A DNA stretch of 64,000 nt from Paracidovorax citrulli (GTDB taxonomy: Bacteria; Pseudomonadota; Gammaproteobacteria; Burkholderiales; Burkholderiaceae_C), in NCBI RefSeq assembly GCF_900100305.1, contig NZ_FNEY01000007.1:62001-126000 (forward strand), given 5' to 3'. Below the pieces are notes generated by a model, which was not told where the DNA came from, did not search any database, and was given only the letters and a program-made list of their open reading frames with translations. The translations under genes and the position numbers were made by a program. Below are positions 1 through 64,000 of this stretch, piece after piece. The number at the start of each line of letters is the position of its first letter. Position 1 is the stretch's first letter.

Positions 1-1
1 G

Positions 2-190
2 GACGGCTACGACCTGCACAACGCGGTGCCAGCGATCGTCTGCGCCGCGGCCACCCAGGAACGGCTGGAAGCCGCCGGGGCGCCGATCCGCTCGGCGGAC
101 CGTGATCTGCTGCGGCGCTACTTCGAGAACCTCGGCATCGGCGACGCGGCCGGAGCCCCCGGTGCGCAACCCGCCGTGGCCCTGGGCTGA
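2..190 (+). CDS. C-terminal end of an oxidoreductase-like protein (partial)
   Basis: An open frame enters from the left edge and ends in TGA, giving a 62-residue tail that begins DGYDLHNAVPAIVCAA. The NAVPAIVCA stretch recalls the C-terminal domain of dihydrodipicolinate-reductase-like NAD(P)-dependent dehydrogenases, which often carry a similar NAIPAV segment. That is a weak family resemblance, not an identification. The following glycosyltransferase starts 23 bases after the stop on the same strand, so the genes probably belong to one transcription unit. Together with the MbtH-like gene beyond it, this looks like the end of a biosynthetic cluster lying mostly outside the window. Confidence 0.5.
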   Translation, partial: DGYDLHNAVPAIVCAAATQERLEAAGAPIRSADRDLLRRYFENLGIGDAAGAPGAQPAVALG

Positions 191-213
191 CACATCGCAG
201 GAGACACCCAGCC

Positions 214-1545
214 ATGGCACGCTACCTGCTCGCCGCCACCGCCCTGCCCGGACACGTCATGCCGGTCCTGGCCGTGGCACGGCATCTCGTCCAGCTCGGC
301 CACGAGGTGCGGATCCACACCGGCGGCATCTTCCGCACCCAGGCCGAAAATACAGGCGCCAGCTTCATCCCGCTGCTGCCCGGCATCAACCACGACTACC
401 GCGAGCTTGGCCAGCGGCACCCGCAACTGCAGCGGCTGTCGCCCGGTCCGCCCCGGCTCGCCTATGGCCTCAAGCACTTCTTCGCCGACGCCATCGCGCT
501 GCAGTACGAAGGCCTGCGCAGCATCCTGGACGGAGGCTTCGACGCCGACGCCATCGTCACGGACACCATGTTCTGCGGCACCATGCCGCTGCTGCTGGGG
601 CCGCGCAGCGACAGGCCGCCCGTGGTCGCGCTGGGCATCAGCGCGCTGGCGCTCTCCAGCGCCGACACGGCCATGTTCGGCTCGGCGCTGCCGCCGCCCG
701 CCAACGCCCAGCAGCGACAGCAATACCAGTCGCTCCAGGCCATGGTCCGGCGAACCACGTTCGACGACGTGCAGCGCCACTTCGACGGCGTGCTCGCGCA
801 ACTGGGGCGTCCGCCGCTTCCAGGGTTCTTCGCCGATGCCATGTTCACCCTGCCGGACCTCTACCTGCAGCTCACGGCCGAGGCGTTCGAGTACCCGCGC
901 AGCGACCTGCCCGAAACGGTCCGCTTCGTGGGACCGCTGCTCGCGCCGCCCTCGCAGGGTTTCGAGCCGCCGCCGTGGTGGCACACGCTGGACGATGGCC
1001 GCAACGTGGTGCTGGTCACGCAGGGCACGCTGGCCAACGAAGACCCGAACCACCTGATCGTCCCCACGCTCCAGGCGCTGGCCGGCATGCCGCACCTGCA
1101 CGTGATCGCCACCACGGGCGGGCCCGTGCCGGCAGCGGTCGCGGCAGCGGCTCCCGCGAATGCACGCGTCCTCGACTTCGTGCCGTACGACCGCCTCCTG
1201 CCCAAGGTGCATGCGATGGTGACCAATGGCGGCTACGGTTCGGTCAACCATGCCCTCAGCCTCGGCATTCCCCTGGTGGTGGCCGGAACCACGGAAGAGA
1301 AGCCCGAAATCGCGGCCCGCGTCGCCTGGACGGGAGCAGGCATCAACCTGAAGACGGGGCAACCCGGCAGCCGCGCGATCGCGGATGCCATCCACCAGCT
1401 GCTCGGCAATCCCTCCTACCGGCAGCGCGCCCAGGCGTTGCGGGATGCCTTTGCGGGATACGACGCGCTGGCAAGCATCGCCCAGGCCCTGGAGAACCTG
1501 CCCGGGCCGGCGGAACGCAGCCGGCTGCAGCCGGCCCTTGCGTAG
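214..1545 (+). CDS. GT1-family glycosyltransferase (UGT/MGT-like)
   Basis: This 443-residue protein has the two-lobed architecture of GT1 enzymes, which move a sugar from a nucleotide sugar to a small-molecule acceptor. The N-terminal lobe starts with the family pattern LPGHVMPVLAVARHL followed by LGHEVRIHTG. The C-terminal donor-binding lobe has VTNGGYGS at residues 336-343 followed by SLGIPLVV, the usual position of the nucleotide-sugar signature; the canonical HGG is NGG here. There is no signal peptide, so it should act in the cytoplasm. An AGGAGA ribosome site lies 10 bases before the ATG. Its neighbours, a truncated oxidoreductase-like tail and an MbtH-like gene 30 bases downstream, suggest it decorates a secondary metabolite such as a nonribosomal peptide. 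The acceptor cannot be read from the sequence. Confidence 0.88.
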   Translation: MARYLLAATALPGHVMPVLAVARHLVQLGHEVRIHTGGIFRTQAENTGASFIPLLPGINHDYRELGQRHPQLQRLSPGPPRLAYGLKHFFADAIALQYEGLRSILDGGFDADAIVTDTMFCGTMPLLLGPRSDRPPVVALGISALALSSADTAMFGSALPPPANAQQRQQYQSLQAMVRRTTFDDVQRHFDGVLAQLGRPPLPGFFADAMFTLPDLYLQLTAEAFEYPRSDLPETVRFVGPLLAPPSQGFEPPPWWHTLDDGRNVVLVTQGTLANEDPNHLIVPTLQALAGMPHLHVIATTGGPVPAAVAAAAPANARVLDFVPYDRLLPKVHAMVTNGGYGSVNHALSLGIPLVVAGTTEEKPEIAARVAWTGAGINLKTGQPGSRAIADAIHQLLGNPSYRQRAQALRDAFAGYDALASIAQALENLPGPAERSRLQPALA

Positions 1546-1575
1546 CCATGAAAAAAACTGCAACGGAGCTTTCCC

Positions 1576-1749
1576 ATGACCCATCCCCTTGACGACAGCA
1601 ACGGCCTCTTCCTCGTGCTGCACAACGCCGCAGGCCAGGCGTCCCTGTGGCCGCACTTCCTGGTGGTTCCGGCAGGCTGGACGGCAGTCTTCGGCCCGGA
1701 AAGCGCCGAACGCTGCCGCGGCTTCATCGAGGCCCGAGCTCCCGCCTGA
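1576..1749 (+). CDS. Short MbtH-like protein lacking the usual C terminus
   Basis: This 57-residue gene matches the MbtH family, small chaperone-like partners of adenylation domains in nonribosomal peptide synthetases. Visible family features are the acidic N terminus (DDSNGLFLVLHN), GQASLWP and VPAGW, holding two of the three near-invariant tryptophans. Usual members run to about 70 residues and end with a WTDxRPxSL block. Here the frame stops at FIEARAPA and that block is absent. Neither of the other two forward frames just past the stop restores it, so this does not look like a simple frameshift. A GGAG-type ribosome site precedes the ATG. The gene lies 30 bases behind the glycosyltransferase. 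It may be a decayed orphan or a functional short form. Confidence 0.72.
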   Translation: MTHPLDDSNGLFLVLHNAAGQASLWPHFLVVPAGWTAVFGPESAERCRGFIEARAPA

Positions 1750-1803
1750 ACGGCACCCACGGTCCAGCCGATACGGCGGGACGCCGGTCGGAGCACCCAA
1801 TCA

Positions 1804-1827
1804 ATTCAAACAAACGTTTGATTGAAT
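1804..1827. promoter_or_regulatory. 24-bp near-perfect palindrome, probable TetR operator
   Basis: The left half ATTCAAACAAAC and the inverse of the right half ATTCAATCAAAC agree at 11 of 12 positions, centred between bases 1815 and 1816. It ends 18 bases before the start codon of the TetR-type gene, where it would overlap the promoter or leader. The AT-rich element stands out from its GC-rich surroundings. Autoregulation of the efflux operon is inferred from this placement. Confidence 0.78.
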
Positions 1828-1845
1828 GTGGTGTAATCCGCGGCC

Positions 1846-2607
1846 ATGCCCGCACGACGCCCACGTTCCGCCGAGGCCCCCCCTCCGGCATCGTCTCCAG
1901 CCCCGACGGGAGAGGAGCAGGCATCCCCGCGGGCGCGCCTGCTGTCCGCCGCCCTGCGTCTGTTTTCCGAGCAGGGCTACACCAAGACTTCGGTCCGGGC
2001 CATTGCCGCGGCGGCGCAGGCCAACGTGGCGGCCGTGAGCTACTACTTCGGCGACAAGGCATCGCTCTACAGTGCCGTCTTCACCGAGCCCACGTGGGAC
2101 CACGCATCGCTGCGCTGCGCCTTCGCCCAGCCCGGCATCACGATGGAAGAGGCGCTGCGGCGCTACTTCCACGCGGCGCTCGCCCCCCTTGCCCATGGCG
2201 AACTGGCCCGCCAGAGCGTGCGGCTGCACATCCGCGAAATGCTCGAACCGACGGGGCAGTGGGAACGCGCGCTCGACCAGGACGTGCGCCAGCCCCATGA
2301 CGCGCTCGTGCGGCTGCTGTGCCGCCACATGGGGGTCGCCACCGCCGACCTCGCCGTCCACCGGCTGGCGCTGACCCTCTCCAGCATGGCGTTCCAGCTC
2401 TGGGGCCATCGCGACGACATCGAGGCCCTCAAGCCCGAACTGCTGGCCACGGCCGAGGCCGTGGAACTCTGGGCCGACCGCATGGTGGACTATGCGCTGG
2501 CCATGATCGCGGCCGAAAAAGCCTGGCGGCAAGCCACTGCGGCCCCTGCGGCCCGGGCCCCTGCCGCTTCCCGTTCACCGGCCCGCCGGAAGACGCCGAA
2601 ACCATGA
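1846..2607 (+). CDS. TetR-family repressor of the downstream RND efflux operon
   Basis: A 253-residue one-component regulator. The N-terminal helix-turn-helix domain (about residues 28-75) contains ARLLSAALRLFSEQGYTKTSVRAIAAAA and then VSYYFGDKASLYSAVF from about residue 65, the hallmark recognition-helix region of TetR proteins. The C-terminal ligand domain resembles the CerR/DUF1956-type subgroup often found in front of RND pumps. The first 27 residues and the last 30 are Pro/Ala-rich and probably disordered. The stop codon overlaps the ATG of the outer-membrane-factor gene as ATGA, so the two are translationally coupled. The 24-bp palindrome directly upstream is the likely binding site, which implies repression of its own operon until a ligand binds. 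The ligand is unknown. Confidence 0.9.
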   Translation: MPARRPRSAEAPPPASSPAPTGEEQASPRARLLSAALRLFSEQGYTKTSVRAIAAAAQANVAAVSYYFGDKASLYSAVFTEPTWDHASLRCAFAQPGITMEEALRRYFHAALAPLAHGELARQSVRLHIREMLEPTGQWERALDQDVRQPHDALVRLLCRHMGVATADLAVHRLALTLSSMAFQLWGHRDDIEALKPELLATAEAVELWADRMVDYALAMIAAEKAWRQATAAPAARAPAASRSPARRKTPKP

Positions 2608-4046
2608 TGCAGACCCTCTCCCACGGGCCCCGCCGCCTTCTCGGCGCGGCCGTCCTGTTCGCCCTGGCCGGCTGCGCGGCCACCGCGCCGCCGCCGCGCG
2701 TCGATGCCCCTGCGCCCGCCGGCTGGCAGGCCCCGCTGCCGCACCAGGGCCGCGTGGAAGACATCGCGCGCTGGTGGGAGCGCCTGGGCGATCCACTGCT
2801 CACCGACCTGATCGCCGCCGCGCAGGACGTGTCTCCGGACGTCGCCCAGGCCCGCTCGCGCGTGGAACAGGCCCGGGCCACGCAGGTGGCCGCACGCTCG
2901 GCGCTGCTGCCGGGCGTGGATGCCCAGGGCAACGCGAGCCGGGGCACCAGCCAGCAGGCTGCGGGGCTGGCGACGACCGTGCAGGGCGTCGTGCAGGCCA
3001 GCTGGGAGGTGGACGTCTTCGGCGGCAACGCCGCTGCCGCCGAGGCCGCGCGGCAGCGCCTGGCCGGCGCGCAGGCCCGGTGGCACGAGGCCCGCGTGTC
3101 GGTGGCCGCGGAAGTCGCCACGCAGTACGACGCATGGCGGCAGTGCCTGCGGCTGGCGGACGTGGCGCAATCCGATGCCCGCTCGCGCTCCGAGAGCGCG
3201 CGCCTCACGGAAGCCAGCGAACGCGCGGGCTTCACCGCGCCGGCCACGCTGGCGCTCGCCCAGGCCAGCGGGGCCGAGGGCCGGGTGCGCGCCGAGCAGC
3301 AGCGCATGGCCTGCGACATCGATCTGAAGGGCCTGGTGGCGCTCACGGGCCTGCCGGAGCCGGAACTCCGCGCCCGCGCGGCGGCGGCACCGGCGCCGCA
3401 GGCCCTGCCGGATTCGCTGTTCGCCATCGATACGCTGCCGGCCCGCGTGCTGGCCCAGCGGCCCGACGTGTATGCCGCCGAGCGCGAGGTGGCCGCGGCC
3501 AGTGCCGACGTGGGCAACGCGCGCGCCCAGCGCTTTCCGCGCCTGACGCTCGCCGGTTCCGTCGGCCGCGCCTGGGGCAGCACGGGCGGCACGAGCGTGG
3601 CGACGAACACCTGGTCGATCGGGCCCGTCGGGGTGAGCCTGCCGATCTTCGACGCGGGTCGCCGTGCCGCCCAGGTGGATGCGGCAGAAGCCCGCTACCA
3701 GGAGGCCGCGCAGCTCTACCGCGCGAACGTGCGCCGTGCGGTGAGCGAGGTCGAGCAGGCCCTGGTGCGGCTCGCGAGCACGGCCGCGCGCAGTGCCGAT
3801 GCCGAACGCGCCGCCGCGGGCTACCGCGCCTCCTTCGTCGCGACCGAAGCGCGCTGGCGCGGCGGCCTCGCGAGCCTGCTGGAGCTGGAGGATACGCGCC
3901 GCACCGCCCTCAATTCCGAGACCGCGCTCATCTCGCTGCGCCAGGAGCGCATGGCGGCATGGATCGGCCTCTACCGCGCCGCGGGCGGCGGATGGGAAGG
4001 ACCCGCGCAGGCATCCACACCCGTACCCGCCTCCGCCGCGCCCTGA
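2604..4046 (+). CDS. Outer-membrane efflux lipoprotein, NodT/OprM type
   Basis: The 480-residue protein starts with a lipoprotein signal whose lipobox ALAGC puts the acylated cysteine at residue 24. Two repeats of the TolC-like outer membrane efflux domain follow. The first begins at WWERLGDPLLTDLI and the second around RPDVYAAEREVAAASADVGNARAQRFP, the repeated pattern seen in OprM-class trimeric channels. It would form the outer-membrane exit duct of the pump encoded downstream. The chosen ATG overlaps the TetR stop; the next codon is also ATG. Regulator, outer-membrane factor, adaptor and pump run in one direction with short gaps, so one operon is likely. Confidence 0.93.
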   Translation: MMQTLSHGPRRLLGAAVLFALAGCAATAPPPRVDAPAPAGWQAPLPHQGRVEDIARWWERLGDPLLTDLIAAAQDVSPDVAQARSRVEQARATQVAARSALLPGVDAQGNASRGTSQQAAGLATTVQGVVQASWEVDVFGGNAAAAEAARQRLAGAQARWHEARVSVAAEVATQYDAWRQCLRLADVAQSDARSRSESARLTEASERAGFTAPATLALAQASGAEGRVRAEQQRMACDIDLKGLVALTGLPEPELRARAAAAPAPQALPDSLFAIDTLPARVLAQRPDVYAAEREVAAASADVGNARAQRFPRLTLAGSVGRAWGSTGGTSVATNTWSIGPVGVSLPIFDAGRRAAQVDAAEARYQEAAQLYRANVRRAVSEVEQALVRLASTAARSADAERAAAGYRASFVATEARWRGGLASLLELEDTRRTALNSETALISLRQERMAAWIGLYRAAGGGWEGPAQASTPVPASAAP

Positions 4047-4099
4047 CGGCCCGCCCCCGCATCCCCGACACACCGACCGCAACTTCCGGACCCTTTTCC

Positions 4100-5284
4100 A
4101 TGCTGCGACTGCGTTCACGCCCCTCCCTGCTGGCCCTGTCGGCCGCCTGCCTCGCCGCTGCCGCCGGCGGCGCCCTCGTGCTGGCCACACCCGGCGCCTC
4201 CCATGCCGAAGCCGCCAGGGACAAGGACGCCGCGGCGACCGCGCCCCGGCCGGCGCTCACCGTGACCACCACCACGCCCCGGCGCGAATCGCTCGCCGCG
4301 CGGCTTCCTGCCAACGGCAACGTCGCCGCGTGGCAGGAAGCGAGCATCGGCACCGAGAGCAACGGTTTGCGGCTGACCGAGGTACGGGTGAACGTGGGCG
4401 ACACCGTGCGCGCGGGCCAGGTGCTCGCAGTCTTCTCCGCCGACTCGGTGCAGGCCGAGCTGGCCCAGAGCCGCGCCAGCCTGCTGGAAGCGCGCGCGAG
4501 CGCCGCCGAGGCCGCGGCCAACGCCGAGCGCGCCCGCACGCTGCAGGCCTCGGGCGCCCTGAGCCAGCAGCAGATCCAGCAATACACCACCGCCAGCGAA
4601 ACCGCCGCCGCGCGCGTGGAGGCCGCGCAGGCCGCGCTCTCCGCGCAGCAACTGCGCCTGAAGCACACCCAGGTGCTCGCACCCGATAGCGGCGTCATTT
4701 CCGCGCGCACGGCCACGGTGGGCTCGGTGGTGGGCGCCGGTACCGAACTGTTCCGGATGGTGCGCAAGGGCCGCCTGGAGTGGCGCGCCGAAGTCACCTC
4801 CAGCGAACTGCCGCGCGTGCGGCCCGGCATCCGCGCCCGCGTCACCGCGGCGAGCGGCGCCGAAGTGGAAGGCACCGTGCGCGTGGTGGCACCCACGGTG
4901 GACCCGCAGTCGCGCAACGCCCTCGTCTATGTCGATCTGCCCGCCCATCCCGACATCCGGGCCGGCATGTTCGCGCGCGGCGATTTCCTGCTCGCGCAGC
5001 GCGACACCCTCACCGTCCCGCAGTCGGCCGTGGTGGTGCGCGACGGCTTCACGGCCGTGTTCGAGGTCGGCGAGGGCGGCCGCGTGGCGATGCGCCAGGT
5101 GAAGACCGGCCAGCGCACGGGCGACCGGGTGGAGATCCTCTCGGGACTGCAGGAGCGCGCCACCCTCGTGGAACGCGGCGGCGCGTTCCTCAACGACGGC
5201 GACACCGTGCGCGTCGAGGCATCCGGGGCGGCCGCGCCCGCCGCCGCCGCATCGACCGCGAAGAGCGCCGGCGCCGCGCGATAG
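4100..5284 (+). CDS. RND efflux periplasmic adaptor (HlyD/AcrA family)
   Basis: A 394-residue membrane fusion protein linking the inner-membrane pump to the outer-membrane channel. It has an N-terminal export or anchor segment (about residues 9-35), a split lipoyl domain (LTEVRVNVGDTVRAGQVLAV and later HTQVLAPDSGVISA), an alpha-helical hairpin rich in Ala/Glu/Gln between them, and a beta-barrel domain ending DIRAGMFARGDF. The C-terminal tail is Ala-rich. It begins 53 bases after the outer-membrane-factor gene and is followed by the pump after 66 bases. The family is clear; the substrate is not. Confidence 0.92.
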   Translation: MLRLRSRPSLLALSAACLAAAAGGALVLATPGASHAEAARDKDAAATAPRPALTVTTTTPRRESLAARLPANGNVAAWQEASIGTESNGLRLTEVRVNVGDTVRAGQVLAVFSADSVQAELAQSRASLLEARASAAEAAANAERARTLQASGALSQQQIQQYTTASETAAARVEAAQAALSAQQLRLKHTQVLAPDSGVISARTATVGSVVGAGTELFRMVRKGRLEWRAEVTSSELPRVRPGIRARVTAASGAEVEGTVRVVAPTVDPQSRNALVYVDLPAHPDIRAGMFARGDFLLAQRDTLTVPQSAVVVRDGFTAVFEVGEGGRVAMRQVKTGQRTGDRVEILSGLQERATLVERGGAFLNDGDTVRVEASGAAAPAAAASTAKSAGAAR

Positions 5285-5350
5285 AGAAGAAGCTGTCCCA
5301 CCGCCCATGCCGCATCCGCATTCCCGCCAGAGCCCCGAGAGCCCGCTGCC

Positions 5351-8300
5351 ATGAACCTTTCCGCCTGGTCCATCCGCAACCCCATCCCGGCCGCGATGCT
5401 GTTCGTGCTGCTCACCTTCGCGGGCCTGCTGTCGTTCCGCGCGATGAAGGTGCAGAACTTCCCCGACATGGACCTGCCGGTCGTGATGGTCACCGCCGCC
5501 CTGCCCGGCGCGGCGCCCGGCCAGCTCGAGACCGACGTGGCGCGCAAGATCGAGAACGCCATCGCCACCACGCAGGGCCTCAAGCACATCACGACCACCA
5601 TCGTGGACGGCACGGCCACCATCGCGGCCGAGTACCGCCTGGAAAAGCCCGTGCAGGAGGCCGTGGACGACGTGCGCTCGGCCGTCTCCCGCGTGCGCGC
5701 CGACATGCCGGCCGACCTGCGCGATCCCATCGTCACCAAGCTCGAACTCTCCTCGCAGCCCATCCTCGCCTTCGCCATCGCGTCCGACCGCATGGACGAC
5801 CAGGCGCTGTCCTGGTTCGTGGACGACACCCTCACCCGCCGCCTCCTGGCCGTGCCCGGCGTGGGCGCCGTCGGCCGCGTGGGCGGCGTGCAGCGCGAGG
5901 TGCGCGTGGCCATCGACCCGCTGCGCCTGCAGGCCCTGGGCGCGACGGCGGCCGACGTCTCGCGCCAGCTGCGCCTGGTGCAGACCGAAAGCGCGGGCGG
6001 CCGCACCGACCTGGGTGGCGCCGAGCAGCCCGTGCGCACCATCGCCACGGTGCGCACCGCGCAGGAAATCGCCGCGCTGGACATACCGCTGTCGGGCGGC
6101 GGCCACGTGCGCCTGGACCGGATCGCCACCGTCACCGACACGGTGGCCGAGCCGCGCACCGGCGCCCTGCTCGATGGCAAGCCGGTGATCGGCTTCGAGG
6201 TCTCGCGCAGCCGCGGCGCCAGCGAGGTCGAGGTGGGCGCGGGCGTACAGCGCGCGCTCGACCAGCTGGTGGCCGAGCACCCCGACCTGCACCTCACCCG
6301 CACGGTGGATTTCGTGGAGATCGCGAGCGACGAGTACGACAGCTCCATGCACCTGCTGTACGAAGGCGCCATCCTCGCGGTCGTCGTGGTGTGGCTGTTC
6401 CTGCGCAACTGGCGCGCCACCATCGTCTCGGCGGTGGCGCTGCCGCTGTCCGTGCTGCCGGCATTCATCGGCATGTACATGCTCGGCTTCTCGATCAACA
6501 TCATCACGCTGCTGGCGCTCTCGCTCGTCGTCGGCATCCTGGTGGACGACGCCATCGTCGAGGTCGAGAACATCGTTCGCCACCTGCGCATGGGCAAGAC
6601 GCCCTACCAGGCGGCGATGGAGGCGGCCGACGAGATCGGCCTGGCGGTGATCGCCACCACCTTCACCCTGATCGCCGTGTTCCTGCCCACGGCCTTCATG
6701 AGCGGCATCCCCGGGCGCTTCTTCAAGCAGTTCGGCTGGACGGCCGCGCTCGCCGTGTTCGCCTCGCTCGTGGTGGCGCGGCTGCTCACGCCGATGATGG
6801 CCGCCTACATCCTCAAGCCCCTCTCCGGCGAGGAGAAGGAGCCGCGCTGGCTCTCCGGCTACATGCGCGCCTCGGCCTGGGCGTTGCGCCACCGCGTGCT
6901 CACAGTGATCGGCGCGCTGCTGTTCTTCGTGGCCTCGATCGCGCTCATCCCGCTGCTGCCCTCGGGCTTCATCCCGCCGGACGACAACGCCCAGACCCAG
7001 GTCAACCTGGAGCTGCCGCCCGGCACCCGCCTCGCCGAGACCCGCGCCGCCGTGACCCAGGCCACGGAGCGCGTGCAGAAGGTGGGCCACGTGCGCAGCA
7101 TCTACACCGCCATCGGCGGCGGATCGGCGGGTGCCGACCCGATGGCCGGCGGATCGAGCGTCGGCGACCCGCGCAAGGCCACCCTCACGCTGCGCTTCGT
7201 GGCGCGCGGCGAACGCCCGCGCAAGCAGGAGATCGAGCAGCAGCTCCGCCTGGCGATGGAAGACCTGCCCGGCGTGCGCGTGAAGATCGGCCTGGGCGGC
7301 TCCAACGACAAGTACGTGCTGGCCCTGGCGAGCGAAGATCCGCAGGCCCTGGCCGACACGGCGCGCGCCGTGGAGCGCGACCTGCGCACCATTCCCGGCG
7401 TCGGCAACATCGGTTCCAGCGCCAGCCTCGTGCGCCCCGAAATCGTGGTGCGCCCCGACTTCGCGCGCGCCGCCGACCTGGGCGTGACCAGCAGCGCCAT
7501 CGCCGAGACCCTGCGCGTGGCCACCGTGGGCGACTACGACCAGAACCTGCCCAAGCTCAACCTGCCGCAGCGCCAGGTGCCGATCGTCGTGCGGCTGGAC
7601 GACGCCGCCCGCGAAGACCTCTCGGTGCTGGAACGCCTCGCGGTACCCGGCGCGCGCGGCCCCGTGCGGCTGGGCGAGGTCGCGCGCCTGGAAGTCGGCA
7701 GCGGCCCCGCCGTCATCAACCGCTACGACCGCGCGCGCAACGTCAACTTCGAGGTCGAGTTGGGCACGCGCGGCCTGGGCGAGGTCACCGAGGCCGTGCG
7801 GCAACTGCCCTCGGTGCGGCAGATGCCGGCCAGCGTGCGCCTGATCGACGTGGGCGACGCCGAGATGATGGGCGAACTGTTCGCCAGCTTCGGCCTCGCC
7901 ATGCTCACGGGCGTGGTCTGCATCTACCTCGTGCTGGTGCTGCTGTTCAAGGACTTCCTGCAGCCGGTCACCATCCTCATGGCGCTGCCGCTGTCGCTCG
8001 GCGGCGCCTTCGTGGGACTGCTGATCGCAGGCAAGAGCTTTTCCATGCCCTCGCTCATCGGGCTCATCATGCTCATGGGTATCGCCACGAAGAACTCCAT
8101 CCTGCTGGTGGAGTACGCCATCGTCGCGCGGCGCGACCAGGGCATGAGCCGCTGGGACGCCCTGCTGGACGCCTGCCACAAGCGGGCCCGGCCCATCATC
8201 ATGACCACGCTCGCCATGGGCGCGGGCATGCTGCCCATCGCCATGGCCTGGGGCGGCGCGGACATGAGCTTCCGCTCGCCCATGGCCGTGGCCGTGATCG

Positions 8301-8428
8301 GCGGCCTGCTCACCTCCACCGTGCTCAGCCTGCTGGTGGTGCCGGCCGTGTTCACCTACGTGGACGACTTCGCGCAGTGGTTCCAGCGGCGCGTGCTGGG
8401 CCGCCCGGGCCCCCAGCAGCGTACATAA
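5351..8428 (+). CDS. RND-family multidrug efflux transporter (AcrB/MdtBC-like)
   Basis: The 1025-residue inner-membrane proton/drug antiporter has the full-length duplicated RND layout: an N-terminal transmembrane helix (NPIPAAMLFVLLTFAGLLSF), a large periplasmic porter domain, six helices, then the same again. The transmembrane-4 signature GILVDDAIVEVEN lies around residue 400 and carries the paired aspartates used for proton relay. LIGLIMLMGIATKNSILLVEYA marks the equivalent segment of the second half. The length and the hydrophobic-substrate pattern fit the HAE-1 group rather than the heavy-metal CzcA group, so drugs, phenolics or other amphiphiles are likely substrates. In a plant-associated bacterium plant antimicrobials are plausible, but that is inference. 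Confidence 0.94.
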   Translation: MNLSAWSIRNPIPAAMLFVLLTFAGLLSFRAMKVQNFPDMDLPVVMVTAALPGAAPGQLETDVARKIENAIATTQGLKHITTTIVDGTATIAAEYRLEKPVQEAVDDVRSAVSRVRADMPADLRDPIVTKLELSSQPILAFAIASDRMDDQALSWFVDDTLTRRLLAVPGVGAVGRVGGVQREVRVAIDPLRLQALGATAADVSRQLRLVQTESAGGRTDLGGAEQPVRTIATVRTAQEIAALDIPLSGGGHVRLDRIATVTDTVAEPRTGALLDGKPVIGFEVSRSRGASEVEVGAGVQRALDQLVAEHPDLHLTRTVDFVEIASDEYDSSMHLLYEGAILAVVVVWLFLRNWRATIVSAVALPLSVLPAFIGMYMLGFSINIITLLALSLVVGILVDDAIVEVENIVRHLRMGKTPYQAAMEAADEIGLAVIATTFTLIAVFLPTAFMSGIPGRFFKQFGWTAALAVFASLVVARLLTPMMAAYILKPLSGEEKEPRWLSGYMRASAWALRHRVLTVIGALLFFVASIALIPLLPSGFIPPDDNAQTQVNLELPPGTRLAETRAAVTQATERVQKVGHVRSIYTAIGGGSAGADPMAGGSSVGDPRKATLTLRFVARGERPRKQEIEQQLRLAMEDLPGVRVKIGLGGSNDKYVLALASEDPQALADTARAVERDLRTIPGVGNIGSSASLVRPEIVVRPDFARAADLGVTSSAIAETLRVATVGDYDQNLPKLNLPQRQVPIVVRLDDAAREDLSVLERLAVPGARGPVRLGEVARLEVGSGPAVINRYDRARNVNFEVELGTRGLGEVTEAVRQLPSVRQMPASVRLIDVGDAEMMGELFASFGLAMLTGVVCIYLVLVLLFKDFLQPVTILMALPLSLGGAFVGLLIAGKSFSMPSLIGLIMLMGIATKNSILLVEYAIVARRDQGMSRWDALLDACHKRARPIIMTTLAMGAGMLPIAMAWGGADMSFRSPMAVAVIGGLLTSTVLSLLVVPAVFTYVDDFAQWFQRRVLGRPGPQQRT

Positions 8429-8446
8429 CCAGGGCAGGGCCAGTTA

Positions 8447-8480
8447 TCCCAGCCGGCCCCGAAACCCCGCGAGGCTGGGA
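8447..8480 (+). terminator. Hairpin after the efflux operon (weak terminator candidate)
   Basis: TCCCAGCC (8447-8454) and GGCTGGGA (8473-8480) form a perfect 8-bp inverted repeat 18 bases after the pump stop codon, with an 18-base loop. No T-run follows, so factor-independent termination is doubtful. Confidence 0.4.
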
Positions 8481-8489
8481 ACCACCATA

Positions 8490-8514
8490 TTCGCAAACAC
8501 GCCACTCTTTTCAG
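8490..8514 (+). promoter_or_regulatory. Imperfect PIP box (HrpX-type promoter element)
   Basis: TTCGC at 8490-8494 and TTCAG at 8510-8514 are separated by exactly 15 bases. The plant-inducible-promoter consensus bound by HrpX/HrpB-type activators is TTCGB-N15-TTCGB, so only one position differs. A TACTAAT sequence at 8542-8548 lies about 27 bases further on, near where a -10 element would be expected. The ATG of the large effector-like gene follows at 8582. Functional only by inference. Confidence 0.55.
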
Positions 8515-8581
8515 ATGCCGGCGTGGTCCCGCATGCAACCTTACTAATCATGACAATTATTTACACTTAGAGAGGCCCCCC

Positions 8582-11500
8582 ATGACCGCCATCGGCGCTG
8601 CTGAAAACAGACTATCTGCCCCCGCATCCCGGGAACCGGCCACACCGGCCACGGAATGCGCCCCCAGCGTCGAAAGGCAAGGTGCGAAACTGCAAAGGCA
8701 CGCAGGCCTGACGCCCCACGGCGCGACCGGGGCCGCGGCGATCTACACCACCGCCAACATGGCTCCGCGGTCGGCAAAAGGGGTGTTCGCCAGGTTGCAG
8801 AACCAGTGGAAGGCTGGCGAAACCGCAGTCCATTCCAGCCTGGGGCCGATCGCCCGGGATTCGCAGTCCCAGCACCCGGTCAATCGGCTGAACCAGATCA
8901 GTGCCCCGCGATTCGACGGCGGCGCCTCGGTGCCCCTGCCCCATGCCACCAGCGCAGGGCTGACGGAAGCCGTGCAGCAGGCGATCGGGGAACTGCAGGC
9001 GGCGGCGGGCCAGCCCGCCGGGAGCGGAAATCCGTTCGAGACCACCGATATGGCGGGAAAGGCAGCAAACTGGGCTCGGCATGCATTGTTCACACTGGCG
9101 ATGGGCAAGGGCCCGGCGAACGTACCGGCAGAGGCGCTCGCAATGCTCTACCGGCATCAGGGTTTCCAGACGCGTGGCGAGCCCGGCGAAGGCAAGCCCC
9201 CTGTCGTCCTGGACCACCTCAGAAACGTCGCCAATGCGGAAAAAGCCGGTGCCGTCATCCACATTGCTCGCCAGGCGAAGCTTGCCGACGGAGAGATCGT
9301 GGACTTGCAAGGACCCCTGCAGCAATTGGCCACTGCGAAGGAGGCTGCCGGCAAGCAGGCGATGGACAGCGCGAATGCAGCGAATGCGGAGACGGTCAAG
9401 CGGCTGCTCGACAGCGTGGCGCCCGCCCTGCGCCCCCGACTGCAGGCTGCATGCGACATCCTGATCGCGGAGCTGAACCATGGCCACGCAGTGCCCGACA
9501 CGCTCGCCGTAGAGCTGTTGGCCGATACCGCGCGCCTCACCTTTGCGCAGGACCCGGAGGGTTTGGTGGCAGCCATGGAAGGCCTGTCCAGCAGCCACCC
9601 GGCCAGGCTGATCGGCATGGTGGGCGAGGCCTTCCAGCCATCGGCGCTGAAACGCCACGCTCCGCCCGCGACGCCTGCGCTGCAGCTTGCCTGCGCGGTG
9701 GCCAGGGCGCCGGGAGGCCATCGCATGCTGGCCAGGATGACATGCCCTCCGGCCTCGGCAGCACAGCAGACGGCGTTGCAGGTCGCCATGGAGGCCATGG
9801 TGGAATTGCAGGCCAGCCGGAGCAGGCCCGCCGGTACCACGATGTCCGGGATCGAGTGGCTGCGGGCTGCTGTCTCGCACGCGGAACGCGCAGTCGATCC
9901 GGAAGGCAGCCCTGCTGTTCCGGACAGCCAGGCACGACAACAACTCGTGGCGTTCCGCGGAGTACAGAACGGCTTCCTGACCAACGAGCCGGGCTCAAGC
10001 TACGACCGGGTACGCCAGCGCCTGCAGAAATTCGGCGACGGCGCGCTGGACCAGACCTCCCGGCGCAACGCGCGCGCAGCCTCCGGACCCTCCGGGCGCT
10101 TCCAGAACTGGATGTCCGGCGGCCTTCCCAAGGCCATGGCCCGCAGCTCCTCCGGCATGGAAGGGCTCCTGCCCTCGGCACTGCCCGCCCTCTCGTCGTG
10201 GCTGCCCGGCACCCGGCCCACGATGTGGCGCAAATCAGTGATGCGCAATATGACCACGGCCGCCAGCAGTAACGGCATGCTGCCCAGCCGTGGCGAGGCG
10301 GTCGAGGCGCTGCACCGCTCGGCTGCCGATATTCGCGCCCACCTGCAGGCCCGTGCAGACGCCCACCTGTCTGCGCCCGAGAAGCTGATGCTCGCGCTCC
10401 TGGAGCAACTGGGATTGGGCTCGGGACCGGATGCGCCGCCACCTCCGCAGCGCACGCTCAAGCATCTGGACAAGGAATTCTTCCAGCAAGTGGAGGCCCG
10501 CCTGGACAAGGAAGGGCTGGCCGGACTTCCCGCCGGCCTCCACACGGACTGGCTCGCGCTGCGGGACACCCATCCCAACGCAGGGCACCTGCTGCGCCTG
10601 CTGTGCGAGCACGTCGATTTGCGGAGTCTGGCGAGCGGTACCGCACCTTCCCCGATGGCTTCCACCCAGACCGCGCGCGGACTGCGCACGGACACCATCG
10701 CCCACGCAGCCATCGCATCCTTCGCCGACATCGCCGCGTCGGCACGGTCGGCCGCTGGCGAGGGATCCACCGAGGCCGAAGCGCTGTCGCGCCTCATGCA
10801 GGCCACGGCATCGGCCCTGGCGGCAGTGACGCCGCCGGCCGCCTTGCGGGCGCTGCGCATCGAAACATTCGAGGCCGTGGAGCGCCAGGTCACCCTCGAC
10901 TGGCTGGCCGTCCTGCCCGAAGGAAAGCGGCCGTCCTGGGAGGAGGCTCGCGAGCAGGTCATGGATGCCTGGCCCGACGCGGTACAGGTTGCCTGGGCCG
11001 CGATGAAGAATTCGGGGGTCGACGCGGGCCGGCTGATGCGGACCCTCGCTGATGCTGCAGTCTCCGCGGCGTGGCCCCTGCCGCGCACCGAAGCCGGCCC
11101 CGGTCCTGGCTCCGGCACCGCGCCAGCCCGGGCGGTGGCCGATGCAGTGGCCCGGGCAGCGCCCGCACTGCAGTTGCTGCAGGACGATGTGCATGTGAAC
11201 CGCTTCGAAATGGCCGTGTCCGATATGGTGACACTGTTCAATGATCTGCGCGGCCCTGCCGATGCGGCCGAGGTCATGAAATCCCTGGCGCAGCGCATCA
11301 GCCTCGGCGAACAGATCAAAAGTGGCGATGCCCGGACGGCACGGCTGGACCTGGGCAAGGCCGTTTCCTTATCCACGAACGCGCCGGAACTGCTCGCCCC
11401 GATGCTGGGCCTGGGGCTGGGCCGCGAGCACGCCATGGACCTGAGCATGGTGGGAGCTGCGATACAGGTCCAGATCAGCACGGCGGATTCCAAGAGCGCC

Positions 11501-12823
11501 GACATCGGGCTCAAGGTGGGCTTGCGGGGTGGCCTCGGGCACGCGGACCACGAATTCAACGTTGGCAATGGCTCGGCGGGCATCGCGCTGCGGTTCGATT
11601 TGCGACTGGCAGCAGGCGGCAGCACCTCCACGACCCAGGGCGTGAGCCTGCGCATGCAGCGAACGGCCGCCCACGAAGACACCCTGCGGCGCCATTTCGC
11701 GGATGTGCTCGTTGACCTCGCGCGGGCTGGCAACGCGCCCCCGGACAATGGCGCCGAGACGGATGTGCTGGCGTCCCTGCTGGAACACCATCCCGCCCTG
11801 GTCGTGACCGAGGTGACCAGCACCAGACACAGCCGCACATCCTCGGTGGGCGCAGGCGCCAGCGCCACGGCACGCTTCCGCGGAGGCGAGGAACAATCGG
11901 CCGACGTACGCAAGGCGACCCGGCGCGCCGTCGGGGCGGGAATACACGCGGGCATCGGAGCCAGCGGCCAGCGCTCGCGCTCCGTCCGGACTGAAAGCCG
12001 CTCGGGGCTCAATGTGGAGGAATATCAGCTATACGCACAGCACCGCGTCAATGCGCAGGCGGGCGCGGGCGCCTCCATGGGGCTCGTGCCTGCCTCCCTG
12101 CACGACCCGCGGAAAGCCGCACAGGTCCGCGGGATCGCCGTGGGTGTCCAAAAACAACTCGCCTACAGTGGGGTCGGAACCACCTTGCGCATGACGACGC
12201 GCAACGGCGAAACCTGGGCCGACCAGACCCAGATGATCCGGCAGTTTGAAAGCCTGGACGACTTCCTCGCGGAACTCGAGCCACGGCAGCACGAGTTCGT
12301 GGCGGCGATGGCAGCCCGCGACAGCCGGCCCGGCGCGGAAGACGCCGAAAAGACCGGCCGCGCCTGGCTGCGATTGCAGGACACCCTGGAGCAGGCAGCA
12401 GCAGCCAGGGCACCGGGCATGACATTCTCGGTCGTGTGCAAGCTGCGCCCCGAAGCCGCCGAAGCCTATGACAAGCTGCAGGGCCTGATCCAGAACGCCG
12501 TCGAGGCGAACGACGAGGACAGGGCGGACAGCTACCGCGGCAAGATGCAGATGCTGCTGGACAGCCAGGATGCCTGGGTCGCCAACAATCTGCAATTCAA
12601 GTCGAAAGCCAAGGAAGAAACATCGCAGAGCGCCATGCTCGGCGTGCTGCAAACCAAGGCATCCGGCCAGACCACCCGGCTGCACGAATTCCTGCCGGCG
12701 GGCGCTCAGCAGGTGGGCCGCACACCGCAACAGCACGCCGCGGTTCCCCGCGACCACTCGGGGCGGTGGACACCCCGGCTTTCGCCAGACGACCTCGCGT
12801 TCACGCCGGACACGACGCGGTAG
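8582..12823 (+). CDS. Very large candidate type III secreted effector
   Basis: A 1413-residue protein without signal peptide or transmembrane helices. Its first 120 residues are rich in Ala, Ser, Thr, Pro and Gln with few acidic residues, as in type III secretion signals. The middle is largely helical. Residues roughly 940-1180 carry alternating Gly/Ser/Ala-rich amphipathic stretches such as GAGASATARF and VGAGIHAGIGASG, suggesting extended beta structure. The tail (about 1200-1400) is helical again. The gene is visibly less GC-rich than the pump operon before it, stands alone, and has an imperfect PIP box upstream. Size and context fit the giant effectors of plant pathogens (AvrE or AWR/RipA class), but I do not see a diagnostic motif of either, so the family is left open. 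Toxin or adhesin functions are less likely without an export signal. Confidence 0.68.
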   Translation: MTAIGAAENRLSAPASREPATPATECAPSVERQGAKLQRHAGLTPHGATGAAAIYTTANMAPRSAKGVFARLQNQWKAGETAVHSSLGPIARDSQSQHPVNRLNQISAPRFDGGASVPLPHATSAGLTEAVQQAIGELQAAAGQPAGSGNPFETTDMAGKAANWARHALFTLAMGKGPANVPAEALAMLYRHQGFQTRGEPGEGKPPVVLDHLRNVANAEKAGAVIHIARQAKLADGEIVDLQGPLQQLATAKEAAGKQAMDSANAANAETVKRLLDSVAPALRPRLQAACDILIAELNHGHAVPDTLAVELLADTARLTFAQDPEGLVAAMEGLSSSHPARLIGMVGEAFQPSALKRHAPPATPALQLACAVARAPGGHRMLARMTCPPASAAQQTALQVAMEAMVELQASRSRPAGTTMSGIEWLRAAVSHAERAVDPEGSPAVPDSQARQQLVAFRGVQNGFLTNEPGSSYDRVRQRLQKFGDGALDQTSRRNARAASGPSGRFQNWMSGGLPKAMARSSSGMEGLLPSALPALSSWLPGTRPTMWRKSVMRNMTTAASSNGMLPSRGEAVEALHRSAADIRAHLQARADAHLSAPEKLMLALLEQLGLGSGPDAPPPPQRTLKHLDKEFFQQVEARLDKEGLAGLPAGLHTDWLALRDTHPNAGHLLRLLCEHVDLRSLASGTAPSPMASTQTARGLRTDTIAHAAIASFADIAASARSAAGEGSTEAEALSRLMQATASALAAVTPPAALRALRIETFEAVERQVTLDWLAVLPEGKRPSWEEAREQVMDAWPDAVQVAWAAMKNSGVDAGRLMRTLADAAVSAAWPLPRTEAGPGPGSGTAPARAVADAVARAAPALQLLQDDVHVNRFEMAVSDMVTLFNDLRGPADAAEVMKSLAQRISLGEQIKSGDARTARLDLGKAVSLSTNAPELLAPMLGLGLGREHAMDLSMVGAAIQVQISTADSKSADIGLKVGLRGGLGHADHEFNVGNGSAGIALRFDLRLAAGGSTSTTQGVSLRMQRTAAHEDTLRRHFADVLVDLARAGNAPPDNGAETDVLASLLEHHPALVVTEVTSTRHSRTSSVGAGASATARFRGGEEQSADVRKATRRAVGAGIHAGIGASGQRSRSVRTESRSGLNVEEYQLYAQHRVNAQAGAGASMGLVPASLHDPRKAAQVRGIAVGVQKQLAYSGVGTTLRMTTRNGETWADQTQMIRQFESLDDFLAELEPRQHEFVAAMAARDSRPGAEDAEKTGRAWLRLQDTLEQAAAARAPGMTFSVVCKLRPEAAEAYDKLQGLIQNAVEANDEDRADSYRGKMQMLLDSQDAWVANNLQFKSKAKEETSQSAMLGVLQTKASGQTTRLHEFLPAGAQQVGRTPQQHAAVPRDHSGRWTPRLSPDDLAFTPDTTR

Positions 12824-13047
12824 CCGGTCCATGAACCCGGGGCCGGCACGGCGGGCCCTGCCCGGTACAGCGTCTCCTGCCGCGGACCCCTGCCGAAAAG
12901 CCCGCCGTGAATGGCCCGGGGCACCTCCCGCGCCGCCTCGCGCAGGAGGCGCGGCAAGCGGAAGGGAAAAAGAAGCGAACAGCCGCGGATTCCCCCCGTT
13001 TCACCGGTATTCAGCCAACCCCATGCGCCGATAATGGGCGATCCGCC

Positions 13048-14259
13048 ATGAACCTCGTCGCGCTGAACATCGACACGATCCCTCTCGGGCACCCGCTGCC
13101 CTTCGTGCTCCGGGGCGCCAGCGGGGTGCTGCTCGCGCAGCGGGGCTACGTCATCCGCAACCGCGAAGAGCTGGACCTGATGGTGGCACGCGGCCTGAAT
13201 CTGTGCGTGGACACCGACGAGTCGGGCGAAAGCCACCGCGCCTACCTCGCCCAGTTGCAGAAAATGCTGCTCACGGATACGTCGCTGGGCCAGATCGCGG
13301 CGATGAAGATCTCCGCGGGCGCGTCGGCCTCGCGGGAGAAGGCGAACGCAGGCAATGGGCCGCCGGACTGGCCCGAACTGCAGTTGCGCGCCACCCAGCT
13401 GCTGCGCTCGCCCCCGCCGGCGGCGGAATTCGGCGAACGCTTCGATGCGCTGCACGGCGAACTCGCCCGCCACTGCGCGGCCACGCCGGACGCGACCCTG
13501 CTCGCGCTCATCTACCTGTCGGGCCAGGAAATGCAGCAATACAGCGGCACCCATGCCATGCTGGTGGCCTGCGTGTGCATGATCGCGGCCGCGGAGCACC
13601 TGCGCTGGCCGGAGCCCAAGGTCCTGCAACTGGGCCGCGCGGCGCTGTCGATGAACATCGCCATGACCACGCTGCAGGACCAGCTCGCCGTCCAGACCCA
13701 GCCGCTGACCGCCGCGCAGCTCGCCGACATCGAAAACCATGCCGCGCGCTCCGAGGCCCTGCTGCGGCAACTCGGCGTGGGCGATCCGGTCTGGCTGGAG
13801 GCGGTGCGTACCCACCACCATCGCGCTCCCGGTCCGCTGTCGGCCAAGAGCGAGGCCCAGCAGATGGCCCGCCTGATCCAGCGGGCCGACGTCTTCGGCG
13901 CGCGCCTGGCGCCGCGTGCCTCGCGGGCGCCCATGCCCGTCACGGCCGCCATGCAGGCCACCTACTACGACGAGGCCCACCAGGTCGATGAAGCGGGCTC
14001 GGCCCTCGTGAAAGCCCTGGGCGTCTATCCGCCCGGCGCCTTCGTGCGCCTGGCCAGCCAGGAAGTCGCCGTCGTGCTGCGCCGCGGCGCCAGCGCCACC
14101 ACGCCGCGCGTGGCCGTCGTGCTCAACCGCAGCGGCATGCCGACGGGCGAGCCGATTCCGCGGGACACGGCCCAGCCGGCCTGGAAGATCACGGGCGCCG
14201 TGGCACTGCGCGACGTGCGGGTACAGCTGCCGCTCGCGCGCCTTCTCGCGCTCGTTTGA
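13048..14259 (+). CDS. Degenerate HD-GYP-type protein (catalytic motif lost)
   Basis: A 403-residue cytoplasmic protein. The first 100 residues resemble the small N-terminal domain often placed before HD-GYP cyclic-di-GMP phosphodiesterases. The second part keeps the outline of an HD domain: an HAMLVACVCMIAA helix, a helix LGRAALSMNIAMT where HDIGK normally lies, then RTHHHRAPGP and IQRADVFGARL. The HD metal dyad and the GYP triplet are not recognisable, so phosphodiesterase activity is doubtful and a binding or scaffold role is more likely. The C-terminal YPPGAFVRLASQEVAVVLRRG block is the small all-beta segment common in HD-GYP proteins. A GCCGATAA octamer sits 14-21 bases before the ATG and matches the sigma-28 -10 element, but no good -35 partner is visible. 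Confidence 0.72.
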   Translation: MNLVALNIDTIPLGHPLPFVLRGASGVLLAQRGYVIRNREELDLMVARGLNLCVDTDESGESHRAYLAQLQKMLLTDTSLGQIAAMKISAGASASREKANAGNGPPDWPELQLRATQLLRSPPPAAEFGERFDALHGELARHCAATPDATLLALIYLSGQEMQQYSGTHAMLVACVCMIAAAEHLRWPEPKVLQLGRAALSMNIAMTTLQDQLAVQTQPLTAAQLADIENHAARSEALLRQLGVGDPVWLEAVRTHHHRAPGPLSAKSEAQQMARLIQRADVFGARLAPRASRAPMPVTAAMQATYYDEAHQVDEAGSALVKALGVYPPGAFVRLASQEVAVVLRRGASATTPRVAVVLNRSGMPTGEPIPRDTAQPAWKITGAVALRDVRVQLPLARLLALV

Positions 14260-14350
14260 GCAAAGCCCCGCTTGCCCCGCGGGCGGCTCTGGACTACCGT
14301 CGCGGTCGGCCACGCCCGGCCACCAGGACGTTGAACTCGGGAGAACCACC

Positions 14351-14950
14351 ATGCCCCGCCTGACCGCCCCGCTGATCCTCGCACTCGCGGCATCCTCCGC
14401 AGTGCTGCCCGCAGCCTCGCAATCCACGCCCGCCGCCCCGGCAGATCCCGCGAAACCGGCCCCGGCATGCCCCGCCACACTGCGCCACACCATGCCCCGC
14501 CTGCAGGACGAAGCACCCCAGGATCTGTGCCAATACAGGGGCCAGGTGCTGCTGGTAGTCAACACCGCCAGTTACTGCGGATTCACCGGGCAATACGAGG
14601 GACTGGAGGCGCTGCACGCCCGTTACAAGACGCAAGGTTTCGCAGTGCTGGGCTTTCCGTCGAACGATTTCGCCCAGGAAACCGGCAGCAATGCGCAAAT
14701 CGCTGACTTCTGCAGCAACACTTTCGGCGTGCGCTTTCCCATGTTCGCCAAGAGCAGCGTCAAGGGCGGCGGCGCCTCGCCGTTCTATCGCGAACTCGCT
14801 GCACAAGCGGGAGAGGCGCCGCGCTGGAACTTCCACAAGTACCTGCTCGACAGGAAAGGCAGGGTGGTGGCGAGCTTCGGCAGTTCCGTCGCCCCGGACG
14901 ACCCAAAAATCGTCCGCGCGGTCGAGCAGCAGCTGAAGCTTTTTCGCTAA
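14351..14950 (+). CDS. Exported glutathione-peroxidase-like protein
   Basis: A 199-residue thiol peroxidase. A signal peptide covers about residues 1-23 (LILALAASSAVLPAASQS), so it should work in the periplasm rather than the cytoplasm. The catalytic motif NTASYCGFTGQ has cysteine at residue 76 where mammalian enzymes have selenocysteine. FPSNDFAQET and the WNFHKYLLDRKG block near the end supply the Gln and Trp/Asn region of the active site. Family members reduce hydrogen peroxide or lipid hydroperoxides, usually with thioredoxin in bacteria; the reductant here is unknown. The gene stands alone on its strand. Its transcript may extend to the T-run structure about 250 bases downstream. Confidence 0.9.
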   Translation: MPRLTAPLILALAASSAVLPAASQSTPAAPADPAKPAPACPATLRHTMPRLQDEAPQDLCQYRGQVLLVVNTASYCGFTGQYEGLEALHARYKTQGFAVLGFPSNDFAQETGSNAQIADFCSNTFGVRFPMFAKSSVKGGGASPFYRELAAQAGEAPRWNFHKYLLDRKGRVVASFGSSVAPDDPKIVRAVEQQLKLFR

Positions 14951-15063
14951 ATTGCAACGTTTTTCGGTGTCATATTCCGAACAACGGAAAGCTTACATTT
15001 TTTGATGTTTTTGGAGCCTCGAACGCTGGAACTTTGCCGGATTGGCACTAATCTATCGCCCGT

Positions 15064-15207
15064 GGACAAGTTAACTACGCTTGTCCTCCATGTTGAGTTT
15101 TCCAGTTTCTCGTTGCGAAGCCTTTCGGACCTGTCCGACTGAAATCCTGAAGCGCTTCTCCTCCCTCCCTCTCTAATTCGTTTCGGGACGCTTCGCAACT
15201 TTTTTTA
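15064..15207 (+). other. Structured intergenic element, candidate small RNA or long 3' UTR
   Basis: This lies in the 363-base gap 14951-15313. GGACAAG/CTTGTCC form a 7-bp hairpin at 15064-15086. A perfect 10-bp inverted repeat GTTGCGAAGC (15112-15121) and GCTTCGCAAC (15190-15199) closes a region that also holds TCGGA/TCCGA and the palindrome GAAGCGCTTC. Seven or more T residues follow immediately, as in an intrinsic terminator on the plus strand. The element may end the peroxidase transcript or be an independent small RNA. A 28-codon frame starting at the ATG at 15090 lies inside but has no ribosome site. The first part of the gap (14951-15063) is AT-rich and shows nothing else I can name. 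Confidence 0.4.
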
Positions 15208-15216
15208 TTCCGGCCA

Positions 15217-15252
15217 CAAAAAAGCGCGCATCCGCAAGGTGCGCGCTTTTGG
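15217..15252 (-). terminator. Strong intrinsic terminator of the GST gene
   Basis: AAAAGCGCGCA (15220-15230) and TGCGCGCTTTT (15240-15250) form a perfect 11-bp stem with a 9-base loop. On the minus strand it is followed by six T residues and lies about 60 bases beyond the GST stop codon. The symmetric flanks mean it may also stop plus-strand transcripts. Confidence 0.85.
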
Positions 15253-15313
15253 CTTTTGGGGGCAGCATGCCGGCTGTGCTGCACGCCTCCCCAGGTGCTG
15301 GCGGTCCCGGGTT

Positions 15314-15928
15314 TCAGCGGGGCCGGGTCTCCGCGAAGCTGGGCCGCTGCATGAGCTTGTCGAGCAGGCGCGCCAGGTTCGGATGCTCGGTGCGCCATGC
15401 GATTTCCGGAAACCGGAACTCCAGCCAGCCCAGGGCGCAACCCACCGCCACGTCGGACAGGCTCAGGTGGATGCCGCTGCAATAGGGCTTCTCTCCTAGT
15501 CCCTGGGACATCGCCTTGAGTCCGGCATGCACCTTGCCGAGCTGGCGGTCGATCCAGGCCTGGCTGCGCTCCCCGTCGCGGCGGTCCTTCCACGTGGCCT
15601 CCAGCCGGGCCAGCACGCCGGCATCCATCACGCCGTCGGCCAATGCCTCCCAGGTCTTGACCTCCGCGCGCTCGCGGCCCTGGGTGGGGATGAGCCTGCC
15701 CACGGGCGACAGCGTGTCCAGGTATTCGACGATGACACGCGAGTCGAACACCGCCTCGCCCCCCTCCATGACGAGGCAGGGCACCTTGCCGAGCGGGTTG
15801 GACGTGGCGATCGTGGTGTCGTCGGCCCAGACGTTTTCCTCGATGAAGCGGTAGTCCAGCTTCTTCTCGGCCATCACGATGCGCACCTTGCGCACATAGG
15901 GACTGGCGGAGGATCCGATGAGTTTCAT
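15314..15928 (-). CDS. Glutathione S-transferase family protein
   Basis: A 204-residue cytoplasmic GST. The N-terminal thioredoxin-like domain begins MKLIGSSASPYVRKVRI and keeps the cis-proline and glutathione-contact motifs NPLGKVPCLVM and FDSRVIVEYLD. The C-terminal helical domain runs from about residue 85 and includes SLSDVAVGCALGWLEFRF. The pattern is close to the YibF/YfcG-like bacterial GSTs, which have disulfide reductase or conjugation activity on unknown substrates. I chose the ATG at 15928 because homology begins there; an upstream extension in the same frame is Arg/Pro-rich and not credible. Confidence 0.9.
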   Translation of the reverse strand: MKLIGSSASPYVRKVRIVMAEKKLDYRFIEENVWADDTTIATSNPLGKVPCLVMEGGEAVFDSRVIVEYLDTLSPVGRLIPTQGRERAEVKTWEALADGVMDAGVLARLEATWKDRRDGERSQAWIDRQLGKVHAGLKAMSQGLGEKPYCSGIHLSLSDVAVGCALGWLEFRFPEIAWRTEHPNLARLLDKLMQRPSFAETRPR

Positions 15929-15987
15929 GGTGTGGTTCCGGGCGCGGGCAGGACAGAAGAGAACGAACGGGCGGCCGCCGATTCTAG

Positions 15988-18365
<2,378 letters not shown>

Positions 18366-18375
18366 GCAGCCATGC

Positions 18376-18858
18376 TTAGGGGGTTCCATGGCGCCTGTCA
18401 CGCGCCACCGCCACGGGCTCCGGCCCCGGACGCGCGGCCTGCGGTGCCGGCGGCCCCTCTGCCGCCCGCTCCGCATAGCGGTTGAACCGCCAGGCCGTGT
18501 TCTCGATGGTGATGCGCCGCCACACGGCGCGCTTTTCGGCCGGCCCCATCGCCAGCCAGTGCTGCACCTCGGCGAAGCTGCGGCCGCATCCCTTGCAATG
18601 GTCGTCGCCCTGGCTGGTCGAGCAGATGGCGATGCAGGGCGTGTCGGGCGTGGTTTCGTACCACGCCAGCCACGCCGCCATGGCGTCGGCGGGCACCGAG
18701 GACTCCTCCACCTCGTCCACCCGCGCATAGACCATGCGGGCATACACCTCCGCGAGCGCCTGGAGCTCGGGCGCCAGCGCCAGTCCCGCGCCCGCCGGCG
18801 CACGGGCGCGCCAGTGGTTGATCGCGGATTCGATATCGGTGATGTGCAGGGCGGCCAT
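18376..18858 (-). CDS. DUF3717-DUF1289 protein with four-cysteine cluster
   Basis: A 160-residue protein. Residues 1-50 (HITDIESAINHWRARAP and on to ELQALAEVYARM) fit DUF3717. Residues 70-125 fit DUF1289, whose cysteines are at 75, 79, 88 and 91 in DTPCIAIC and CKGCGRS; such a set could bind zinc or an iron-sulfur cluster. WLAMGPAEKRAVWRRI is the typical DUF1289 ending, followed by a Pro/Ala-rich tail. The DUF2007-like zinc-ribbon gene begins just downstream, so the two are likely co-transcribed. Function unknown. Confidence 0.82.
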   Translation of the reverse strand: MAALHITDIESAINHWRARAPAGAGLALAPELQALAEVYARMVYARVDEVEESSVPADAMAAWLAWYETTPDTPCIAICSTSQGDDHCKGCGRSFAEVQHWLAMGPAEKRAVWRRITIENTAWRFNRYAERAAEGPPAPQAARPGPEPVAVARDRRHGTP

Positions 18859-19080
18859 GGACACGCGGGAAAAAAGGCGGCCGATCTTACCTGCGCCGCC
18901 ACTGGGCCGCGCCGGCACAGCACCATGGACCCGCAGGCTCTCCGGGTTAGCCCCAGCGCTCATGAAAACATAGCAATCCGATGAATGCGGGCGGCCATGT
19001 CCGGCGCATTTCTCTCGAATCGCGCAGGCGCCGGAACGCACTTCCGCCTTGCCGCGCCGCGCAGGGCTGTGTTCCAATGC

Positions 19081-19242
19081 GGGCTTCGAGGGGGAGTAGC
19101 TCCCGGTCCCGGCGCGAAGGCATGTCCCGAGCCGCCGGCACTGTCGGTCATGTCGTCAGTACGAAGCCGCGAGGCTTCCGGCATTTCCGGGTTCTGGCGC
19201 AGCCGCACGGCCCGCCGGCCGAGCAAGACCTTTGAAAGGCCC
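19081..19242 (+). ncRNA. yybP-ykoY (manganese) riboswitch
   Basis: The element carries the two invariant pieces of this class: GGGGAGTAGC at 19091-19100 and GAGCAAGACCTTTG at 19221-19234, with a CGTCA box between them. P1 can form from GGCTTCGAGG and CCTTTGAAAGGCC. Members sense manganese and control manganese-export or TerC/Alx-type genes, which fits the TerC gene 167 bases downstream. GGCCC/GGGCC pairing at 19238-19253 could form part of the expression platform. The rest of the gap (18859-19080 and 19254-19408) is GC-rich without an identifiable gene. Confidence 0.92.
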
Positions 19243-19408
19243 GCCCGTGGGCCGTTCAAGGCCATGCCCTCCCCGCATGGGCGCCCGTTCCGCGGCGCGC
19301 ATGCCTCCAGCTTCCTTGACGGTCCCCGGGCGGGCCTGAACGTCTGTGGATCGCCGGTCCCGCCCCGTGCGGCCGCGCGGCCAATCGCCAAATGACAACG
19401 AGGAATCT

Positions 19409-20161
19409 ATGGAATTTTTGACATCGCCCGAGTTCTGGGTCGCGCTGGGGCAGATCATCATCATCGACATCCTGCTGGGTGGCGACAACGCAGTGGTGAT
19501 CGCCCTGGCCTGCCGCAAGCTGCCGCCCGCGCAGCGCACCAAGGGCATCATCTGGGGCACCGCCGGCGCCATCATCCTGCGCGTCATCCTGATCGCCTTC
19601 GCGATGACGCTGCTGAACCTGCCGTTCCTCAAGTTCGTCGGCGCCATCCTGCTGGTCTGGATCGGCATCAAGCTGCTGGCCCCCGACGAGGAAGGCCACG
19701 GCGACGTGGCCGGCAGCGACAAGCTGTTCGCCGCCATCAAGACCATCATCGTCGCCGACCTGGTGATGAGCGTGGACAACGTGATCGCCATCGCCGGCGC
19801 CGCCCAGAACGCGGGCGACCACTCGCTGCTGCTCGTGGTGCTCGGCCTGCTGATCTCGATCCCGATCATCGTCTGGGGCAGCCAGCTGGTCATCAAGCTC
19901 ATGGAGCGCTTCCCGTTCATCATCGTGGCCGGCGGCATGCTGCTCGGCTGGATCGCCGGTGGCATGCTGGTCACCGACCCGGCCTTCGTCAACCCCGACC
20001 GCTGGACATGGGTGCCCAAGCTGGGTACCGTCGATGAGAAGGGCATGGCCGTGATCTCCGACAGCCTGTACTGGGCGGCGCACGTTGTCGGCGCGCTGCT
20101 CGTGTTGATCGTGGGCAAGGCCATCGCCTCGCGCCGCACGGCGGCCGTCCCGCACGGCTGA
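19409..20161 (+). CDS. TerC-family membrane protein, probable manganese exporter
   Basis: A 250-residue integral membrane protein of the TerC/Alx/YkoY family with about seven transmembrane segments. The two family motifs are LLGGDNAVVIAL (Asp26-Asn27) and the later VMSVDNVIAIAG, acidic residues inside the membrane thought to bind metal. The yybP-ykoY riboswitch upstream points strongly to manganese homeostasis rather than tellurium resistance. An ACGAGGA ribosome site precedes the ATG. A second TerC gene at 28566-29252 is shorter and lacks the riboswitch. A small hypothetical gene follows on the same strand after 73 bases. Confidence 0.93.
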   Translation: MEFLTSPEFWVALGQIIIIDILLGGDNAVVIALACRKLPPAQRTKGIIWGTAGAIILRVILIAFAMTLLNLPFLKFVGAILLVWIGIKLLAPDEEGHGDVAGSDKLFAAIKTIIVADLVMSVDNVIAIAGAAQNAGDHSLLLVVLGLLISIPIIVWGSQLVIKLMERFPFIIVAGGMLLGWIAGGMLVTDPAFVNPDRWTWVPKLGTVDEKGMAVISDSLYWAAHVVGALLVLIVGKAIASRRTAAVPHG

Positions 20162-20234
20162 TGCCCGGGCCCGGTGAACTCCGGGCCCGCCAGCGACTCG
20201 ACCCTTCATCGACCAACCCGACAGGAGAGCCTTC

Positions 20235-20714
20235 ATGGACAAAGTCATCGTGTACGTGGACGATGCAGCCTACGCGCAGCAGATCCTCGCCCCCCTGGCC
20301 GCCCGCGCCCATGCGCCCGGCACCCACTGGGTGGTCGTGGCCTGCGCTCCGCGCATGACCCACCGCATCAGCAAGTGGGTCAGCCACAGCGCCCGCGAGA
20401 ACTGGCGCGCCAAGTGGGCCGACAAGCTGTTCGCCCAGGTCCTGCCCTGGCTGCAGGCCGGCGGCTCCACCATCACCACGGTGCTGGCCAAGGGCCCGCT
20501 GCCGGACCTGGCGGCCGAACTGCAGGCGGAGCACGGCAACGCGCAGATCGTCGATGCGCGCCGCCCCAAGCAGGACGCCCAAGCGCCGCAACCCGCCGCC
20601 GCGCCGGCCGCCCAGCCCCTGGTGGTGCGCAAGCCCCTGCCCCAGCGCTGGTCCCTTCCGGGCACGCTGGCCAGCCTGGGAGCGCTGTTCCTGCTGTTCG
20701 CCGAGCAGCCCTGA
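20235..20714 (+). CDS. Hypothetical protein with a universal-stress-like N terminus
   Basis: A 159-residue protein of unknown function. The first 110 residues begin MDKVIVYVDDAAYAQQILAPL and contain alternating hydrophobic strands and helices, a pattern that recalls the Rossmann-like universal stress proteins without their ATP-binding signature. A Pro/Ala/Gln linker follows, then a short C-terminal hydrophobic segment (LPGTLASLGALFLLFAEQP) that may anchor it to the membrane. AGGAGA lies nine bases before the ATG. Its position directly behind the riboswitch-controlled TerC gene suggests shared expression. Confidence 0.65.
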   Translation: MDKVIVYVDDAAYAQQILAPLAARAHAPGTHWVVVACAPRMTHRISKWVSHSARENWRAKWADKLFAQVLPWLQAGGSTITTVLAKGPLPDLAAELQAEHGNAQIVDARRPKQDAQAPQPAAAPAAQPLVVRKPLPQRWSLPGTLASLGALFLLFAEQP

Positions 20715-20799
20715 GCCCCGGCGGGCGCCGGGGGCGCCCTGCCTGCCTGCATGCATGCGCAACGTGAGGAAAGCACCCCGGGTGCTATCCTCCTGCGCC

Positions 20800-21156
20800 A
20801 TGAAACTCCTCCTGAAATGGCTGCTTAGCGCCGCCGCGCTGCTGTGCGTGACCTACCTCTACGGCGGCGTCGAGGTGCGCAGCTTCGGCTCCGCCATGGT
20901 CGCGGCCTTCGTCATCGGGTTGTTCAACGTGGTGCTGCGGCCCGTGCTCGTGGTGCTCACCCTGCCGGTGACCATCGTGACGCTGGGCCTCTTCCTGTTC
21001 GTCATCAACGCGCTGATGTTCTGGGCGGCGGCGTCCGTGCTGGGCGACAGCTTCCAGGTGCACGGTTTCGGCGCGGCGCTCATCGGCTCGCTCATCTACA
21101 CCGTGCTGGGCATGCTCATCGAATCAGCGCTCGGCGGCCTGTTCCTTAAGAAGTGA
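20800..21156 (+). CDS. Small four-helix membrane protein, YvlD/phage-holin family 4
   Basis: A 118-residue protein made almost entirely of four transmembrane helices, with the family pattern VIGLFNVVLRPVLVVLTLPVTIVTLGLFLFVINALMF split between helices 2 and 3. The family name (holin superfamily IV) is historical; most members are chromosomal inner-membrane proteins of unknown role. The last 33 bases overlap the 3' end of the convergent protease gene, so the two messages are complementary there. Confidence 0.85.
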   Translation: MKLLLKWLLSAAALLCVTYLYGGVEVRSFGSAMVAAFVIGLFNVVLRPVLVVLTLPVTIVTLGLFLFVINALMFWAAASVLGDSFQVHGFGAALIGSLIYTVLGMLIESALGGLFLKK

Positions 21157-22788
21157 TTCGGTCGCGCGCAGGCGCGTCTCGATGATCGAGGCCTCGATGT
21201 ACTCCGCGGCATCCCCGCCGCGGCTCCCCGTCTTGCGCGCCATGTCCTGGCCGGCCTTGAAGCGGTCCACCGCCGCCGCATAGTCGTACCGCGCCACATG
21301 CGCCTCCGCCTCCGCGCGGACGGCCCGCAGCGGCTGGCCCTGCTGCTGCCACACCGCGGCGAGCAGATACCACACCGACGCATCGCGCGGATGGTTCGTC
21401 ACCCAGGTCTGCAGGGTGCCAGCCATGGGCGCCGCCCGGGTCTGCCGCAGCAGTGCCTGGGTGCGCAGGATCATCTCCGGCCGCCCCGCCCCGCCGGACG
21501 CCGACGCGGCTGCCCCCCGGCCCGGGCTGGTCACGGATTCCAGCGTCAGCGCCGTGCCCGTCGAGGCCGGTGGCGCCGCTTCCCTGGCGCCTTCCGCGGG
21601 AATGAGCGCCAGTTGCTCCAGCGCCGCGTCCGCCTGCCCTCCGGCCAGTTCGATTTCCGCGCCCAGCAGATGGGCCTGGCGCATGCCAGCGGCATCGCCC
21701 CGCGCGGCCTCCAGCAGCGACCGCTGCGCGGCCCGCGCCGCCGCCATGTCCTGCAGCTGCAGCGCACTCAGCGAGGCCGCATACCAGGCACCCACCCGCC
21801 GCGGCAGCGGCTGCGCGCCGAACCCGCCCGCCTGCGGCTCGTTCACCCACTGCCGCCAGACATCGATACCGGGCCGGGACAGCACCCGCGCCCGGGCGGC
21901 CATCATGGCGTGCTCCAGCGTCGGGCCGGGCGCGGGCGACTGGGCCACGGCCGGGGGGATGCGCGCATGCAGGTCCGCGATCCGCTGCGTGGTGAGCGGA
22001 TGGCTGCGCAGATAGGGCCAGCTGCCGTTGTCGTTGATGCGGTTGGCCTGCTGCAGCTTGTCGAACATCGACACGAAACCCTGCGGCGCGAAGCCCGCCG
22101 GGGCCATCAGTCCATAGCCGACGCGATCGGCCTCCCGCTCCATGTCGCGCGAGAAATTGAGCTGGTTCTGCGCGGCCAGTGCCTGCCCGCCCACCAGCAT
22201 GGCCTGCCCCGCGCTCGGGTTCTTCGTGGCAGCCAGCATGCCCAGCACCATCGCCCCCAGCATGAGCGGCCCCTGCCGGTTCTGCTGCGTGATCAGCCGG
22301 GAAATGTGCCGCTGCGTGACGTGGCTCAACTCGTGCGCCATCACCGATGCCAGCTCGTCGCGCGTGGACACCACGCCGATCAGGCCCAGGTGCATCCCGA
22401 AATACCCCCCCGGCAGGGCGAAGGCGTTCACCGTCCGGTCCCGCCCCAGCAGGATCTCCCAGGCGAAACGCTCGTCCAGCTCGGGCGGCAGTTCGCCCCG
22501 CTCCCGCGCCGCCGTCACCAGCGGCAGGAAGATGCCCAGCACGTACTCGTTGAGCACCGCATCGTCGATGTAATCCGGATCGCGGTAGAGCTCGCGGATG
22601 ATCCGGTCGCCCAGGCGCCGCTCCTGGCTGGTCGTCATGTCGGAGCCGTCGCCGAGGGTGGGCAGGGCGCCCTGGGCGCGGGCGGGCAGGGGCAGGACGC
22701 ACTGCGATACGGCGATGGCCCAGGCCACCGCCGAGCGGCGCAGGACAGCAGCCGCCGGAAAACCTTGCGATGCGGGTGTAGAACCCAT
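21124..22788 (-). CDS. BepA-like M48 metalloprotease with TPR-rich C terminus
   Basis: A 554-residue exported protease of the BepA/YfgC type, which handles stalled beta-barrel assembly in the periplasm. The signal peptide covers about residues 18-38 (AWAIAVSQCVLPLPARAQ). The zinc motif HELSH is at 152-156 and the third ligand comes from MEREADRVG. The Ala/Gln-rich helical C-terminal half fits TPR repeats. I chose the ATG at 22788 because GAGGAGG stands nine bases before it and the signal peptide then has normal length. The C terminus overlaps the convergent YvlD-like gene by 33 bases. The moaC gene diverges from the other side. Confidence 0.9.
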   Translation of the reverse strand: MGSTPASQGFPAAAVLRRSAVAWAIAVSQCVLPLPARAQGALPTLGDGSDMTTSQERRLGDRIIRELYRDPDYIDDAVLNEYVLGIFLPLVTAARERGELPPELDERFAWEILLGRDRTVNAFALPGGYFGMHLGLIGVVSTRDELASVMAHELSHVTQRHISRLITQQNRQGPLMLGAMVLGMLAATKNPSAGQAMLVGGQALAAQNQLNFSRDMEREADRVGYGLMAPAGFAPQGFVSMFDKLQQANRINDNGSWPYLRSHPLTTQRIADLHARIPPAVAQSPAPGPTLEHAMMAARARVLSRPGIDVWRQWVNEPQAGGFGAQPLPRRVGAWYAASLSALQLQDMAAARAAQRSLLEAARGDAAGMRQAHLLGAEIELAGGQADAALEQLALIPAEGAREAAPPASTGTALTLESVTSPGRGAAASASGGAGRPEMILRTQALLRQTRAAPMAGTLQTWVTNHPRDASVWYLLAAVWQQQGQPLRAVRAEAEAHVARYDYAAAVDRFKAGQDMARKTGSRGGDAAEYIEASIIETRLRATESLLKEQAAER

Positions 22789-22910
22789 GGGAGCAACCCT
22801 CCTCGTGACAACCCCCTGGCGGGGCCTTTTGGATGCGCGCATGGACCGTATGATGCCCCGGCGCGCCGAAGGTGCCACCCTGTTACCTATTCCCGCAAGG
22901 GCCTCTTCCG

Positions 22911-23405
22911 ATGACCAACCGTTCGCCCCACCTCACACATTTCGACGCTGGCGGCCAGGCCCACATGGTGGATGTGGGCGACAAGCCCAATACCCGGCGC
23001 ATTGCCGTCGCAGGCGGGCACATCGCCATGCAACCGGCCACCCTGGCGCTCGTCGCCTCGGGCACGGCCGGCAAGGGTGACGTACTGGGCATTGCCCGCA
23101 TCGCCGGCATTCAGGCCGCGAAGAAGACCAGCGACCTGATTCCGCTGTGCCACCCCCTCGCGCTCACGCGGGTGGCGGTGGATTTTCAGCTCGATGCCGA
23201 TGCCTCATGCGTGCGCTGCACCGCGACCGTGGAAACCGTCGGGCCTACCGGGGTGGAAATGGAAGCACTGACGGCGGTGCAGGTGGCGTTGCTCACCATC
23301 TACGACATGTGCAAGGCTGTGGATCGGGGGATGGTGATGGAGGAGGTGCGGGTTGTGGAGAAGCACGGGGGGAAAAGTGGCAGTTTTTTATCAAATCAAC
23401 GGTGA
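22911..23405 (+). CDS. moaC: Cyclic pyranopterin monophosphate synthase
   Basis: MoaC (164 residues) converts the 3',8-cyclo-GTP intermediate to cyclic pyranopterin monophosphate, the first stage of molybdenum cofactor synthesis. Conserved blocks are [27 protein letters not shown], the [14 protein letters not shown] active-site loop and the [10 protein letters not shown] helix. The last residues (GSFLSNQR) coincide with an abrupt switch from GC-rich to AT-rich DNA, so the 3' end of the gene marks one border of the foreign-looking segment that follows. Confidence 0.97.
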
Positions 23406-23584
23406 TATTATTGAGGCCTTTTGATAATTTTCGGCGCGCCTATTTTTCAAAATTCACCCGAGGCCGCATATCTTTGCAGGCTTTTATTAGACACTCAAAT
23501 CACCTATATGCATTTAAATTGCTTTAATAGGTAAATTAAAAATTCACGTAAAAAACTCATCACTACGACACGCTCGCTAAAAAA

Positions 23585-24343
23585 TCAAAATGGATCCAAA
23601 TCCAAATAACCTAAAGGCTGACCTGTTTGTGCATTTAAAAATACTGTCCACGTAAGATTTTTTCTTCCCTGGATAGGCAAATATTTGATTTCTTCAACAT
23701 CCATCTCATCTCGCACTGCGGCATCAAACATCTCCTCCCTTCTATCCGGAAATCGATTGAGAAGCTGTTTCATTGATTTTGCTTCTTTCAAAATCTGCGG
23801 CAGCCCTTGCGCGTAGGAAATCCATAGTTGTGTCTGAGCTGAAACGGCAACTCCATCCAGTGCCTGCATGGTGAAGTTAAAACGTTCGAGGCTACTCAAT
23901 GGGCGCAATGCAAGCCACGTGATTCCCACCTTCGGTATCGCAACTATATCCTTGGGGGCTAGCGAAATTAATTCCTCAGGAATATCATTAGCGTGTATTA
24001 CCCTGAAACGATCGTATTCAAAGACCACATGTATGGGGCGCGCTTCGTATGCAGAGAACATTCCATATGCAAGTGCGCAAACCTGAAGGCATGCAACGAC
24101 AGAAAAATCCAATAATTTTTCTTTTCTACTTTTCTTAGGGTTGAAGAAAACGAAAGTAAGCAATGGCCCCGATACTACATCCACAGCGACCAGCAACAAA
24201 AATAATCCAGCCCCTCCGGAAATAAAAACATAAGGAAAAGGATAGAAAAATATAACCGTGACAGCAGATATTAAACCCCCTATCACGATCGAAATCATCA
24301 AGTGAACAAAAAAAGCTCGGATTTTTGAAATATATAACCTCAT
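23585..24343 (-). CDS. TfpX/TfpZ-type type IV pilin accessory protein
   Basis: A 252-residue inner-membrane protein. It has a short basic N terminus, three or four transmembrane segments within the first 110 residues (AFFVHLMISIVIGG, a Phe-rich helix, and FSVVACLQVCALAYGMFSA) and a soluble C-terminal domain ending GYLDLDPF. VVSGPLLTFVFFNPKKSRKEKL with the following segment is typical of the TfpX/TfpZ/FimB accessory family encoded beside certain pilins, which affects the amount of pilin assembled. It begins three bases after the oligosaccharyltransferase stop codon, so both are in one operon behind pilin. The gene is strongly AT-rich. Confidence 0.82.
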   Translation of the reverse strand: MRLYISKIRAFFVHLMISIVIGGLISAVTVIFFYPFPYVFISGGAGLFLLLVAVDVVSGPLLTFVFFNPKKSRKEKLLDFSVVACLQVCALAYGMFSAYEARPIHVVFEYDRFRVIHANDIPEELISLAPKDIVAIPKVGITWLALRPLSSLERFNFTMQALDGVAVSAQTQLWISYAQGLPQILKEAKSMKQLLNRFPDRREEMFDAAVRDEMDVEEIKYLPIQGRKNLTWTVFLNAQTGQPLGYLDLDPF

Positions 24344-24346
24344 AAA

Positions 24347-26026
24347 TCAATTTTCACCATTTTGAAAACATATTTTTTCTACATTCAATCCCGCGGAAAT
24401 TTGGACTGATATGGCAAGTTTCTCGTAGCTACCTATATCATAAAAAGATTGAAAAGCAGCCAATGCACGACAAGCAGATTTTTGTTGTCCGGATTTAAAA
24501 AGGCTCAACACTCGTCGTCTGTGTGTAGCTCTGCTGGGATAACGCCAAGAAGTATAGATAGCCTCTTTGACGCTCGCATCTGTTTCCGGTCCTGTGTGTG
24601 TAAGGGCATTGAATAACGCATATACATCTTGGCCAAATCCGAATATTTCTTGCGGTGGATTAATTATTTCTTCTTTTCGAAATTTGTGCTCATCAGCCAA
24701 CGCCATGCGCATCGGCTCTTCGTATGACAATTGAATTTTTATCAAAGCAAAACCAGATGCAGCAAGCAGCATCAATAGAGCCAGCAATGCACCACGAGGA
24801 AATTCCAAACTTCTGGATCCCAATGCGCTGGAAATAAATCCAATCAATATTCCTAAAGGAATCAAAAAATAGGCATATTCATATGGGAACTCCAGCATTG
24901 AATGCAAAACCAATGGGGCCAGCACAGCCAGCGGATAAAGCACATCTGGTCGAAAGCCTTTTTTTAAGCTCCAAAACCACTTAACGCTCATCGCCAGCAA
25001 AAGTATGGCCGATGGAATTCCAAACCATAAAGCCACATCAAAGAAAATATTATGTGCAGATGCAGTCGCAGTTGCCCCAAAAAAGGGGGCAATAGTGTCT
25101 TGTGCGCGCCCAACTTGGAGCCATCCATATCCGCTCCAAGGCTGCTGCAACAAAGCCTCACCAAGTTGACGCCATAATATAAGTCTCGAGGAACTATTGA
25201 AATCGGCAGCATCCCTGCTTGCTGCGACACCCATAAATATTGCGAAGCTAGGCCAGAGGAAACGGGCACAGAACCACAGCCCGACTATCAACGCAAAATA
25301 GAGCCACGGAGTTCTATTTTTATTGGAATATGCTAGCTCAGCAGTCCAGATAGCAAAAACCAAAATGACTGCAAGGAATCCAGTTCGAGATTCAGAACCG
25401 AGCACCCCAAAGCAAAGGAACAGGGTGCCACATATAAAGGTGCACTTTTTAAGCTTTCCGGCAAAAAGCAAATAACCAAGCGATGCAATACCCATTACCA
25501 ACAAAGTGGCGTAATGATTCGGTTGCGCAAAATTCGCGTAGGCCCGACCATCAGACTCAACCATCCAGATCAGCAATGGTAAGCGCAACCATTGAAACGT
25601 TCCGATAATTCCGCTAACAATGGCTCCTGCAGTCACTGCCCATAGGAATGCTGTCAATTTTATATTCGATATTTCTTCAGAATGATCGCGATATTCAGAA
25701 AGACTTTTTTTCGCAGCATCGCTTCCTACGACTCCAGAAAAAATCCATATCCCAACATACAACAAACCGTAATCAAAATCCGAATTGAAAAGTAAAACTC
25801 CATTTAATCTTTGAAATACCAACACAGCCGTTATCAAAATGGCAGGGGCTAAAATTGCATAGGGGAGAGAAATTTTTCTTTTTTTTATCAAAACATCAAG
25901 AGCTAAAAAAAAAGCCCCAACTGCCGAAATGATCTCGCCATGAAATGAAAGCCACGGCTCATAGTGATTAGGGGCTAACCATCCATTAATCAAAAGAAAG
26001 AAGCCGGCAAGTGATACTATGGACAT
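24347..26026 (-). CDS. PglL-like O-oligosaccharyltransferase (pilin glycosylation)
   Basis: A 559-residue polytopic membrane protein with about 12 hydrophobic segments. The central periplasmic part contains QPNHYATLLVMGIASLGYL and SAHNIFFDVALWFG, the conserved region of the Wzy/WaaL/PglL family with its functional histidine. The C-terminal 150 residues are soluble with TPR-like character, as in PglL enzymes that transfer a lipid-linked glycan to pilin Ser/Thr. Its location directly after the pilin gene supports that substrate. The ATG at 26026 follows the pilin terminator at once, and the only plausible ribosome site (GGGGAGG) is inside that terminator hairpin. Base composition is far from the host: 20 G+C in 60 bases at 24361-24420. 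Confidence 0.86.
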   Translation of the reverse strand: MSIVSLAGFFLLINGWLAPNHYEPWLSFHGEIISAVGAFFLALDVLIKKRKISLPYAILAPAILITAVLVFQRLNGVLLFNSDFDYGLLYVGIWIFSGVVGSDAAKKSLSEYRDHSEEISNIKLTAFLWAVTAGAIVSGIIGTFQWLRLPLLIWMVESDGRAYANFAQPNHYATLLVMGIASLGYLLFAGKLKKCTFICGTLFLCFGVLGSESRTGFLAVILVFAIWTAELAYSNKNRTPWLYFALIVGLWFCARFLWPSFAIFMGVAASRDAADFNSSSRLILWRQLGEALLQQPWSGYGWLQVGRAQDTIAPFFGATATASAHNIFFDVALWFGIPSAILLLAMSVKWFWSLKKGFRPDVLYPLAVLAPLVLHSMLEFPYEYAYFLIPLGILIGFISSALGSRSLEFPRGALLALLMLLAASGFALIKIQLSYEEPMRMALADEHKFRKEEIINPPQEIFGFGQDVYALFNALTHTGPETDASVKEAIYTSWRYPSRATHRRRVLSLFKSGQQKSACRALAAFQSFYDIGSYEKLAISVQISAGLNVEKICFQNGEN

Positions 26027-26032
26027 GGCAAT

Positions 26033-26060
26033 AAAAAAAACCTCCCCAAGGGGAGGTTTT
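26033..26060 (-). terminator. Intrinsic terminator between pilin and oligosaccharyltransferase
   Basis: AAAACCTCCCC (26037-26047) and GGGGAGGTTTT (26050-26060) pair almost without a loop, followed on the minus strand by eight T residues. It should stop most pilin transcripts. Its 3' arm contains the sequence GGGGAGG that is also the only ribosome-site candidate for the next gene. Confidence 0.9.
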
Positions 26061-26084
26061 CTATGGTTAACAATCTGACTTAAA

Positions 26085-26669
<585 letters not shown>

Positions 26670-26671
26670 TC

Positions 26672-26689
26672 AAAGCAGGTTGCATGCCA
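26672..26689 (-). promoter_or_regulatory. Sigma-54 promoter of the pilin gene
   Basis: Read on the minus strand the site is TGGCATG-CAAC-CTGCT, against the RpoN consensus TGGCACG-N4-TTGCW. The GG and GC pairs are exactly ten bases apart. Transcription would start near 26664, leaving a leader of about 58 bases with a CCTGCG/CGCAGG hairpin. RpoN with PilS/PilR is the usual control of major pilin genes. Confidence 0.75.
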
Positions 26690-26807
26690 ACAAGGCCTGG
26701 TCCTTCGCCCCTTCGGCAATGCCTTCGCGTGAGGTCCGGGTGACAATTTCGTCACCCATCTCTGTCAGCAACCGTTGCAGGCACTACGAAACGTACCTGC
26801 CCATCCA

Positions 26808-27467
26808 TCACCGCTGCCGGAACTCCATCTCCGTCCCCGCCAGGCCCAGGCGGTCGCCGTCCTTGAGCAGCACCGGCTCGGCAGTCAGCGGCTGGCCGTT
26901 GAGGCGCGGAGGCTCGGCGCCTTCCACATGGGCCAGGACGAAGCCGTGGTGGCGCTTGGTGATGGAAGCGACGGCCACGCCGGGCTTGCCGATGGTGGTG
27001 ACGACCTTGACCAGGTCCACCTCGCGGCCGGCCGCCGCGCCGGACATGACGCGGATGGCGGCGTTCAGCGGCACGCTGGGCGGGGCCGGGGACGGCAGCG
27101 GGGCGGGGCGCGATGCGGGCGCGCGCGGGGGCAGCATGCCGGGGGTGAAGACCATGGTCTTCTCGTAGTTCTCGCCCGCGCCGTCGCCCAGGAAGCGGAT
27201 CTTGTACTTGCCCACCTCGACCAGGTCGCCGTTGCGCAGCGGCTGGCGCTTGACGGGCTGGCCGTTCACATAGGTGCCGTTGGTGCTGCCGATGTCTTCG
27301 ATCTCCACCGCGTCGCCGGCCATGTGGAGCACGGCATGCTCGCCGCTGACGGCCAGGTTGTCGATGACGATGTCGTTGTAGGGGCGGCGCCCCAGCGTCG
27401 TACGCTCCTTGGTGAGCGCCACTTCCTTGATGACCACTCCGTCGATCGACACGATCATTTTGGGCAT
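26808..27467 (-). CDS. FHA-domain protein (two FHA-like modules)
   Basis: A 219-residue cytoplasmic signalling protein. The N-terminal forkhead-associated domain (about residues 1-95) has the phosphothreonine-binding motifs GRRPYNDIVID, SGEHA and GSTNGTYVNG. After a Pro/Ala linker a second, degenerate FHA-like module follows (VTTIGKPGVAVASITKRHHGF and LNGQPL). It lies 92 bases downstream of a PP2C-type phosphatase gene on the same strand. This suggests a phosphothreonine signalling pair, although no Ser/Thr kinase gene is in the window. Confidence 0.9.
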   Translation of the reverse strand: MPKMIVSIDGVVIKEVALTKERTTLGRRPYNDIVIDNLAVSGEHAVLHMAGDAVEIEDIGSTNGTYVNGQPVKRQPLRNGDLVEVGKYKIRFLGDGAGENYEKTMVFTPGMLPPRAPASRPAPLPSPAPPSVPLNAAIRVMSGAAAGREVDLVKVVTTIGKPGVAVASITKRHHGFVLAHVEGAEPPRLNGQPLTAEPVLLKDGDRLGLAGTEMEFRQR

Positions 27468-27559
27468 GAACCGTTCCTCGTCTGTCTGTCTGTCTGGGCT
27501 AGCTGGTGGGTGACTGCGCTGGTGTCCGGTCCACGCCGCACGGGTGGCGGCGAACCGGG

Positions 27560-28372
27560 TTATCCATCGGTACGTAGCAACAATCGTGACACCAGGCCGC
27601 GCTTCTTCTCGCCGGCTCCGGCCCGCACCAGCAGGACGCTGATATTGTCGCGTCCGCCGCGCTCGTTGGCGGCTTCGATCATGCGCGCGGCCCGCTCGGC
27701 CAGCGGTTCGGAGGAGGCGGCCAGGGCCCGCAGTTCCTCGTCGTCGAGCATGTCCGTGAGCCCGTCGGAGCACAGGATGAAGAGGTCGTCGGGCTGCACC
27801 TGGAATTCATTGACTTCCAGTGCCGCCGTGGATTCGACGCCCATCGCCCGGGTCACGAGGTTGCGGAACCCCGACAGCGCGGCCTCCTCGGGCGTCAGCA
27901 GCCCGGCGTCGATCTGCTCCTGCAGCCAGGAATGGTCCCGGGTGATCTGCTGCAGGTCGCCGTCGCGCAGGCGGTAGCAGCGCGAGTCGCCGATGTGCCC
28001 GAGCACGAGCCGGTCGTCCCGGAAGGCGGCCACCACGACGGTGGTGCCCATGCCGGCGTATTGCGCATTGGAATGCGATGCGTCGTAGATGGCACGGTTG
28101 GCGGAATCCACGCAGGTTTCCATGGCCTGCCGCAGGTCCGCAAGGGAGGCATCGCACCCGGCGCCGGCCAGCCATTCGGCCAGGCCCTGGCGGATCAGTT
28201 CGGTGGCCATGCGGCTGGCGACCTCGCCCGCGTTGTAGCCGCCCATGCCGTCGGCCAGCACGGCCACCTGGCCGGCCACATCGACCGTCACGGCGTCTTC
28301 GTTGTTGGAGCGGACGCGCCCCTGGTCGGTGAGGGCGCAGAACTCGTACGCCAGCGGGGACGATGCACTCAT
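27560..28372 (-). CDS. PP2C-family Ser/Thr protein phosphatase (Stp1/PrpC type)
   Basis: A 270-residue metal-dependent phosphatase. The family motifs appear in order: TDQGRVRSNNEDAV, VLADGMGGYNAGEVAS, VVAAFRDDRLVLGHIGDSRCYRLRDG, FILCSDGLTDML and ERGGRDNISVLLV, containing the aspartates that bind the two Mn/Mg ions. It should be cytoplasmic and reverse Ser/Thr phosphorylation, for example of ligands of the neighbouring FHA protein. The ATG at 28372 is where homology begins; the upstream in-frame extension is of low complexity. Confidence 0.93.
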   Translation of the reverse strand: MSASSPLAYEFCALTDQGRVRSNNEDAVTVDVAGQVAVLADGMGGYNAGEVASRMATELIRQGLAEWLAGAGCDASLADLRQAMETCVDSANRAIYDASHSNAQYAGMGTTVVVAAFRDDRLVLGHIGDSRCYRLRDGDLQQITRDHSWLQEQIDAGLLTPEEAALSGFRNLVTRAMGVESTAALEVNEFQVQPDDLFILCSDGLTDMLDDEELRALAASSEPLAERAARMIEAANERGGRDNISVLLVRAGAGEKKRGLVSRLLLRTDG

Positions 28373-28565
28373 GCCCGGACCGCCTCCGGGACGGGCAGCA
28401 GAGCGCGCGCACGCCCCTGGCGACTGGAGCGCAGCGGCGCCGGCGTCATCCCTTGCGTTGCGGACATATGCATTTCCCCATATCTTTTCCCTATGTACTC
28501 CGTGCCGCATCATAGACGAGGCACCGGGGCCGGGAGCGGGCCGGGTCACCCGCCGCGGGCCGGGG

Positions 28566-29252
28566 TCAGGCGGTGGCGCCGCGCTGGGAACGCAGTTGCA
28601 TGAACTTGCCCACGCCGACCACGAAGGCCGCGCCCAGGGCGGCGGCGACGTAATGGAGCGACGGGTGCGCTTCGGCGAAGTCGTGCAGCGAAGCGTCGCT
28701 GGCGATGGTTTCGCCGCCCACCCAGCCGATCAGGCCCGCGCCCAGCAGCACGATGACGGGGAAGCGCTCCATCAGCTTGATCATGAGGGTGCTGCCGAAG
28801 ATCACGAGCGGGATGCTGATGGCCAGGCCCAGGATGAGCAGGACCATGTTGCCATGGGCCGCTGCCGCCACGGCGATGACGTTGTCCAGGCTCATCACCA
28901 GGTCGGCGATGAGGATGGTGCGCACGGCCGCCATGAGGCCCGCGTTGGCGCCGCTGGATTCCTCCTCGTCGTCGCCGTCGGTCATGAGCTGCAGGCCGAT
29001 CCACAGCAGCAGGCAGCCACCGATGATCTGCAGGAAGGACAGCTCGAGCAGCTTGGCGGCCACCACGGTGAGCGCGATCCGCAGCACCACGGCGGCGCCG
29101 GAACCCCAGAAAATGGCCTGCTTCTGCTGGTGGGGAGGCAGCGAGCGGGCTGCCAGGGCGATGACGACGGCGTTGTCGCCCGAGAGGATGATGTTGATCC
29201 AGACGATCTTCACCAGGCCGATCCAGAAATCGGCGGAATGCAGGAATTCCAT
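28566..29252 (-). CDS. Second TerC-family membrane protein
   Basis: A 228-residue paralogue of the TerC protein at 19409-20161, with the motifs ILSGDNAVVIALAARSLP and LVMSLDNVIAVAAAA and about seven transmembrane segments. It lacks the longer insert near the end of the other copy. No yybP-ykoY element is visible in the 167 bases upstream, so its control must differ. An acidic loop GDDEEESSG lies between helices. It probably moves a divalent metal; manganese is likely but less well supported than for the first copy. Confidence 0.88.
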   Translation of the reverse strand: MEFLHSADFWIGLVKIVWINIILSGDNAVVIALAARSLPPHQQKQAIFWGSGAAVVLRIALTVVAAKLLELSFLQIIGGCLLLWIGLQLMTDGDDEEESSGANAGLMAAVRTILIADLVMSLDNVIAVAAAAHGNMVLLILGLAISIPLVIFGSTLMIKLMERFPVIVLLGAGLIGWVGGETIASDASLHDFAEAHPSLHYVAAALGAAFVVGVGKFMQLRSQRGATA

Positions 29253-29278
29253 TGCGTGTGCTCCACTGTTATGAATGC

Positions 29279-29320
29279 AAGAAGCGCCCGGGACATGCGT
29301 TCCGGGCGCTTCTTTTTTTT
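29279..29320 (+). terminator. Strong hairpin with T-run facing the opposite strand
   Basis: GAAGCGCCCGG (29281-29291) and CCGGGCGCTTC (29302-29312) form an 11-bp stem followed by eight T residues on the plus strand. The flanking genes, sucD and the second TerC, are both on the minus strand, where the stem is followed only by CTTCTTGC. It may end antisense transcripts or act as a weaker terminator for sucCD. Confidence 0.7.
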
Positions 29321-29419
29321 GGAGCTTTCAGTGTAACGGGGAAGCCCCGCACCGGCGTGCGTAGTTTTGCTTAACTCCCGCCCGGTCCGCGGCCCTTCCG
29401 GGCAGCGGAACCGAGGCCG

Positions 29420-30316
29420 TCACTTCAGCTGGGCCTTGAGCAGCTTGCCCAGTTCGGACGGGTTGCGCGTCACGACGAAACCGCACTCTTCCATGATGGC
29501 GAGCTTGGCATCGGCCGTGTCGGCGCCGCCGGAGATCAGCGCGCCGGCGTGGCCCATGCGCTTGCCGGGAGGGGCGGTGACGCCGGCGATGAAGCCGACG
29601 ATCGGCTTCTTCATGTTGGCCTTGCACCACTGGGCGGCTTCGGCTTCGTCCGGGCCGCCGATTTCGCCGATCATGATGACGGCGTCGGTGTCGGGATCGT
29701 CGTTGAAGGCCTTCATCACGTCGATGTGCTTGAGGCCGTTGATCGGGTCGCCGCCGATGCCCACGGCGCTCGACTGGCCCAGGCCGACTTCGGTCAGCAT
29801 GGCCACGGCTTCATAGGTCAGCGTGCCGGAGCGCGAGACCACGCCGATGCGGCCCTTGCGGTGGATGTGGCCGGGCATGATGCCGATCTTGATCTCGTCG
29901 GGCGTGATCAGGCCGGGGCAGTTGGGGCCCAGCAGCAGGGTCTTCTTGCCGCCGGCGGCTTCCTTGGCCTTCATCTTGTTGCGCACTTCGAGCATGTCGC
30001 GCACGGGGATGCCCTCGGTGATGCAGATGGCCATGTCCAGGTCGGCCTCGACGGCTTCCCAGATGGCGGCCGCCGCGCCTGCGGGCGGCACGTAGATCAC
30101 CGACACGGTGGCGCCGGTCTGCTGCGCGGCTTCCTTGACGCTGCCGTAGATCGGGATGTTGAAGATCGACTCACCGGCCTTCTTCGGGTTCACGCCGGCC
30201 ACGAAGCAGTTCTTGCCGTTCGCGTATTCCTGGCACTTCTCGGTGTGGAACTGGCCCGTCTTGCCCGTGATGCCTTGGGTGATGACCTTGGTGTCTTTGT
30301 TGATGTAGATCGACAT
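29420..30316 (-). CDS. sucD: Succinyl-CoA synthetase alpha subunit
   Basis: The 298-residue alpha subunit binds CoA and carries the phosphohistidine of the TCA-cycle enzyme that makes ATP or GTP from succinyl-CoA. The CoA-binding domain begins [20 protein letters not shown]. The active-site histidine is residue 256 in [30 protein letters not shown] and SRSGTLTYE are the other family signatures. It starts 15 bases after sucC ends. Confidence 0.98.
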
Positions 30317-30331
30317 GAGTGTTCTCCGGGC

Positions 30332-31492
<1,161 letters not shown>

Positions 31493-31663
31493 GAGGTCTC
31501 TCTCAGGGGAAGGATGGTGGTAACCCGTCTGCCATGACCGGATGTCTGGCCGCGGGCGGGTGACATGGCAGCCGGCGACTGTATCATGCTGCGACGCACC
31601 ATCCCCCTGCGGCAGTCACGTACCCTGCTGGCTTTCCGCGCCTTCCCTTTCCAGGAGACCTCC

Positions 31664-32596
31664 ATGGCCAAGATCTTCATCGACGGCGAAGCCGGCACCA
31701 CGGGACTGCAGATCCGCGAGCGCCTGCAGGACATGCCGCAGGTGGAGCTGGTGAGCATCGCGCCGGAACTGCGCAAGGACCCCGCGGCCAAGCGCGACCT
31801 GATCGCCGGGGTGGACCTCGTCGTGCTGTGCCTGCACGACGATGCGGCGCGCGAGACGGTGGCGCTGGTGGATTCCATCGAGGCCGCCACGGGCCGCACG
31901 ATCAGGGTGATCGACGCCAGCACGGCCCACCGCACGGCGCCGGGCTGGGTGTTCGGTTTTCCCGAACTGGCGCAGGGACAGCGCGACGCCGTGGCGGGCG
32001 CCACGCGCGTGGCCAATCCCGGCTGCTACGCGACCGGCGCCATCGCGCTGCTGCGCCCCCTGGTGGATGCCGGCCTGGTGCCGGCGGACTTTCCCGTGGC
32101 GCTGCCGTCGGTCAGCGGCTACACCGGCGGCGGCCGCACCATGATCGAGGCCTACGAGAAGGGCGACGCCGCGCCGTTCGAGCTCTACGCGCTGGGCCTG
32201 TCGCACAAGCACCTGCCCGAGATCATGAAGTACACCGGCCTCACGCGCCGGCCGATCTTCGTGCCGTCGGTGGGCAATTTCGCGCAGGGCATGCTGGTGC
32301 AATTGCCGCTGCACCTGGACCTGCTGCCGGGCGCGCCCAAGGGCGCCGACCTGCACGAGGCGCTGGCCGCGCACTACGCCCGCAGCAATACGCCGGAACA
32401 GTGGGTGCGGGTGCTGCCGCCCTCCGAGGACGGCAAGCTCGAACCGCTGGCGCTCAACGGCACCAATGCGCTGGAGATCCGCGTCTTCGCGAACGAAACG
32501 CACCGCCATGCCGTGCTCGTGGCCCGGCTGGACAACCTCGGCAAGGGTGCCAGCGGCGCCGCGGTGCAGAATCTGCGGCTGATGCTGGATCTGTAA
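31664..32596 (+). CDS. argC: N-acetyl-gamma-glutamyl-phosphate reductase (type 2)
   Basis: A 310-residue NADPH-dependent enzyme of arginine synthesis that reduces N-acetylglutamyl phosphate to the semialdehyde. [18 protein letters not shown] is the Rossmann dinucleotide loop; the catalytic cysteine is residue 121 in NPGCYATGA. The length and the [10 protein letters not shown] start identify the shorter type 2 ArgC rather than the E. coli type. A CAGGAG ribosome site precedes the ATG. The gene converges on dprA, with a strong GC hairpin between them. Confidence 0.96.
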
Positions 32597-32610
32597 GGCC
32601 CGCCCGCGCG

Positions 32611-32628
32611 CCCCGGAGCGATCCGGGG
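32611..32628. terminator. GNRA-loop hairpin between convergent argC and dprA
   Basis: CCCCGGA (32611-32617) pairs with TCCGGGG (32622-32628) around the tetraloop GCGA. It sits 14 bases beyond the argC stop and 8 bases beyond the dprA stop. No T-run is present on either side, so it may stabilise both 3' ends more than terminate transcription. Confidence 0.5.
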
Positions 32629-32635
32629 GCGGCCC

Positions 32636-33850
32636 TCAGGCCAGGGCCATGCGCTGGAACAGCCCGCCCGGCAGCCGGGCGACCTGTCCTTCCAGCTCCA
32701 GCTCGAGCAGGGCCACCTGCAGCCGGGATGCGTCGAGGCCCGTGCGCGCCACCAGGGCATCCAGCCCCATGGGGTCGAATCCCAGCGACTCCAGCACGTC
32801 GGCATGCGGGCCTGAAGCGGCACGGTCCGGCGGCTCGCTCCCGTCCGCCCCTTCAGGGCGGGCTGACGGGGAAGCCGTGGATGGCGCGGCGGGCAGGCGC
32901 AGCTCCTCCAGCACATCCTGGGCGGATTCCACCAGCTTCGCGCCCTGGCGGATGAGCGCATGGCAGCCGCGCGACTGCGGCGCATGGATGGAGCCGGGGA
33001 TGGCGAACACTTCGCGCCCCTGCTCCGACGCCAGCCGCGCCGTGACGAGCGAGCCGGAAGCCAGCGCGGCCTCCACCACCAGCGTGCCTTGCGAAAGCCC
33101 GGCGATGATGCGGTTGCGCCGGGGGAAGTTGGCGGCCAGGGGCGGCGTGCCGAGCGGATATTCGCTGACCACCACGCCCTGGCGGGCGATGCGGTGCGCC
33201 AGGTCGCGGTGGCGGGCCGGATAGACACGGTCCAGCCCCGTGCCGACCACGGCGATGGTGCAGGGGCCGGAAGCGCCACCGTCCGCCAGGACCGGGCCGG
33301 CCTCCAGGGCCCCTTCGTGCGCAGCGGCATCGATGCCGAGCGCCAGCCCCGAGACGATGCACAGGCCCGCGCTGCGCAGCGCCCGCCCGAATTGCCGGGC
33401 GTTCTCCGCGCCCTGCGCGGTCGGGTTGCGGCTGCCGACGATGGCCAGGCAGCGCTCCAGCGGCCAGCGCGATGGGCCCGCCCCGTCCAGCCAGCGCGGG
33501 GCGCCGAGCAGGTGCAGCAGCAGCGGGGGATCTTCGGTGGCGAGCAGGGCCGCGGGATAGGCCGCGTCGCCCAGCGACACGATGCGCCGCGCGGGCGCAT
33601 CGCCATCGCCTGCGGGCTCCGCCGTGTTGAGCCATTGCCAGGTGGCGTCCTCCAGCGCGGCGAGGCCCGGCGGGACGGTGCACAGCGCTTTCGCCTGCGC
33701 AGAAGTGGCGAGCGCCGCCAGGTCGCCCTCCGGCTGCTGGAAGATCTGCTGCGGCAGGCCGAAGGCAGCCAGCAGCCGCCGCGCCGTGCCCGCGCCCACG
33801 CCGGGAGTGAGCATGAGGCGCAGCCATGCGGAGAGTTCGTCGCGTTGCAT
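32636..33850 (-). CDS. dprA: DNA processing protein DprA
   Basis: DprA (404 residues) protects incoming single-stranded DNA and loads RecA during natural transformation. An N-terminal SAM-like domain (LSAWLRLMLTPGVGAGTARRLL) is followed by the Rossmann-like core with AIVGSRNPTAQG, LCIVSGLALGIDAAAHEGAL, VVGTGLDRVYP and PRRNRIIAGLS. A Pro/Ser linker then leads to a C-terminal winged helix. An alternative ATG at 33862 adds four residues. The LysM gene is directly upstream on the same strand, an arrangement common in betaproteobacteria. Confidence 0.96.
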   Translation of the reverse strand: MQRDELSAWLRLMLTPGVGAGTARRLLAAFGLPQQIFQQPEGDLAALATSAQAKALCTVPPGLAALEDATWQWLNTAEPAGDGDAPARRIVSLGDAAYPAALLATEDPPLLLHLLGAPRWLDGAGPSRWPLERCLAIVGSRNPTAQGAENARQFGRALRSAGLCIVSGLALGIDAAAHEGALEAGPVLADGGASGPCTIAVVGTGLDRVYPARHRDLAHRIARQGVVVSEYPLGTPPLAANFPRRNRIIAGLSQGTLVVEAALASGSLVTARLASEQGREVFAIPGSIHAPQSRGCHALIRQGAKLVESAQDVLEELRLPAAPSTASPSARPEGADGSEPPDRAASGPHADVLESLGFDPMGLDALVARTGLDASRLQVALLELELEGQVARLPGGLFQRMALA

Positions 33851-33941
33851 GCAGGGGAGCATAGCGGCGCGACGCCACTGCCGCGTTACTGCGTGGTACG
33901 GCCAGGTGCGACCGATGCCGGAAGCGTCGTGCGGGCCGCTC

Positions 33942-35156
33942 CTACTGCGGATTCACGAGACGGTCGCCCACGCGCACGCCCTGGCGCATCTGCAGCAGGA
34001 GCGCATAGGAGACGCGGTCGAAGGTGCGGAAGACCATGGCCGTGCCATTGGCCTCGCTGGGCAGCTTGATGGTGCCGCGGTCCGGATCGGTCTTGTCCAG
34101 GATGCGCTCGCCCTTGGTGAGCACGGTCAGCACGAGGCCCGGCTGCATGCCGTCACGGGTGCCGCGGTTGATCGCGACCACCTGGTTCTGCGCCGCGTAG
34201 GCGACGGCGGCGCTGCCGTAGATGGACACCACGCGCGCATCCACCGGGAACTGGGGCGCCTGCGGCGTGTAGCTCGTGTAGCCGCGCTCCGGGGCGGGCA
34301 GCAGGCGGTCGCCGAAACGGATCTCTTCCTTCGCGCCAGAGAGGTCGATGGTGGCGGGCACGGGATCGGTCCGGGCACCGCCGTCGGGCGTGCGGGTCTC
34401 TTCCGTGGCTTCGCCGCGCACCAGGTCCGCCCGGGCGACGTACTGGGCCTCGTAGCCCAGGATTTCGCCGGTTTCGGGGTCCTTCATCGGGACGGCGTTG
34501 CGGAACACGCGGTAGTGGCGCGGCACGCCCGGGTCGAGGCGCAGGGGCCGCCCGGCCGGGCCGCGCGCATAGGCGCGGTCGCCGTTGGCCATGAGCACGC
34601 GCTCGTCCACCGTGGCCACGATGCGCGGGGTCTGGGACAGGGTCAGCTCGTCCACGACCAGCGGTTCGACCAGGAAGGGCTCGATGAGGTGCGGGGGCAG
34701 CGTGGGCAGCGCCGTGCCGGCGAGGCTGTCCGTGCGGGTGCGGGGGGAGATGCGGACGGTTTCCGGGTCGCCGTCCGTGCCGCCGCGGGCGGTGCGCAGG
34801 CGCGCATAGCCGTCCACCTTCTCGAGGTAGAGGGTCTGGCCCGGGAAGATCAGGTGCGGATTGGGGATGGACTGCAGGTTCATGCCCCAGAGTTCGGGCC
34901 AGCGCCAGGGGCGCAGCAGGTACATGCCCGAGATGCCCCAGAGCGTGTCGCCGCGCTTGACGACGTAGGTGTCGGGCGCGTTGGGCGCCAGCTCGGCGAG
35001 CGGCACTCCGCGAGAGGCCACCTGCTGGGCCGTGGCGCGCTGCCCGGCCGTGACGGGATAGTTCTGCGCATGCCCGGCCAGCGGGACCGCGATGGCCGCG
35101 GCGGCAAGCGTGAGCGCGCCCAGGGCCGGTGCCCGCAGGCGGGTGGATGCATTCAT
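33942..35156 (-). CDS. Exported LysM peptidoglycan-binding protein
   Basis: A 404-residue periplasmic or cell-wall protein. The signal peptide spans about residues 10-31 (ALGALTLAAAAIAVPLAGHAQ). A LysM domain follows from about residue 62 (TYVVKRGDTLWGISGMYLLRPWRWPELW to FPGQTLYL). The remaining 280 residues have repeated beta-type segments of unknown role. It is divergent from def across a 220-base gap and precedes dprA. Proteins of this kind are conserved at this position in related genomes but have no assigned enzymatic activity. Confidence 0.9.
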   Translation of the reverse strand: MNASTRLRAPALGALTLAAAAIAVPLAGHAQNYPVTAGQRATAQQVASRGVPLAELAPNAPDTYVVKRGDTLWGISGMYLLRPWRWPELWGMNLQSIPNPHLIFPGQTLYLEKVDGYARLRTARGGTDGDPETVRISPRTRTDSLAGTALPTLPPHLIEPFLVEPLVVDELTLSQTPRIVATVDERVLMANGDRAYARGPAGRPLRLDPGVPRHYRVFRNAVPMKDPETGEILGYEAQYVARADLVRGEATEETRTPDGGARTDPVPATIDLSGAKEEIRFGDRLLPAPERGYTSYTPQAPQFPVDARVVSIYGSAAVAYAAQNQVVAINRGTRDGMQPGLVLTVLTKGERILDKTDPDRGTIKLPSEANGTAMVFRTFDRVSYALLLQMRQGVRVGDRLVNPQ

Positions 35157-35298
35157 GTTCTGGATCCCGTTGCTCTTGCTCTTGTCAGCACACATCGCTA
35201 AAACGCCCCTCGCTGGCAGCGGGCCGTCTTGCTGGTGACAAAACTTGCCGGCCGATACGTTACAAATCAACAAGGATTCTGGCCCCAAGCCCCGGATC

Positions 35299-35316
35299 GG
35301 GCAATGATTATTGCCC
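35299..35316. promoter_or_regulatory. Perfect inverted repeat in the lysM/def divergent promoter region
   Basis: GGGCAAT and ATTGCCC are separated by GATT, 61 bases before the def ATG. It could be an operator for either divergent gene or a hairpin in the def leader. No known regulator motif is recognised. Confidence 0.35.
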
Positions 35317-35376
35317 TCGCCGCCAGCGGCGCGGCGTGAAAGTGGCGAAAATAGCGACATCTTCGTCCGTTGTCCC

Positions 35377-35886
35377 ATGGCCCTCCTTCCCATCCTCTGC
35401 TATCCCGATCCCCGCCTGCACAAGGTGGCCCAGCCCGTCCAGGTGGTGGACGACCGCGTGCGCGCGCTGCTGGACGACATGCTCGAGACCATGTACGACG
35501 CGCAGGGCATCGGGCTGGCGGCCACGCAGGTGGACGTCCACGAGCGGATCATCACCATCGACGTGTCCGAGGACCGCGACACGCCCCTGGTGCTGATCAA
35601 CCCGGAGATCCTCTGGGCCAGCGAGGACAAGCAGGTCGGCGAGGAAGGCTGCCTGTCCGTGCCCGGCATCTACGACGGGGTGGAGCGCTCCACCGCCGTG
35701 CGCGTGCAGGCCCTCGACGCGCAGGGGCAGTCCCGCGTCATCGAGGCCGAGGGACTGCTGGCCATCTGCATCCAGCACGAGATGGACCACCTGCTGGGCA
35801 AGGTGTTCGTCGAGTACCTCTCCCCCCTCAAGCGCACGCGCATCAAGACCAAGATGCTCAAGCAGCAGCGGGGTGCCCGGGCATGA
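35377..35886 (+). CDS. def: Peptide deformylase
   Basis: A 169-residue metalloenzyme that removes the formyl group from nascent proteins. The three conserved motifs are GIGLAATQ at 44-51, EGCLSV with metal ligand Cys92, and HEMDH with ligands His134 and His138 and catalytic Glu135. No strong ribosome site is seen. The stop codon overlaps the ATG of the lipoprotein gene as ATGA, and fmt follows, so formylation and deformylation genes are in one operon. Confidence 0.98.
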
Positions 35887-36386
35887 TCGACCGCACGGCC
35901 ACGTTCTGGCGCCGCGCCGCGGCGGCCTGCCTGGCCGTGCTGCTGGCCGCCTGCGCATCGCCCGACTTCCTGCGCCCGGGCGCGCAGCGTGGCGAGGTGC
36001 TGCGCGAACTGGGCCAGCCCTACTTTTCCTCGACGCTGCCCGGCGGCGGCGAGCGCATGGTCTATACCACCCAGCCCATGGGGCGGCAGGTCTACCATCT
36101 CGATTTCGACGCGCAGGGCCGCCTCGTGCACCGCGATCAGGTCCTCACCTTCCAGAACCTCGCCGGAATTCCCGCCGGCACGCCGGCCGAGGAGGTGCGC
36201 CGCTTCTTCGGCCCGCCGATGCGGGTGGAGCAGGTCGCCCGCTTCGATGGCGACATCTGGACCTACCGTTTTCTCGACGACATCAATACGCGCCGCTTCG
36301 CGCACGTGCACATCGACCGCCGGGGCGCGGTACGCAAGGTGATGTTCACCGACGAGCCCGATCCGCGCGAGTGGCGCCATTTCTGA
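35883..36386 (+). CDS. SmpA/OmlA-like outer-membrane lipoprotein
   Basis: A 167-residue lipoprotein with lipobox LAAC (acylated Cys24). The mature part has two BamE/OmlA-like repeats, each with the turn pattern seen in [11 protein letters not shown] and [11 protein letters not shown], followed by strands such as WTYRF. BamE-type proteins support outer-membrane protein assembly; this one is more divergent and its partner is unknown. It is translationally coupled to def and followed by fmt after 40 bases. Confidence 0.8.
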
Positions 36387-36426
36387 CCGACCGGCGCCCC
36401 CGCGGGGAGCGCTTTTTTCCGCTGCC

Positions 36427-37416
36427 ATGAAGATCATTTTCGCGGGCACGCCCGAGTTCGCCCGGGTGGCCCTGGAGCGCCTGCTCGCCGCAGGCGCCGA
36501 AGTCCCCCTCGTGCTCACCCAGCCCGACCGGCCCGCCGGCCGGGGCATGAAGCTGCAGGCGTCCCCCGTCAAGCAGTGCGCCCTCGCCCACGGCATCGCC
36601 GTGGCGCAGCCGCGCGGGCTGCGGCTGGACGGCAGATATGCCGAGGACGCCGCCGCCGCGCGCGCCGCGCTGGAGGCGGCCGGGGCCGACGCCATGGTGG
36701 TCGCGGCCTACGGCCTGATCCTGCCGCAGTGGGTGCTGGACCTGCCCCGGCTGGGCTGCCTGAACATCCATGCGAGCCTGCTGCCGCGCTGGCGCGGGGC
36801 GGCGCCCATCCACCGCGCCATCGAGGCGGGCGACGCCGAGACGGGCGTGACCATCATGCAGATGGATGCCGGCCTGGACACGGGGGCCATGCTGCTCATC
36901 GAAAAAACCGCCATCGCGCCGCGCGAGACCACGGCCACGCTGCACGACCGGCTGGCCGACCTGGGCGGCCGGCTGATCGTGGAGGCCATGGAGCTGGCCG
37001 CCTGCGGCGGGCTGGCGGCGACGCCCCAGCCGGCCGAAGGCGTGACCTACGCGCACAAGATCGAGAAGGCCGAGAGCGCGATCGACTGGAAGCTGCCCGC
37101 CGCGGCCATCGACCGGCGCGTGCGCGCTTTCGATCCGTTCCCGGGCGCCTCGACGCAATGCGGCGCCGAAACCATCAAGGTCTGGGGGTGCGAGCCGCTT
37201 CAGGTGCCCCCGCCGGAGGGCGCGCAGCCCGGAGAGATCCTGCAGGTCGATGATGCCGGCGTGGACGTGGCCTGCGGAGGCCCGGACGGAGCGGCCGGCG
37301 TGCTGCGCCTCACGGTGCTGCAGCGCGCGGGCGGCAAGCGCCTGCCGGTGGGCGACTTCCTGCGAGGCCATCCGCTGGCGCCGGGCATGGTGCTCGGCGG
37401 CGGGGCCGGTGCATGA
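36427..37416 (+). CDS. fmt: Methionyl-tRNA formyltransferase
   Basis: A 329-residue enzyme that formylates initiator Met-tRNA using 10-formyl-THF. The start [20 protein letters not shown], the active-site block [17 protein letters not shown] with Asn113 and His115, and [18 protein letters not shown] are diagnostic. The C-terminal oligonucleotide-binding domain begins near residue 205. Its stop overlaps the start of azlC as ATGA. Confidence 0.98.
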
Positions 37417-38279
37417 GCATGGCGGAGGACGCATCCGCTGGCGAACCGGCCGGCACCGTGCCGCGTTCGGCGGGGGAGATGGTGCGGCATCCGTTTTTCC
37501 GCACCGGCATGACGGACATGATCGGCACCAGCGTGGGCATCGGCGCCTGGGGACTGGTGACCGGGGTGGCGATGGTCAAGAGCGGCATGCCCGTGGGGCT
37601 GGCGATCTTCATGTCGCTCACCGTCTATGCGGGCAGCGCCCAGCTCACCGTGCTGCCGTTGCTCGCCGCGGGGGCGCCGCTGTGGGTGATGTGGCTCGCG
37701 GCCTGCTGCGTGAACCTGCGCTTCGTCATCTTCAGCAGCATGTGGCGCAGCTATTTCGCCTGGCTGCCACGCCGCCGGCGGCTGGCGGTGGGGTATTTCA
37801 GCGGCGACGTGATCTTCGTCGCCTTCATGAAGCGCTTTCCGCGGCCCGCGCCGCAGGCCGAGCAGGTGCCCTACTTCTGGGGCGCGGCAGTGCTGAACTG
37901 GCTGTCGTGGCAGGTGCCGTCCATCGCCGGGATCCTGCTGGCGAACGTGGTGCCGCTGTCCTGGGGACTGGGCTTCGCGGGCGTGCTGGCGCTGCTGGGC
38001 GTGCTGCTGTCCATGCTCTTCGACCGCGCCACCTGGATCGCCACGGGCGTGGCGATGACGGCGGCGATCGCCGCGTTCTCGCTGCCGCTCAAGCTCAACA
38101 TCCTGGTCGCGATCGCGGCCGCCGTGGCCGCCGGGCTGCTGATCGAGGCGGCGGACCGCCACCTGCGGCGCAGGCCCGAGGTGCGGCTCGTGCCTGCGCA
38201 CGGCACGCTGCGGCCCGACGAGAAAAAGCACGTGCAGGACGGGGACGTGGTGCCGCTGCGCGAGGAGGACCACCCATGA
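37413..38279 (+). CDS. azlC: AzlC-family amino-acid exporter large subunit
   Basis: A 288-residue inner-membrane protein with about eight helices. [30 protein letters not shown] and [22 protein letters not shown] are typical of AzlC, the large subunit of branched-chain amino-acid exporters (BrnF-like). The C-terminal 40 residues are charged and cytoplasmic. It is translationally coupled to fmt and followed by the small subunit. Substrate assignment is by family only. Confidence 0.92.
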
Positions 38280-38310
38280 ACGGCGGCAGGCGGCGCGCGG
38301 GGGAGGCGGC

Positions 38311-38646
38311 ATGGAAGCGTCGGTGACGGAGATCGTGGTGGCGACCGTGGGGCTGGCGCTGATCACGCTGGTCACGCGCGCCTTCTTCATGATTCCGGAG
38401 AAGGAAGTCCCGATGCCCGACTGGCTCAAGCGCGGGCTCAAGTACGCCCCGCTCGCGGCCCTGGCAGCCGTGCTCGCGCCGGAGCTCTTCATGGCGCGCG
38501 GGGAATTCATCGGCACCCTGCAGGACGCGCGGCTGCCGGCCATGGCCTGCGCCACGGCCTATTATTTCTGGCGCCGGGGCATCCTGGGCACCATCTGCGT
38601 GGGCATGGCGGTCTATCTGCCGCTGCACATCGGCCTGGGCTGGTAG
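38311..38646 (+). CDS. azlD: AzlD-family amino-acid exporter small subunit
   Basis: A 111-residue protein with four transmembrane helices, matching AzlD/Brn[16 protein letters not shown], a positively charged loop [21 protein letters not shown], and a C-terminal [23 protein letters not shown] ribosome site precedes the ATG. It should form a heteromer with the AzlC protein encoded 31 bases upstream. Confidence 0.92.
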
Positions 38647-38705
38647 CCCGCGCGGGCCGCCCGCCTGTGGGCAGCCGCCTACGGAGCGCCCGCGACGGCG
38701 GCGCC

Positions 38706-38711
38706 TACAAT
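38706..38711 (+). promoter_or_regulatory. -10 element TACAAT of pgk
   Basis: TACAATCCC, identical to the motif before purB and pyrF, lies 80 bases before the pgk ATG. Here the message would have a leader of about 74 bases, unlike the nearly leaderless purB and pyrF. Confidence 0.55.
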
Positions 38712-38791
38712 CCCCCGCAGTTTTTCCCGCCACAGCCCGACCGCGCGCCACGGCAGATGGCCGGCCGGGCTTTTCCATACCTATCGAGCCC

Positions 38792-39985
38792 ATGCAAATC
38801 CTTCGCTTTTCCGACCTCTGCGCCCAGGGCCAGGCCCGTGGCCAGCGCGTGTTCATCCGTGCCGATCTGAACGTGCCCCAGGACGACGACGGCCGCATCA
38901 CCGAAGACACGCGCATTCGCGCATCCGTGCCGTGCATCCGGATGGCGCTGGACGCGGGCGCCGCGGTGATGGTGACGAGCCACCTGGGCCGCCCCACGGA
39001 AGGCACGCTCACGCCCGCGGACTCGCTCGCGCCCGTGGCGGCACGCCTGTCGGAACTGCTCGGCTGCGACGTGCCCCTGGTGGCCGACTGGGTGGACGGC
39101 GTGCAGGTGCAGCCCGGCCAGGTCGTGCTGCTGGAGAACTGCCGCGTGAACGTGGGCGAGAAGAAGAACACGCCCGAGCTGGCACAGAAGATGGCGAAGC
39201 TCTGCGACATCTACGTGAACGACGCCTTCGGCACCGCGCACCGCGCCGAGGGCACGACCTACGGCATCGCCGAATACGCGAAGGTGGCCTGCGCCGGCCC
39301 GCTGCTGTCGGCCGAGATCGATGCCATCGGCAAGGCGCTGGCCCAGCCCGCGCGGCCGCTGGCCGCCATCGTGGCCGGCAGCAAGGTCTCCACCAAGCTG
39401 ACCATCCTCAAGAGCCTGTCCGACAAGGTGGACCAGCTCATCGTGGGCGGCGGCATCGCCAATACCTTCATGCTGGCCGCGGGCCTTTCGATCGGCAAGA
39501 GCCTGGCCGAACCCGACCTCGTGAGCGAAGCCAAGGCCGTGATCGAGGCCATGAAGGCGCGCGGCGCCGAGGTGCCGATTCCCACCGACGTGGTGGTCGC
39601 CAAGACCTTCTCGGCCGACGCGCCCGCCACCGTCAAGGCCGCCACCGACGTGGCCGATGACGACCTGATCCTGGACATCGGCCCGCAGACGGCCGCGAAG
39701 CTGGCCGCCCAGCTCAAGGCCGCCGGCACCATCGTCTGGAACGGCCCGGTGGGCGTGTTCGAGTTCCCCGCCTTCGAGAACGGCACCAAGGCCATCGCCC
39801 AGGCGATCGCCGAGTCGCCGGCCTTCAGCATCGCCGGCGGCGGCGATACGCTGGCCGCGATCGCGAAATACGGCATCGAGAAGGACGTGGGCTACATCTC
39901 CACGGGCGGTGGCGCCTTCCTGGAAGTGCTGGAAGGCAAGACGCTGCCGGCCTTCGAGATCCTGCACAAGCGCGCCAACGGCTGA
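38792..39985 (+). CDS. pgk: Phosphoglycerate kinase
   Basis: A 397-residue glycolytic kinase producing ATP from 1,3-bisphosphoglycerate. The N-domain has [17 protein letters not shown] and TSHLGRP, the substrate-binding basic patch. The C-domain nucleotide site includes [22 protein letters not shown] and [10 protein letters not shown]. Length and domain order are normal. It has its own promoter and is not part of a gap operon in this window. Confidence 0.98.
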
Positions 39986-40027
39986 TAGCGGTCTGCGATC
40001 GGGTCGCCCTTCAGGGCAACCGAGACA

Positions 40028-40058
40028 AGAGCCTGCCGGCATCCAGCCTGCGGGCTCT
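40028..40058. terminator. Hairpin between convergent pgk and PEBP genes
   Basis: AGAGCCTGC and GCGGGCTCT form a nine-pair stem with one G-T pair and a 13-base loop, in the 96-base gap between the two convergent stop codons. No T-run follows on either strand. Confidence 0.4.
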
Positions 40059-40081
40059 CGTGCCGTCCGGGGCAGGCGCCG

Positions 40082-40717
40082 TCACGGCAGGGCGACGGCC
40101 GGGTTGAGCGTGTACAGGCCGGTCAGGCGGGCCTCGGCCAGCACGGGTGCCCTGGCCAGCGCGGCGCGCACGTTGGCGCCGGTCAGCGGGCCCTCGACCT
40201 GCAGCGTGGGGGTGCCGAGCGCGTACACCGTGAAGACGTAGTGGTGCACGATGGCGTCGTTCCAGGGCGGGCAGGGACCGTCATAGCCGTAGTAGTCGCC
40301 CCGCATGTCCTGGTCGCCCGCGAACCAGCCGGTGTAGTCGTTGATGCCGTGGCGCAGGCCTTCGGGCGCGGCGGGGCCGGGCTTGCCGCGCGGCGTGACG
40401 GCGCTGGAATGGGAGCCGGCGGCGATCTCGGTGCGGTCTGCGGGAATGTCGAGCAGCAGCCAGTGGAAGAAATCCACGCGGGGCAGGCTGGCGGGCACGG
40501 TGCGGCCCTCCTGGTTCACGTCGTCGCCCTGGCTGGGCACGTCCGGGTCATGGCAGACGATGGCGAACGACTGCGTGCCGGCCGGTGCGCCGCTCCAGGC
40601 CAGGTGCGGATTGCGGTTGGCGGACAGCGCGACGTGCGCCGCCGCATCGGGCACGGCGAACGCGAATTCGCCGGGAATGGCCTGCCCGTCCTGGAAGCTG
40701 TGGCTGGTGAGTTGCAT
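40082..40717 (-). CDS. YbhB/YbcL-type PEBP-like protein
   Basis: A 211-residue Raf-kinase-inhibitor-like (phosphatidylethanolamine-binding fold) protein. Family signatures are HLAWSGAPAGTQSFAIVCHDPDVP with the DPD ligand loop, FFHWLLLDIPAD, and YGYDGPCPPWNDAIVHHYVFTVYAL. Residues around 105-150 form a longer loop than in E. coli YbhB. There is no signal peptide. Bacterial members bind small anions or ligands, but the physiological role is open. AGGAG lies about ten bases before the ATG. Confidence 0.92.
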   Translation of the reverse strand: MQLTSHSFQDGQAIPGEFAFAVPDAAAHVALSANRNPHLAWSGAPAGTQSFAIVCHDPDVPSQGDDVNQEGRTVPASLPRVDFFHWLLLDIPADRTEIAAGSHSSAVTPRGKPGPAAPEGLRHGINDYTGWFAGDQDMRGDYYGYDGPCPPWNDAIVHHYVFTVYALGTPTLQVEGPLTGANVRAALARAPVLAEARLTGLYTLNPAVALP

Positions 40718-40885
40718 GCGTGAAGGCTCCTGTGCGGTGAAGGGACCAGGAAAGAGGGAGAAAGATGTGCACGCCCCCGGCGGGCCGGAGGCATGGCTGC
40801 ATTCTAGAAACCAGTCGCGGCAGCGAACGCACCGCATCCGATCCCATCGGGCCCCGATCCCGCCCATCTGGCGGGAACTGCGGCT

Positions 40886-41767
40886 TCACGCTCTCCGATC
40901 CGGCCACAGCACCGAGGCGATGGCGGCCACCATCAGCGCCACGGCCGCCCAATCCTGCCAGTGCAGGCGTTCGCCCAGCCACAGCGCGCCGCCGAACACG
41001 CCGAGCACGGGGATGAACATCACGGACAGCGTGGAGGCCACGGGCGGCAGCGTGCGTGCCAGGTAGAACCAGGCCGGCTGCGCGAAGCCGAAGGCCAGCA
41101 CGGCGTTGTAGAGCACGGCGCCCCATACGACCGGCGTGGGCATCGCCCAGCGGTCACGCTCGAACACCACCGACAGCACGACCAGCACCGCCAGCGTCTG
41201 CACCGTCATCCAGAACGACAGCGTGAGCGTGGGCAGGGGGATGGTGCTGCGCCGCAGCAGCTGCGTGCCCAGCCCCCAGGCGGCCGCGGCCGAAAGCATC
41301 AGCAGCACGCCATACGGACGGCCGCCGAGGGCGCTCAGTTCGTGCCACAGCAGCAGGAACACGCCACCGGCCGCCGCAGCGACGCCGCACCACGCCCGGG
41401 GCGCCAGGCGTTCGCCGAAGCAGGCGGCGCCCAGCACCGCCGAGAAGATCGGCATGGTGTAGCCCAGGATGGCCGCCCGTCCGCTCGAGAGCTCGGGGAT
41501 GGCCAGGATGGCCAGCACGTACCACACCACCATGTTCGCGAGACCCAGGCCCGCGAGGGGCCACCAGTAGGCGCGCGGCACGGCGAAGGGCAGGCGCAGG
41601 GCCGCCAGCACCGCGCCGAGCAGCGGCAGCCCCAGGCCGAGCACCAGCACGCGGAAGGTCAGCGGCGGAAAGCCCGTCACGCCCAGTTTCATCACCGGCC
41701 AGTTCAGTCCCCACACCAGGGTCAGGACAACGAGCACGGCGAGCTGGCGGCAAGTGAGTACGGGCAT
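40886..41767 (-). CDS. EamA/DMT-family metabolite exporter
   Basis: A 293-residue inner-membrane protein with ten predicted helices in two EamA repeats. The first contains [22 protein letters not shown], the second [41 protein letters not shown] is the end signature common in RhaT/YdcZ-like exporters. The substrate is unknown. The gene diverges from pyrF with 91 bases between starts. Confidence 0.9.
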
Positions 41768-41845
41768 GGATGCGGATCGTATCGGGGAGGCGCAACCCGC
41801 GCAGTCGTGCGCGGCACCCGGCCCGGGGGCGCAGGGGGCGCCTTC

Positions 41846-41851
41846 TACAAT
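41846..41851 (+). promoter_or_regulatory. -10 element TACAAT of pyrF
   Basis: TACAATCCCGGCC precedes the pyrF ATG directly, with seven bases between the -10 box and the start codon. The layout is nearly identical to purB, another nucleotide-synthesis gene, and predicts a leaderless transcript. Confidence 0.6.
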
Positions 41852-41858
41852 CCCGGCC

Positions 41859-42683
41859 ATGACCTTCATCGACATGCTGCGCGGCGCCACCGCGCGCAAC
41901 GACTCCCTGCTCTGCGTGGGCCTGGACCCCGAGCCATCGCGCTTTCCCGCCGGCCTGCGCGGCGATGCCGGCCGCATCTACGACTTCTGTGCGGCGATCG
42001 TCGATGCCACGGCCGACCTGGCCTGCGCATTCAAGCCGCAGATCGCGTATTTCGCCGCCCACCGCGCGGAAGAGCAGCTCGAGCGCCTCATGCGGCACAT
42101 GCGCGCCACCGCTCCGCACGTGCCCGTGATCCTGGACGCCAAGCGCGGCGACATCGGCTCCACGGCCCAGCAGTACGCGATCGAGGCCTTCGAGCGCTAC
42201 GGCGCCGACGCGGTGACGCTCTCGCCCTTCATGGGCTTCGACTCGATCGAGCCTTACCTGGCCTACCACGGCAAGGGCGCCTTCCTGCTGTGCCGCACGT
42301 CCAACCCGGGCGGCGACGACCTGCAGAGCCAGCGCCTGGCGAGCGTGGACGGCCAGCCGCTGCTGTTCGAACACATCGCGCGGCAGGCCCAGGGGCCCTG
42401 GAACCGCAACGGCCAGCTGGGCCTCGTGGTGGGCGCCACCTACCCGGCCGAGATCGAGCGCGTGCGCGCCCTCGCCCCGACGCTGCCGCTGCTCATCCCG
42501 GGCGTGGGCGCCCAGGGCGGCGATGCGGCCGCCACGGTGCGCGCCGGGCTGCGGCCGGACGGCCCGATCGTCGTGAACTCCTCGCGCGCCATCCTGTATG
42601 CGAGCGCGGACGAAGGCTTCGCCGCTGCGGCACGGCAGGCGGCGCAGGCCACGCGCGATGCGTTGAACGCAGCACGGGGCTGA
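41859..42683 (+). CDS. pyrF: Orotidine 5'-phosphate decarboxylase (type 2)
   Basis: A 274-residue TIM-barrel enzyme completing UMP synthesis. The catalytic Asp/Lys array is in [32 protein letters not shown] at the N terminus, [15 protein letters not shown] and [14 protein letters not shown] (phosphate loop) identify the long type 2 PyrF. There is no visible ribosome site, consistent with leaderless translation. Confidence 0.97.
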
Positions 42684-42799
42684 ACGCAGCCGGGTGACGG
42701 CTGGCGCTGCCGGCATGCCCGCCCCGGAGCGCCTCGGGCGACTCCGCGGCGGCCGGACGCGGCACCCGCAGCGCTGGAGAACTCCAACATCTTTTCAAC

Positions 42800-43849
42800 A
42801 TGGCAACTGCACGCGAGGGAATGAGGAACATCAAGTCCCTGCAGATACTCAGGGCCCTCGCGGCGACAAGCGTTGTGTACTTCCACATCAAGGCCGAGCC
42901 GGTTTTCGGTTCCTTTGGTGTGGATATCTTCTTCGTCCTCAGCGGCTTTCTGATGGCGATGATCATGGCGACCGGGGAACCCGCCACGAGGTTCGCGGTC
43001 AGCAGGGTATCGAGAATCGTCCCGCTCTATTGGATATTGACGACAAGCGTTCTGCTGCTTGCCGCCCTGAAACCGGAATTGCTCAATTCCACCACGGCGA
43101 ACCTCGGAAACTACGCCAGGTCACTGCTGTTCATCCCCTATTTCAAGGAAAACGGCGCCCTGCATCCCATGCTGGCCGTCGGCTGGACGCTCAATTACGA
43201 GATGTTCTTCTACCTCTGCGCATGGCTGGTGCTTTTGGCCAGGGCCAAGGCCCGGCACGTCCAGATGATTTCGGTAGCTTTTCTCATAACGGCCGCCTAT
43301 TTGGCGGGCAAATACGCTTCGGGGACGGTGGCCGCAGAGTTTTTCGGGACCTCGTTGGTTTTTGAATTCATCCTTGGAATGCTCGCCCATGCGGCATACA
43401 GGAAAAACATACTGGCAAGGTTCAGAAAATCCCATCTGTTTCTGGCGGCTGCAGCCTCATACATGGCGATGGCGTGTCTCGAAATCCGGGAAGTGGACGT
43501 CCCGCGGGTTCTCCTGTTTGGGGTGCCATCGACCCTCCTCGTGATGTGCTTCATCGGCTGCGAGGAAACCCGCTTCGTGCAGGAGAGCAAACTGTCGGGA
43601 GTCCTCGTCTCGATCGGCGACGCCAGCTACGCGACTTACCTGAGCCACTACTATGTCGTGGAGGGGGTGAGGAAAATTGCCCATCAGAAAATGGACCTCA
43701 TCGATCCCTACACGCCTTTCGGCATAGCGGTCATCCTGGGACTGGCGCTGGGTTGCGGCAGCATGATGTATGTCTTCGTGGACAGGCCATTGAGCAGGTA
43801 TTTCAAGCGCAAGCTGCTTCACGCCGGTACGGCGGTGCAGCCGCATTGA
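42800..43849 (+). CDS. Acyltransferase-3 family membrane protein (OafA/YrhL-like)
   Basis: A 349-residue integral membrane acyltransferase with about ten helices. SLQILRALAATSVVYFHIKAE contains the catalytic-type histidine and RAxA motif of the family; FGSFGVDIFFVLSGFLM and the end DRPLSRYFKR are typical. Such proteins O-acetylate surface polysaccharide, peptidoglycan or small molecules. The short length and lack of an SGNH domain favour a sugar acetyltransferase. The gene is less GC-rich than its neighbours and has no partner genes nearby, suggesting acquisition. A second ATG at 42821 is possible; neither start has a good ribosome site. Confidence 0.85.
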   Translation: MATAREGMRNIKSLQILRALAATSVVYFHIKAEPVFGSFGVDIFFVLSGFLMAMIMATGEPATRFAVSRVSRIVPLYWILTTSVLLLAALKPELLNSTTANLGNYARSLLFIPYFKENGALHPMLAVGWTLNYEMFFYLCAWLVLLARAKARHVQMISVAFLITAAYLAGKYASGTVAAEFFGTSLVFEFILGMLAHAAYRKNILARFRKSHLFLAAAASYMAMACLEIREVDVPRVLLFGVPSTLLVMCFIGCEETRFVQESKLSGVLVSIGDASYATYLSHYYVVEGVRKIAHQKMDLIDPYTPFGIAVILGLALGCGSMMYVFVDRPLSRYFKRKLLHAGTAVQPH

Positions 43850-43926
43850 GCTGCCCGTGCCGGCCATCCAGGGCCGCGGGGCCAGAAGGCCCCAGGCCGA
43901 CACACTCAACAGCGGTAGCACCTGTC

Positions 43927-44871
43927 ATGCAGCTCAAATGGATGGAAGACTTCATCGCGCTGGCCCAGGAACGCAGTTTCACCCGCGCAGCCGAACTGCG
44001 GCACGTCACGCATCCCGCATTCGGGCGGCGCATCCGGGCACTGGAGGCCTGGGCCGGCACGGCCCTGGTGGAGCGCGGCGGTGCGCAGGAGCAGGACGCC
44101 GGCCATCCCCGTGGCCGCGGCGGTGCGGGCGGCCCGGTGCGGCTGACGGCGGCGGGAACGGCCTTTCTCGCGACGGCGGAGCAGCTCGCGCGCGAGCTCT
44201 CCCAATCGCAGGGGGAGCTGCGCGCCATCGCCGGCCGGCAGGCGCGCTCGGTCACCATCGCCACGGGCCGCACGCTGGCGCGCACGGCGCTGGCGGACGC
44301 CCTCCCGCGGCTGCGGGCGGTCCTGCAGTCCGCAGAGCTGCGGGTAGTGACCAACGGGCTGGCGCAGACGGTGGAGATGCTGGAGCGCGGCGAGGCGGAC
44401 TTCTGGCTGGGCTACCACCATGCCGCGCTCGAAGTGCGGCTGGACGGGCGCTCCTACGCCCACGCCACGCTCGCGTCCGACCGGCTCGTGCCCGTGTCGC
44501 GCGCGGATTCCCAGGGCCTGCCGCGGCATGCACTGGCTTCGTCCGGCTCCGCGGTGCCTTACCTCGCCTACGCCGACACGCTGGCGCTCGGCCGGCTGGT
44601 GGAAGACCTGCTGGCGCGGCACCCGCTGGCGCCCCGGCTGCGCCGCATCATCGAATGCGACTCGGCCGACGCGCAATACGAGTACGTGCACCGCGGACTG
44701 GGCGTTGCCTGGCTGCCCTGGTCCATGGTGCGGGCCGACTGCCAGGCCGGACGGCTGGCTGCGGCCGGTGAACGCCGCCTGGAACTGCGTTTCGACGTTC
44801 GGCTGGTCCGGCCCAAGCGCCGGCTCACCGATGCCGCCGAGGCGGCATGGCAGGCTTTCGTGCGCGCCTGA
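43927..44871 (+). CDS. LysR-family regulator with a linker insert
   Basis: A 314-residue LysR regulator. The winged helix-turn-helix (residues 1-60) reads MQLKWMEDFIALAQERSFTRAAE with LRHVTHPAFGRRIRALE. After ALVERG, where the wing normally continues directly to VRLTAAG, there is an extra segment of about 18 residues rich in Gly, Gln and Arg (GGAQEQDAGHPRGRGGAGG). The inducer-binding domain follows from about residue 95. The Bug receptor and aspartoacylase-like genes lie downstream in the same direction after 128 bases and are the most likely targets. Confidence 0.9.
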   Translation: MQLKWMEDFIALAQERSFTRAAELRHVTHPAFGRRIRALEAWAGTALVERGGAQEQDAGHPRGRGGAGGPVRLTAAGTAFLATAEQLARELSQSQGELRAIAGRQARSVTIATGRTLARTALADALPRLRAVLQSAELRVVTNGLAQTVEMLERGEADFWLGYHHAALEVRLDGRSYAHATLASDRLVPVSRADSQGLPRHALASSGSAVPYLAYADTLALGRLVEDLLARHPLAPRLRRIIECDSADAQYEYVHRGLGVAWLPWSMVRADCQAGRLAAAGERRLELRFDVRLVRPKRRLTDAAEAAWQAFVRA

Positions 44872-44999
44872 CTGCCGGGCTGCACCCGCCGGTGGTGCCG
44901 GATCGGCACGGCTTCGTGCCCATTTGGCACCGTCTGCCTGCACGCGGGTCCGACAATCGTGCCCACCCCCTGCGTCCACTCCCCCACGGAGACCGTCCC

Positions 45000-46031
45000 A
45001 TGTCCTCTTTTCGCACTTTCCGGGCCAGTGGCTCCGGCCGCGGCAGGCCCCACGCGGCCCGCCGCGCCCTGGCCCTGATCGCTCCACTGGCACTGGCCTG
45101 CGCCATGGCCGGACCCCAGTCCGCCCTTGCGCAGGACGCCTGGCCCGCGCGGCCGATCACCCTGGTCGTGGGCTACCCGCCCGGCGGCAGCACCGACCTG
45201 ACGGCCCGCACCCTGGGGCCGGAACTCTCCGCGCGCCTGGGCGTGCCGGTCGTGATCGAGAACCTCGGCGGGGCCGGGGGCGCGATCGGCGCGCAGAAAG
45301 TGGCCAGCAGTGCGCCCGACGGCTACACGTTGCTGCTGGGCGCGAGCAACGAGATCGCCATCAACCGGCTCGTCACGAAGAAGGTCAAGTACGACGTCAA
45401 GGATTTCACCGCGCTGGCGCTGGTGGCCTCGCAGCCCCTGGTGCTGGTGGCGTCCGCCGGCTCGGGCGTGAAGAACGCCGCCGATTTCGTGCAGCGCGTG
45501 CGCTCGCAGCCGGGCAGGACAAGCTACGGCAGTTCGGGCGTGGGCACCTCGCTGCACCTGGCCGGCGAGATGGTCAAGGAGCAGGGCCAGCTCTTCATGA
45601 CGCACATTCCTTACCGCGGCGTGGCGCCGCTCACCAGCGACCTGCTGGGCAACAACATCGAGTTCGGCGTCTTCGTGCTCTCCAGCGCCCTGCCCCAGAT
45701 CCGCAGCGGCAAGATGGTGGCGCTGGGCACGACGGAAGCGCGCCGCTCGGCCATCACGCCCGACATTCCTGCGCTCTCCGAGGTGCCGCAGTTCAAGAAC
45801 GTGGACATCAACGTGTGGTTCGCGCTCATGGGCCCGGCCCACCTGCCGCGCCCGGTGGCCGACAAGCTGCGCAAGGCCACCCTGGAGGCGCTGCAATCGG
45901 CGGATTTCCGCAAGAAGATGGAAGCCAGCGGATCGGTCGTGGCTTCCCCGTCGGTCGATCCCGACGCGTTCGTCGCGGCCGAAGTGGCCAAGTACCGCAA
46001 GATTGTCCAATTCGCGAAGATCGAGGAATGA
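45000..46031 (+). CDS. Tripartite tricarboxylate transporter substrate-binding protein (Bug family)
   Basis: A 343-residue periplasmic solute receptor. A long signal peptide spans about residues 20-45 (ALALIAPLALACAMAGPQSALAQ). The family start WPARPITLVVGYPPGGSTDLTAR and the ligand-contact block GGAGGAIGAQKVASSAPDGYTLLLG follow. Bug proteins are hugely expanded in Comamonadaceae and bind carboxylates or amino-acid derivatives. No tctAB membrane genes are nearby, which is normal for orphan receptors. The overlapping ATGA with the next gene suggests that both handle the same N-acyl amino-acid-like compound. Confidence 0.94.
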   Translation: MSSFRTFRASGSGRGRPHAARRALALIAPLALACAMAGPQSALAQDAWPARPITLVVGYPPGGSTDLTARTLGPELSARLGVPVVIENLGGAGGAIGAQKVASSAPDGYTLLLGASNEIAINRLVTKKVKYDVKDFTALALVASQPLVLVASAGSGVKNAADFVQRVRSQPGRTSYGSSGVGTSLHLAGEMVKEQGQLFMTHIPYRGVAPLTSDLLGNNIEFGVFVLSSALPQIRSGKMVALGTTEARRSAITPDIPALSEVPQFKNVDINVWFALMGPAHLPRPVADKLRKATLEALQSADFRKKMEASGSVVASPSVDPDAFVAAEVAKYRKIVQFAKIEE

Positions 46032-47032
46032 TGCAGCACGCCACCGACACCACCGCCGCGCCGCTGCGCTTCGATCTCCCCAGGCCCGACCTCGGGGCCT
46101 GGCGGGCCGGCAACACCGGCACCGAAGGCGTCTGGCGCTTCGATTCCGGCCGGCCCGGACCGGACGTGCTGATCACCGCGCTCGTGCACGGCAACGAGCT
46201 GTGCGGCGCCTGGGCGCTGTGCGACCTGCTGGAGGCCGGCATCCGCCCCGAAGCAGGCCGGCTCACCCTGGCCTTCTGCAACCTGGCGGCTTTCGACCGC
46301 TTCGATCCGCAGGACCACGACGCATCGCGCTTCGTGGAAGAGGACATGAACCGCCAGTGGAGCGACGACCGCCTGGATGCCGCGGACACGCGGGAGCGCC
46401 GCCGCGCCGCTGCGCTGCGCCCGTTCGTGCGCGAGGCCGGCTGGCTGCTCGACCTGCACTCCATGCACGAGCCCGGCGCACCGCTGCTGCTGACCGGCCC
46501 GCATGCGCGCAACCAGGCGCTGGCGCGGCGCATGGGCGCGCCAGAGTACGTGGTGGCCGATGCCGGCCACCAGGACGGTGTGCGCATGCGCGACTACGGC
46601 CGCTTCGGCCGGCCGGATGCCGATGAGGCGGGCCCCGACGGCACGCGCTCGCTGCTCGTCGAATGCGGCTTCCACGGCGACCCGGCGAGCCGCGCCGTGG
46701 CACGCGACCAGTGCGTGCGGTTCCTGGAGACGGCGGGCTCGCTGGACGCGGCCACGCTGGCGCGGGCCCTGCCCGGCTGGCGTCAACCCGATGCACCGCG
46801 ACAGTGGGCGCTGGAAGTGACCGGCCCGGTCGTGGCGCGCAGCAGCGGCTTTCGCTTCACGCGGCCCGTGGCGGCCCTGGACGTCATTCCCCGGGCCGGC
46901 ACGGTGATCGGCGACAACGACGGCGAGCTCGTCGCCACGCCCTACGACGATTGCGTGCTGGTGATGCCCTCCACGCGCCAGGCCCGCGCGGGCGTGACCG
47001 TCGTGCGCTTCGCGCGGCGGAGGCCGCTGTAG
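46028..47032 (+). CDS. Succinylglutamate desuccinylase/aspartoacylase family zinc hydrolase
   Basis: A 334-residue M14-like deacylase. The zinc site is visible as ALVHGNELCGAW (His and Glu ligands) and WLLDLHSMHEP (His ligand); SLLVECGFHGD supplies the catalytic glutamate. The family removes acyl groups from N-acyl amino acids such as N-acetylaspartate or N-succinylglutamate. Translation is coupled to the Bug receptor (ATGATG overlapping TGA). The pair may therefore take up and hydrolyse an N-acylated amino acid; this is inference from gene order. Confidence 0.88.
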   Translation: MMQHATDTTAAPLRFDLPRPDLGAWRAGNTGTEGVWRFDSGRPGPDVLITALVHGNELCGAWALCDLLEAGIRPEAGRLTLAFCNLAAFDRFDPQDHDASRFVEEDMNRQWSDDRLDAADTRERRRAAALRPFVREAGWLLDLHSMHEPGAPLLLTGPHARNQALARRMGAPEYVVADAGHQDGVRMRDYGRFGRPDADEAGPDGTRSLLVECGFHGDPASRAVARDQCVRFLETAGSLDAATLARALPGWRQPDAPRQWALEVTGPVVARSSGFRFTRPVAALDVIPRAGTVIGDNDGELVATPYDDCVLVMPSTRQARAGVTVVRFARRRPL

Positions 47033-47047
47033 TCCCGCCGCCGTCCC

Positions 47048-47383
47048 TCAGTGGCCGGCCGTGCTGGAGAACAGGTTGATCACCAGCACGCCCGCCAGGA
47101 TCAATCCCATGCCGGCCAGCGCGGGGCCGTCCAGCCGCTGGCCATAGACCAGCCAGCCGACGGTCGAGACGAGCACGATGCCCACGCCGGACCAGATGGC
47201 ATAGGCGATGCCCGTGGGAATCGCCTGCAGGGTGAGCGACAGGAAATAGAACGACACGCCGTAGCCGGCCACGGTGACCAGGCTCGGCACGGGCCGGGAG
47301 AAGCCGTCGGACGCCTTGAGGAACGAAGTCGCCAGGACCTCGGCGCCGATCGCTATCGCGAGGTAGAGGTGGTGGATGCCCAT
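47048..47383 (-). CDS. Small multidrug resistance (EmrE-like) exporter
   Basis: A 111-residue four-helix protein. The essential membrane glutamate lies in LAIAIGAEVLATSFLKAS, and GYGVSFYFLSLTLQAIPTGIAYAIWSGVGIV is the family signature split over helices 2 and 3. Proteins of this size act as antiparallel dimers exporting cationic compounds or polyamines. It converges on the aspartoacylase-like gene with 15 bases between stop codons. Confidence 0.94.
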   Translation of the reverse strand: MGIHHLYLAIAIGAEVLATSFLKASDGFSRPVPSLVTVAGYGVSFYFLSLTLQAIPTGIAYAIWSGVGIVLVSTVGWLVYGQRLDGPALAGMGLILAGVLVINLFSSTAGH

Positions 47384-47433
47384 GGCACCGATTGGACCAC
47401 CGACTCGCGAAGGTGGCATGCATGGGCTTGTGC

Positions 47434-48537
47434 CTATCGCCGCCGTGCGGCGGCCCAGCGCGGCCCCAGCACCACGCAGGCCAGCGCGGCCACCACCGCC
47501 GCGATGCCGGCCCACTGCCACGGCGAGACGGTTTCACCCAGCACCAGCATGCCGGCGGACAGGCCCACGACCGGCACGGCGAGGCTGAACGGGGCCACGC
47601 GGTTGGCGGGGTAGCGCGTCAGCAGCCCGGTCCAGAGGCCGTAGCCCAGGATGGTGGCGGCCCAGCCGAGGTAGGCGACCGAGCCCCAGGCCAGCAAGGG
47701 CAGCGCGGCCCACGCATCGGCCTGCATCCAGCGCGGCGCGTCGGCATCGAAGGCGGCGGACAGCGCCATGAAAGGCAGGATGGGCACGAGGCTGCTCCAG
47801 GCCACGAAGGCCAGGGGCCGGTAGCCCGGCGATTCCTGCTGCGCCCTGCGCGCCACGATGTTCGATGCGGCCCAGGAGGCGGCGCCGCAGAGCGCGAGCC
47901 CCACGCCTGCCAGGGTCACGTCGTCCGAGACCGCGCCGGGCGTGACGAAATGCATGCCGAAACAGACCAGGCCCAGCGCGGCCAGGGCCAGCCCGACGAG
48001 CAGCGGCCGGCCCGGCCGCTCGTGCAGCAGCAGGAAGGCCCAGAACGCGGTGAAGAAGACCTGGGTCTGCAGCAGCACGCTCGCCAGCGCCGCGGTGAGT
48101 CCCACGCGCAAGGCCAGGAACACCATGCCGAACTGCCCCACGCCCTGGAAGAGCCCGTAGAGCACCACCCAGCGCCAGCGCACGGCGGGCGGGCGCAGGA
48201 AGAACACCAGCGGCAGGGCCGCGAAGACGTATCGCATGGCACCCAGCTGGAACGGGGAGAAGGAGCGCAGCCCCCACTTCATGGCGACGAAGTTGACGCC
48301 CCAGAGGACGACGACCGCGAGCGCTGCCAGCAGATCCCGCGGCGCCAGGGGCGCTGCCTGCGGTCCGGCGCTCAACGACAGCTCCCGGCACCCCGGGCGG
48401 CCCGGCGCCCCTGGGGCATGGCACGGGAGCGCGCCGGATGCGGCGGGACGGGAGAAGGCGATGGCAGGAAAAAGAGCATGGCAGGAGGGGAAGAACGGGA
48501 CGGAGGGGGCGCACGGCCCCGCGCTGGGCACGGGCAT
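47434..48537 (-). CDS. EamA/DMT-family exporter (YedA-like)
   Basis: A ten-helix drug/metabolite transporter with two EamA repeats (VVVLWGVNFVAMKWGLRSFSP and ALCGAASWAASNIVARRAQ). The only ATG upstream of the first helix is at 48537, which adds some 54 low-complexity residues before PRDLLAALAVV. A TTG at 48375 would give a normal N terminus (SAGPQAAPLAPRDLL) and is a realistic alternative. An amino-acid or metabolite exporter is likely. It is separated from the SMR gene by 50 bases on the same strand. Confidence 0.87.
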   Translation of the reverse strand: MPVPSAGPCAPSVPFFPSCHALFPAIAFSRPAASGALPCHAPGAPGRPGCRELSLSAGPQAAPLAPRDLLAALAVVVLWGVNFVAMKWGLRSFSPFQLGAMRYVFAALPLVFFLRPPAVRWRWVVLYGLFQGVGQFGMVFLALRVGLTAALASVLLQTQVFFTAFWAFLLLHERPGRPLLVGLALAALGLVCFGMHFVTPGAVSDDVTLAGVGLALCGAASWAASNIVARRAQQESPGYRPLAFVAWSSLVPILPFMALSAAFDADAPRWMQADAWAALPLLAWGSVAYLGWAATILGYGLWTGLLTRYPANRVAPFSLAVPVVGLSAGMLVLGETVSPWQWAGIAAVVAALACVVLGPRWAAARRR

Positions 48538-48747
48538 CGTGGAAGGTGCGCGGCTGTCGCGCCGCAGGCCATCGACGCAGGGATTATGAAGACGCGGCGA
48601 ACTTGATGCCCGTCAATTTTTCCGCTTGTCGGCACACCATTTACACGAGGAGTGTCTGACAATTGCTTACGCACGGTGGCGAAATGCCGGCAACCGCGCT
48701 GAGGGAGGCCGCCGCGCAAGCCCTTTCATCAACAGACCGCCAAAACC

Positions 48748-50727
48748 ATGTCCCTGCTGCATCGACTGAGCCTGCTTCACAAGTTCCTCATCCTCGGGGT
48801 CATCGCGTTGCTCATGGGCGCGCTACCCACGGTGCTGTATGTGCATGGCGCGTTGCAGCAGATCGGGGCCGCGCGCTACGAAAGCCAGGGCGCGCCGGCC
48901 CTGATCGCGGTCAACCGGGCGGTTCAGCGGCTGCAGGTCCACCGCGGGCTGTCGGCGGCCATGCTCGGCGGCGACGAGGCACTGGCAGCGCGCCGGCCCG
49001 CCGCGCGCGACGCGCTCAACCAGGCCTTCGCGGATGCCGAGAAGGCGTTCACCCAGGCCCGTGTGCCGCAGGCCCAGATGCAGGCGTGGAACGCCGCCGC
49101 ACAGACGTGGCAGAGCCTGGAACAGGCCGTCACCGCACGCTCGCTGCAGCCGCCGCAGAGCCTCGCCCAACACACGCAGCTCGTGGCGACGCTGATGCAG
49201 ATCGGGGAAGAACTGCTGCACCACTACGGTTTCCAGACCGATCCGGACATGGCCACGCAGGACCTGATCCAGGCCGCCGTGGTGAACGCACCCATGCTCG
49301 GGGAAAAACTCGGCCTGCTGCGCGGGCAGGGCTCCGGCTACCTGGCGCGCCAGGCCCTGCCGCCGGAGGGCAGGGGCGCGCTGCAGGCGCTGCAGCAGCG
49401 CGTGGGCGAGCTGGAGGCGGATACCTTCCGCAATTTCGAGCGCGCGCTGGCGGACGAAGACCTGCGCAAGGCGCTGGCCGGCCCGGTGCAGGACGTGCGC
49501 ACCCGCGTGACGGCATCGCGCCAGCTGGTGGACCGCAGCCTGCTGTCGGCCAGCGAACTCACCATGCCCGCCAAGGACTACTTCGACCAGCTCACCGGCA
49601 CGCTGGAAGCGCTGAACCAGCTCAACACCACCGCGATGGCCAGCCTGGACGCGGCGCTGTTGCGGCGCGTGTCCGCCGACCAGCGGAAGCTGGGCGCCGC
49701 CTCGGCCATGCTGCTGCTCGCGCTGGCGCTGGGCCTGGGCCTGGGCGTGGTGTTCATGCGCTCGATCACCCAGCCCCTCGCGCAGGCGGTGCGGCTGGCC
49801 AGCGCGGTGGCCGACGGCGACCTGAGCGGCGACGACGTGCCGCACGGCACCAACGAGGTCGGCCGGCTCATCGCGACGCAGCAGCAGATGCGCGCGCGCC
49901 TCAAGCCCATGGTGGCCCAGGTGCGCGGCGGTGCCGAGGGCGTGGCCACGGCCAGCGCAGAGATCGCCCAGGGCAACATGGATCTCTCGGCCCGCACGGA
50001 AAGCCAGGCCAGCGCCCTGGAGGAAACCGCCGCCTCGATGGAGCAGATGACGGCCACCGTGCGGCAGAACGCGGACAACGCGCGCCAGGCCAACCAGCTC
50101 GCCATGAATGCCAGCCTGGTCGCCGCCCAGGGCGGGGAGGTGGTGACGCAGGTGGTGCAGACCATGCAGGGCATCCGCACCGCGTCCGGAAAGATCGCCG
50201 ACATCATCGGGGTGATCGATTCCATTGCGTTCCAGACCAACATCCTGGCGCTGAACGCGGCCGTGGAAGCCGCCCGCGCCGGCGAGCAGGGCCGGGGCTT
50301 CGCCGTGGTGGCGAGCGAGGTGCGTGCCCTGGCGGGGCGCAGCGCCGAGGCCGCCAAGGAAATCAAGGTGCTCATCGGCGACAGCGTGCAGCGCGTGCAG
50401 CAGGGCGGCGAACTCGCCGACCAGGCGGGCGCGACCATGGCCGAGGTGGTGCAGGCCATCCAGCGCGTGACGGGCATCATGGGGGAGATCAGCGAAGCCA
50501 GCCAGGAGCAGAGCCAGGGCGTCGCGCAGGTGGGCGAGGCCGTCACGCAGATGGACCAGGCCACCCAGCAGAACGCGGCGCTGGTCGAGGAAATGGCCGC
50601 GGCGGCCAATGGCCTGCGCACGCAGGCCGACGAGCTGGTGCGCGCCGCAGCCGTGTTCCGGCTCGCCGCGGGCGACGAGCCGGGCGCGGGGGGCACGCTC
50701 CGCATTCGCCAAGGCGAAGCTGGCTGA
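48748..50727 (+). CDS. Methyl-accepting chemotaxis protein
   Basis: A 659-residue transmembrane chemoreceptor. Helix 1 ([20 protein letters not shown]) and helix 2 (around residues 311-330) bracket a periplasmic helical sensor domain of about 280 residues. That domain contains [19 protein letters not shown], reminiscent of the nitrate-sensing NIT domain, though the match is partial. A HAMP domain and the signalling tip [36 protein letters not shown] follow. The C terminus lacks the NWETF-type pentapeptide for CheR/CheB docking. It is a single-gene unit; the ligand is unknown. Confidence 0.95.
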
Positions 50728-50931
50728 CGGCCACCTGACCAGCCTCCCGCCCTCCCTGCGCTGGTGGGCGTTTTGACTCGGCCGTACAACGGCCGGCCGC
50801 AGGATGACATTTCGTCACCATTTCCCTGCAATTCAGGATGCATGCTGACAACCGGGAACCCTCCGTTGCCGTTAGGCACCGGTTCCCGCACCGGCGGTCC
50901 ACGCCGTCTCCGCCCCCACGGAAGCTCACCC

Positions 50932-52782
50932 ATGCACTCCAATCCCACGGCCCCCGCCGGGCTGCCGCCCGCCGACCCGACGCAGCCTCGCTCCCCCACC
51001 GGACCGGCGGCCCCGGCCTCGCCCGCCATGGCCGCCTTCGCCGCCGCCGGCCTGCTGGCCGCATGCGGCGGGGGCAGCGGGGGCGAGCCGGCGTCCCCCG
51101 CCGGTGCCAGCGGCACCGCTGCAGGCACGGGGGGCGGAACGGCGGCCACGGCGCCCGCCACGGAAACGGATGCCGTGCGCTTCCTGCTCCAGGCCCAGTT
51201 CTCCGCCACCGACGAGGACATCGCCGCCGTGCGCGCCAAAGGCTACGCCGCCTGGCTGGCCGAACAGTTCGCGCAGCCCATCGGCACGACGGGCACCGAC
51301 TGGCTGGCGCAGCGCGGCTATGGCGTGGCGAACGCGGACACGCGCTACCACAACACGTCCTACCCCGCCGATTACATGCTGTGGAGCCAGCTCTTCACCG
51401 AGCGCGATGCCGTGCGCAAGCGCGTGGCGCTGGCGCTCTCGGAGATCATGGTCGTCTCCACCAATGGACTGAACCAGCCGTGGCCCGCGTTCCTCGCCGC
51501 CGGCTACTGGGACGTGCTCAACCAGCATGCGCTCGGCAATTTCCGCGCGCTGCTGGAGGCCGTGACGCTCAACCCCGCCATGGGCGTGTACCTCAACGCC
51601 CTGGGCAGCCAGAAGGAGGATGCGCGCACCGGCCGCCAGCCCGACGAGAACTATGCCCGCGAGGTGATGCAGCTCTTCACACTGGGCCTGTACCGGCTGA
51701 ACGCCGACGGCACCGAGCAGCGCGACGCGAGCGGCAACCGCATCGAGACCTACGGCCCCTCCGACGTGAGCAACCTCGCGCGGGTGTTCACCGGCTACGA
51801 CTACGACCGCAGCCAGAACCAGTCGTTCACCGTGGGCACCAGCACCGTGCCGGGGCCCCAGCAGGCGGGGCGGCCGATGGTGCTGGTCGCCAGCCGGCAC
51901 TCGGCGCTGGCCGCGACGTTCCTGGGTACGACCATCGGAGCGGGCACCCCGGGCGATGCGGCCCTGAAGACCGCGCTGGATACGCTTTTCAACCACCCCA
52001 ACGTCGCCCCGTTCATCGGCCGGCAGCTCATCCAGCGGCTGGTGACGAGCAACCCCAGCCCCGCCTACGTGGCGCGGGTGGCGGCCGCCTTCTCGGACAA
52101 CGGCAGCGGGGTGCGCGGCGACCTGCGCGCCGTGGTGGCAGCGATCCTGCTCGACAGCGAGGCCCGGGATGCCGCAGGCCTGTCCAGCCCCTCCTTCGGC
52201 CGACTGCGCGAGCCCATGGTGCGCTTCGTCCAGTGGGGCCGCACCTTCGGCCTGCGGTCGGCCCGCGGCAGCTGGAAGCTCGGCGACCTGAGCGACCCGG
52301 CCTCCCGGCTGGGGCAGAGCCCGCTGCGCTCGCCTTCGGTGTTCAATTTCTTCCGCCCCGGCTACGTGCCGCCCTCCACGGCCATCGCGTCCGCCGGGCA
52401 GGTGGCGCCGGAGTTCCAGATCGTCACCGAGTCCAGCGTGGGCGGCTACCTGAACTTCATGCAGAACGCGATCCGCAACGGCCTGTTCGTGAACGCTCCC
52501 GACCTGCCGCAGAACAACGCGAGCAACGGCAACAACGGCTTCGACATCACCTGCGACTATGCCGCCCTGCTCCCGCTGGTGACCGATCCGGCCGCACTGG
52601 TGCGCAAGGCGGCGCTGCTGCTGTCGGGGGGCCAGATCTCCGATGCCACGCAGGCGCGCATCGCCAATGCGCTGGCAGCCACGCCGGTCACGGCCTCGAG
52701 CAGCGCGGCGGCCAAGCTCAACCGCGTGGCCGCAGCCGTCTTCCTGGTCATGGCCTGCCCGGCCTATCTCGTGCAGAAGTGA
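50932..52782 (+). CDS. DUF1800 family exported lipoprotein
   Basis: A 616-residue protein. After a Pro-rich start, a hydrophobic stretch ends in LLAACGGGSGGEP, a lipobox followed by a flexible linker. The DUF1800 region begins at AVRFLLQAQFSATDEDIAAVRAKG and includes ENYAREVMQLFTLGLY and FNFFRPGYVPP. It is paired with a DUF1501 gene 35 bases downstream, the standard partner. Such pairs are widespread exported proteins of unknown function; roles in surface or extracellular polymer processing have been proposed but are not established. The 204-base leader contains CGGCCGT/ACGGCCG and GGGAACC/GGTTCCC inverted repeats. Confidence 0.9.
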   Translation: MHSNPTAPAGLPPADPTQPRSPTGPAAPASPAMAAFAAAGLLAACGGGSGGEPASPAGASGTAAGTGGGTAATAPATETDAVRFLLQAQFSATDEDIAAVRAKGYAAWLAEQFAQPIGTTGTDWLAQRGYGVANADTRYHNTSYPADYMLWSQLFTERDAVRKRVALALSEIMVVSTNGLNQPWPAFLAAGYWDVLNQHALGNFRALLEAVTLNPAMGVYLNALGSQKEDARTGRQPDENYAREVMQLFTLGLYRLNADGTEQRDASGNRIETYGPSDVSNLARVFTGYDYDRSQNQSFTVGTSTVPGPQQAGRPMVLVASRHSALAATFLGTTIGAGTPGDAALKTALDTLFNHPNVAPFIGRQLIQRLVTSNPSPAYVARVAAAFSDNGSGVRGDLRAVVAAILLDSEARDAAGLSSPSFGRLREPMVRFVQWGRTFGLRSARGSWKLGDLSDPASRLGQSPLRSPSVFNFFRPGYVPPSTAIASAGQVAPEFQIVTESSVGGYLNFMQNAIRNGLFVNAPDLPQNNASNGNNGFDITCDYAALLPLVTDPAALVRKAALLLSGGQISDATQARIANALAATPVTASSSAAAKLNRVAAAVFLVMACPAYLVQK

Positions 52783-52817
52783 ACGGCCCGCGCCGTCCCC
52801 CCACCGGAGCCCATTCC

Positions 52818-54263
52818 ATGCCGTTCATCGATCCCGCACGACACACGCGCCGCGCCTTCCTGCGCCGCTCGGCCCAGCTCGCCGCCACCGGCGCCGCGCT
52901 GCCCATGGCGCTCAACCTCGCCGCGATGGGCGAGGCCGCCGCCTTCGACGCGCAGGACTACAAGGCGCTGGTCTGCGTCTTCCTGTCCGGTGGCTGCGAC
53001 TACGCCAACACCGTCGTGCCGTACGACGGCACCCGCTACGCGCAGTACGCCGCCATCCGCGGCGGCGGCTCCGACGGCACGGCCGGCGGCATCGCGCTCG
53101 GGCGCGCGGCGCTGGGCGCCACGCTGCTGCAGCCGGCCACGCCGCTGGCAGGAGGCCTGCAGTACGCACTGCATCCGGCCATGACCGGCATGGCGGGCCT
53201 TTTCAACGCCGGCCACGCGGCCGTGCAGCTCAACGTAGGCCCGCTGCTGGTGCCGCTCACGCGCGCGCAGTACGCGAGCGGCGACCGGCGCAACTATCCG
53301 CTGCCGCCCAAGCTCTTCTCGCACAACGACCAGCAATCGGTATGGCAGTCGCAGGGTGCCGAAGGCTCCACCGTGGGCTGGGGCGGGAACCTGGGCGACC
53401 TCGCGCTGTCATCCAACGCCACCTCGCTCTTCACCTGCATCTCGGCCAGCGGCAACGCCGTGTTCCTTTCGGGCGACCAGGCGCTGCAATACCAGATCAG
53501 CCCCAGCGGCGCCGTGCCCATCAACGGCGTGAAGAACAATGTCTATGGCTCCAGCGCGGTGCGCAGCGTGCTCGGCGAACTGGTGCAGGCCGCAAGCAGC
53601 CACGTGCTGGAGGCGGAATACGCGCGCGTCACGCAGCGCTCCATCGGCGCGGAAGGGCAGATTTCCGCGGCCCTGGCCGGCACGAGCCTGTCCACCGCCT
53701 TTCCCACGAACAACGCCCTCGCCGACCAGCTCAAGGTGGTGGCGCGGCTGATCGCGGCACGCGGCGCGCTCGGCACGAAGCGCCAGGTGTTCTTCGTCTC
53801 GCTGGGCGGCTTCGACCTGCACGACAACCTCATCGCCACCCAGCCCGTGCTGCTGGACAAGGTGAGCAGCGCCATGACCGCCTTCTACAACGCCACCGCG
53901 GAACTGGGCGTGGCCGACAAGGTCACGGCCTTCACCGCGTCGGACTTCGGCCGCACCCTCACTTCGAACGGCGACGGCTCCGACCACGGCTGGGGCAGCC
54001 ACCACTTCGTCGTGGGCGGCGCGGTGCGCGGCGCGGCCTTCTACGGCACGCCCCCGCCCATCAGCGTGGGCAACGGCAGCGGCAGCGAGGACCAGTGGCA
54101 CGTGGGCCAGGGGCGCCTGCTGCCCAGCACCGCCGTGGACCAGTACGCCGCCACCCTCGCGCGCTGGTTCGGCGTGGCGAACACGGAACTGGCGGGCGTG
54201 CTGCCGCGCATCGGGAATTTCGGGGGGTCGGCGTATCCGGTGAACCTGGGGTTCATGGGGTAA
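52818..54263 (+). CDS. DUF1501 family Tat-exported protein
   Basis: A 481-residue protein with a twin-arginine signal (TRRAFLRRS at about residues 10-18) and a hydrophobic region ending around AAAFD, so it should be exported folded. DUF1501 belongs to the alkaline-phosphatase/sulfatase-like superfamily. SGGCDYANTVVPYDGTRY, VSLGGFDLHDN and TSNGDGSDHGWGSHHFVVGG carry the Asp and His residues that could bind metal. It is co-transcribed with the DUF1800 gene. The activity is unknown. Confidence 0.92.
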   Translation: MPFIDPARHTRRAFLRRSAQLAATGAALPMALNLAAMGEAAAFDAQDYKALVCVFLSGGCDYANTVVPYDGTRYAQYAAIRGGGSDGTAGGIALGRAALGATLLQPATPLAGGLQYALHPAMTGMAGLFNAGHAAVQLNVGPLLVPLTRAQYASGDRRNYPLPPKLFSHNDQQSVWQSQGAEGSTVGWGGNLGDLALSSNATSLFTCISASGNAVFLSGDQALQYQISPSGAVPINGVKNNVYGSSAVRSVLGELVQAASSHVLEAEYARVTQRSIGAEGQISAALAGTSLSTAFPTNNALADQLKVVARLIAARGALGTKRQVFFVSLGGFDLHDNLIATQPVLLDKVSSAMTAFYNATAELGVADKVTAFTASDFGRTLTSNGDGSDHGWGSHHFVVGGAVRGAAFYGTPPPISVGNGSGSEDQWHVGQGRLLPSTAVDQYAATLARWFGVANTELAGVLPRIGNFGGSAYPVNLGFMG

Positions 54264-54297
54264 GCCGCACTGCAACACGGCAGCAGCGCACGAATCA

Positions 54298-54699
54298 TCA
54301 CGGCTTGGGACAACTGACCAACGGCGACGCTGGCGTGCATTCCGGGGGGACTTTTTCAAAAACGACGTCTCTGCCGACACGAACTTCATTCTGGTCCACA
54401 GAAGAATTCAAGTACCACGTGATTTCTCCGTTCAGCCAGAGATCGACGACCTCGCTTTCCCCAAGCAGCGTTTTGGGCTCGATCTTGTACAAGCGCACGA
54501 TATAAGGCATCTTGAAAGTGGGGTGGGCGATTTTTTGCAGAAGAGATGCCTTGTGAAACTCCAAACGATAAACCCGATGTGGACTGTTTTCACTGTCGAA
54601 AAATGTGGGGGTAGCAGCGCACCAGATCATGATCACGAGTGCATTCACAGCCAAGCACCAAACAATACACGGAATCTTCTTGAGTTGGGAAAAATTCAT
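54298..54699 (-). CDS. Small membrane-anchored protein of unknown function
   Basis: A 133-residue protein with one N-terminal transmembrane or signal-anchor helix (IPCIVWCLAVNALVIMIWCAA) and a soluble beta-rich domain. No family is recognised. Its ATG shares one base with the TAA stop of the DUF6402-type gene (TAATG), so translation is coupled and the two products probably work together. It is clearly less GC-rich than the flanking chromosome. A periplasmic immunity or accessory protein is one possibility, unproven. Confidence 0.65.
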   Translation of the reverse strand: MNFSQLKKIPCIVWCLAVNALVIMIWCAATPTFFDSENSPHRVYRLEFHKASLLQKIAHPTFKMPYIVRLYKIEPKTLLGESEVVDLWLNGEITWYLNSSVDQNEVRVGRDVVFEKVPPECTPASPLVSCPKP

Positions 54700-55580
54700 T
54701 ACCACTCCAATTTGACGGGAAAAGGCAGGCTTGTCCGATGCACATCGGAAAGCACAAGGAAATCACCGCCGCGACCATGCAATGCACGCCATTTTCGGAA
54801 GTCGTTGTTTTGCACAAAATAGGTGCGACCAGGCGCCTTGCTTTGAGTTTCTTCTATTTCTTCCTGAGAAACAGCTATCGATGCACTTACATCGAAGCGA
54901 TGGACGCCTTGATGCCCCCAAAATCCCAACGGCTGCGAAAGAAAATTATTTTCTCGATCATTGAAATCATAAGATTCACGCAAGTAAAATCCCAGCTCGT
55001 CAATATCAATAGCTAACTGGCCTGTACCTTTTCTGGTGACTATTCCTGATACGGCTACTTTGAGTGTTGCCTCTCCCATGGCGCCATAGAAATCATCCAG
55101 GGGGTCAGCAAGGCTGCCTAGACCAATAAAGTTCACTTGACAGGATTCATCCAGAATTTTTGCCGGTAACGCAAGATTACCAAACCTCCAACGCGGTTCG
55201 GTTTGGATATCGCTTTGCTTTTTCAAATGGAGTCGCAGCTGCGCCTTGCCCGCGGGACTTGCCCATTGCGCCTGCAGTTGTGTCATGGCGGTACGCACTC
55301 TGGCAAAGCCAAGCGCCCATGCCATGGTCACGGTGCTTTCGTCCAAGTAAGCCGGGATCAGACGGCTCAACCGATAGTTGTCGCGCCCTTGCTTCATAAG
55401 ATCAGGCATCTCGAACGCCGCCCCCCGAAACCACCGCTCCATCAACGCCGCAGCCACCGGCCACCCCAAGCGCGAACGCATCACACCCGGAATGTCATCC
55501 AGTTGGAAAATCCGCACCTTGGGCGGCAGTTTTTTCTCCAGTTGCGCACAGTTGCCCCTGGTCAACATGGACCACTCCAC
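54699..55580 (-). CDS. DUF6402-like protein
   Basis: A 293-residue protein without signal peptide. The segments RSRLGWPVAAALMERWFRG, IGLGSLADPLDDFYGAMGEATL, IDELGFYLRESYDFND, QPLGFWGHQGV and the ending NDFRKWRALHGRGGDFLVLSDV correspond to what I know of the DUF6402 family, often encoded near VgrG/PAAR-type type VI secretion genes. None are present here, so the pair would be an orphan island. A GTG at 55580 has GGGGAGG eight bases upstream; an ATG at 55568 is the alternative. GC content is lower than in the surrounding genes. Confidence 0.7.
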   Translation of the reverse strand: MEWSMLTRGNCAQLEKKLPPKVRIFQLDDIPGVMRSRLGWPVAAALMERWFRGAAFEMPDLMKQGRDNYRLSRLIPAYLDESTVTMAWALGFARVRTAMTQLQAQWASPAGKAQLRLHLKKQSDIQTEPRWRFGNLALPAKILDESCQVNFIGLGSLADPLDDFYGAMGEATLKVAVSGIVTRKGTGQLAIDIDELGFYLRESYDFNDRENNFLSQPLGFWGHQGVHRFDVSASIAVSQEEIEETQSKAPGRTYFVQNNDFRKWRALHGRGGDFLVLSDVHRTSLPFPVKLEW

Positions 55581-55710
55581 TCATGGAACCTCCCCTAACC
55601 GCCGGTTGTTTTAGCGGCGCGATTCTATGGAAGAGCTGGTAAGTTCAACCACCGGGGTTCGCCTCGTTACATTTGTAGCGACCGAACCATTCCGTGAAAA
55701 GAAGGCAGCG

Positions 55711-58700
55711 TTACAAATACCGCGCCAAATACCGCCCCGTATGGCTCGCCGGATTCGCCGCCACCTCCTCGGGCGTGCCCTCGGCCACCACGGTACCGCC
55801 GCCCGCCCCGCCTTCGGGACCCATGTCGATGATCCAGTCGGCCGTCTTGATGACGTCCAGGTTGTGCTCGATCACCACGATGGTGTTGCCCGCGTCGCGC
55901 AGCTGGTGCAGCACCTTCAGCAGCAGGTCGATGTCCGCGAAGTGCAGGCCCGTGGTGGGCTCGTCCAGGATGTAGAGCGTGCGGCCCGTGTCGCGCTTGG
56001 ACAGCTCCTGGGCCAGCTTCACGCGCTGGGCCTCGCCGCCCGAGAGGGTCGTGGCGGCCTGGCCCAGGCGGATGTATGACAGGCCCACGTCGAGCAGTGT
56101 CTGCAGCTTGCGGGCGATCGCCGGCACGTCCTGGAAGAAGGCGTGGGCATCCTCCACCGTCAGTTCCAGGATCTGCGCGATGTTCCGGCCCTTCCACTGC
56201 ACTTCGAGCGTTTCGCGGTTGTAGCGCTGCCCATGGCAGACGTCGCAGGGCACGTACACGTCGGGCAGGAAGTGCATCTCCACCTTCACGACGCCGTCGC
56301 CCTGGCAGGCCTCGCAGCGCCCGCCGGCCACGTTGAAGCTGAAGCGCCCGGGACCGTAGCCGCGCTCGCGGGCGGTATGGGTCTCGGCCATCAGTTCGCG
56401 GATCGGCGTGAACAGCCCCGTGTAGGTGGCCGGATTGCTGCGCGGCGTGCGGCCGATGGGCGACTGATCGACGTTGATGACCTTGTCGAAGTATTCGATG
56501 CCCTCGATCGCTTCGTGCGGCGCCGGCTCGTCGTGGGACCGGTAGAGCTGGCGCGCCACGGCGGCGTAGAGCGTGTCGTTGACCAGCGTGCTCTTGCCCG
56601 AACCCGAGACGCCCGTCACGCAGGTGAGCAGGCCCACGGGGAACTCCACGCTCACGTTCTTCAGGCTGTGGCCCGTGGCGCCCACCACGCGCAGCGCCTG
56701 CAGGCGCCCCTGCTTCGCGCGGTGCTCGGCCATGCGCTCGGCGCGGCGGCGGCTCGCGTCGGTTTCGGGGAAGCGCGATTTGCCCTTCCTGGCGGGCTCG
56801 GGCTCCGCCGCCTCCAGCACCGGCAGCCAGGGCGTGCGGCGTGCGGGCACGGGGATGCGGCGCGCGCCCGATAGGTACTGGCCGGTGAGCGAATCCGGGT
56901 GGGCGCTCAGCTCGTCGCTCGTGCCCTGGGCCATCACGCGGCCGCCGTGCACGCCCGCGCCCGGGCCCATGTCCACGCAGTGGTCGGCGGCGCGGATCAT
57001 GTCCTCGTCGTGCTCCACCACGATCACGCTGTTGCCGATGTCGCGCAGGTGCTGCAGCGTGGCGATCAGCCGGTCGTTGTCGCGCTGGTGCAGGCCGATG
57101 CTGGGCTCGTCGAGCACGTACATCACGCCCGTCAGGCCCGAGCCGATCTGGCTGGCCAGGCGGATGCGCTGCGCCTCGCCGCCCGAGAGCGTCTCGGCGC
57201 TGCGGTCCAGGCTCAGGTAGTTCAGGCCCACGTCGTTCAGGAAGGTGAGGCGCGTGGCGATCTCGCGCACCACCTTGCCGGCGATCTCGGCCTTGGCGCC
57301 GCTCAGCTGCAGCGCCTCGAACCAGGTCCGGGCCTCGGCAAGCGTGGCGCGGCTCACCTCGTAGATGGCGCGGGACTGCTCGCCCTCGCCCACGCGCACG
57401 TGGCGCGCCTCCAGCCGCAGGCGCGTGCCGTGGCAGTCGGGGCAGGGCTGGGTGCTCCGCAGGCGGGCGAGGTCTTCGCGCACGACGGTGGAATCGGTCT
57501 CGCGGTAGCGCCGCGCCATGTTCGGCAGAATGCCCTCGAACGGGTGCTTCCTGACGATGGCCTTGCCCTTGTTGGCACCGCTGTCCAGGATGTAGCTGAA
57601 GGCGATCTCTTCCTCGCCGGAGCCGTACAGCACGGCGCTGCGCACGCGTTCGGGCAGCGACTCGAACGGCGCCTCGACATCGAAGCCATAGTGCCGGGCC
57701 AGGCTCTCCAGCATGGCGAAGTAATAGCCGTTGCGCCGGTCCCAGCCCTTGATGGCGCCGCTGGCCAGGCTCAGGGACGGAAAGGCCACGACCCGCGCAG
57801 GATCGAACACCTCCTGCTGGCCCAGGCCGTCGCAGGTGGGGCAGGCACCGATCGGCGAATTGAACGAGAACAGGCGCGGCTCCAGCTCGGGCAGCGAGAA
57901 GCCGCAGACGGGGCAGGCGAACTTGCTGGAAAAGAGGTGCTCCCGCTCCGAATCCATCTCCAGCGCCAGTACGCGGCCGTTGCCGTCGGCGCCGGCTGCC
58001 TCCTGGCCCACGCGCAGCGCGGCCTCGAAGCTCTCGGCCAGGCGCTGCCGGAATCCACCGCTCGCCGCCGGCTCGGAGTCCGCGCGCACCTTCAGCCGGT
58101 CGATCACCACGTCGATGTCGTGCTTCTCGGTTTTCTTCAGCTGGGGGAGGTTCTCCACCTCGTGGATCGCTCCATCCACCCGGAAACGCACGTAGCCCAG
58201 CGCCTGCATCTGCGCGAACAGGTCGGTGAACTCGCCCTTGCGGCCACGCGCCACCGGGGCCAGCACCATGAGACGCGTGTCTTCGGGCAGCGCCAGCACG
58301 GTATCCACCATCTGGCTCACCGTCTGCGCGGCCAGCGGCAGGCCGTGCTCGGGGCAGTAGGGCGTGCCGGCGCGGGCGTAGAGCAGGCGCAGGTAGTCGT
58401 GGATCTCGGTCACCGTGCCCACGGTGGAGCGCGGGTTGTGGCTGGTGGCCTTCTGCTCGATGGAAATCGCGGGCGACAGGCCCTCGATCAGGTCCACGTC
58501 CGGCTTGTCCAGCCGGCCCAGGAACTGCCGCGCATAGGCCGAGAGGCTCTCCACGTAGCGTCGCTGGCCCTCCGCATAGAGCGTGTCGAACGCGAGGCTC
58601 GACTTGCCCGAGCCCGACAGCCCGGTGATGACCACCAGCTGGTTGCGCGGCAGGTCCAGGTCGATGTTCTTGAGGTTGTGCGTGCGCGCGCCGCGGATGC

Positions 58701-58782
58701 TGATGCGCTGCTCGCGCAGGGCGCGGGCCAGGTAGGCCCCTTCGCCAGGGCGCGGATCATCGGAGGCGGTGGGCTCAGTCAC
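55711..58782 (-). CDS. uvrA: Excinuclease ABC subunit A
   Basis: A 1023-residue UvrA, the damage-scanning ATPase of nucleotide excision repair. It has two ABC ATPase units: Walker A motifs GLSGSGKSS and GVSGSGKST, signature LSGGEAQR twice, and helices with [11 protein letters not shown] and [11 protein letters not shown]. Zinc modules include [19 protein letters not shown] with CPTCDG, and CEACQGDG with CDVCHGQ. It is longer than E. coli UvrA because of a linker of about 70 residues between the two halves (around [22 protein letters not shown]). The start is a GTG. It is divergent from the APS-kinase gene. Confidence 0.98.
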
Positions 58783-58881
58783 TTAAAGGGCGTCGGCATG
58801 CGGGAAACCCACCATGATAGGTGAGGCCGGCCGGCGGTGCCCGTGCCCATAATCGAAGCCCGTTCCACCGGCGCCCGCGCC

Positions 58882-59472
58882 ATGATCTTCCCGCCGCCAG
58901 CCGCCTCCACCGCCATCACCCGCCAGGACCGCGAACGCCTGCAGGGCCACCCCGCCCGGGCCGTCTGGCTCACCGGGCTCTCGGGCGCGGGCAAGACCAC
59001 CCTCGCGCACGCGCTGGAAACCTCGCTGCACCACGACGGCCTGCGCACTTTCGTGCTCGACGGTGACCGCCTGCGCGCCGGGCTCAGCAGCGACCTGGGC
59101 TTCACCGATGCGGACCGGGCCGAGAGCATCCGCCGGGCCGCGCATGTGGCGCGGCTGTTCGTGGACGCGGGGATGGTCGCCATCGTCGCGCTGATCTCGC
59201 CGTTCCGGGCCGAGCGCGCCGCGGCGCAGGCGCTGTTCGCGCCCGGGGATTTCGTCGAGGTGTACGTGAACGTGCCGCTGGCCGTGGCCGAGGAGCGCGA
59301 TCCCAAGGGCCTGTACCGGCAGGCCCGCAGCGGCGCGCTGCCGCGCTTCACGGGGATCGACTCGCCCTACGAGCCGCCGGAGGCCCCCGCATTGGAGCTG
59401 CGCACCGACGCGCTTTCCGTGGCGCAGTGCGTGCAGCGCCTGCGCGCGCAACTGGGCCTGCCGTCGGCATAG
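58882..59472 (+). CDS. cysC: Adenylylsulfate (APS) kinase-like protein
   Basis: A 196-residue P-loop kinase. Walker A is GLSGAGKTT at residues 32-40. The APS-binding region reads DGDRLRAGLSSDLGF, where Arg63 replaces the asparagine of the canonical DGDN. ISPFRAER, FVEVYVNVPLAVAEERDPKGLY and FTGIDSPYEPP are typical CysC blocks. It should phosphorylate APS to PAPS. No other sulfate-assimilation gene is adjacent, so it may supply PAPS for a sulfotransferase or be a divergent kinase. CATAAT at 58848-58853 is a likely -10 box. It is followed by the ubiquitin-domain gene after 171 bases. Confidence 0.88.
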   Translation: MIFPPPAASTAITRQDRERLQGHPARAVWLTGLSGAGKTTLAHALETSLHHDGLRTFVLDGDRLRAGLSSDLGFTDADRAESIRRAAHVARLFVDAGMVAIVALISPFRAERAAAQALFAPGDFVEVYVNVPLAVAEERDPKGLYRQARSGALPRFTGIDSPYEPPEAPALELRTDALSVAQCVQRLRAQLGLPSA

Positions 59473-59643
59473 GCGCCCGTTGCCCGCTCCAGCCCGACCG
59501 TGGGCAGCGGAAATTGCGCAGAGCGCACTTCACACGGCAGCGGTGTTCCGCCATGATGCGGGGATGCGCTTTTGTATCCAAAAGTTACGCCCGTCGTTTC
59601 CGCCTTTTTGCCGCCGGCGTGCGCGGCCAGGTCCCGTTGCCCC

Positions 59644-60507
59644 ATGACTTCCGGTTTTTCCCACCCCTTCCCGCTTCCCGCCCGTCTTTCCTTGCGCCGC
59701 GCCTTCGCGCAGCTGGCGCTGCTCTGCCTGCTCGCCTCCGGGGCGCAGGGCGCCTGGGCCATGCAGGTCTTCGTGAAGATGCTCTCGGGCGAAACCTTGA
59801 CGCTGGATGTGGAGCCCAGCGACTCCATCGAGAACGTGAAGGCGAAGATCCAGGACCAGAAGGACATTCCGCCCGAGCGGCAGCGCCTCATCTTCGCGGG
59901 CAAGCAGCTGGAGGACGGCCGCACGCTGTCCGACTACAACATCCAGAAGGACTCCACGCTGCACCTCGTGCTGCGGCTGAGCCCGACCACGTTCTCGGCG
60001 GCGTCGGCCACCGGCACGGGCACCATCACGGCCACGCTGGCCGGCCCGGCCGTCGCGGGCGGCTGCCAGTTCGACACCACGCAGACCGCCTTCGAGATGC
60101 CCTCCGGCGGCCCGGCCGGCGCACAGTTTCCCCACGGCGTGTTCCGCTTCGTCGCCACGAGCTGCACCGGCAGCGTGACGGTGACGCTGCAATACCCCCA
60201 GGCCCTGCCCGACGGCACCCGCCTCATCAAGTTCGGCCCCTCCGGCCCCGGCGCGGACCGCTACACCTGGTTCGAGTGGACGGACGCGCAGATCGCGGAC
60301 GACACGATCACCTTCACCATCACCGACAACGGCGCGGGCGACACCGACCCCACCGTGGGCGTGATCGCCGATCCGGCCGGCCCGGCACTGCTGGCCCCCG
60401 CGCCGGCACCCGCCCAGGCCACGCCGGTGCCCACGCTCTCCCCCGCCGCGCTGGTGCTGCTGGCCTGCGCGGCGGGCGTGCTCGGCTGGCGACAGCGTCG
60501 CCGCTGA
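59644..60507 (+). CDS. Exported ubiquitin-domain protein with choice-of-anchor U and IPTL-CTERM tail
   Basis: A 287-residue protein with four parts. Residues 1-39 are a Sec signal peptide ending AWA. Residues 40-113 are ubiquitin, starting [10 protein letters not shown]: by hand, 60 of 74 positions equal human ubiquitin. Lys6, 27, 29, 48 and 63 and the Leu8/Ile44/His68/Val70 patch are kept; Lys11 and Lys33 are lost. The end is LRLSPT instead of LRLRGG, so it cannot be conjugated. Residues 114-250 resemble choice-of-anchor U domains, with Cys141 and Cys174 as a possible disulfide. Residues 262-287 ([12 protein letters not shown], a helix, RQRRR) are an IPTL-CTERM sorting signal. Cleavage after Ala39 would leave ubiquitin Met1 as the mature N terminus. 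Codon use is that of the host. No ubiquitin enzymes are nearby. Function unknown; a displayed ubiquitin mimic is inferred. Confidence 0.93.
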
Positions 60508-60571
60508 CGGCCGGCCGGCGCGGCAGGCGCGCGATGGGCGAGAATCGCCGTCTTTCCATCGCCTGCAACCG

Positions 60572-61834
60572 ATGACCACTGCCGTGCCGGATCCCCTGCC
60601 GCCTACGCCCGCGACCGACATCCCCGCCGCCTCCGCCACCGCGATGACGCCGCTGGAGCGGCGCTCCAGCCTGTCGCTGGCGCTCATCTTCGCGCTGCGC
60701 ATGCTGGGGCTTTTCCTGGTGCTGCCGGTGTTCGCGCTCGAAGCGCGCAAGTACCCCGGCGGCGACGATCCCGCCCTGGTGGGCCTCGCCATGGGCATCT
60801 ACGGGCTCACCCAGGCCGTGCTGCAGTTGCCTTTGGGCATGGCCTCCGACCGTTTCGGGCGCAAGCGCGTCATCGTGCTCGGGCTGCTGGTGTTCGCGGC
60901 CGGCAGCCTGCTGGCCGCGCTGGCCGACTCGCTCGGCGGGCTGCTGCTGGGCCGCGCGCTGCAGGGTGCCGGCGCCGTCTCCGCCGCCGTGACGGCCCTG
61001 CTGGCCGACCAGACGCGCGACGGGGTGCGCACCAAGGCCATGGCGCTGGTGGGCGGCAGCATCGGGCTGATGTTCGCCGTGGCGCTCGTGGCCGCCCCGC
61101 CGCTGGCGGCCCGCTTCGGCCTGCCCGGCATCTTCGGGCTGACCTGCGCGCTGGCGCTGGCCGGCATCGCCGTGGTCCTCTGGGTGGTGCCGCCCGAGCC
61201 CGCACGCCATGCCGACGCACCGCGCGGCCGCCTGGCCGACGTGCTGCGCCACCCGGACCTGCTGCGGCTGAACCTCGGCGTGTTCGCGCTGCACACCGTG
61301 CAGCTGGCCATGTGGGTGGCCGTGCCCGCCCTGCTGGTGCAGGCCGGACTGCCCAAGAGCGCGCACTGGCACCTCTACCTGCCCGCCGTGGTGCTGTCCT
61401 TCCTGGCCATGGGCGGCCTGTTCGCCCTGGAACGCGCCGGCCGGCTGCGCGGCGCCCTGCTCGGCGCCATCGGCCTCGTGCTGCTGGTGCAGCTCGGGCT
61501 GGGCTGGGCGGCGTCGGCCGGCACGCCGCCGGGGCTGTGGGCCCTGGGCGGGCTGCTGTTCCTGTTCTTCTGCGGCTTCAACGCACTGGAAGCCAGCCAG
61601 CCCAGCCTCGTCTCGCGCACCGCGCCGCCGGCCGTGCGCGGCGCGGCCCTGGGCACCTACAACACGCTGCAGTCGCTGGGCCTGTTCGCGGGCGGCGCAC
61701 TGGGTGGCGCGCTGCTGCGCTGGGGCGGCGCGCATGGCCTGTTCGTGGCGACTTCCCTGCTCTGTCTCGCCTGGCTGGCCGCGGCCTGGGGCATGCAGCC
61801 CGTGCCGGCCCAGGGCAGCCGCGGGCGAAAGTAA
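60572..61834 (+). CDS. Major facilitator superfamily transporter (YajR-like)
   Basis: A 420-residue 12-helix transporter. The MFS loop signature GMASDRFGRKRVIVLGLL follows helix 2, and RALQGAGAVSAAVTALLADQTRDGVRTKAMAL matches motif C and the loop of drug:H+ antiporters such as YajR; the extra C-terminal ferredoxin-like domain of YajR is absent. MFS genes of this type commonly lie between uvrA and ssb in betaproteobacteria. A GGCGA-GAA-TCGCC mini-hairpin sits in front of the gene. Confidence 0.92.
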   Translation: MTTAVPDPLPPTPATDIPAASATAMTPLERRSSLSLALIFALRMLGLFLVLPVFALEARKYPGGDDPALVGLAMGIYGLTQAVLQLPLGMASDRFGRKRVIVLGLLVFAAGSLLAALADSLGGLLLGRALQGAGAVSAAVTALLADQTRDGVRTKAMALVGGSIGLMFAVALVAAPPLAARFGLPGIFGLTCALALAGIAVVLWVVPPEPARHADAPRGRLADVLRHPDLLRLNLGVFALHTVQLAMWVAVPALLVQAGLPKSAHWHLYLPAVVLSFLAMGGLFALERAGRLRGALLGAIGLVLLVQLGLGWAASAGTPPGLWALGGLLFLFFCGFNALEASQPSLVSRTAPPAVRGAALGTYNTLQSLGLFAGGALGGALLRWGGAHGLFVATSLLCLAWLAAAWGMQPVPAQGSRGRK

Positions 61835-61855
61835 GCCCCGGCCGCCCGGGCCCGA

Positions 61856-63268
61856 TCACCGCCCGGCGCTGTCCTGCGGAGCGCCTTGCGCAGGTGCGTG
61901 CGGGTCGGCATCCCGCTGCGCACCGGGCCCCTCCGGCGCCTCGGGCAGCCGCGCGGCGCTCAGCATGGAGGCCGCCAGGGTCTCGTAGAGCGGCCGCGCC
62001 AGCATGCGCGACACCAGGCTGGCCAGCATCGCGGAGGCCATCAGGCTCAGCACCAGCGCGTGCCCGTCCACCATTTCCATCACGATGATGAAGGCCGTGA
62101 GCGGCGCCTGCGTCACCGCCGCCAGGAAGGCCGCCATGCCCATGGCGATCAGGGCCGGCGCGATGGAGGGCGCGATGTCCCCGCCGGCCAGCAGCGCCAC
62201 GTTGTGGCCCACGCCGGCACCGATCGAGAGCGACGGCGCGAAGATGCCTCCGGGCACGCCCACCCAGGCCGAGAGCCAGGTGGCGATGAACTTGAGCGTG
62301 ACGTAGAAGGCCGGCACGTCCGCCTGGCCGGCCAGCATGTGCTTGACGGCCTCGGAACCGGCGCCGAAGGTCGCCCCGCCCGTGGCGAGGCCGATCACCG
62401 CGATCGCCAGCCCGCCGGCCGCCGCGAAGCGGACCGGCCAGCGCGCCCGCCAGCGGTTGAAGCGGTCCGGCGCGCCCGTGAGCGACGCCGCCATCAGCTT
62501 GGCGAACAGCCCGCCCAGCACGCCGCAGGCCAGCGAGACGGCCAGGCCCGGCAGCAGCGCGTCCCAGCCCAGCCGCGGCACCTGGATGCGCCCGAAATAG
62601 CTCAGATTGCCGAATGCCGACACCCCCATCAGGCCGGCCAGCACGATGGCCGCGATGATCAGGCCGCTGCTGCGCGATTCGAGCTTGCGGGACAGCTCCT
62701 CGATGGCGAACACCACGCCCGCCAGCGGCGCATTGAAGGCCGCGGCGATGCCCGCCGCCCCGCCGGCCACGAGCAGCGCGTGGGCGGTGATGCCCGACCG
62801 CGGGCCGAACCAGCGGCGCGCATGGTGCATCACGCCCGCCGCCACCTGCACCGACGGCCCTTCGCGACCGATCGACAGGCCCGCCATGAACCCCGCGCTG
62901 GCCAGCAGGATCTTCGCCGCCGACAGCCGCAGGGAGACGAAACGGCCCCGCTGGGGCGCCGTGAGGCCGGGCTCCAGCGCCGCGATCACCTGCGGGATGC
63001 CCGAGCCGGCCGCGCCCGGCACCCAGCGCCGCGTGGCCCAGACCACCGCCGCGGTGATCGCGGGCGTCCACAGCAGCACGGCCCAGCCGCCCCCCCAGTG
63101 ATAGACGCGCTCGAACACCGCGAAGGCCCACTCCGCCAGCATGGTGAACACCACCACGCTGAGCCCGGCCGCCACGGCATAGGCCAGGACGATGCTGCGC
63201 TCCAGCCAGCGCTGGCCGTCGCGCAGTTCCGAGCGCAGGTTGTCCAGGAAGTCGGGTTCTCGTTGCAT
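61856..63268 (-). CDS. ClC-family chloride channel/antiporter
   Basis: A 470-residue membrane protein with the ClC selectivity motifs in order: GAAGSGIPQVIAAL, GLSIGREGPSVQVAAG with the gating glutamate, and VGVPGGIFAPSLSIGAG. The double-barrelled 18-helix fold is full length. Retention of the gating Glu suggests a Cl-/H+ exchanger or channel of the EriC type. The C-terminal 30 residues are hydrophilic with no CBS domain. It converges on the MFS gene and diverges from ssb. Confidence 0.94.
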   Translation of the reverse strand: MQREPDFLDNLRSELRDGQRWLERSIVLAYAVAAGLSVVVFTMLAEWAFAVFERVYHWGGGWAVLLWTPAITAAVVWATRRWVPGAAGSGIPQVIAALEPGLTAPQRGRFVSLRLSAAKILLASAGFMAGLSIGREGPSVQVAAGVMHHARRWFGPRSGITAHALLVAGGAAGIAAAFNAPLAGVVFAIEELSRKLESRSSGLIIAAIVLAGLMGVSAFGNLSYFGRIQVPRLGWDALLPGLAVSLACGVLGGLFAKLMAASLTGAPDRFNRWRARWPVRFAAAGGLAIAVIGLATGGATFGAGSEAVKHMLAGQADVPAFYVTLKFIATWLSAWVGVPGGIFAPSLSIGAGVGHNVALLAGGDIAPSIAPALIAMGMAAFLAAVTQAPLTAFIIVMEMVDGHALVLSLMASAMLASLVSRMLARPLYETLAASMLSAARLPEAPEGPGAQRDADPHAPAQGAPQDSAGR

Positions 63269-63486
63269 GGCGGGGCAGTGGGCAGGGGACGGACGCGGGC
63301 ACGGCGGGCTCCGGTCGGTGCGCGGCAGGACGGAGGGACATTGTGGCACCCTGCCGGGCGGGAGCGGTGCGCGCAGGCATCGGCCGCTTGGGGCACAATC
63401 CCCGCTCCCTCTTCGCGGCGCCCCCGTGGCCGCCGCGCAGGCCGTAGTGCCTTTCCTCCACCATTCTCTACAGGCCCCTTCACACC

Positions 63487-64000
63487 ATGGCATCCGTCAA
63501 CAAAGTCATCATCGTCGGCAACCTCGGGCGCGACCCCGAGATGCGCACCTTCCCCAGCGGCGACCAGGTCGCCAACGTCACCATCGCCACCACCGACCGC
63601 TGGCGCGACAAGAACACCGGCGAGAACAAGGAAGCCACCGAGTGGCACCGCGTCGTCTTCAACGGCCGCCTGGCCGAGATCGTGGGCCAGTACCTGCGCA
63701 AGGGCTCCCAGGTCTATGTCGAAGGCAGCCTGCGCACCCGCAAGTGGACCGACCAGTCGGGCCAGGAAAAGTACACGACGGAAATCCGGGCCGACACCAT
63801 GCAGATGCTCGGCAGCCGCCAGGGCATGGGCGGCGGCCAGGGTGGCGGCGGCTATGACGACGGTGGCTACGGCGGTGGCGACGATGGCTACGGCGGCGGC
63901 AACAGCGCCCCGGCGCCCGCGCGCCGCCCTGCGCCCCAGGCCGCCGCGCCGCGCCCGGCACCGGCTCCCCGCCCTGCACCGGCCCCTGCGGCCCAGGCAC
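63487..64000 (+). CDS. ssb: Single-stranded DNA-binding protein (partial, runs off the window)
   Basis: The first 171 residues are present. The OB fold starts [20 protein letters not shown] and contains [40 protein letters not shown] with ssDNA-contact tryptophans. A Gly-rich linker with [12 protein letters not shown] repeats and a Pro/Ala-rich stretch follow. The acidic C-terminal tip for partner binding lies beyond the window. CACAATCCC at 63394-63402 resembles the -10 motif of purB, pgk and pyrF. Confidence 0.97.

Follow-up and report, generated by a model that had tools for sequence, protein, structure and literature searches.

A ubiquitin predicted to be displayed at the cell surface of Paracidovorax citrulli, and exported ubiquitins on other bacterial anchors

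Paracidovorax citrulli carries a gene whose 287-residue product joins, in this order, (i) a signal peptide, (ii) a ubiquitin close to that of eukaryotes, (iii) a choice-of-anchor-U domain, and (iv) an IPTL-CTERM sorting tail. The same genome encodes XrtH (TIGR04177), which we take to be the enzyme paired with IPTL-CTERM tails (TIGR04174), and the gene is maintained, with purifying selection on its ubiquitin part. Judging from these features, we consider it probable that the ubiquitin is displayed on the cell surface. Ubiquitin is usually regarded as a cytosolic eukaryotic modifier, and an exported bacterial ubiquitin, BfUbb, has been described as a free antibacterial protein. If our reading is true, ubiquitin anchored through four or more unrelated display systems would be a general bacterial trait, and a single odd gene would become a testable question of ubiquitin's binding partner outside the cell.

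Results

Architecture of the ubiquitin gene and its product

The window, by which we mean the whole 64,000-nucleotide stretch of DNA that was analysed, contains the gene and the flanking features listed in Table 1. The four-part composition of the protein had been proposed in a first-pass annotation made from the letters of the DNA, and Pfam and NCBIfam matches over cut-off bear it out. PF00240 matched residues 42-112 (E 6e-29; 100.1 bits vs. a curated cut-off of 25.4), the NCBIfam model choice_anch_U (NF041766) matched residues 157-249 (E 3.7e-24, over cut-off), and the tail was recognised both by the Pfam IPTL-CTERM model PF18203 over residues 260-287 (E 1.6e-8, over the curated cut-off) and by the NCBIfam model IPTL_CTERM (TIGR04174; E 2e-8; 34.3 bits vs. 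a cut-off of 20.5). The signal peptide was judged by inspection, from its hydrophobic stretch and its AWA motif. As the annotation had pointed out, cleavage after AWA would leave the ubiquitin Met1 at the N terminus; by motif, the same would hold throughout the genus, where AWA stands directly before Met1 in 10/10 copies.

Table 1. Features of the ubiquitin gene and its surroundings in the window
Feature	Position	Strand	Remarks
Whole gene of the ubiquitin protein (predicted to be exported and surface-sorted)	59644..60507	+	287 aa plus stop; domain matches
Signal peptide, residues 1-39, AWA at end	59644..59760 (precedes 59761)	+	Best 10-residue Kyte-Doolittle mean 2.44
Ubiquitin domain, residues 40-112	59761..59979	+	PF00240; 60/74 positions as in human; dN/dS 0.052
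Choice-of-anchor-U domain, residues 157-249	60112..60390	+	NF041766, E 3.7e-24, over cut-off
IPTL-CTERM sorting tail (motif, hydrophobic stretch, basic end), residues 260-287	60421..60504	+	PF18203, TIGR04174
Sigma-70-like promoter-like match upstream of the ubiquitin gene	59529..59557	+	Consensus match only: 9/12 bases
Adenylylsulphate kinase gene, upstream neighbour, flank of the insertion site	58837..59472	+	PF01583, E 5.8e-59
MFS transporter gene, downstream neighbour, other flank of the insertion site	60572..61834	+	PF07690, E 2.5e-45

Aligned without gaps, the ubiquitin part is identical to human ubiquitin at 60/74 positions, an identity from which we predict a ubiquitin fold; among single ubiquitin chains in the PDB, the best match to the window protein scored 128.4 bits (6dc6_B). 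The alignment also agrees with the annotation residue by residue: Leu8, Ile44, His68, and Val70 of the recognition (Ile44) patch are kept together with Lys48 and Lys63, Lys11 is replaced by Glu and Lys33 by Gln, and Gly75-Gly76 is replaced. The Gly-Gly pair is absent from 10/10 copies in the genus, Gly75 by itself persisting in three of them, and the pair occurs in one of the 40 bacterial ubiquitins compared below, where it is internal to the chain. The C-terminal Gly-Gly of a conjugable ubiquitin is thus missing from the window copy, and its loss supports the earlier view that the protein is probably not meant for conjugation.

The ubiquitin gene is the sole PF00240 match at E 0.001 in the window's genome, and none was found in 14 control genomes. 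Neither of its immediate neighbours, the kinase and the MFS gene, is an E1, E2, or protease gene; no toxin domain or immunity gene was recognised in these two, and PADLOC returned no match for the window protein. The promoter-like match was found once vs. 0.0 times expected in shuffles, and in an alignment of upstream regions, its first hexamer differs in four genomes (G002, G003, G005, and G014). Elsewhere in the window, positions 54699-55580 (minus strand) encode a DUF6402 protein (E 1.7e-76), downstream of which a small open reading frame (54298-54705) matches no Pfam model, and positions 50764-52782 (plus strand) encode a DUF1800 protein (E 4.1e-93).

Distribution and selection within the genus

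PF00240 is present in 10/17 genomes of the genus, and both the anchor-U domain and the IPTL tail score over cut-off in all ten copies (the window protein and 9/9 others), the nearest named relatives being those of Paracidovorax oryzae (91% over residues 1-282) and P. cattleyae (85%). The first-pass annotation had named an absence of the fusion from sister strains as a finding that would speak against it; the fusion is, on the contrary, conserved in them. The ubiquitin gene is flanked by the kinase and the MFS gene in 7/17 genomes. In G009, these two adjoin: their aligned ends are about 190 bases apart, and no match to ubiquitin was seen. In the other nine genomes, the sequence retrieved next to the MFS gene, which itself has a close match in 17/17, yielded no kinase. 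Three genomes (G010, G011, and G015) have the ubiquitin gene at other sites. Seven genomes share one site, G009 lacks the gene, and three hold it elsewhere, so that gain, loss, or relocation of the gene has taken place within the genus.

In G015, a ThiF-family gene is located near the ubiquitin gene; we considered it as an E1 and rejected this reading, since its best match is TcdA, though at 235 bits vs. a cut-off of 304 for that model. No ThiF-family gene was seen among the neighbours scanned in G010 or in the window. A gene beside the ubiquitin gene of G015 (L072, positions 6103-7242) encodes another IPTL-CTERM protein, which has Ig, cadherin-like, and carbohydrate-binding domains.

The gene is maintained, and purifying selection acts on its ubiquitin part. 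Under a codon model, which allows for codon bias, the ubiquitin part had a dN/dS of 0.052 across the ten genus copies and of 0.063 within clade A, close to the respective values of 0.058 and 0.065 of the anchor part; the log-likelihood for the ubiquitin part was -964.4 as fitted vs. -1084.6 at a dN/dS of 1. Pairwise counting gave the ubiquitin part values of 0.345 when all pairs of clade A were taken, 0.431 in the clade-A core, 0.071 in clade B, and 0.134 between clades A and B. In the clade-A core, the ubiquitin part counted in this way exceeded the anchor part (0.145), and the short linker alone reached 1.85; by either method, the values for the ubiquitin and anchor parts are all below 1.

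These results weigh on the possibility that the gene is eukaryotic DNA that was inserted by accident or is decaying, and that goes unexpressed. Such an insertion would fit the patchy presence in the genus (10/17), the side-by-side neighbours in G009, and a G+C content that is lowest (0.67) over the part encoding the signal peptide and ubiquitin. Against it stand a G+C content that is host-like over the gene (0.67-0.75), the site common to seven genomes, and the dN/dS of 0.052 with its difference in log-likelihood. Because the gene is found in 10/17 genomes, evolves at this dN/dS, and has XrtH in its genome, we conclude that its insertion was not accidental; that explanation is already contradicted, and we hold it to be extremely improbable.

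Outside the genus, the anchor-U part (residues 140-241, 41.8%) is matched by a DUF1566-annotated protein on a Diaphorobacter plasmid (NZ_CP049906.1, positions 590591-590917), which has no ubiquitin match at that locus; hence, the anchor-U part seems to have other partners.

XrtH and the IPTL tail

The window's genome matches the XrtH model at E 3.2e-77 (259.4 bits vs. a cut-off of 86), and one of the 14 control genomes had a match, below cut-off. Among 28 further genomes searched, XrtH was present in 22, comprising 18/18 with a ubiquitin-IPTL or IPTL-like protein and 4/7 genus genomes without the ubiquitin gene; it was present in none of the three genomes (G170, G410, and G413) in which the ubiquitin lacks a tail of this kind. 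Its occurrence in the four genomes of the genus that are without the gene indicates that XrtH has other substrates.

We extended the comparison to a draw of 399 genomes from the family, of which 52 have XrtH over cut-off, and searched for ubiquitin in an equally sized family draw with matching genome labels, which yielded 11 positives. Five of these pass the IPTL cut-off (G000, G004, G005, G162, and G312) and all five have XrtH, which gives a hypergeometric P of 3.2e-5 for 5/5 vs. 52/399 and of 0.011 by genus (3/3), values that are too small because genomes and genera are treated as independent, which they are not. Four more (G034, G345, G095, and G400) have tails that are IPTL-like by eye and fail the IPTL model, one of them passing a MYXO-CTERM model; XrtH is present in all four. 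With these eye-judged tails added, P is 5.7e-9 (9/9) and by genus 9e-5 (6/6, against a background of XrtH at E 0.001 in 32/141 genera), figures that are too small for the same reason. The remaining two positives are G354, with a ubiquitin-like stretch in a large protein and with XrtH, and G170, with a free ubiquitin and without XrtH.

The presence of the enzyme in the window's genome, together with the signals in the protein, supports the claim of the first-pass annotation that the protein is exported and sorted to the surface, as it would be under our reading. In a Methylomirabilis species, the proposed S-layer protein has a predicted IPTL-CTERM tail (PMC8671808), and IPTL tails may therefore lead to the outermost surface.

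Five proteins from other Burkholderiaceae genera (L019, positions 1495-1827, and L020, L021, L024, and L025), which we counted among those with an IPTL or IPTL-like tail, have no signal peptide before their ubiquitin, and their genomes carry XrtH. The tail of L019 is just over the IPTL cut-off (21.2 vs. 20.5), that of L024 passes the MYXO-CTERM model instead (17.8 vs. 15.85), L021 weakly matches an XrtH-related model, and no sorting-tail model matched L020 or L025. Thus, not every member can follow the route described here.

Exported ubiquitins on other anchors

PF00240 was found in 8/197 genomes of the family of Paenibacillus faecis, 7/299 of that of Flavobacterium sp. 270, and 3/149 of that of Brevundimonas bullata, each count including the known carrier, as well as in 11/399 of the window's own family. 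A phylum-wide draw gave 2/398, namely, the window's genome and one weak match. We assembled a comparison set of 40 bacterial ubiquitins, leaving out repeat copies of the same genomes (L002-L004 and L027-L033), a second Pseudoalteromonas plasmid (H4), the weak match L051 (E 1e-5), and three ubiquitin-like stretches that lie mid-way in large bacterial proteins (L040 in G550, L026 in G354, and L047 in G893).

A signal peptide was judged present in 35/40 of these proteins by the hydrophobicity of the stretch upstream of the ubiquitin, the best 10-residue mean being at least 2.0 in them vs. at most 1.2 in the others where computable. Ala, Ser, or Gly immediately precedes Met1 in 35/35, and the signal peptide is followed by ubiquitin as the first domain, a placement that holds by choice, given the omission of L026, L040, and L047. 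What follows the ubiquitin differs among lineages. The ten genus copies carry the anchor-U domain with the IPTL tail, and four proteins carry the IPTL tail alone (L007, L023, L049, and L050). IPTL-bearing exported ubiquitins occur in three Caulobacteraceae; the first-pass annotation had suggested a search for bacterial ubiquitins with IPTL-CTERM or anchor U, and such proteins do exist. S-layer homology (SLH) domains follow in 7/7 Paenibacillaceae proteins with an N-terminal ubiquitin, with three matched stretches each, and a type IX tail ends five Flavobacteriaceae proteins. The Aquabacterium protein has an autotransporter barrel (E 2.6e-22), the Rhodobacter protein has a part that looks barrel-like and is recognised by no Pfam barrel model, the Pseudoalteromonas plasmid protein is annotated as Ig-like, and the C-terminal part of the Ruminococcus albus plasmid protein matches no recognised domain. 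Five exported ubiquitins are free, comprising three tandem genes in Flavobacterium sp. 270, L042, and L022; the four from Flavobacteriaceae (the three in L009 and L042) have a cysteine at or near the end.

Several of these loci have features of their own. The three tandem Flavobacterium genes (L009, positions 7348-8877) are diverged and have an ABC transporter gene upstream. The exported ubiquitin on plasmid pRUMAL01 of R. albus 7 (L069, positions 3926-4666) is identical to the human protein at 65/72 positions and is surrounded by hypothetical genes, with a dockerin protein encoded downstream. On the Pseudoalteromonas plasmid (L070, positions 3908-8177), a very large Ig-like protein has at its start a signal peptide and a ubiquitin that has diverged (33/72 as in human).

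Since the display machineries are unrelated and the placement of ubiquitin is identical, the comparison gives our strongest argument for display outside the cell as the selected trait. A phylogeny of the ubiquitin part, another of the checks suggested at the outset, was run on 41 rows and 73 columns; it gave good support to 2/38 inner branches, placed human ubiquitin near the centre, and fits one or many acquisitions alike. Phages gave no match, and in viral contigs, five stretches fit a peptide pattern, none of them a relative. We see a chance approaching, if not quite reaching, one in two that ubiquitin was separately joined to the carrier's own display machinery (IPTL/XrtH, S-layer homology, type IX secretion, autotransporter, or giant Ig-like protein) in at least three phyla, because displayed ubiquitin, exported, non-conjugable, and with a free Met1, binds a common partner outside the cell.

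Conservation of the recognition patch

From the patch kept in the window copy, the first-pass annotation had argued for selection to be recognised as ubiquitin, an argument that did not hold up across the comparison set. The Ile44 patch (positions 8, 44, 68, and 70) is intact in 20/40 bacterial copies, including 5/10 in the genus and 6/7 in Paenibacillaceae. Its mean conservation, unweighted, was 0.71 vs. 0.77 for random surface residues (P for lower, 0.25), and with clade weighting, it was 0.57 vs. 0.75 (lower-tail P, 0.013), in a test that assumed a list of buried residues. Within the genus, the patch is about average in conservation, and within Paenibacillaceae, it is slightly above. Lys48 and Lys63 are both kept in 8/10 genus copies, and over the whole set, Lys48 is kept in 29/40 and Lys63 in 34/40. 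The most conserved positions are Leu50 and Tyr59 (40/40 each), followed by Asn60 (39) and Asp58 (38); the Asp58-Tyr59-Asn60 contrast was picked after the counts were seen.

Since the patch is no better conserved than the surface at large, the data fail to show selection for a reading by eukaryotic receptors, though such selection may act in the clades that keep the patch. This bears on a surface mimic aimed at a eukaryote, either a plant host or a grazing protist, in which the displayed ubiquitin would bind or occupy ubiquitin receptors, deubiquitinases, or ligases in the host cytosol or phagosome. Such a mimic would suit the high identity of the window ubiquitin to the eukaryotic protein, the patch that is whole in this copy and in six of the seven Paenibacillaceae copies, and, as general background, a genus that includes plant-associated species. 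A surface anchor, however, would not put ubiquitin into the host cytosol, and the named carriers include Brevundimonas, Aquabacterium, and Paenibacillus, which have no plant link in the data here. Parallels do exist in that the plant-parasitic nematode Globodera secretes a ubiquitin effector (PMC5705921) and that BfUbb inhibits ubiquitination in vitro in a human cell extract (PMC3352274). Taking both sides together, we regard a eukaryote-directed mimic as unlikely.

The same counts suit an explanation in which ubiquitin is a stable cap: its unusually robust fold at the N terminus would shield a surface protein or act as its spacer, with no specific partner. The most conserved positions look structural (with the reservation on their choice given above), the receptor patch is not favoured, and ubiquitin comes first after the signal peptide in all 35 copies that have one. 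Nonetheless, identity to human ubiquitin of up to 67/72 exceeds what the fold alone would need, going by general knowledge of ubiquitin-like proteins, and free exported ubiquitins, which have no partner domain to cap, would be left unexplained. A mere cap therefore strikes us as rather doubtful. Whatever their use, these naturally diverged, non-conjugable ubiquitins form a set for separating fold residues from recognition residues.

Discussion

A proposed route to the surface and a possible use

We infer, from its sequence signals, that the window protein is exported, cleaved, and anchored. In the scheme that we propose, Sec would export the ubiquitin precursor, and signal peptidase I would cut after AWA, so that the ubiquitin Met1 would become the free mature N terminus. 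XrtH would then recognise the IPTL tail, remove it, and fix the protein at the surface; with the choice-of-anchor-U part lying between ubiquitin and the tail, ubiquitin would stand at the far end from the anchor. There, the non-conjugable ubiquitin would be displayed as a binding ligand, its most likely use being contact with, or antagonism of, other bacteria, in the manner of the free exported BfUbb.

BfUbb of Bacteroides fragilis has a signal peptide that ends exactly at Met1, is secreted, and inhibits other strains of its species; an immunity gene is apparently lacking, and its authors describe B. fragilis as one of few bacteria with a eukaryotic-like ubiquitin (PMC5705921). It has no Gly-Gly and ends in a cysteine (PMC3352274), and sensitivity to it is set by a tyrosine in a peptidyl-prolyl isomerase (Jiang et al. 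2024, as cited in PMC12396204). We favour other bacteria as the partner because BfUbb works in this way, the receptor patch is not favoured, presence is patchy, and the tandem Flavobacterium copies are divergent; the last two, with the gene in 10/17 genus genomes, fit antagonism. Against the scheme, BfUbb is free, whereas the window protein has anchor domains and no C-terminal cysteine. Given display, an antagonistic use toward other bacteria is possible, though we would not bet on it at even odds; it is the weakest step, drawn by analogy from one relative. The explanation as a whole, display plus bacterial antagonism, is accordingly offered as tentative.

Comparison with known systems

We found no paper that contains both "ubiquitin" and "IPTL-CTERM" in the literature searched, which lacked most subscription papers, and among the matches listed, no title or abstract start dealt with ubiquitin-anchor fusions. 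The window protein can be set beside four known systems. With eukaryotic ubiquitin (PF00240), it has 60/74 residues in common and, hence, a predicted fold; it differs in having export signals and a C-terminal fusion and in lacking Gly-Gly, Lys11, and Lys33. Bacterial ubiquitin-like conjugation operons also exist, and the ubiquitin fold is the likeness to them; the window gene, in contrast, has neighbours other than E1, E2, or protease genes and no PADLOC match, and its product bears export signals. The XrtH-sorted IPTL-CTERM proteins are alike in their signal peptide, their IPTL tail, and the XrtH of the window's genome, and the window protein differs from them in its cargo, which is ubiquitin. 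Finally, BfUbb and the window protein are both eukaryote-like ubiquitins with a signal peptide that ends at Met1 and no C-terminal Gly-Gly; while BfUbb is free and has its C-terminal cysteine, the window ubiquitin, which has no Cys within it or at its end, is the first domain of a protein that continues into anchor domains.
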